This document shows, one piece after another, positions 1 through 23,812 of a stretch of 23,812 nucleotides of DNA. The notes beneath the pieces were generated by a model, which did not search any database, was not told the DNA's origin, and saw only the letters and a program-made list of their open reading frames with translations. Positions within the stretch are counted from its first letter, which is position 1. Every line of letters begins with the position of its first letter. Origin of the DNA: a virus; IMG/VR virus record IMGVR_UViG_3300040811_001441, positions 1 to 23,812 of that record. One strand, given 5' to 3'. The position numbers and the translations under genes are program-made.

Positions 1-363
1 GACAACACAAACGATGTTTCCGATGACGGCGACGAAATGGACAAAGTTCAGCCTAAAGCATTAAAGAAAAAATTCAAAGATCGTAAAGATAAAGATATTA
101 ATAACGATGGCGATGTTGATGACTCAGACGAGTATTTGCACAACCGCCGCAAAGCAGTATCAAAGGCAGTTAAAGAAGAGACTGTAACTGAAGCCACTGA
201 TCTTTACGACAAAGGCGGCATCCAAATGACTCGTTTCTCAATGGGAAAAGGAGCAATGGGTTTGCAGATTAATTATGGTGGTAAGTATATTCAAGTACCA
301 GAAAAAGATATCAAGACTCTTGCAGGCGCTTTATCTAAATTGAAATTCCGCCAAGGAATGTAA
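1..363 (+). CDS. Phage protein with dockerin-like calcium loop (5' partial)
   Basis: The reading frame is open to the left edge, so this is the C-terminal part of a longer gene. An internal ATG at 37 exists, but the acidic residues before it are of the same character, so I do not take it as the start. About 20 residues after that Met lies a loop fitting DxNxDGxVxxxD, the 12-residue calcium loop of dockerin/EF-hand proteins, followed by a YLHNRRKAVSKAV helix. Similar 'DxDxDGDVDxSDxYLxxRR' segments occur in proteins of marine T4-like phages. The remaining C-terminal part is a small mixed domain with Gly-rich GKGAMGL and a Lys-rich end. Its role is unknown; position beside structural genes suggests a virion or assembly protein. 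Confidence 0.75.
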   Translation, partial: DNTNDVSDDGDEMDKVQPKALKKKFKDRKDKDINNDGDVDDSDEYLHNRRKAVSKAVKEETVTEATDLYDKGGIQMTRFSMGKGAMGLQINYGGKYIQVPEKDIKTLAGALSKLKFRQGM

Positions 364-369
364 TAAATA
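362..369 (+). promoter_or_regulatory. T4-type late promoter motif (AATAAATA)
   Basis: AATAAATA fits NATAAATA, close to the T4 late consensus TATAAATA. It overlaps the stop of the preceding gene and ends 33 nt before the ATG at 403, the spacing seen at several other copies in this window. Late promoters of this class have only a -10 element and use the phage gp55 sigma and gp33 co-activator. Confidence 0.5.
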
Positions 370-402
370 TAACTATAATAAACCCAAACAAGGAGAAAAG
401 CA

Positions 403-720
403 ATGGCACTTTGGGGAAAAACCGACGCAGTAGGATCAGTTCCAAAATATTTGGAAGACGATGCGAATAACACAAACAAGTCACACGACAAAGACAACGC
501 AATCTTTGTAGACTTAACAGAGGCAGGCGTAGCAGCTAACCGTGCAAAAGGTATTAAAACACCTGGTTGGAACCTGTATAATACTTACACAACAGCTGAC
601 GGCCGTACACGTCACATTGTAGAACCATTGGTAACAATGAAAGTATCACAGGCTGATGCAGGTGACTTAGGTGTAACAGGTAATACAGCGATTGAAGATA
701 CTATCGTGGCTGACAGCTAA
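403..720 (+). CDS. Conserved T4-like phage structural-type protein
   Basis: This 105-aa protein begins MALWGKTDAVGSVPKYLEDD. It resembles a small protein that recurs in marine T4-like phages with the same MALWG start, an 'NTNKSHDKDNAIFVD' middle, a 'KTPGWNLY' segment and a DTIVADS-type end. It is predicted soluble, without signal peptide or membrane segment. It is usually annotated as hypothetical or virion structural. The start is well supported by AAGGAG about 7 nt upstream, and a late-promoter motif at 362-369 fits late expression. The exact place in the virion cannot be read from the sequence. Confidence 0.85.
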   Translation: MALWGKTDAVGSVPKYLEDDANNTNKSHDKDNAIFVDLTEAGVAANRAKGIKTPGWNLYNTYTTADGRTRHIVEPLVTMKVSQADAGDLGVTGNTAIEDTIVADS

Positions 721-737
721 TACTTGGTTGATATATA

Positions 738-1112
738 ATGAAATTAACGGAAGCAACCTTTCTGTTATATGCTGCCCAACATTATGATAATCCTCAATGT
801 TCAGACGTAACTGAGTTTGAAGAGGATCTGAAAAGATTTCAGTATTTGAGAAAATTGTTCGGTCGATATAGACAAGACAAGGATCTTAAAGAAAGGTTGA
901 TTCTGAACCACTTGATTATCATATATAATGTATTTGGGCCTGATGCAACGAACCTACTTTTTATGAAGTTAGGCGAATACCATGAATACTTAAAACCATT
1001 TGTTGAATATTTGAACTTTATGCCATTGGAAATTCGTTATGATGATGTTGTTTTAAGTAAACATAATATTGTGTCAGACAAGCATATAGTGGAAAAACTT
1101 AAAGGAATTTGA
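738..1112 (+). CDS. Conserved T4-like phage protein (DUF7207-like)
   Basis: This 124-aa protein has a pattern I recognise from marine T4-like phages: 'LTEATFLLYAAQHYDNPQC' at the start, then a charged helix, 'KERLILNHLIIIYNVFG' around residues 52-68, and a 'LNFMPLEIRYDD' region near 92-103. It is likely all-helical. No enzyme motif is visible. It sits between two other conserved structural-type genes, and the next gene starts 3 nt after its stop, so translation is probably coupled. No good Shine-Dalgarno sequence precedes the ATG. The family name DUF7207 is from memory and less certain than the recognition of a conserved phage family. Confidence 0.8.
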   Translation: MKLTEATFLLYAAQHYDNPQCSDVTEFEEDLKRFQYLRKLFGRYRQDKDLKERLILNHLIIIYNVFGPDATNLLFMKLGEYHEYLKPFVEYLNFMPLEIRYDDVVLSKHNIVSDKHIVEKLKGI

Positions 1113-1114
1113 CG

Positions 1115-1885
1115 ATGGTCGTCGACTTATTTTTAGTATATCAATTTATTCGTCGATTGGCAACACCTTTCGAGAACTGGGATGCCTACAAGTTAGGTAT
1201 TATTGATAAAGACGGCAAAGTCTTAAAACCTCGTAAAACACTCAAAACCAAAAAGGAAGAACAGGCGTGGGGTCTTTATGACATTATGCTTGCTAACATC
1301 AAAAAGTTGTTAGCCAAGGTTCCTGGTGGTAGTACAAAGTTGGCATCTTATGCTGCAGCGTTATTTCTAATTAAGGAATATAAACATTTTACAGATGAAT
1401 CTTTAATTACAGAAGATATGGATGAATCTGATATTGACAATGTTCTATTAGAATTTCAAAACCGATATGGTTATTATAACACACTCGCAGAGAATGTCAA
1501 TGGATTTAGTGAATTAAATGAGGCAAAAGTACGGTGGAAAAAAGCAGGATCTAACGGCGAAATCGAAGCAACCATCGGCGGAAAAAAATATCAAATTGAA
1601 AAGGCTTTAGATCATAACGAACGTCACAAAGGTGAATGGAAGGTTATGGTCTGGGATAAGCGTCGAGAAAGTTGGGAATGGGAAACTACCGAATACGGTA
1701 AGGCAAATGCTAAAGCATGGATTATGGACAGAATGGAAGAAGATGTTTCTGTCGGAAGTGGTGCAATTGCAGGTTTAGGTGTAGGTCCTGATGGAGAACC
1801 TGGGGTAACTCCTGCTCAAGCCAAAAAATACAAGAAAAAGAATAAGTCAAAAATGTTAAGCTTTAAGGAGAAAATGAAAAAATGA
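1115..1885 (+). CDS. Conserved T4-like phage protein, two-part, probable virion/assembly role
   Basis: ATG 1115 is chosen (256 aa) over an upstream in-frame TTG at 1109: AAAGGA at 1101-1106 is well spaced for 1115, and homologues I know start MVVDLFL. The N-terminal ~90 residues carry 'VYQFIRRLATPFENWDAYK' and 'LLAKVPGGSTKLASYAAAL', a well conserved segment in marine T4-like phages. Residues ~138-210 form a separate module (KVRWKKAGSNGEIEATIGG, then Trp-rich strands). The C-terminus ends with the 'GAIAGLGVGPDGEPG' motif plus a Lys-rich tail that recurs in this phage group. It overlaps the endolysin gene by ATGA. The function is unknown. Confidence 0.82.
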   Translation: MVVDLFLVYQFIRRLATPFENWDAYKLGIIDKDGKVLKPRKTLKTKKEEQAWGLYDIMLANIKKLLAKVPGGSTKLASYAAALFLIKEYKHFTDESLITEDMDESDIDNVLLEFQNRYGYYNTLAENVNGFSELNEAKVRWKKAGSNGEIEATIGGKKYQIEKALDHNERHKGEWKVMVWDKRRESWEWETTEYGKANAKAWIMDRMEEDVSVGSGAIAGLGVGPDGEPGVTPAQAKKYKKKNKSKMLSFKEKMKK

Positions 1886-2739
1886 TTAGTTTGGAACAGT
1901 TTAGCGCAATGATTCCAAAGAACCGTAACCCAGAAGAATGGTATGAGGCTGCGGTTCCTTTATTTGAGCAATATGAAATCAATACAGTAAATCGTATTGC
2001 TGGATTTATGGCACAATGTGCTCACGAGTCTATGGACTTTACACGTTTGGAAGAAAATCTAAACTATAGTGAAAAAGCATTGAATTCTGTATTTGGACGT
2101 TACTTTGGCGAAGGAAAAAGAGATGCCGCAGAATACGCAAGAAACCCAGAAAAAATCGCAAACTACGTATACCAAGACGAGTTCAGATCTAAGCGAGGAC
2201 AGATGGGTAACACAGAACCTGGCGATGGCTGGTTATTTAGAGGTCGAGGTATCAAACAGCTTACGGGCCGAAATAACTACACTGCCTTCGGCAAAACCGT
2301 CGGTATGTCAGCCGAAGAAGCTGCTGAATATGTAGCAACACCGCAAGGTGCTATTGAATCTGCTTGCTGGTTTTGGAAAACAAACAAATTAGAAAAATGG
2401 GCAGACGCTGGTGATAACGTAGGTCTTACTAAAAAGATCAACGGTGGTACAATTGGATTAGACGATCGTAACCGTCGTTGGGAAGAAGCATTGGGCATTC
2501 TAGGTGGTGAATATACTCCTCCTGCTCCAAAAGCTGCACCGAAACCTGCCGGTAAAAGAACTCTTCGCCGTGGTATGAAAGGCGATGATGTTGCTGCAAT
2601 GCAAAAGGTATTAGGAGTTGCTGCTGATGGCGATTTCGGATTTGGTACATTAACTGCTGTTAAAAAATGGCAAAAAACAAACGGTTTGGCTGCCGATGGG
2701 ATTGTTGGTCCTGCAACCCAAGCCAAAATGTTCGGATAA
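1882..2739 (+). CDS. GH19-type endolysin with C-terminal peptidoglycan-binding domain
   Basis: This 285-aa lysozyme/chitinase-like muralytic enzyme should cleave the glycan backbone of peptidoglycan at lysis. Residues ~1-208 form a GH19 domain: catalytic Glu in QCAHES (E49), a second acidic pair at E57/E58, YFGEGKRDAAEYA near 74-86, and FRGRGIKQLTGRNNY at 119-133. A Pro/Ala-rich linker (~211-224) leads to a PG_binding_1 domain at ~225-285 with the typical GDDVAAMQKVLG, DGDFG and VGPAT repeats. No signal peptide or SAR segment is seen, so release to the periplasm needs a holin that I cannot identify here. It overlaps the preceding gene by ATGA. The spanin pair lies 260 bp downstream. Confidence 0.93.
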   Translation: MISLEQFSAMIPKNRNPEEWYEAAVPLFEQYEINTVNRIAGFMAQCAHESMDFTRLEENLNYSEKALNSVFGRYFGEGKRDAAEYARNPEKIANYVYQDEFRSKRGQMGNTEPGDGWLFRGRGIKQLTGRNNYTAFGKTVGMSAEEAAEYVATPQGAIESACWFWKTNKLEKWADAGDNVGLTKKINGGTIGLDDRNRRWEEALGILGGEYTPPAPKAAPKPAGKRTLRRGMKGDDVAAMQKVLGVAADGDFGFGTLTAVKKWQKTNGLAADGIVGPATQAKMFG

Positions 2740-2747
2740 TATAAATA
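2740..2747 (+). promoter_or_regulatory. T4-type late promoter (exact TATAAATA)
   Basis: This is an exact match to the T4 late consensus TATAAATA, immediately after the endolysin stop and 34 nt before the start of the gp67-like prohead gene, which is a late product in T4. Position and context agree. Confidence 0.7.
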
Positions 2748-2781
2748 CAATATCCAAACCATTAAACAAAGGAGAAAGACA

Positions 2782-2982
2782 ATGTCTTTAGAAAAAATCA
2801 TCGCTGAAGCGATTGACGGAAACCCTCTTAACGTAAAAGAGTTGTTTGAAGAAGAAATGCAAAAGCGCGTCGCCGCTGCCTTGGAAGAAAAGTACAAAAA
2901 AGCCAAGATGGACGAAGAAGACGACGAAGATGAAGATGATGATGACGAAGATGAAGATGATGAGGATGAAGACGAGGAATAA
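2782..2982 (+). CDS. 67: gp67-like prohead core protein
   Basis: This 66-aa protein begins MSLEKIIAEAIDGNPLNVKE and has a basic-amphipathic helix to about residue 43, then an almost purely Asp/Glu tail (44-66). T4 gp67 is a small prohead core (scaffold) protein with the same plan: a short N-terminal helix related in pattern and a very acidic C-terminus. It is cleaved by the gp21 protease during capsid maturation. A strong AAGGAG ribosome site and an exact late promoter precede the gene. In T4, gene 67 sits beside 68-21-22-23; here those genes are not in view, so the assignment rests on composition and N-terminal similarity. Low-complexity acidity alone would be weak evidence. Confidence 0.65.
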   Translation: MSLEKIIAEAIDGNPLNVKELFEEEMQKRVAAALEEKYKKAKMDEEDDEDEDDDDEDEDDEDEDEE

Positions 2983-2998
2983 ACTCGTTTTTTAAATC

Positions 2999-3499
2999 AT
3001 GCTTGCGTACATCAAAATTGGAATTGTTGTAGTAATTTTAGCAACCGGCGGTGTCGGCTATCTATACGTCCAAAAGCTGCAATCTGATTTGCAGACAGCC
3101 CGAGCAAACGTGGCAAAAATGGAAGTAGCAGTAGCGACCGCCGAAGCTAGTATTGCGACATTACAACAAGATGCCGCAAAGATGGCTGAACTCAACAATA
3201 AATTGTCTTCTGATTTACAAAAAGCTGAAGCGTACGGCGACGATTTGCGTGGTAAACTTCAAAGACATAATTTAACGGCTTTGGCTCTTAAAGAACCTGG
3301 CCAACTTGAAGGAAAGATGAATGGCGCGACTGCAAAGTTATGGCGTTCGCTCGAGCAAGATACTGGCGGTGCTGGCGATGATCCTCTTCCTTCCTGGTTG
3401 CAGCGCTCTCCTCCTCGGGAAGCCGGAACCGGAAGTGAAAGTGGTGACACAGATCCAGAAAACGACAGTACCGACGGTAGCTCGGCCGAAACCAATTAA
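2999..3499 (+). CDS. Rz: i-spanin (Rz-like inner-membrane lysis protein)
   Basis: This 166-aa protein has one N-terminal membrane segment (residues ~4-24), a long periplasmic coiled coil (~25-90), a conserved stretch ending GKMNGATAKLWRSLEQDTGG, and a Pro/Ser/Asp-rich tail. This is the plan of inner-membrane spanins, which join with an outer-membrane lipoprotein to fuse the two membranes in the last step of lysis. The partner gene starts inside this one in the +1 frame at 3321, the classic embedded Rz/Rz1 arrangement. Similar proteins occur in marine T4-like phages. Base composition is higher in GC over the dual-coding part. Confidence 0.85.
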   Translation: MLAYIKIGIVVVILATGGVGYLYVQKLQSDLQTARANVAKMEVAVATAEASIATLQQDAAKMAELNNKLSSDLQKAEAYGDDLRGKLQRHNLTALALKEPGQLEGKMNGATAKLWRSLEQDTGGAGDDPLPSWLQRSPPREAGTGSESGDTDPENDSTDGSSAETN

Positions 3500-3719
3500 T
3501 TTAACAGACACACGTTTATACGTTGTCAATACTGGTAATCTTGAAGAATTCTTAACGGAATTTGAAGAGGTCAATGGCAACCGAGCGTTTATCGCGTTTA
3601 GTGTTAAAGATTATGAAAATCTTTCTCTAAACATTGCTGAATTACGTAGATACATTAAACAGCAAGGCGAGATAATTATTTACTACGAAGAGGCGGTTAA
3701 ACCCGAAGAACCTGAATAA
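3321..3719 (+). CDS. Rz1: o-spanin (Rz1-like lipoprotein) with extended C-terminal domain
   Basis: This 132-aa protein starts within the i-spanin gene and is read in the +1 frame for 179 bp, then continues about 220 bp beyond it. A lipoprotein signal peptide is visible: basic R10/K13, hydrophobic ILAVLAMILF, and lipobox LPGC with Cys27 as the lipidated residue. A short Pro-containing segment (KPEPEVKVVTQIQ) follows. The C-terminal ~70 residues (TRLYVVNTGNLEEFLTEF ... IIIYYEEA) form a small alpha/beta domain, longer than classical Rz1, which is mostly a short Pro-rich peptide. Weak GGAAAG precedes the ATG. It should reside in the outer membrane and bind the i-spanin. Confidence 0.83.
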   Translation: MARLQSYGVRSSKILAVLAMILFLPGCSALLLGKPEPEVKVVTQIQKTTVPTVARPKPINLTDTRLYVVNTGNLEEFLTEFEEVNGNRAFIAFSVKDYENLSLNIAELRRYIKQQGEIIIYYEEAVKPEEPE

Positions 3720-3759
3720 ATAGTTATATAAAATAACAAGCTTTAGACTATGAGAAAGT

Positions 3760-3785
3760 GGCCGCCTTATAAGTGGCCTTTTTTT
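3760..3785 (+). terminator. Rho-independent terminator after the spanin genes
   Basis: GGCCGC at 3760-3765 pairs with GTGGCC at 3773-3778 (one G-U pair), with a 7-nt loop and seven T directly after. A run of A before the stem can extend pairing past a T-T mismatch. It lies 40 nt after the o-spanin stop and before the next gene, as expected for the end of the lysis transcript. Confidence 0.7.
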
Positions 3786-3805
3786 ATATACAAGGTAGCA
3801 AATAG

Positions 3806-4300
3806 ATGGAAGACCAAATAGTAGAAATGAAGACAGACATAGCTCTTATTAAAGCCGATGTGCAAAACATTCAAAGGTTTTTCACAAAGGTAGAAGCGTC
3901 TTTAGATATGATGGCCGAATTGTCTAAAAAAGTTGCTGTTCAGGATGAAATAATCAAAAATACGGTTGACAAACTCGAAGATCTTGATACAATGGTACAA
4001 GAGCATAGGGTTGAAGACCAAGAACGTGCTCAGCGTATGATGGATCGCTTAGATGAATACCGCGCCGCGGCATATCAAGACCATCAACGTTTGGCAGATC
4101 ATACTGCTACAAAAAGAGAAGCTCATAATCGCATTATCATTGATGAGCTGCGTGAAATGAAACAAATGATGGAAGACAGGTTTGATGAACAAGATGAAAA
4201 GATTCAAGATCTTCAGCGTTGGAAGTATTACGCAATGGGTGCGATTGGTGTAGCTATGTTTGTGATGGTAGAAATGAATTGGCAATTAATGTTTGGATAA
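3806..4300 (+). CDS. Coiled-coil protein with C-terminal membrane anchor
   Basis: This 164-aa protein is heptad-rich and highly charged from residue ~1 to 140 (Met, Glu, Lys, Asp, Gln), then has a single hydrophobic segment at ~142-160 (MGAIGVAMFVMV), giving a tail-anchored topology with the long coil on the cytoplasmic side. AAGG about 10 nt upstream serves as the ribosome site. It is isolated between the spanin terminator and the primase promoter. Tail-anchored coiled-coil proteins are common among phage holin-accessory or host-takeover proteins, but nothing in the sequence fixes the role. Confidence 0.7.
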   Translation: MEDQIVEMKTDIALIKADVQNIQRFFTKVEASLDMMAELSKKVAVQDEIIKNTVDKLEDLDTMVQEHRVEDQERAQRMMDRLDEYRAAAYQDHQRLADHTATKREAHNRIIIDELREMKQMMEDRFDEQDEKIQDLQRWKYYAMGAIGVAMFVMVEMNWQLMFG

Positions 4301-4313
4301 AGGAAATTAACCA

Positions 4314-4342
4314 TTGACATTTGGCCCTGATCCGATTATAAT
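4314..4342 (+). promoter_or_regulatory. Consensus sigma70-like promoter of the primase gene
   Basis: TTGACA at 4314-4319 and TATAAT at 4337-4342 are both exact consensus with a 17-nt spacer, ending 33 nt before the primase ATG. Such a promoter should be read by host RNA polymerase early in infection. Confidence 0.85.
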
Positions 4343-4359
4343 CTAACAATAAGATTATA
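4337..4359 (+). repeat. Inverted repeat overlapping the -10 box and transcript start
   Basis: TATAATCT at 4337-4344 and AGATTATA at 4352-4359 are perfect 8-bp inverted arms around a 7-nt spacer. The left arm contains the whole -10 hexamer and the right arm lies in the early transcribed region. It could be an operator for a dimeric repressor; as RNA only part of it would be transcribed, so a hairpin role is less likely. Confidence 0.45.
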
Positions 4360-4375
4360 GATTGAGTTTTACATT

Positions 4376-5389
4376 ATGGTTGACTTTACAGATTTGAAGT
4401 ATGCGCAGATGATGTCTGGCAGGTTGGAAAACTTCCGCATACGAAATCGCTCACCTTACAAAATTAACTTCAGATGTCCTATCTGTGGTGATTCCCAAAA
4501 ATCAAGGTCTAAGGCCCGTGGATGGCTGTTAGAAAAGAAAGATAGTTTCCATTACTATTGCCATAACTGTGGTGCCAGTCAATCCTTCCAGTTCTTTCTG
4601 AAGTCCCAGGATCCTATGACGTATAATGATTACGTCGCCGAAAAGTTTGTGAACAAAGCAAATAACTCAATTAAAACAACAGAGTCAGATGTTACACAGT
4701 TCCAAACAAAGCAACCAGTGTTCCAAAAAAATCCACTAAAAAAATTGAAAAAGGTAAGTCAATTACCCCATAATCATGCGATAGTGAGATATATAAAACA
4801 AAGGAGAATTCCAACTCATCATCATTATAGGCTGTACTTTGCGCCAAAATTCAAAACCTGGATCAACGAAATCTTGCCAGGTAAATTTGAAAATGTTGGC
4901 AAAGATGAAGCTCGTTTGGTTATACCATTCCTTGATGAAAAAGGTAAAGTCTTTGGCGTTTCAGCGCGTGGGTTTGACCCTAATGGCATACGTTATATAA
5001 CGATTATGTTTGATGAAAGGCCAAAGATTTTTGGTCTTGATAAAGTAAACTTCAGCCATCCATATTATATTGTGGAAGGTGCAATTGATAGTTTCTTTTT
5101 AGAAAATGCAGTAGCAATGGCAGGAGCCGAAGGAACAACGAAAGGAGTTCAACAACCCGAGAATGCGATTTTTGTATTTGATGCCGAACCTCGTAACAGA
5201 GAAATCCATAAGCGTATGGAAAAGGTTATCAAAAATGGTTACAAGATCTGCATTTGGCCTAATGATTTACCAGGCAAAGATATAAATGAAATGTACCTCG
5301 CAGGTTTAAATCCTGAAAAGATTATTGAAGAAAATACACACAAAGGCTTACAAGCCGAATTGAAATTTGCCGAATGGCGAAAAGTTTAA
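4376..5389 (+). CDS. DNA primase (T4 gp61-like)
   Basis: This 337-aa protein would make RNA primers for lagging-strand synthesis together with the replicative helicase (T4 gp41 type). A zinc-binding domain is at the N-terminus with C34, C37, C62 and C65 (FRCPICGDS ... YCHNCGA). A TOPRIM catalytic core follows: YIVEGAIDSFF with the conserved Glu-Gly/Asp near residues 230-240, MAGAEGT, then IFVFDAEPRN carrying metal-binding Asp. Length is close to T4 gp61 (342 aa). It is driven by a perfect sigma70-type promoter at 4314-4342 and its stop overlaps the ribosome site of thyX. Assignment is secure at the family level. Confidence 0.95.
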   Translation: MVDFTDLKYAQMMSGRLENFRIRNRSPYKINFRCPICGDSQKSRSKARGWLLEKKDSFHYYCHNCGASQSFQFFLKSQDPMTYNDYVAEKFVNKANNSIKTTESDVTQFQTKQPVFQKNPLKKLKKVSQLPHNHAIVRYIKQRRIPTHHHYRLYFAPKFKTWINEILPGKFENVGKDEARLVIPFLDEKGKVFGVSARGFDPNGIRYITIMFDERPKIFGLDKVNFSHPYYIVEGAIDSFFLENAVAMAGAEGTTKGVQQPENAIFVFDAEPRNREIHKRMEKVIKNGYKICIWPNDLPGKDINEMYLAGLNPEKIIEENTHKGLQAELKFAEWRKV

Positions 5390-5402
5390 GGAGCAATATA
5401 AA

Positions 5403-6089
5403 TTGAATGCACGTCTCATCTCACATAGTCAACCCTCAAATCGAATCCACGCTGGCGAACTTGCAGCGCAGGGGCTTGACAACATCCAAGACCTCATCGC
5501 CTACGCAGCCCGTGTCTCCAATCCAGCCAATCAGGCTAACACCAAAACAACAGCAAAACTACTTGACTATCTCATCAAGCACAAGCACTGGAGCCCCTTC
5601 GAAATGGCAAGCGCCTGCATCGAAGTTGACACAACCCGAGACATTGCAAGACAACTCCTCAGACACCGTTCGTTTTCATTTCAAGAGTTTTCTCAGCGGT
5701 ATGCTGATGTGCGCGATCTTGATGATTCTGTTGTAATTCGTAAGGCACGGTTGCAAGATCCAAAGAATCGCCAAAACAGCGTAATGACTGATGACGTAAG
5801 TCTACACCAATCGTGGGAAACACATCAGCGCTTAGTATGGAATGCTGCGATGAAAGCATATAGCTGGGCAATTGAAAATGGTATTGCCAAAGAACAGGCA
5901 CGATCTGTTTTGCCCGAAGGAAATACCCCTTCACGTCTATACGTCAATGGTACTATTCGTTCTTGGATTCATTATATTGAATTGCGTTCAGCAAATGGAA
6001 CACAACAGGAACATATGGATTTGGCAATTGCTGTAGCTGAGGCTATATCCAAAATTTACCCAGATGTAACTAAATTTATTTCGGAATAA
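5403..6089 (+). CDS. thyX: FAD-dependent thymidylate synthase ThyX
   Basis: ThyX converts dUMP to dTMP with methylene-tetrahydrofolate and reduces FAD with NADPH. The signature RHRxxSxxxxSxRY is present as RHRSFSFQEFSQRY, and the C-terminal substrate region includes EQARSVLPEG and NGTIRSWIHYIELR. I place the start at TTG 5403 (228 aa): AAGGAG at 5388-5393 is 9 nt away and the protein then begins NARLISH, like known ThyX N-termini. An in-frame ATG at 5367 inside primase has no good ribosome site. The first ~270 bp are strikingly C-rich compared with the rest of the gene. It is probably co-transcribed with primase. Confidence 0.95.
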   Translation: MNARLISHSQPSNRIHAGELAAQGLDNIQDLIAYAARVSNPANQANTKTTAKLLDYLIKHKHWSPFEMASACIEVDTTRDIARQLLRHRSFSFQEFSQRYADVRDLDDSVVIRKARLQDPKNRQNSVMTDDVSLHQSWETHQRLVWNAAMKAYSWAIENGIAKEQARSVLPEGNTPSRLYVNGTIRSWIHYIELRSANGTQQEHMDLAIAVAEAISKIYPDVTKFISE

Positions 6090-6112
6090 GACATATATTG
6101 ATGATGTGTACC

Positions 6113-6120
6113 AATAAATA
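6113..6120 (+). promoter_or_regulatory. T4-type late promoter-like motif upstream of nrdA
   Basis: AATAAATA fits NATAAATA and ends 40 nt before nrdA, in a 71-bp AT-rich gap. A late promoter for nrdA would be unusual, since RNR genes are early in T4, so AT-rich coincidence is possible. Confidence 0.4.
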
Positions 6121-6160
6121 CAATATGTTGTCTTAATAGATTATTAGAAAAGGAAAACCT

Positions 6161-8458
6161 ATGATTCAGGTAGTAAAACGTGATGGGCGTAAAGAAACAC
6201 TAGATATCGAGAAATTTCACAAAGTTGTATTCCATGCTTGTGAAGATGTCACTGGTGTTAGCCCATCGGAAGTGGAAATCAAAAGCCAAATCCAATTTTT
6301 CAATGGAATGTCAACAAAAGAAATTCAGGAAACATTGATTAAAGCTGCGTCTGATCTGATTTCTGAAGAGACTCCAAATTATCAATTTGTTGGCGGCCGT
6401 TTGATTAATTACGCTTTACGAAAAGAAGTCTATGGATCCTTTGAACCGATCCACGTTAAGGAATTGGTTGAACGTAATACTGAGCATGGCTTTTACGATC
6501 CTGAATTAATTACTTATTACAATGATGAAGAATGGGACAAGATCAATGGTTTCATTAAGCATCAGCGTGATGAACAACTAACATATGTTGCCATGGAACA
6601 ATTGCGTGGCAAATATCTGTGCCAAAACAGAGTTACAGGAGAAATCTTTGAAACACCGCAAATGTGTTATATCTTGATTGCTGCAACTCTTTTCAATAAC
6701 TACCCAAAAGAAACCCGTTTGAAATGGGTTAAGGACTATTATGACGCCATCTCTCTTCACGATATCAGCCTTCCTACTCCTGTCATGGCAGGTGTACGTA
6801 CTCCTCAACGTCAGTTCTCGTCGTGCGTACTTATCGAAACAGGTGATTCCCTTGACAGCATTAATGCTACTTCTAGTAGCATCGTTAAGTACGTATCCCA
6901 AAAAGCAGGAATTGGAATTGGGGCTGGTTCAATCCGCGCTATCGGTTCACCTATTAGGAAAGGAGACGCGTACCACACAGGAGTAATTCCTTTCTATAAG
7001 CACTTCCAATCTGCAACTAAATCTTGTTCTCAAGGTGGTGTTCGTGGCGGTGCTGCAACTTTGTATTATCCTATTTGGCATTATGAAGTTGAAGATTTGG
7101 TTGTCTTAAAAAACAACAAAGGTACCGAAGACAACCGCGTACGCCATATGGACTACGGTGTTCAATTCAACAAACTAATGTATGAACGTTTAATCAAAGG
7201 TGAAGAAATTACATTGTTCTCTCCTAAAGATGTCCCAGGTTTGTATGATGCGTTCTTTGCGGATCAAGACAAGTTTCGTGAGCTATATGAAAAAGCTGAA
7301 CGCGCCACGAGTATTCGCAAGAAGAAAATTCCTGCGGCTCAGCTGTTCAGTATGTTTATGGAAGAACGCAAAAATACTGGTCGCATTTATCTACAAAACG
7401 TTGATAACGCAAATGATCATGGCGCGTTTTGGCCTGAGGTTGCGCCGATTCGTCAATCAAACCTTTGCGCTGAAATTGATTTGCCAACCAAACCATTGAA
7501 TGATATTAATGATCCTGAAGGTGAAATCTCTCTATGTACTCTAAGTGCTATTAACTGGGGTAACGTTAAATCGCCGGCAGATTTTGAAAAGGCATGTACA
7601 CTTGCTGTTCGTGGTCTAGATGCTCTACTTTCATACCAAAATTATCCTATTTTGGCTGCACAGCTTTCTACTGAAAAGCGTCGTCCTATTGGTGTTGGTA
7701 TTATTAACTTTGCATATTGGTTGGCTAAGCAAGATTTGACATATCAAGATATTACTCCTGAAGGTCTTGAGCTGATTGACGAATATGCCGAAGCATGGTC
7801 CTATTATCTGATTAAGGCATCAGCCGATCTCGCGGTTGAGCAAGGCGCCATTCCCGGTGTAATGGAAACTAAATACGGTAACGGTATTACGCCAAACCAA
7901 ACATACAAGAAGGATCTCGACGATCTTGTTCCTCACAAAGAGCGTATGGATTGGAATGGTTTGCGCCGTCAACTTAAAGATACAGGCATTCGTAATTCTA
8001 CCTTAATGGCATTGATGCCTTCAGAAACAAGTGCACAAGTTGCCAACGCTACGAACGGTATTGAACCACCTCGGTCGTTGATTTCCGTTAAGCAATCAAA
8101 GCACGGTGTACTCAAGCAGGTGGTTCCACAATTCCACCATTTGAAAAATAAGTATGATTTGCTGTGGGATCAAAAATCTCCGCAAGGATACTTAAAGATT
8201 ATGGCTGTTCTTCAGAAATACATTGACCAAGGTATCTCTGTCAATACAAGTTATAATCCGCAATTCTTTGAAGATGAAAAGATTCCAATGAGCGTGTTAC
8301 TACAAGACCTTCTTATGTTCTATAAGTATGGAGGTAAGCAATTGTATTACTTCAATACATATGATGGTCAAGGCGAACTTGATATTGATAAGATGACTGA
8401 AGAACCCCTTGCTCAAGGCGAAGTTGACGATGACGATTGCGAGTCTTGTAAAATCTAA
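6161..8458 (+). CDS. nrdA: Ribonucleoside-diphosphate reductase class Ia, alpha subunit NrdA
   Basis: This 765-aa large subunit reduces ribonucleoside diphosphates to deoxy forms, feeding dNTP synthesis. An ATP-cone regulatory domain occupies about residues 1-95 (VVKRDGRKE start). Active-site residues are all visible: C222 (FSSCVL), N434/C436/E438 in NLCAEID, and C459 (SLCTLSAINWG). The mobile C-terminal redox pair is C760/C763 (DCESCKI), the pair recharged by glutaredoxin or thioredoxin. Length matches the E. coli enzyme (761). No intein or intron interrupts it. Strong AAAAGGAAAA precedes the ATG. nrdB and a glutaredoxin follow, forming a complete set. Confidence 0.98.
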   Translation: MIQVVKRDGRKETLDIEKFHKVVFHACEDVTGVSPSEVEIKSQIQFFNGMSTKEIQETLIKAASDLISEETPNYQFVGGRLINYALRKEVYGSFEPIHVKELVERNTEHGFYDPELITYYNDEEWDKINGFIKHQRDEQLTYVAMEQLRGKYLCQNRVTGEIFETPQMCYILIAATLFNNYPKETRLKWVKDYYDAISLHDISLPTPVMAGVRTPQRQFSSCVLIETGDSLDSINATSSSIVKYVSQKAGIGIGAGSIRAIGSPIRKGDAYHTGVIPFYKHFQSATKSCSQGGVRGGAATLYYPIWHYEVEDLVVLKNNKGTEDNRVRHMDYGVQFNKLMYERLIKGEEITLFSPKDVPGLYDAFFADQDKFRELYEKAERATSIRKKKIPAAQLFSMFMEERKNTGRIYLQNVDNANDHGAFWPEVAPIRQSNLCAEIDLPTKPLNDINDPEGEISLCTLSAINWGNVKSPADFEKACTLAVRGLDALLSYQNYPILAAQLSTEKRRPIGVGIINFAYWLAKQDLTYQDITPEGLELIDEYAEAWSYYLIKASADLAVEQGAIPGVMETKYGNGITPNQTYKKDLDDLVPHKERMDWNGLRRQLKDTGIRNSTLMALMPSETSAQVANATNGIEPPRSLISVKQSKHGVLKQVVPQFHHLKNKYDLLWDQKSPQGYLKIMAVLQKYIDQGISVNTSYNPQFFEDEKIPMSVLLQDLLMFYKYGGKQLYYFNTYDGQGELDIDKMTEEPLAQGEVDDDDCESCKI

Positions 8459-8486
8459 TTGACATTTATTTAATTTGTGATATATT
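8459..8486 (+). promoter_or_regulatory. Sigma70-like promoter of nrdB
   Basis: TTGACA at 8459-8464 and TATATT at 8481-8486 with a 16-nt spacer lie in the 63-bp nrdA-nrdB gap, 35 nt before nrdB. The TTGACA begins within the nrdA stop region. It would let nrdB be expressed separately from nrdA. Confidence 0.65.
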
Positions 8487-8521
8487 TGAAAATATATTAA
8501 TCAAAAAAAGAAGGAAAACGA

Positions 8522-9649
8522 ATGAGTGTATTCGACGTACAAAACCGTGTTGACCATACAGCTGTTGCGGCATTTTTGGATCCTAGCGGTGGTCCTACAA
8601 TTCAACGCTATGATACACTAAAGTATAAGCAATTTGACCAATTGACTGATAAGCAATTAGGTTTCTTTTGGCGTCCTGAAGAAGTTGATATTTACAAAGA
8701 TGCAAAAGATTTCAAAAATTTAACTGAGCACGAACAGCATATCTTTACTTCCAATCTAAAGCGCCAAATCCTTCTTGATTCTGTTCAAGGCCGTGCACCT
8801 GCTGAAAGCTTTGGTTCTATTGTTTCGTTACCTGAACTTGAAAATTGGATTATCACTTGGACGTTTTCTGAAACAATCCACAGCCGTTCTTATACGCATA
8901 TTATTCGTAACGTATATTCAAATCCGTCTAAGATCTTTGATGAAATGATGGATATTCAAGAAATCGTTGATTGTGCTGATTCCATTTCAGGCTATTATGA
9001 TGAGCTCATTAAAATGGCAGGTTACTACAATTTGTTGGGTGAAGGCCGTCACGCTATCAACGGCGACATTGTTGCTGTAGATCTATATGAAATGAAAAAG
9101 CTTTTATACCTTACGCTGATGAGCGTAAACATTTTAGAAGGAGTTCGTTTCTATGTATCATTTGCGTGCTCGTGGGCGTTTGCCGAGCTCAAGAAAATGG
9201 AAGGTAACGCTAAGATTATTAAGCTTATTGCTCGTGATGAGAATCTCCATTTGGCTTCAACGCAAATGATGTTAAAATTGCTTCGTAAAGAAGATCCTGA
9301 CTTTGAAAAGATTGCGACTGAAACTGAAGAAGCATGTATTCAAATGTTTGTAGACGCAGTTGACCAAGAAAAAGCTTGGGCTGAATACCTATTCAAAGAT
9401 GGGAGTATGATTGGATTAAATACTGAGCTGTTGAGTCAATACATTGAGTATATTGCCAATCGCCGTATGACCAATGTTAAATTAAAATCTCCTTACAATA
9501 TTAAAAACAATCCATTACCGTGGACACAAAAATGGATTTCAGGCGCAGAGGTGCAGGTTGCTCCTCAAGAAACTGAAATTACTAGTTATGTACAAGGTGG
9601 AACTAAACAAGACGTATCAACTGACACATTTAAAGGATTCTCACTATGA
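8522..9649 (+). CDS. nrdB: Ribonucleoside-diphosphate reductase class Ia, beta subunit NrdB
   Basis: This 375-aa small subunit holds the di-iron centre and the stable tyrosyl radical passed to NrdA. All expected residues are present: D86 (LLDSVQGR), E117 and H120 (FSETIHSRSY), radical Tyr124 in the same motif, E206 (NILEGVRF), E240 and H243 (ARDENLHL). The C-terminal tail ending FKGFSL is the NrdA-docking peptide, though E. coli NrdB ends FQL. Length matches E. coli NrdB (376). GAAGGA upstream is a good ribosome site. The stop overlaps the glutaredoxin start by ATGA, so the two are translationally coupled. Confidence 0.98.
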   Translation: MSVFDVQNRVDHTAVAAFLDPSGGPTIQRYDTLKYKQFDQLTDKQLGFFWRPEEVDIYKDAKDFKNLTEHEQHIFTSNLKRQILLDSVQGRAPAESFGSIVSLPELENWIITWTFSETIHSRSYTHIIRNVYSNPSKIFDEMMDIQEIVDCADSISGYYDELIKMAGYYNLLGEGRHAINGDIVAVDLYEMKKLLYLTLMSVNILEGVRFYVSFACSWAFAELKKMEGNAKIIKLIARDENLHLASTQMMLKLLRKEDPDFEKIATETEEACIQMFVDAVDQEKAWAEYLFKDGSMIGLNTELLSQYIEYIANRRMTNVKLKSPYNIKNNPLPWTQKWISGAEVQVAPQETEITSYVQGGTKQDVSTDTFKGFSL

Positions 9650-9900
9650 CCGTAGAAATTTGGGGTAAGGAAGCTTGCCCATCATGTAAATCAGCAAGAC
9701 AGTTTTGTAGATCTCGAAACCTAGATTTTGATTATAAAATTCTAGGAACGGATTTTACTCGTGAAGAAGTGTTTGAAAACTTTCCTGAAGCAAAAACTTT
9801 TCCACAGATTAAAGTTAATGGTAGTATCGTTGGTGGTTATGAGGCATTTGTAAAATACGTTGAGGACACGGGATACACAGGAACTGGTCACTCATTATAA
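9646..9900 (+). CDS. Glutaredoxin (CPSC active site)
   Basis: This 84-aa thioredoxin-fold protein likely re-reduces the C-terminal cysteines of NrdA. The active site is CPSC (C11-C14), a variant of the usual CPYC. The cis-Pro loop TFPQI (~51-55) and the GGYEAF glutathione-binding motif (~63-68) follow. It overlaps nrdB by ATGA, which supports the RNR link. The stop codon overlaps an exact TATAAATA motif for the next gene. Confidence 0.95.
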   Translation: MTVEIWGKEACPSCKSARQFCRSRNLDFDYKILGTDFTREEVFENFPEAKTFPQIKVNGSIVGGYEAFVKYVEDTGYTGTGHSL

Positions 9901-9903
9901 ATA
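9896..9903 (+). promoter_or_regulatory. T4-type late promoter (exact TATAAATA) before the ALA synthase gene
   Basis: This exact TATAAATA begins just before the glutaredoxin stop codon and ends 30 nt before the ALA synthase ATG. The match and spacing equal the copy before the gp67-like gene, suggesting late expression of the metabolic gene. Confidence 0.6.
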
Positions 9904-9933
9904 ATTCGTAATAATAATTAAGTGAGTTATATT

Positions 9934-11130
9934 ATGGATTACTTGCAATATTTTGAGGATACGATAAAAGACTTTAAATCCGATGGACGATATAGAGTCT
10001 TTAACGATATCATTCGAGAAAAAGGAAATTTTCCTAAAGCAATATGGTATGGTAAGTATGCTCCAAAAAATATTGTAAATTGGTGCTCTAATGATTATCT
10101 AGGTATGGGTCAAAACCAATATGTTATTGATGCCATGCACACTGCGTTAGACCAAACAGGCGCAGGTTCTGGCGGTACTCGTAACATCGGCGGGACATCC
10201 CAATATCACGTTACCCTTGAGCGGGAACTTGCGCTGCTTCACAACAAAGAGGCGGCGCTTCTTTTTTCTTCGGCATATGTAGCAAATGAATGGTCGATTA
10301 TTGCTCTTAGCCGTATTATACCAAATATTTGTTATATTTCGGATACAAAGAATCATGCTTCTATTATTATGGGTGTTAAGCATAGCCGAGCACCGAAGCA
10401 TTTGTTTGAACATAACAATATGCAAGACTTGGAAGAAAAACTCGAAACCGCAGTTAAGAATAACCAAATCCCTTGTATTCTATTTGAGTCAGTTTATTCC
10501 ATGGACGGTGATGTATCACCCATCAAAGACATCTGTGATTTAGCAGATAAATATGGGGCAATAACTTATATTGATGAAGTTCATGCAGTTGGTTTGTATG
10601 GAGACACCGGCGCAGGTTATTGCGAACAGTTAGGTCTCCAAGATAGGATAACAATTATAAATGGAACATTGGGAAAAGCCTTTGGGGTTCAAGGTGGGTA
10701 TATTGCTGGCGATCGCATTGTTACTGACGCTATTCGGTCCGTGGCTTCTGGGTTCATCTTTACAACAAGTATCTCGCCCGCAATCTGCGCCGGTGCTATT
10801 GCCTCCATCAAATATCTCCGTGACCATCCTTCCCTCCGCAGAAGACATCAGAAAAAAGCAGAACAATTAAAGTATCTGCTCGGCCACGAAGATATTCATA
10901 TTCATCAAAACGCGTGCACACATATCGTACCCGTGATGGTTAACGATGCGTTTAAATGTAAAGCCGCGAGTGACCGTCTATTGAATGATTATGGAATTTA
11001 TATTCAACCAATTAACAGTCCTACAGTTGATCCTGGTACTGAAAGATTACGTATTGCGCCAACCCCTTATCACGACGATATAATGGTTATTGAATTGGTT
11101 ACTGCATTGAAAGAAGTACTATGTGGGTGA
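9934..11130 (+). CDS. hemA: 5-aminolevulinate synthase (ALAS, C4 pathway)
   Basis: This PLP enzyme condenses succinyl-CoA and glycine to 5-aminolevulinate, the first step of heme and other tetrapyrroles in alphaproteobacteria. ATG 9934 (398 aa) is chosen over GTG 9922 because the protein then starts MDYLQYFE and aligns directly with Rhodobacter-type ALAS. Visible residues: R21 (GRYRVF), [22 protein letters not shown] (T82, N84), H141 (KNHASI), S189 (ESVYSMDGD), D214/H217 (YIDEVHAVG), PLP-lysine K248 (NGTLGKAFG), and [11 protein letters not shown] near the C-terminus. The related enzymes KBL and BioF lack this whole combination. The gene is intact and full length. It lies next to the RNR genes under a late-type promoter. 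Internal patches are GC- and C-rich relative to neighbours. Confidence 0.96.
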
Positions 11131-11297
11131 TAAGAAATAAAGAAGGCGAATTGATTGGTATGTCTCCACGTAAAGAAGAAGCAATTAATATGGCTGAAAG
11201 AAACTATAAACGTGATGAATATATAATTGAAGAAGCGTTAGATCAGATTGAGTTGTTTCAAATCTATCGTTCTTATTATAAAACGAGGTCAATATGA
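11121..11297 (+). CDS. Small protein of unknown function (58 aa)
   Basis: This short gene starts at ATG 11121, overlapping the end of ALA synthase by 10 bp, and its stop overlaps the next ATG as ATGA. The product starts [20 protein letters not shown] and is mostly a charged helix (Glu, Lys, Arg, Tyr), ending SYYKTRSI. No membrane segment or metal motif is seen. GAAAGAAG before the start can serve as ribosome site. Tight coupling on both sides is the main evidence that it is real and belongs to the same transcript. I do not recognise the family. Confidence 0.75.
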
Positions 11298-11770
11298 ATC
11301 AACTTGAAGCCGCATTTTTCGGCAAAACAATATGGAAGAAAGAGAATAAGATGACTAAATTGAAAAAAGCATTCTGGTTTGTACTTGGTATTTTGTGTTT
11401 GGGTATTGCATACCTAGGCGTAATTCTACCAGGTATTCCGTGGAGTACCCCGATCCTTGGCGCAGCATTTTGCTTTGCTAAGTCGAGCGAAAAGTTCCAC
11501 AATTGGATTATGAACCATAAACTGTTTGGACCATTCATTACCGAATGGCAAACGTATAAAGTATATCCACAAAAAGGCAAGTATATTATGATGGCGGTTA
11601 TGTCAACATCACTTGCCGTAATGTGGTTTGGTACAGGCAATCCGATGGCAACGTTATACTTGTTTATCTTGTTTGCTTTGATTGTTACGTGGGCATGGAG
11701 ATTTCCAGGTTCGAAAGAAGAAGCACAGCGTCGTATTGATGCAGGAGAGAAGCTTGGCTGGTTTAAATAA
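11294..11770 (+). CDS. DUF454/YbaN-like inner-membrane protein
   Basis: This 158-aa protein matches the pattern of the DUF454 (E. coli YbaN) family. The first hydrophobic helix leads into LGVILPGIPWSTPILGAAFCFAKSS, then FHNWIMNHKLFGPFI and W84-containing EWQTYKVYP, followed by two more hydrophobic segments (~97-115 and ~118-135) and a charged end. In YbaN the corresponding motif is 'LGVVLPVLPTTPFILLAAWCFARSS'. ATG 11294 overlaps the upstream gene; ATG 11351 (MTKLKKAFWF) is an alternative closer to the usual family start. The biochemical role of DUF454 is not established. Its coupling to ALA synthase through a 58-aa gene is notable. Confidence 0.88.
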   Translation: MNQLEAAFFGKTIWKKENKMTKLKKAFWFVLGILCLGIAYLGVILPGIPWSTPILGAAFCFAKSSEKFHNWIMNHKLFGPFITEWQTYKVYPQKGKYIMMAVMSTSLAVMWFGTGNPMATLYLFILFALIVTWAWRFPGSKEEAQRRIDAGEKLGWFK

Positions 11771-11855
11771 AGAAGAACATAAGGATTGGTGCGCTAGCTT
11801 AAATACACTACTTTTAAGCCATCCACCAAAACCTGCACCTTGTAATTGTAGATAA
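11754..11855 (+). CDS. Possible 33-aa Cys-containing ORF
   Basis: A TTG at 11754, inside the end of the YbaN-like gene, follows a good AGGAG (11743-11747). The reading frame runs to TAA at 11853-11855, giving 33 residues that include LNKEEHKDWC and end PKPAPCNCR (three Cys). The strong ribosome site and protein-like composition argue for a gene. The shortness and TTG start argue against it. Confidence 0.35.
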   Translation: MAGLNKEEHKDWCASLNTLLLSHPPKPAPCNCR

Positions 11856-11858
11856 ATA
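11851..11858 (+). promoter_or_regulatory. T4-type late promoter-like motif (GATAAATA)
   Basis: GATAAATA fits NATAAATA in the 171-bp gap before the sugar-nucleotide dehydratase gene, ending 83 nt before its ATG. This is farther than the other copies, leaving a leader that would include the hairpin at 11871-11906. Confidence 0.45.
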
Positions 11859-11870
11859 AAGATAATAACG

Positions 11871-11914
11871 CCCCTCAGGCCACGTATATCAGCTCTAACC
11901 GAGGGGTCACTTTT
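11871..11914 (+). terminator. GC-rich hairpin with short T run
   Basis: CCCCTC (11871-11876) pairs with GAGGGG (11901-11906), extended by GG (11878-11879) with CC (11899-11900) across one bulged A. The loop is about 19 nt and TTTT follows at 11911-11914. It may terminate the ALA synthase transcript, or act as a structured leader if transcription starts from 11851-11858. The weak, displaced T run makes terminator activity uncertain. Confidence 0.45.
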
Positions 11915-11941
11915 CACAATGATTTTGATGACGGAGACATT

Positions 11942-12967
11942 ATGGCAAAACGAATTCTTATCACCGGTGGCGGTGGTTTCATTGCGCATCACTTAATTAA
12001 TCAAGTACTTATCCGAACAGATTGGGAAATTGTAACGCTTGATCGCTTAGATTACAGTGGCAACCTTAATCGCTTACACGATTTGCTACAAGACAGGACA
12101 CCTGCTGAACGCAAAAGAGTACGAACAATCTTTCATGATTTAAAAGCAGAAATCAACCCAATGCTCGAAGCAGACATTGGTCCTGTTGATATTATTGCCC
12201 ATCTTGCAGCAGGTTCTCACGTTGACCGTTCTATTGAGCGCCCAATGGAATTTGTAATGGACAATGTTGTTGGTACTTGTAACCTATTAGAATATGCTCG
12301 ACGTCAGGACAATCTTGAAAGATTCCTTTATTTCTCAACAGATGAAGTATTCGGCCCAGCACCTGAAGGAGTAAAATACGATGAGTATGATCGTTATAAT
12401 TCAACTAATCCGTACTCTGCGTCAAAGGCGGGCGGCGAAGAACTTGCGGTAGCATTCCAAAATACTTATAATATGCCAATCTATATTACGCATACTATGA
12501 ACGTATTTGGCCAACGCCAGCATCCTGAGAAATTTATTCCTTTATGTATCCGTAAAGCTCGCGATGGTGAAACGGTAACAATTCACAGTGATGAAACAAA
12601 AACAATTCCAGGAAGCCGTCATTATATCCATGCCGAAGACGTGGCTGATGCTACACTCTTTTTGTTAGAACATAACAATACTTTGGATATGACAAATAAC
12701 ACAGGAATCAAATGTCCTAAGTTTAATATTTGTGGTGCAACCGAATTGAATAATCTTGAGCTTGCACAAATGATTGCTGATGCACAAGGAAAGGAATTGA
12801 AATATGAGTTTATGGACTTCCATAGCAGTCGTCCTGGTCACGATTTGCGTTATGCTCTTAGTGGGGATCGCATGTTACGTATGGGCTGGGGCCCACAACC
12901 AGTTGAACGACGAATTGAAGAAGTTGTTAGATGGACTTTAGATAACACAAGGTGGCTTGATATATGA
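11942..12967 (+). CDS. Sugar-nucleotide dehydratase/epimerase (dTDP-glucose 4,6-dehydratase-like)
   Basis: This 341-aa extended short-chain dehydrogenase binds NAD(P) through the Rossmann motif TGGGGFIAHH (residues 8-17). DRLDYSGNLNRL after strand 2 is typical of RmlB-like dehydratases. The active site includes FSTDEVFG with T133, D134 and E135 (the dehydratase Asp-Glu pair) and Y158/K162 in YSASK. RPGHDLRYALS near the C-terminus matches the substrate loop of this family. The likely reaction is conversion of an NDP-glucose to the 4-keto-6-deoxy sugar; nucleotide preference cannot be read. GGAG precedes the start. The next gene overlaps by ATGA, so dehydratase and methyltransferase are coupled. 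Confidence 0.92.
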   Translation: MAKRILITGGGGFIAHHLINQVLIRTDWEIVTLDRLDYSGNLNRLHDLLQDRTPAERKRVRTIFHDLKAEINPMLEADIGPVDIIAHLAAGSHVDRSIERPMEFVMDNVVGTCNLLEYARRQDNLERFLYFSTDEVFGPAPEGVKYDEYDRYNSTNPYSASKAGGEELAVAFQNTYNMPIYITHTMNVFGQRQHPEKFIPLCIRKARDGETVTIHSDETKTIPGSRHYIHAEDVADATLFLLEHNNTLDMTNNTGIKCPKFNICGATELNNLELAQMIADAQGKELKYEFMDFHSSRPGHDLRYALSGDRMLRMGWGPQPVERRIEEVVRWTLDNTRWLDI

Positions 12968-13530
12968 AATGGGAAGAATACATTCAACGAGAATATGAAA
13001 AATCGTTGTATGCTGAACGATCTGATATTAATGAACACTTGCCTATCTTGGCAAGCCTAGCTATTGAATGCGATCACGTCACTGAGATGGGAAGCCGTTT
13101 CGGTGACAGTACTCGAGCATTCTTAACAACAAACGCAAAGTTTGTTGCATACGATTTAGAATTAGTTGATTCGGTTCAAGTTTTGTTTGATAAAGCAAAG
13201 GCTGCAGGTAAAGATGTATCATACATCAAAGCGGATACAAGACAACTTGAGATTGAAGAAACTGATATGTTGTTTATTGATACTTGGCACAGCGGTGTTC
13301 AACTTCAGCAAGAGTTGAAATTGCATGGAAATAAAGCACGCAAATACCTTGCATTCCACGATACTCAAACTTATGGGTTAATGGATGAAAGTTGGGACAA
13401 GCAACGCCAAATTCACCACGGTGAAGGATTGCTACCTGCAATTATTAACTTTATGATTGTTAATCCGCACTGGCGGTTTAAACTTCACCGAACAAATAAT
13501 AATGGATTGACTGTTTTAGAAAGAGGATAA
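12964..13530 (+). CDS. Class I SAM-dependent methyltransferase-like protein
   Basis: This 188-aa protein shows a methyltransferase motif I at ~41-49 (EMGSRFGDST), an acidic residue after strand 2 (YDLEL), and a motif of the form LFIDTWHS ... YLAFHDT, resembling the Methyltransf_24/cephalosporin-hydroxylase-like group where an Asp/His pair binds metal. It may methylate a sugar or other small molecule. It is coupled by ATGA to the sugar-nucleotide dehydratase and is followed 2 bp later by the GT17 fusion gene, which supports a role in glycan decoration. The substrate is unknown. Confidence 0.75.
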   Translation: MKWEEYIQREYEKSLYAERSDINEHLPILASLAIECDHVTEMGSRFGDSTRAFLTTNAKFVAYDLELVDSVQVLFDKAKAAGKDVSYIKADTRQLEIEETDMLFIDTWHSGVQLQQELKLHGNKARKYLAFHDTQTYGLMDESWDKQRQIHHGEGLLPAIINFMIVNPHWRFKLHRTNNNGLTVLERG

Positions 13531-13531
13531 T

Positions 13532-15112
13532 ATGGCGGGAAAAGTTATTGACGTATTTCCATTTTTTGCACCTTACAACGAAGAGTTACTTTATCTTCGA
13601 GTAAACTTGCTAAAGGATCACGTTGACCACTTCATTATTGTTGAAAGCAATAAGACTCATTCTGGGTTGCCTGTTGAGCGAAAGTTTGAAGAGATTGCTC
13701 GTAAGCAAGGTCTTCCGATGGAAAAGATCATTTATATTCCACATGATATTCCTGAAACTGAAGATCTTGAAATTCGTAACATTGACCGTAAGAACGCGGG
13801 TGAGAACGGACGTAATGAAGAATCGGTACAAGCACGTTGCCGTGAACGTCTACAAAAAGATGCGGCAATGTCTGTTATTGACCAATTTGATAATGATGAC
13901 GTTTTCATTTATGGCGATATGGATGAGATCATCAATCCTCGTCACATTAAATGGGTAGCAAATATTGCACGTAATAATGAAGATTGGATTCTAAAGATTC
14001 CTCTTGTATATTTACAAGGACGTGCTGATTTGCGCATTCATCATCGCAATGGTAAGCCTGTTGTTTGGTGGCGTGCTATGTTCTTTGTAACACGAAATCA
14101 ATTAAGAGAAACAACGTTTAACAATATCCGCTGTGGATATATTCCATTGAAGATTACTTGGCCTGCACAGAATGGCCAAATCATTCAAGATATGGGTTGG
14201 CACTTTGCTTGGATGGGTAATAACGAACAGCGTAAAATTAAAGCTGACTCGTTTGCTCACGCACACGATAAATTCAAGTGGATGGCTGAAGGTGAAGGAT
14301 ACAATTCAGACGCATATCAAGCATATGTTTCAACAACCCAACCTGCAGAAGGTAAGGTTGCGCCAGATGGAAATGAAGATCATATTTTAAAACGGTATCC
14401 TATTGCCGAATTGCCTGATCTTATTTTTGAAACACCTATGGTTAAAGATTTCCTATTGCCTGAAACTAAAGTCGGTCAAGAGTTTGCCTTTAACGATTGC
14501 GGTTGTTATTGGTGCCAAAAACTTGAATGGCCGTTAATGTACGATCTTGATGGCAAACGCAAATGGTTTGAAGTACCTCGCAGTTGTTCTGTTACAATCA
14601 AAGAAAGCTTTCCAAATCGTAAACAGATTCTGCGCGAATCAGAAGAATACCAAGAATCAATTGATAATGGCGATAAGCCACTTGTTGTATTTACCGATCC
14701 TATTGAAAGGTTCTTGTCTTGTATGAATGTATACTTGGTTGAAGGACAACGATATTACGATTATGGTAAAGATATCTTTGATTCGTTTGGTGTTAACTTA
14801 GACGAATGCACAACGGAAGAAAAGGTTTCGAGTTTCTTTGCTAATCTGCACAAGATTACGAACAACCACCAGGTGCACCACTTCCATCCACAATGCCGAT
14901 TCGTTGATACACAAAGCTTTAAAGAGTTTACAGTTATCAATAAAATGGAAGTGTCAGATTTCCTGAAAACCGATAAACATTTGAATAGTACCGAATACGA
15001 AATTACACGTAAGGATTTATCGAGAGACCAAATCGCTTGGATACGTAATATCTATCAAAGTGATTACGATTTCTTTAAAGAGTATGGCGATGGCAAAAAG
15101 AAGAGTAAATGA
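13532..15112 (+). CDS. GT17-type glycosyltransferase with C-terminal sulfotransferase-like domain
   Basis: This 526-aa two-domain protein has residues ~1-300 resembling glycosyltransferase family 17 (beta-1,4-N-acetylglucosaminyltransferase type): IDVFPFFAPYNEELLYLRV at the start, HFIIVESNKTHSG, GDMDEI (128-133, the DxD metal site) and MGWHFAWMG (221-229). Residues ~340-510 look like a Sulfotransfer_2-type domain: EVPRSCSVTI (347-356) in place of the 5'-phosphosulfate loop (VPKTGSTSL-like), VVFTDPIERFLSCMN (385-399) like the 3'-phosphate loop (VRDPxERFLS), and HHFHPQCRFVD. A Cys-rich linker (CGCYWC, 323-328) joins them. It may transfer a sugar and then sulfate it. GT17 is clear; the sulfotransferase call is by motif only. 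Confidence 0.83.
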   Translation: MAGKVIDVFPFFAPYNEELLYLRVNLLKDHVDHFIIVESNKTHSGLPVERKFEEIARKQGLPMEKIIYIPHDIPETEDLEIRNIDRKNAGENGRNEESVQARCRERLQKDAAMSVIDQFDNDDVFIYGDMDEIINPRHIKWVANIARNNEDWILKIPLVYLQGRADLRIHHRNGKPVVWWRAMFFVTRNQLRETTFNNIRCGYIPLKITWPAQNGQIIQDMGWHFAWMGNNEQRKIKADSFAHAHDKFKWMAEGEGYNSDAYQAYVSTTQPAEGKVAPDGNEDHILKRYPIAELPDLIFETPMVKDFLLPETKVGQEFAFNDCGCYWCQKLEWPLMYDLDGKRKWFEVPRSCSVTIKESFPNRKQILRESEEYQESIDNGDKPLVVFTDPIERFLSCMNVYLVEGQRYYDYGKDIFDSFGVNLDECTTEEKVSSFFANLHKITNNHQVHHFHPQCRFVDTQSFKEFTVINKMEVSDFLKTDKHLNSTEYEITRKDLSRDQIAWIRNIYQSDYDFFKEYGDGKKKSK

Positions 15113-15329
15113 ACCAGGTCTCAATTACCTAAAACAGCAGGCCCAAACTTATCAAAGAACAGCTGGCGATTTACGGCGTGAAAACGAACAGTTGAGATCT
15201 GACCGCACGATGTTACTTGACGTTCTTGGCGATATCAGCGATGACGATAGCATATGGGTTGATACCGTTGAAGTAAGGACAATGAGATTTAGACTAAAAA
15301 ATTTGCTAAATAACATAAAAAATGGTTGA
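15090..15329 (+). CDS. Small coiled-coil protein (79 aa)
   Basis: I choose ATG 15090, 7 nt after AAAGAG, over ATG 15084 and GTG 15060. The gene overlaps the end of the GT17 fusion by 23 bp. The product begins MAKRRVNEPG, then has a heptad-like helix (LNYLKQQAQ ... DLRRENEQLRSDR ... LLDVLGDI), an acidic turn (DDDSIW) and a basic C-terminal helix. It looks like a small dimeric coiled-coil protein. I do not recognise the family. Confidence 0.7.
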   Translation: MAKRRVNEPGLNYLKQQAQTYQRTAGDLRRENEQLRSDRTMLLDVLGDISDDDSIWVDTVEVRTMRFRLKNLLNNIKNG

Positions 15330-15354
15330 CATTGGTTTTAAACTAGTTTATAGT
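15326..15354 (+). promoter_or_regulatory. Sigma70-like promoter of the SleB-type hydrolase gene
   Basis: TTGACA (15326-15331) and TATAGT (15349-15354) with a 17-nt spacer end 25 nt before ATG 15380. The -35 box overlaps the stop of the preceding coiled-coil gene. Confidence 0.75.
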
Positions 15355-15379
15355 AATTGTATAAACAATGAGGCAAACC

Positions 15380-15904
15380 ATGAAACTGAAAAATGTCATA
15401 TCAGGAATACTTACAGGAACTTTAATTGTTGGCGGTATAGCAACAGCGGCAGCAGAAATTGAGAAAGAATTCCACGAAGAGCAACTTGAGTGTTTGGCAA
15501 TGAATATATATTATGAGGCACGCGGTAGTAACTTAGCTGACAAAGCAGGAGTTGCTGACGTTGTTCTTAATCGTGTAAATGATGGTCGTTACCCAAATAC
15601 AATCTGTGAGGTTGTTCAGCAAGGTAAACAAAAGCCATCTTGGAAAGATCCAAACGTTATGGTGATGGTACGCAATGCTTGTCAATTTAGTTGGTACTGT
15701 GACGGAAAGGCTGACAATCCTCAGGATGAAGATCGTTGGCAGGAAGCTCAGTTGATTGCTTATAATATGATTACATATTCAAAATTCCGCGGCATCAGCG
15801 AAGGCGCAACGCATTATCATGCAACGTATGTAAACCCATCCTGGGCTCGTACTCTTCAACAAGTAGGTCGCCTAGGTTCACATATATATTACCGTTGGGA
15901 GTAA
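15380..15904 (+). CDS. Exported cell wall hydrolase, SleB/CwlJ type
   Basis: This 174-aa protein belongs by motif to the Hydrolase_2 (SleB) family of peptidoglycan hydrolases, thought to be lytic transglycosylases: CLAMNIYYEARG with the catalytic Glu (~44), AGVADVVLNRV, YPNTICEVV, FSWYCDG and GATHYHA. ATG 15380 is chosen because GAGG at 15370-15373 fits it and it begins MKLKNVISGI, a classic signal peptide (positive start, hydrophobic core to ~20, ATAAAE cleavage site near 24). The protein should act in the periplasm without a holin. It has its own sigma70-like promoter, unlike the endolysin. Possible roles are wall remodelling, lysis support or superinfection control. Confidence 0.9.
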   Translation: MKLKNVISGILTGTLIVGGIATAAAEIEKEFHEEQLECLAMNIYYEARGSNLADKAGVADVVLNRVNDGRYPNTICEVVQQGKQKPSWKDPNVMVMVRNACQFSWYCDGKADNPQDEDRWQEAQLIAYNMITYSKFRGISEGATHYHATYVNPSWARTLQQVGRLGSHIYYRWE

Positions 15905-15906
15905 TT

Positions 15907-16104
15907 ATGAAACAACCTTCTGATGATCTTTTAATTGCATACGGTCGTGTTGCTTGGGGTTATAATCAAGTAAGAACGGCGCAATCTATTGGTCAATCTG
16001 ATAAACCTGAATATCTTGAGATCAGGGATCAGTTAAGAAAGGACCGTATTGAACTTGAAGTACTACAAAGAAAATATGATGACCCTGCGTATAAGCACAA
16101 ATAG
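15907..16104 (+). CDS. Small helical protein (65 aa)
   Basis: ATG 15907 follows GGGAG at 15897-15901, so I prefer it to the upstream in-frame ATG 15895 inside the hydrolase gene. The product (MKQPSDDLLIAYGRVAWGYN start) is mainly helical, with a charged second half (RDQLRKDRIELEVLQRKYD) that may form a coiled coil. It directly follows the exported hydrolase with a 2-bp gap, so both are likely on one transcript. The family is not recognised. Confidence 0.75.
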   Translation: MKQPSDDLLIAYGRVAWGYNQVRTAQSIGQSDKPEYLEIRDQLRKDRIELEVLQRKYDDPAYKHK

Positions 16105-16113
16105 GAGAATGAA

Positions 16114-16563
16114 ATGAGTGATGAACGATATGTAGTTGTAACCTGCCTTAGCCAATTTCGACAGCGATATGTAATTCCTGCGAGTGAACTACAACAAATG
16201 TCTCCTGACGTTAAGTTGTTACCTCAAACATTAGTTGACTACGCAAATGATTCGGTTACTTGTGAAGATGTAAAAGAATTCTCTCAGCAATGGCTTGGTG
16301 AAACTATTGTAGATACATTTATTGTTGATGAACCTCGCATTCTTCATATGTTTAACCGAGATAACGACTATCTTGCAGGATGGTCTGATGAGAAAAAACT
16401 CGAGTGGATCAAAGATTGGGAAGAAGATGTTGATGGTAAAAAGGCAGCCCAAAAGGCTCGAGAAACCGAAGAACGTTTAAATGCCACGTTTGATAGTAAT
16501 TGGGTTGCGGAATCAAACTTAACATCAACCAAAATGCAGGAAGGAAATGAGGATGACTCTTAA
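16114..16563 (+). CDS. Conserved-looking phage protein of unknown function (149 aa)
   Basis: A strong AGGAGA site precedes the ATG. The protein starts MSDERYVVVTCLSQFRQRYV and contains VCSV-type beta strands in the first half (PASELQQMS, FSQQWLGETIVDTFIVDEPRIL), then an acidic, Lys-rich helix and a Ser/Asp tail. Acidic charge dominates. The first 90 residues look like a small alpha/beta domain. Similar proteins of this size lie in the accessory regions of T4-like phages, but I cannot name a family or function. The next gene overlaps its last 11 bp. Confidence 0.78.
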   Translation: MSDERYVVVTCLSQFRQRYVIPASELQQMSPDVKLLPQTLVDYANDSVTCEDVKEFSQQWLGETIVDTFIVDEPRILHMFNRDNDYLAGWSDEKKLEWIKDWEEDVDGKKAAQKARETEERLNATFDSNWVAESNLTSTKMQEGNEDDS

Positions 16564-16765
16564 AGATACCTTTTTAACTTTTGAAATGGCATTAGTAAAT
16601 GCCGAGCAAATGCTTCGTGTAAATGGGCCTAATCACAATAGCACAATTGAAGCTTTTGAAAAATCTAACTCATTAAAATCAGATATGATAACAAGATTAG
16701 AAGATATAGAAAAATACATTAAACTCGCTGAACGCGAAGCATCAAAGAAGACTACTGATAAATGA
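16553..16765 (+). CDS. Small helical protein (70 aa)
   Basis: ATG 16553 is chosen because AAGGA at 16541-16545 is 7 nt away; ATG 16547 is too close to it. The protein begins MTLKDTFLTFEMALVNAEQM and is predicted to be two helices with heptad-like spacing (ITRLEDIEKYIKLAEREA). It overlaps the upstream gene by 11 bp and the UDP-glucose dehydrogenase-like gene by ATGA, so it is coupled on both sides. The function is unknown. Confidence 0.75.
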   Translation: MTLKDTFLTFEMALVNAEQMLRVNGPNHNSTIEAFEKSNSLKSDMITRLEDIEKYIKLAEREASKKTTDK

Positions 16766-17508
16766 AAATACTTGTGGCGGGATACGGATTTGTTGGTGCA
16801 GCACACGCTTTATCTCTCGTAGGCAAACACGACGTCCGTATCCATGATCCTGATAAAGGATATAAATCAAATTATGATGAGGCTGAAGCTGTAATCTGCT
16901 GCGTTGCTACGCCACAGCACAAAGATGGAGCCTGCGACATATCATCGGTTGCCGATGTAATCGAACGTAGTCCGAATGTTCCTATTTTAATCAAAAGTAC
17001 TATCAGCCTTGAAGGTTGGCGTACTTTACTTGATATTTACCCAAACAAACAAATAACGTTTTCTCCTGAGTATCTTCGAGCAGAAAAAGCAATGCAAGAT
17101 TTTAAAGATCAAAGCAACGTTCAGATCGGTGGAGGAGACGAATCGTTTTGGAGAAAGATTCTTAGTGAATCGCTTGACGTCAATGTTTACGTTAAAGATC
17201 CTGAGTCTTTGATTTTGGCTAAATATTTCGTTAACAGCTTCTTGGCAACGAAGGTTAGTTTCTTTAATCAAATATATGATTTTTGTGAAATAACTGGTGT
17301 TGACTTTAAAGACGTGAGTGGGTTAGTGGCAAGTGATCCACGTATTGGTTTCAGCCATACGGCTGTTACAGAAGAACGTGGCTTTGGAGGACATTGTTTT
17401 CCAAAGGATACTAATGCCATTCTGACAACAGCAAGAAGATTTGGGACAAGGCTGAGCTTAATACGCGAAGCAGTGTTATATAATACAATTTTAAGAAAAC
17501 CTAAGTGA
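16762..17508 (+). CDS. Short UDP-glucose/GDP-mannose 6-dehydrogenase homologue
   Basis: This 248-aa protein has the NAD-binding start MKILVAGYGFVG, TPQHKDGACDISSV, STISLEGW, FSPEYLRAEKA with the conserved Glu103, LAKYFVNSFLATKVSFFNQ with K154, N158 and K164, and catalytic GFGGHCFPKDTNA with Cys212, K215 and D216. These enzymes oxidise an NDP-sugar at C6 to the uronic acid. The common length is ~390-450 aa; here the C-terminal UDP-binding domain is missing and the ORF stops soon after the catalytic loop. All catalytic residues remain, so it may be a reduced but active enzyme with altered sugar-nucleotide binding. It is coupled upstream by ATGA. Confidence 0.9.
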   Translation: MKILVAGYGFVGAAHALSLVGKHDVRIHDPDKGYKSNYDEAEAVICCVATPQHKDGACDISSVADVIERSPNVPILIKSTISLEGWRTLLDIYPNKQITFSPEYLRAEKAMQDFKDQSNVQIGGGDESFWRKILSESLDVNVYVKDPESLILAKYFVNSFLATKVSFFNQIYDFCEITGVDFKDVSGLVASDPRIGFSHTAVTEERGFGGHCFPKDTNAILTTARRFGTRLSLIREAVLYNTILRKPK

Positions 17509-17517
17509 GGATTGTTT

Positions 17518-17841
17518 ATGAGAGACATTAAAGAACTCAAGGATTTTATCTTTGATAAAGCCAAATATGAAACCACAGGTGATCCTGAGCAATTGACTTG
17601 GGACTCTGTCTTTTCTGATTGGGTTGATTCATTAGGTACTCAGATTATCTTAATGGATATTGAAGAAGATTTCTGTGATCCAGGATTTATGATTGAAGAA
17701 GAGTTTATTATGAACTTTTTCTCTAAAAAGCCAACGGTTCAGCAGACCTGCGATGTGATTACCGATTACTTACTCGGAAATATTGATCCAGCTGATGCAA
17801 TGTGTGAGGATTACGAGTATGTCAAGCAGCACGACTGGTAA
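17518..17841 (+). CDS. Acidic protein of unknown function (107 aa)
   Basis: ATG 17518 is preferred to TTG 17512, because TGAGGA at 17506-17511 gives good spacing. The product (MRDIKELKDFIFDKAKYETT start) is strongly acidic with aromatic residues, includes ILMDIEEDFCDPGFMIEEEF, and ends YEYVKQHDW. It is probably helical and soluble. It overlaps the cytidylyltransferase gene by 23 bp, and that gene's ribosome site lies inside it. No family is recognised. Confidence 0.75.
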   Translation: MRDIKELKDFIFDKAKYETTGDPEQLTWDSVFSDWVDSLGTQIILMDIEEDFCDPGFMIEEEFIMNFFSKKPTVQQTCDVITDYLLGNIDPADAMCEDYEYVKQHDW

Positions 17842-18259
17842 TAAAAAAGTTGGATTTACCGCTTCGGCATTTGACTTGCTCCATGCAGGACACGTTCAAA
17901 TGTTAAGAGAAGCAAAAGAACAATGCGATTATCTGATCTGTGGTTTACAGATTGACCCAACGCACGATCGTAAAGAAAAGAATGCTCCGATCCAAACGAT
18001 CGTAGAGCGTTATACTCAATTAAAAGCGATAAGTTATGTTGACGAGATCATTCCGTATTTGACAGAATCAGATTTAGATGATATATTATCTATGTACCAT
18101 ATTGATGTTCGTGTACTTGGGGAGGAGTATCGCGAGAAGGATTTTACAGGCAAGGATATTTGTAAGAAGCGAGGTATCCAGCTGTACTTTAACAAACGTG
18201 ATCATCGCTTCTCCTCAAGCGATTTGAGACAACGAGTTAAGAATCTTGAAAACACTTAG
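17819..18259 (+). CDS. Cytidylyltransferase-like nucleotidyltransferase (TagD/RfaE2 type)
   Basis: This 146-aa HxGH nucleotidyltransferase shows GFTASAFDLLHAGHVQML (residues ~11-28) with the HAGH signature, then RYTQLKAISYVDEIIPY, VRVLGEEYREKDFTG, and RDHRFSSSDLRQRV, the ISSTxLR-like end motif. Family members transfer CMP or AMP to a sugar- or polyol-phosphate (glycerol-3-phosphate, ethanolamine phosphate, heptose-1-phosphate). The substrate cannot be decided here. ATG 17819 is chosen: GAGGA at 17806-17810 fits, and earlier in-frame starts would overlap much of the previous gene. It lies within the group of sugar-activation genes. Confidence 0.9.
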   Translation: MSSSTTGNKKVGFTASAFDLLHAGHVQMLREAKEQCDYLICGLQIDPTHDRKEKNAPIQTIVERYTQLKAISYVDEIIPYLTESDLDDILSMYHIDVRVLGEEYREKDFTGKDICKKRGIQLYFNKRDHRFSSSDLRQRVKNLENT

Positions 18260-18422
18260 AATCATTGTCATTATACTTTTTCTTATTATGATGGCAATGG
18301 CTTTTTACAATTTATTAAGACCTGATGTTTGGCCTGACTGCAACACTTTGCTGTTAGAAGGATACAATACAGAACCAAATGATATTACAAAATGCGTTAA
18401 CAAAATCAAGGATCTAAAATGA
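18246..18422 (+). CDS. Small single-span membrane or exported protein (58 aa)
   Basis: TTG 18246 overlaps the cytidylyltransferase end by 14 bp. The product starts MKTLRIIVIILFLIMMAMAF, a positively charged N-terminus and a ~17-residue hydrophobic segment, followed by a soluble part with two Cys (C32, C50) that could pair outside the cytoplasm. The stop overlaps the next ATG as ATGA. The first ATGs lie inside the hydrophobic segment and would remove the basic start, so TTG is favoured although its ribosome site is weak. Confidence 0.65.
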   Translation: MKTLRIIVIILFLIMMAMAFYNLLRPDVWPDCNTLLLEGYNTEPNDITKCVNKIKDLK

Positions 18423-18592
18423 CAAAATTATTAACCGACGGCGAAATGGTTGTTTTGTTGCATAACATGGCACGAACAGTTGAACAAAATGGTTCTAAAG
18501 AGCAAGGATCTGAATTGCGACAGACCGCCGATAGATTCTCAGAATTATCAAAAGCCGCAAGTGTTGCGTATCATAAAGCACAGCAAGGGTGA
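18419..18592 (+). CDS. Small helical protein (57 aa)
   Basis: ATG 18419 overlaps the upstream TGA (ATGA) and the stop at 18590-18592 is one base before the phosphomannomutase-like ATG. AAGGAT at 18408-18413 is a fair ribosome site. The product (MTKLLTDGEMVVLLHNMART start) is amphipathic helical with ELRQTADRFSELSKAASVAY. I do not recognise it. Coupling on both sides supports it as a real gene. Confidence 0.7.
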   Translation: MTKLLTDGEMVVLLHNMARTVEQNGSKEQGSELRQTADRFSELSKAASVAYHKAQQG

Positions 18593-18593
18593 C

Positions 18594-19310
18594 ATGTACA
18601 GATTTATTTTTGATGTTGATGGAACTTTAACGCCGAGTCGTCAAAGGATTGATGATTCATTCCATGATCGGTTTTTACAATTTTGTAAAGAAGAACCTGT
18701 CTTTTTGGTTACAGGCTCAGATTATCCTAAAACCGTTGAGCAGTTAGGAGAAGATATCTGTTATCACGTTAAGCACGTGTTCAGCTGTTCAGGAAATGAT
18801 GTTTGGATGCAAGGTAAAAATATCCAAACAAACAAATGGGAAGTTCCTAAATCTGTTATGGAATGGCTTAGTGATGAGTTGATTCGTAGTCCATATCCTG
18901 AAAGAACTGGTAATCATATTGAGATACGGCCAGGTTGTTTGAACTTTAGTGTTGTCGGTCGTAACGCAACGCCTGAGCAAAGAAAGAGATATGCTAGGTA
19001 CGATGAGTACAATAAAGAAAGGCGAGGAATTGCCAGTACGTTTAATTATATCTTTGCTCAGTCAAACGCAAAAATTATAGCAAAGATTGGAGGAGAAACT
19101 GGATTAGACATATATCCTATAGGTAAAGACAAGTCTCAAATCATTAGTTACTTTCGTCCATATGACGATCTTGTATTCTTTGGAGATCGCATGGAAGAAG
19201 GAGGCAATGATAAACCTTTTGCGGATGTTAACACAAAAGGAATTAACCACCATGTTGACGGTTGGCGTCATACAATGGAAATCTTATCGTCAAATTATGG
19301 GATGGCGTAA
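18594..19310 (+). CDS. HAD-family phosphomannomutase, eukaryotic (PMM2-like) type
   Basis: This 238-aa protein has the HAD motif I FDVDGTLTP with catalytic D7 and D9, VTGSDY (motif II region), a cap domain with EIRPGCLNFSVVGRNA (~110-125) that matches the sugar-phosphate loop 'RPGMLNxSPxGR' of PMM, IGGETGLDIYPIGKDKS with K180, and FFGDRMEEGGNDKPF (D198, D206). This form of phosphomannomutase converts mannose-6-phosphate to mannose-1-phosphate and is typical of eukaryotes, with scattered bacterial and viral copies. ATG 18594 fits the motif start; longer in-frame openings lie over the preceding gene. It fits the group of sugar-nucleotide genes and could feed GDP-mannose, although no GDP-mannose pyrophosphorylase is seen here. 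Confidence 0.9.
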   Translation: MYRFIFDVDGTLTPSRQRIDDSFHDRFLQFCKEEPVFLVTGSDYPKTVEQLGEDICYHVKHVFSCSGNDVWMQGKNIQTNKWEVPKSVMEWLSDELIRSPYPERTGNHIEIRPGCLNFSVVGRNATPEQRKRYARYDEYNKERRGIASTFNYIFAQSNAKIIAKIGGETGLDIYPIGKDKSQIISYFRPYDDLVFFGDRMEEGGNDKPFADVNTKGINHHVDGWRHTMEILSSNYGMA

Positions 19311-19313
19311 ACT

Positions 19314-19321
19314 TATAAATA
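19314..19321 (+). promoter_or_regulatory. T4-type late promoter (exact TATAAATA)
   Basis: Exact TATAAATA just after the phosphomannomutase-like stop and 36 nt before ATG 19358. The same distance occurs at 2740-2747. Confidence 0.65.
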
Positions 19322-19357
19322 CCTTTAAGTTTTAGGCCATAGTGGAGAATACTATAT

Positions 19358-19630
19358 ATGTTTACAGTAGAGATGGATTGGGATGAAATTGCGATTACGG
19401 TTCTTGATGAAAGCGCTACGCACGAAGATGTTCAATGTTTAATTTACGAAGATACGGTTTATATGCGACAGTGGAACGATAAAGAAAATCGTTTTAGTGT
19501 TATAGGATTGTCGCCTGAAATGTTTGACGAATTGCGGATTTCTTTTGACCAAGGTGAAGGCGCCTATCGCCGTGAAACCATTCCGCTAGACGACGATGGC
19601 GAGTATGACTTTGGCGACGAGCAGTTTTAA
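19358..19630 (+). CDS. Conserved T4-like marine phage protein (90 aa)
   Basis: This 90-aa protein begins MFTVEMDWDEIAITVLDESA and includes YMRQWNDKENRFSVIGLSPEM, a pattern I recognise from small conserved proteins of marine T4-like phages. It is acidic, likely a compact alpha/beta domain, with an Asp/Glu-rich tail. GTGGAG precedes the start. A late promoter precedes it. The function is unknown. Confidence 0.85.
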   Translation: MFTVEMDWDEIAITVLDESATHEDVQCLIYEDTVYMRQWNDKENRFSVIGLSPEMFDELRISFDQGEGAYRRETIPLDDDGEYDFGDEQF

Positions 19631-19731
19631 AAAATTGGTACTAAGGCTACGGGGATTACCGCAAGGATCAACACGCAAAACGCTAATTCCCAACCACCAT
19701 CATTTTGTAAAATATCAATGATTCTTTTCAT
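19627..19731 (-). CDS. Possible minus-strand small membrane protein (34 aa)
   Basis: On the minus strand an ATG (19731-19729) opens a 34-codon frame ending at 19627, overlapping the stop of the + strand gene by 4 bp. The product starts MKRIIDILQNDGGWELAF, followed by a hydrophobic segment with Cys, Pro and Val to the end. AGGAG (complement of 19743-19747) lies 11 nt upstream, slightly long. A hairpin (19755-19795) precedes it. This would be the only minus-strand gene in the window. Confidence 0.4.
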   Translation of the reverse strand: MKRIIDILQNDGGWELAFCVLILAVIPVALVPIF

Positions 19732-19754
19732 TTAAGATTATACTCCTAGGATCT

Positions 19755-19795
19755 GATTCTGGGTGTTACTTGATGTAACATTTTAAACCCAAATC
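19755..19795. promoter_or_regulatory. Two-tier stem-loop in the 19631-19907 gap
   Basis: GATT (19755-19758) and TGGGT (19760-19764) pair with ACCCA (19787-19791) and AATC (19792-19795), with one bulged C. Inside, GTTAC (19765-19769) pairs with GTAAC (19775-19779) around a TTGAT loop, leaving ATTTTAA unpaired on the 3' side. No T run follows on either strand, so it is unlikely to be a terminator. It is 8 bp upstream of the minus-strand AGGAG and could be a structured leader. Confidence 0.45.
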
Positions 19796-19854
19796 TATAT
19801 ATAAAATAAAACATTGAATTACAGAAAAATTTCAAATTTTTTACAAATTATCTA

Positions 19855-19881
19855 TTGACACAACCTTTTGTTTAGTATAAT
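19855..19881 (+). promoter_or_regulatory. Sigma70-like promoter before 19908
   Basis: TTGACA (19855-19860) and TATAAT (19876-19881) are exact hexamers, 15 nt apart, shorter than ideal; TAATAT at 19878-19883 gives a 17-nt spacer with fewer matches. AT-rich sequence upstream may act as an UP element. Confidence 0.65.
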
Positions 19882-19907
19882 ATGGTTATATCAAATGGAG
19901 GAAAACA

Positions 19908-20183
19908 ATGAAAGTTGTAGAAGTAAGCGCATTGAGAGATTACGAAGGCTGCCAATGGACTCGTTTGTTCACCACTGAAGAAAAAGCGTGGGAATTTGTA
20001 CGTACTGCCGCCGCTGATGAGTGGTTGGGTGTTGATGACGTAAACGTTACCTGGGTTGGAGTTGATGAAGAATTCTACGATCGTGTTGAAAGTTTTGTAG
20101 TTACTTACGATTTGGAAAATGATAGTGCTACATTTCAGCGCTGGGATTTGGAAACAAAAGCGCATGTACCTTTTGAGGTCTGA
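19908..20183 (+). CDS. Acidic small protein (91 aa), unknown function
   Basis: GGAGGAAAACA is an excellent ribosome site for this ATG. The product begins MKVVEVSALRDYEGCQWTRL and reads as alternating beta strands and helix (TTEEKAWEFVRTAA, VTWVGVDEEFYDRV, SFVVTYDLEN), a compact alpha/beta fold. It is strongly acidic. It is the first gene after a strong early-type promoter, so it is a candidate for an early host-interaction protein. The family is not recognised. Confidence 0.8.
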   Translation: MKVVEVSALRDYEGCQWTRLFTTEEKAWEFVRTAAADEWLGVDDVNVTWVGVDEEFYDRVESFVVTYDLENDSATFQRWDLETKAHVPFEV

Positions 20184-20185
20184 TT

Positions 20186-20608
20186 ATGAGTATGCATATG
20201 ATTCGTGGAGTTCAAGTCCACGGTAGCAAAAAACGTAAACCAAAAAAACTTGATATGAAAGCAGTTGAGTTAGAATGGCGTCGTTATAACAAGGATATGC
20301 GCCGTAAGAATATGCATTATCTTCAGTTTGAAGAACTTGATGATTACGTAGCATATATCTCAGGAAAAATGCCAAAACGTAAAAAGGAGTTTGTACCGTA
20401 TGAAGTCCCGAAATCGAATGACCGCGACGAACCGCGCTATCCTAGCGTCAAGACGTCGGACACGATTCCTGGAGGAACCCCAAGGAAAGAGCCAAACAAA
20501 TACACAGGTGACCTCCTCGTCGGAATTGGAACAATGCACAAGTCAAACATGGTCCCAATTATGCGAGGAACAAATGAAGCAAAAGACATAGCTCGTATGC
20601 GGAGGTGA
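20186..20608 (+). CDS. Conserved T4-like marine phage protein, basic (140 aa)
   Basis: This 140-aa protein has a very basic N-terminal half (KKRKPKKLD ... WRRYNKDMRRKN), then YVAYISGKMP and a conserved C-terminal part that I recognise from marine T4-like phages: YPSVKTSDTIPGG, EPNKYTGDLLVGIGTMHKSN and a GTNEAKDIARMRR end. It may bind nucleic acid, judged from charge only. GAGG precedes the ATG and the gene begins 2 bp after the previous stop. Bases ~20420-20530 are more C-rich than the surroundings. Confidence 0.85.
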   Translation: MSMHMIRGVQVHGSKKRKPKKLDMKAVELEWRRYNKDMRRKNMHYLQFEELDDYVAYISGKMPKRKKEFVPYEVPKSNDRDEPRYPSVKTSDTIPGGTPRKEPNKYTGDLLVGIGTMHKSNMVPIMRGTNEAKDIARMRR

Positions 20609-20609
20609 T

Positions 20610-20936
20610 ATGTCGACCTACTATCCTGATAGCTGGGCTATCGTAAAAATTACAGGAACTGATCCACATTATAGAGTTTTTGGTTCTTGGTCTGGTGGAT
20701 ACCTTGATGGCGATTCTTGGAAACTTAATAGTGGTATTACTGATGTAACTGAAACAGAAACTCATTATCATTTTAAAGGGCATTCTGGTTCAGAATATGT
20801 TTGCCACAAAGAATCTTATGGTGTAAGATCAATTCATAATATTGGCGTACTTACTGATCTTTGTGAACGATCAGGTGGCAATGCAGAATACTTTAAAGAT
20901 ATGCCAGACGTTATGAACATGGATTGGATTATATGA
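20610..20936 (+). CDS. Conserved-looking phage protein (108 aa)
   Basis: GGAGGTGAT is a near-perfect ribosome site. The protein starts MSTYYPDSWAIVKITGTDPH and contains YRVFGSWSGGYLDGDSWKLN, a pattern familiar from small proteins of T4-like marine phages, then DVTETETHYHFKGHSGSEYVC, giving a beta-rich fold. The C-terminal ~40 residues include GVLTDLCERSG. No catalytic motif is recognisable. It overlaps the next gene by ATGA. Confidence 0.82.
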   Translation: MSTYYPDSWAIVKITGTDPHYRVFGSWSGGYLDGDSWKLNSGITDVTETETHYHFKGHSGSEYVCHKESYGVRSIHNIGVLTDLCERSGGNAEYFKDMPDVMNMDWII

Positions 20937-21235
20937 TAACATATAGCACCAATTGGATGGGACCTGTCAATATGGATTGGTTTCGAGAGCGTGGACTTGT
21001 AAAAGATGATAAGATCACTATTAACTACTGCGGTGGTCGTATCGACATTCGTGATAGCAACAAACAAGGTTATGACGGTTGGCATGAATACGCAGTAGCA
21101 CCTATGCACGGCGAAGACTGGAATGCCCTTGGCGATTTCCTATGGGAATTTGAATCGGAAGAACTCATTCCATACGACGAATTAATCGAAACATTTGAAA
21201 AACATTATGGTAAGAAAATACGATGGTCGAAATAA
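20933..21235 (+). CDS. Acidic small protein (100 aa), unknown function
   Basis: ATG 20933 overlaps the upstream stop as ATGA and is preferred to ATG 20924. The product starts MITYSTNWMGPVNMDWFRER and contains YCGGRIDIRDSNKQGYDGW and WNALGDFLWEFESEEL, then a basic C-terminal end. It is Trp-rich and likely soluble. The first residues are reminiscent of short phage proteins beginning with 'NWMGP', but I cannot name a family. Its end overlaps the next gene by 13 bp. Confidence 0.78.
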   Translation: MITYSTNWMGPVNMDWFRERGLVKDDKITINYCGGRIDIRDSNKQGYDGWHEYAVAPMHGEDWNALGDFLWEFESEELIPYDELIETFEKHYGKKIRWSK

Positions 21236-21444
21236 CTGAAGAAGAGTACAAACAATTCGAAGCACTCAAAAAAGTTTGGATCCACCTTCAAGCAGAAAAA
21301 ACAGGTGTTTACTTTATCTGTGGTGAAGGTGGAGAAAAAGATGATATGGGCCTTCCGGAATTCATTTCGGTTTGCCCAGCTTTTGGCCTTGACGGCTTTG
21401 CCTATTACAAAAAACATAAAGAATATTCAGCACCGGAGTGGTAG
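21223..21444 (+). CDS. Small protein (73 aa), unknown function
   Basis: This 73-aa product begins MVEITEEEYKQFEALKKVWI and contains GVYFICGEGGEKDDMGLPEF, then ends KKHKEYSAPEW. Two Cys and a Gly-rich centre are visible. It overlaps the preceding gene by 13 bp and its end carries the GGAG ribosome site of the next gene. It is a compact soluble protein of unknown role. Confidence 0.72.
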   Translation: MVEITEEEYKQFEALKKVWIHLQAEKTGVYFICGEGGEKDDMGLPEFISVCPAFGLDGFAYYKKHKEYSAPEW

Positions 21445-21445
21445 T

Positions 21446-21703
21446 ATGACGTTACCTATTGAAAGAACAAATGCAGTTTTGAATGCTGAAAAGTTTCTTT
21501 TGAAACTATGCATTCCTAGCCTATCTCCTCGAGTACCAAAAGCTATTCGTGAAGAAGCTCGTAGATTACTAAGGCATTATCCTACTCAATACAATATGCG
21601 ATATATTGAAGAAAGCTTTGAAGAGATTAAAGATCCACGAGCAGATGCACTTGATGAGCTGGCAAGACTAGGTCAGGAGATGGAAAATGAGTGGCCAACG
21701 TAA
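21446..21703 (+). CDS. BPSL0761-like family protein (85 aa)
   Basis: ATG 21446 follows GGAG at 21435-21438 and begins MTLPIERTNAVLNAEKFLLK. Residues LCIPSLSPRVPKAIREEARR and LLRHYPTQYNMRYIE match the pattern of the small BPSL0761-type proteins found in proteobacteria and their phages ('TPRVPxxVRxxARxLLRHYP'). The longer in-frame opening to 21305 lies over the upstream gene and is rejected. The family function is not known. It overlaps the next gene by 17 bp. Confidence 0.8.
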   Translation: MTLPIERTNAVLNAEKFLLKLCIPSLSPRVPKAIREEARRLLRHYPTQYNMRYIEESFEEIKDPRADALDELARLGQEMENEWPT

Positions 21704-21896
21704 ATATTTAAAATGGTGGGCAAGAACCGTTGGTATGCCGATAGGTATTACCGATGATGATAAACCAGAATTTTTGCCTATTTCCCAAAGAGCTGTTAAG
21801 AATGCGCTGGCGTTCAGGACCTTTTGGATTGTACTTCACGTTGCAACTTGCTTTATGATTATCACAGGGAATGGTCGAACATTAGGTTGGTGGTAG
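21687..21896 (+). CDS. Small membrane protein conserved in T4-like marine phages (69 aa)
   Basis: AGGAG upstream gives a good ribosome site. The product starts MSGQRKYLKWWARTVGMPIG, continues ITDDDKPEFLPISQRAVKNA, and has one hydrophobic segment at ~43-60 (FWIVLHVATCFMII), ending GNGRTLGWW. I recognise the 'KWW..TVGxPIGxTDDDKP' and 'LRTFWILLHVxTCF' pattern from small proteins of marine T4-like phages. It is likely an inner-membrane protein of unknown role. Confidence 0.83.
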   Translation: MSGQRKYLKWWARTVGMPIGITDDDKPEFLPISQRAVKNALAFRTFWIVLHVATCFMIITGNGRTLGWW

Positions 21897-21898
21897 AC

Positions 21899-21906
21899 AA
21901 TAAATA
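21899..21906 (+). promoter_or_regulatory. T4-type late promoter-like motif (AATAAATA)
   Basis: AATAAATA lies 3 nt after the preceding stop and ends 26 nt before ATG 21933, matching the NATAAATA set. Confidence 0.45.
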
Positions 21907-21932
21907 ACTATATTAGTTATGGAGTGTCTACT

Positions 21933-22343
21933 ATGTGGTATTATGAAGGTAAGGAATTTACCTCAGAAGATATCGGTGAATACATGGGATTTGTGTATAT
22001 CATTACCGATAAGACCAACGAAAAGAAATACGTTGGCAAAAAGCTTTTCAAATCAAAACGAAGATTGCCTCCACTCAAAGGTAAAACACGTCGTAGAACA
22101 AAAGTCGTCGAGTCGGATTGGCAGGATTACTTTGGATCCTCAGAAGAAGTTAAGATGCTTGTTGAGGAACATGGCCGCGATAACTTCCATAGAGAAATTT
22201 TGCACTTGTGTAATACAAAAGGAGTTATGAGTTACCTTGAAGCAAAAGAGCAATTTGACCGAAACGTCCTTCTTGACGATTCTTACTATAACGGTATCAT
22301 CCAGTGTAAGATCCATCGTTCCCACGTAAAAAATTTAAAATAA
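21933..22343 (+). CDS. GIY-YIG-like nuclease-family protein conserved in T4-like phages
   Basis: ATG 21933 is preferred to GTG 21924 because GGAG at 21920-21923 is 9 nt away. The 136-aa product starts MWYYEGKEFTSEDIGEYMGF and contains a degenerate GIY-YIG core: GFVYIITD, then KKYVGKKLF, with WQDYFGSSEEV, a conserved Glu in YLEAKEQFD, and IHRSHVKNLK at the end. Close relatives in marine T4-like phages are annotated as GIY-YIG or Seg-like endonucleases. It may cut DNA, but it is stably conserved rather than obviously mobile, so a housekeeping nuclease role is possible. Confidence 0.85.
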   Translation: MWYYEGKEFTSEDIGEYMGFVYIITDKTNEKKYVGKKLFKSKRRLPPLKGKTRRRTKVVESDWQDYFGSSEEVKMLVEEHGRDNFHREILHLCNTKGVMSYLEAKEQFDRNVLLDDSYYNGIIQCKIHRSHVKNLK

Positions 22344-22356
22344 TTACATTTTTCTA

Positions 22357-22388
22357 TTGACATTAGTGCAATCCTTTGATAGTATAGT
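22357..22388 (+). promoter_or_regulatory. Sigma70-like promoter before 22415
   Basis: TTGACA at 22357-22362, with TAGTAT at 22380-22385 (17-nt spacer) or TATAGT at 22383-22388 (20-nt spacer). The gap is AT-rich and the following ribosome site AAGGAG is strong. The -10 is uncertain. Confidence 0.55.
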
Positions 22389-22414
22389 AATATATTAAAA
22401 AAGGAGAAATACCT

Positions 22415-22657
22415 ATGCCTTATACTGTTGAACTTGACATTGCTGCTGATGCCGACCATTCTGAAGTTGTCCAATTCGCAAATGAACATGGGTGCCGAGT
22501 TGTATCTCGTATTGAAGAAGGTCCTGCAGGCGGAAATCCTTGCTACACATTTGCCTCTGATTCGTTTGATATGATTCAGGAATTGACCGAACAAGTCTTA
22601 GGACAAGGTCATGGATTTGATGAAGAAGAACTCAAAACTATGATTGTGGAGGTGTGA
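22415..22657 (+). CDS. Conserved T4-like marine phage protein (80 aa)
   Basis: This 80-aa protein begins MPYTVELDIAADADHSEVVQ and contains FANEHGCRVVSRIEEGPAGGNPCYTFASDS, a pattern I recognise from marine T4-like phages. It is acidic and likely a small alpha/beta domain, with two Cys (residues ~27 and 43) that could bind metal or pair. AAGGAG is strong. Its end holds the GGAGGTG ribosome site of the next gene. The function is unknown. Confidence 0.83.
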   Translation: MPYTVELDIAADADHSEVVQFANEHGCRVVSRIEEGPAGGNPCYTFASDSFDMIQELTEQVLGQGHGFDEEELKTMIVEV

Positions 22658-22658
22658 T

Positions 22659-22886
22659 ATGATTATTCGTCGTAAAAGTTCCATCTCAGGCATTGTCCGC
22701 ACTAAGGATATTGAATGTAATCCTAAAGATTACGAAATGTGGGAAAAAGGTTATCTCAATATGCAAGATGCGTTGGGATACCTAAAACAAGAAGACCGTG
22801 ATTTTATTCTAGGAGGCATTACGTCTGAAGAATGGGAAAATATGTGGAAAGAAGAAATTTGTAATATAGTAATGGATCATGTATGA
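22659..22886 (+). CDS. Conserved T4-like marine phage protein (75 aa)
   Basis: ATG 22659 follows TGGAGGTG at 22647-22654; the earlier in-frame start at 22644 lies before that site. The 75-aa product starts MIIRRKSSISGIVRTKDIEC and includes NPKDYEMWEKGYLNMQDALG and REFILGGIT-like DFILGGITSEEW, a pattern seen in small proteins of marine T4-like phages. Its stop overlaps the next gene as ATGA. The function is unknown. Confidence 0.83.
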   Translation: MIIRRKSSISGIVRTKDIECNPKDYEMWEKGYLNMQDALGYLKQEDRDFILGGITSEEWENMWKEEICNIVMDHV

Positions 22887-23497
22887 TAATACTTTTTAAT
22901 GGCCCTCCTCGAGCAGGTAAAGATCTTGCTGCTGATTTCTTTAAAGAAAAAGGTTTCAAGCACCTCTCGTTTAAGTACCAATTATATAAAGAAACCATCA
23001 AATACTTTAACGTTGACCACGATTGGTTTATGGATGGGTATAACAATCGAGAAATAAAAGAAATGCCTACGAGTTTACTTGGTGGGTTTTCTCGACGTGA
23101 AGCAATGATTTATGTTTCAGAAGAAAAGATTAAGCCTCGTTTTGGTTTAGATTATTTTGGCCAACAAGTCGCTAACGAAATTGATCTTACCAAAGATTAC
23201 TGTATTTCTGATGGTGGTTTCGTAGATGAACTGATTCCCGTGATAAATACAATAGGTTCAGACAATTTTGTCTTGGTTCAACTTACAAGAAATGGGTGTG
23301 ATTACTCTACAGATTCAAGAAGATATTTTGATGGCAACGTGATTGAAGAACATATAATCGGAAATGCCACACCTATTGAAAAGAAGTATATTCTCCCCCA
23401 CAAATTCAACGTAAGAACGCACCGAGTTCATAATAATGGAACCATCGAACAATTTAACGAAACATTGGAAAAAATTTATATGAAGGAATTGAAATGA
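22883..23497 (+). CDS. P-loop nucleotide kinase-like protein
   Basis: This 204-aa protein opens with a Walker A motif, NGPPRAGKD (residues 6-14), and a following helix DLAADFFKEKGFKHLSF, the start typical of deoxynucleoside monophosphate kinases such as T4 gp1. Later parts include RREAMIYVSEEKIKPRFGLD, YFGQQVAN, CISDGGF (a Walker B-like Asp) and VLVQLTRNGCDYSTDSRR, resembling the kinase lid. It may phosphorylate dNMPs, which fits the RNR/ThyX genes. Alternatives are an NTPase of other role or a nucleic acid kinase. ATGA overlaps exist on both sides. Confidence 0.78.
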   Translation: MIILFNGPPRAGKDLAADFFKEKGFKHLSFKYQLYKETIKYFNVDHDWFMDGYNNREIKEMPTSLLGGFSRREAMIYVSEEKIKPRFGLDYFGQQVANEIDLTKDYCISDGGFVDELIPVINTIGSDNFVLVQLTRNGCDYSTDSRRYFDGNVIEEHIIGNATPIEKKYILPHKFNVRTHRVHNNGTIEQFNETLEKIYMKELK

Positions 23498-23812
23498 GTT
23501 GCATTTATAAAGGTCAGGTTATTGAGTCTGAGGTATCAGGCAATTCACGAGGTGGGACTGAAATGATGCGTGCACGTTTACTTGATAATGCACGTCACGA
23601 TTTGCTAAAGAATGTGGCAATTCATTTTTCAAGACCACGGCAAATGTATGATGACGTAAAGAATGTGTTGTATGCGCACGATCTTGCGGAAGATCCTGAA
23701 ATGAACATTCTTGCAAACGACGGTTGGAAAAAGTTTGACCATTTCGTTTTTGTAACCGCTTGGCAACGAGATCAATACATTACAAGATTCGGAATTCCAT
23801 ATTCGTTATGTA
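23494..23812 (+). CDS. Glycosyltransferase, GT4-like, N-terminal part (3' partial)
   Basis: The gene opens at ATG 23494 (ATGA overlap) and runs off the window after 106 codons without a stop. The start MSCIYKGQVIESEVSGNSRG leads to GGTEMMRARLLDN, the sort of Gly-rich N-terminal loop seen in GT-B glycosyltransferases, then FSRPRQMYD, LYAHDLAEDPEM and FDHFVFVTAWQRDQYITRFG, which is the pattern of phage-encoded glycosyltransferases of family 4 ('FDHxxFVSxWQ'). The donor and acceptor are unknown. It adds to the glycan genes in this window. Confidence 0.72.
   Translation, partial: MSCIYKGQVIESEVSGNSRGGTEMMRARLLDNARHDLLKNVAIHFSRPRQMYDDVKNVLYAHDLAEDPEMNILANDGWKKFDHFVFVTAWQRDQYITRFGIPYSLC

Follow-up and report, generated by a model that had tools for sequence, protein, structure and literature searches.

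Host-interaction functions are often carried by genes that are very short, lie on the wrong strand and are easily missed. Small membrane proteins with a single span, read from short frames that often go unannotated, are a known kind (small-protein catalogue, PMC11364881). The product of a 34-aa frame on the minus strand at 19627–19731 of the DNA analysed here resembles them in size, in having one hydrophobic helix, in its Shine-Dalgarno site and in its conservation among close relatives. The whole stretch, referred to as the window, comprises 23,812 nucleotides of IMG/VR virus record IMGVR_UViG_3300040811_001441. This microprotein differs from them in being encoded tail-to-tail with its neighbour, on the minus strand within a block of plus-strand genes. 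It had no match among named phages (E up to 10), PHROGs or Pfam (up to E 1).

A second comparison is offered by phage T4, in which RNA structure sequesters the start regions of genes e, soc, 49 and I-TevI (PMC3014915). The locus described here likewise belongs to a phage that we read as T4-like and has a predicted RNA fold ahead of its start codon. It differs from the T4 genes in that the stable hairpin stops ~10 bases before the Shine-Dalgarno site, which takes part in only 5 bp of the predicted fold in the window and 6 bp in a relative, L004.

Genomic setting

Positions 49453–73264 of a 77,680-base IMG/VR contig match the window at 99.95% identity; in this contig, TATAAATA boxes number 12 on the plus strand and three on the minus strand. 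The closest named phages to the DNA polymerase of this contig are Phage C48C1 (46.3%) and cyanophages (~45%), some of the matches being annotated gp43; the T4-like assignment is our reading of the sequence. DNA from 18400–20700 gave zero matches to named phages in a distant-mode search. The earlier note had placed the frame in a region transcribed in one direction, which is true of the window but not of the 77.7-kb contig, whose first 14.4 kb contain minus-strand gene blocks. It had also called the gap around the frame the longest between plus-strand genes, and at 277 nt (19631–19907) this gap is the largest in the window, a 306-nt gap in the gene calls being excluded by an o-spanin frame (3321–3719) that lies inside it.

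Elsewhere on the plus strand, an endolysin gene (1882–2739) is followed by overlapping, Rz-like spanin genes (2999–3499 and 3321–3719), and 18594–19310 encodes a eukaryotic-type phosphomannomutase in a phage (Pfam PMM, E 5.6e-27). The protein encoded at 21924–22343 (plus strand) matches PHROGs entries for NAD synthetase, by their label, at E 4e-44 and for homing endonuclease at E 3.6e-20, and is presumably a GIY-YIG-like nuclease. A class I/II aminotransferase gene (Pfam) lies at 9922–11130 on the plus strand, which we take to be a 5-aminolevulinate synthase. Phage-encoded AlaS has been published (PMC11480375).

Convergent with the microprotein gene lies a conserved 90-aa gene (19358–19630, plus strand). 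Among named phages only Roseobacter phages match it (11 records, 28–39% identity), and the genome collection contributes one Rhodobacteraceae bin contig (L193) to its family; taken together, these matches hint at an alphaproteobacterial host.

The microprotein gene and its homologues

The minus-strand frame runs from ATG to TAA, its stop overlapping that of the 90-aa gene by 2 bases, and is preceded by a Shine-Dalgarno AGGAG (19743–19747, minus strand) that is separated from the ATG by 11 nt. The C-terminal half is hydrophobic, with a Kyte-Doolittle maximum of 2.95 over 17 residues. The frame, its AGGAG and its membrane-like C-terminus are all present as first described. Minus-strand ATG frames of 28–60 aa with AGGAG or GGAGG 4–17 nt upstream number four in contig positions 14606–77506, the microprotein included; the other three fall within called plus-strand frames, leaving the microprotein as the only one outside.

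Relatives were gathered via the 90-aa gene, in which identity to the window is 100% for L001 and L002 (the same phage), 85% for both L004 and L003, 81% for L005 and 79% for L006. The best homologue is found in L006, a diverged contig: in a matching tail-to-tail position it carries a minus-strand frame, also of 34 aa (MKYVINILKSDTGWELALMCMVIASIPAAIMAIA), with AGGAGG upstream and 16 of 34 residues identical. A phmmer search with the window frame recovered it at E 5e-7 among 13,019 short frames from 118 sequences (the next, unrelated, frame being at E 3.3) and at E 8.2e-7 in a wider set of 21,492 frames from 198 sequences (next, E 0.16); a search of the L006 record alone gave E 1.3e-8. At the DNA level the two frames differ at 47 of 105 bases, divided 18/8/21 by codon position, and codons of the same meaning number 17 of 35 (stop included) against 9.8 expected (P 0.0004), in a neutral simulation that placed substitutions uniformly at random in 20,000 runs. 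Random change would leave this pair free of stops with a probability of 0.25, so the openness of the frame is by itself weak proof. The short frame is thus conserved with protein-level constraint between the window and L006, and more weakly in L004.

In L004 the same slot holds a 30-aa hydrophobic minus-strand frame (MKDIDVYSYVDYGIFVITMGVVILAILPIF), and a Shine-Dalgarno/start pattern, GGAGTATAA-N-CTT-N2/3-ATGAA, is common to it and the window. When the sequence was shuffled in full, none of 5000 runs reached their pairwise score, and when shuffling was confined to each half, 0.38% did; for L004 against L006, the score was equalled by 29.5% of half-shuffles. The L004 frame went undetected by phmmer with the window query, at E 3.6 standing behind an unrelated frame at 3.3, and a tblastn-type search of the L004 record with the window microprotein returned zero matches. 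Judged by its place, the stop overlap, the Shine-Dalgarno likeness and the pairwise shuffle test against the window, it is a probable homologue. The 2-base overlap of stops is shared by the window, L004 and L006, in all three of which the plus-strand gene encodes 90 aa, against 88 aa in L003 and L005.

Wider searches of viral contigs added little. Two scans for DNA encoding D(G/T)GWE(L/F)A returned 36 and five stretches, with the microprotein only in L144 and L150 (the window's own frame) and L006. The Shine-Dalgarno/start motif was found in seven stretches, two of the window type, one from L004 and four unrelated, and the promoter downstream on the plus strand in four: two of the window type, L004's contig, and L042, which begins within an L004-type leader and has its frame cut off. 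No new member emerged from phmmer over 197 loci and the window, the best other match having E 0.16 with the window as query and E 0.023 with L006, the latter biased in that it sits in a locus picked for the motif (L156).

L003 and L005 have no such minus-strand frame behind their homologue of the 90-aa gene and, since they are comparably close, the microprotein gene is accessory. Conservation in relatives, on which the earlier note had made its reading depend, therefore extends to three of five close lineages (the window, L006 and, weakly, L004). Constraint at the protein level between the window and L006, together with the correspondingly placed frame of L004, supports the suggestion that the minus strand carries a gene for a small membrane protein, and 19627–19731 is very probably protein-coding.

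The predicted protein

Hydropathy maxima are 2.95 in the window, 2.9 in L004 and 2.4 in L006. An AlphaFold2 model from the three-sequence alignment places helices at residues 2–11 and 13–30 (mean pLDDT 78.1, pTM 0.34), and by both hydropathy and model the hydrophobic stretch could span a membrane. In the 34-residue product, a short polar helix at the N-terminus would be followed by a single hydrophobic one that reaches the last residue; its insertion in the membrane is likely, with a topology that is probably N-in because the protein starts MKR.

The leader hairpin

Directly before the Shine-Dalgarno site, the two-tier stem-loop of the earlier note is present as described, and folding places it at 19758–19793 on the minus strand. 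In the minus-strand RNA its outer arms are TTTGGGT (19793–19787) and ACCCAGA (19764–19758), and its inner arms GTTAC (19779–19775) and GTAAC (19769–19765), enclosing a loop of 5. The 41-nt core folds at -10.4 kcal/mol and is moderately unusual, since of 1000 shuffles only 1.2% are as stable, a figure that is optimistic because the core was picked by eye; among sampled windows, the share as stable is 1.2% of 5008 with like GC content and 3.2% overall. The signal weakens with length, 3.9% of shuffles being as stable as a 67-nt leader and 30 of 200 as stable as a 91-nt leader (z -0.98). The inner 6-bp stem alone has P 0.16, and when the 176-nt region is shuffled, a loosely defined two-tier pattern still turns up in 29.3% of cases.

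The leader of L004 also folds as a two-tier hairpin, with 0.7% of shuffles as stable. Its inner arms, TGTAAC/GTTACA, differ from the TGTTAC/GTAACA of the window by one pair changed on both sides, a covariation seen by eye in two sequences. In a MAFFT alignment the inner arms are in register and the outer arms are not; our reading is that the outer arms of the two hairpins nevertheless correspond. L006 has no counterpart: 15% of shuffles are as stable as its 65-nt leader and 68.5% as its 100-nt leader, and in the last 75 nt the best Watson-Crick hairpin has only 4 pairs. The loose two-tier pattern does occur somewhere in the 143-nt region of L006 (as in 16% of shuffles), and a longer fold (seven of 200 shuffles as stable) is a different structure, which would pair the Shine-Dalgarno and start region only if the transcript begins far upstream. 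The stem is accordingly kept in two of the five lineages, the window and L004, and missing from L006, L003 and L005 having no leader to compare; the proposed regulatory leader gains from the L004 counterpart and loses from L006. The hairpin is probably real in two lineages, and we hold that it is not among the features that define the gene. A terminator was considered and rejected by eye, because a short plus-strand T-run after the inner stem in the window is absent from L004 and L006.

The same inverted repeat could instead be a DNA operator between divergent genes. The dyads between the two starts are perfect, TGTTAC-N5-GTAACA in the window and TGTAAC-N5-GTTACA in L004, but the half-sites of the two are not identical and the best L006 hairpin near the start is the 4-pair one, which makes an operator rather unlikely.

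The slot behind the 90-aa gene

The region behind the 90-aa gene was surveyed in 28 contigs of its family, leaving out L177, L179, L188 and the single genome contig L193. When the Shine-Dalgarno filter is loose, a minus-strand frame of at least 25 aa lies within 450 nt in 13 of these contigs; such frames are therefore common by chance, and a minus-strand frame alone means little. Hydropathy of at least 2.4 is found among those 13 only in the window, L004, L006 and L171. Slot content varies across the 28 contigs. In L166 (3248–3427) and L168 (3237–3402), tRNA-Met and tRNA-Arg lie directly behind the 90-aa homologue, with a further minus-strand frame beyond, and in L008–L010 the slot is filled by a frame with a CGFC motif, which we assume to be a glutaredoxin.

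The closest parallel is a minus-strand phrog_32327 gene in L171 (3235–3711) that abuts the 90-aa homologue tail-to-tail. Its protein resembles the microprotein in slot, orientation and a hydrophobic C-terminal stretch, but is 158 aa long, and its tblastn matches include neither the window nor the microprotein loci. Descent of the microprotein from the C-terminus of this protein was considered and rejected, with no tblastn similarity found. In L184 a minus-strand frame of 109 aa with hydrophobic stretches lies 143 nt further on, with no Shine-Dalgarno match in the filter. In most of the remaining contigs the next frame is on the plus strand. From the four genes that abut the 90-aa gene, three of which belong to one family, and the looser case of L184, the idea can be drawn that the slot in T4-like phages is a docking site for exchangeable membrane-protein genes on the opposite strand. 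The microprotein family, which brings a leader hairpin and a late-type box, would be the smallest of these and have a lineage-specific role in exclusion or host takeover; this we consider unlikely.

Plus-strand read-through of the 90-aa gene would be open for 34 codons in the window, 54 in L006, 18 in L004 and four in L003 and L005. A read-through product was rejected because there is nothing to prompt it and the L004 extension is short.

Transcription

An early-type promoter (TTGACA, TATAAT-like) at 19855–19883 on the plus strand serves the next gene (19908–20183) and faces away from the microprotein; by eye, L004 and L006 have a sequence like it. For the microprotein itself, a scan and comparison with L004 and L006 gave no convincing minus-strand promoter. 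The one nearby minus-strand scan hit (19874–19847, 9/12) is not kept by eye in L004 or L006, and the total over the whole scan, 30 sites, is close to the 31.7 expected by chance. The only shared candidate is NATATATA, part of a weak candidate late-type box in the window (TATATATA, 19796–19803, minus strand); its distance upstream of the ATG is 64 nt in the window, 57 nt in L004 and 37 nt in L006. The cyanophage late promoter consensus is NATAAATA (PMC2984593). NATATATA is one base off this consensus, falls short of a T4-type late promoter in all three lineages, and is weak promoter evidence because such boxes number 12 and nine on the two strands of the contig.

Late expression would suit a lysis-related microprotein, such as a small holin or holin antagonist. 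A single hydrophobic helix, the NATATATA box before the ATG in three lineages, and endolysin and spanin genes within the window are all consistent with such a role, but those genes lie ~16–17 kb away on the opposite strand, the frame is absent from L003 and L005, and the box is off consensus and common on both strands; we regard a lysis function as quite improbable.

Antisense RNA could possibly arise by read-through from the plus-strand gene, and in a test for a type I toxin-antitoxin antisense the scan listed no sigma-70-like plus-strand site in 18574–19855. A non-coding or antisense RNA as the product of the region, with an incidental frame, is very improbable, and the earlier note's alternative of a non-coding RNA is disfavoured as the whole explanation: the hairpin has a counterpart in L004 and a leftward transcript would enter the 3' end of the plus-strand gene, but the constraint between the window and L006 fits the minus reading frame, L006 has the best-conserved frame and no hairpin, and Rfam at gathering scores gave no match.

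Conclusions

The reading we prefer, with a probability of about 0.6 as a whole, is that a minus-strand gene encodes a single-pass inner-membrane microprotein, made from its own leftward message, that functions in host interaction or exclusion. Transcription would proceed leftward on a short message of its own, which the leader hairpin may stabilise or tune in the window lineage and L004, while being dispensable elsewhere. The product would insert in the inner membrane and then bind a host or phage membrane partner, in a manner resembling superinfection-exclusion and other host-interaction microproteins, and by this analogy its role is probably one of host interaction or exclusion. The importance of the finding is small until a function is shown, and two clear versions with a probable third make the microprotein worth a cheap, defined test.
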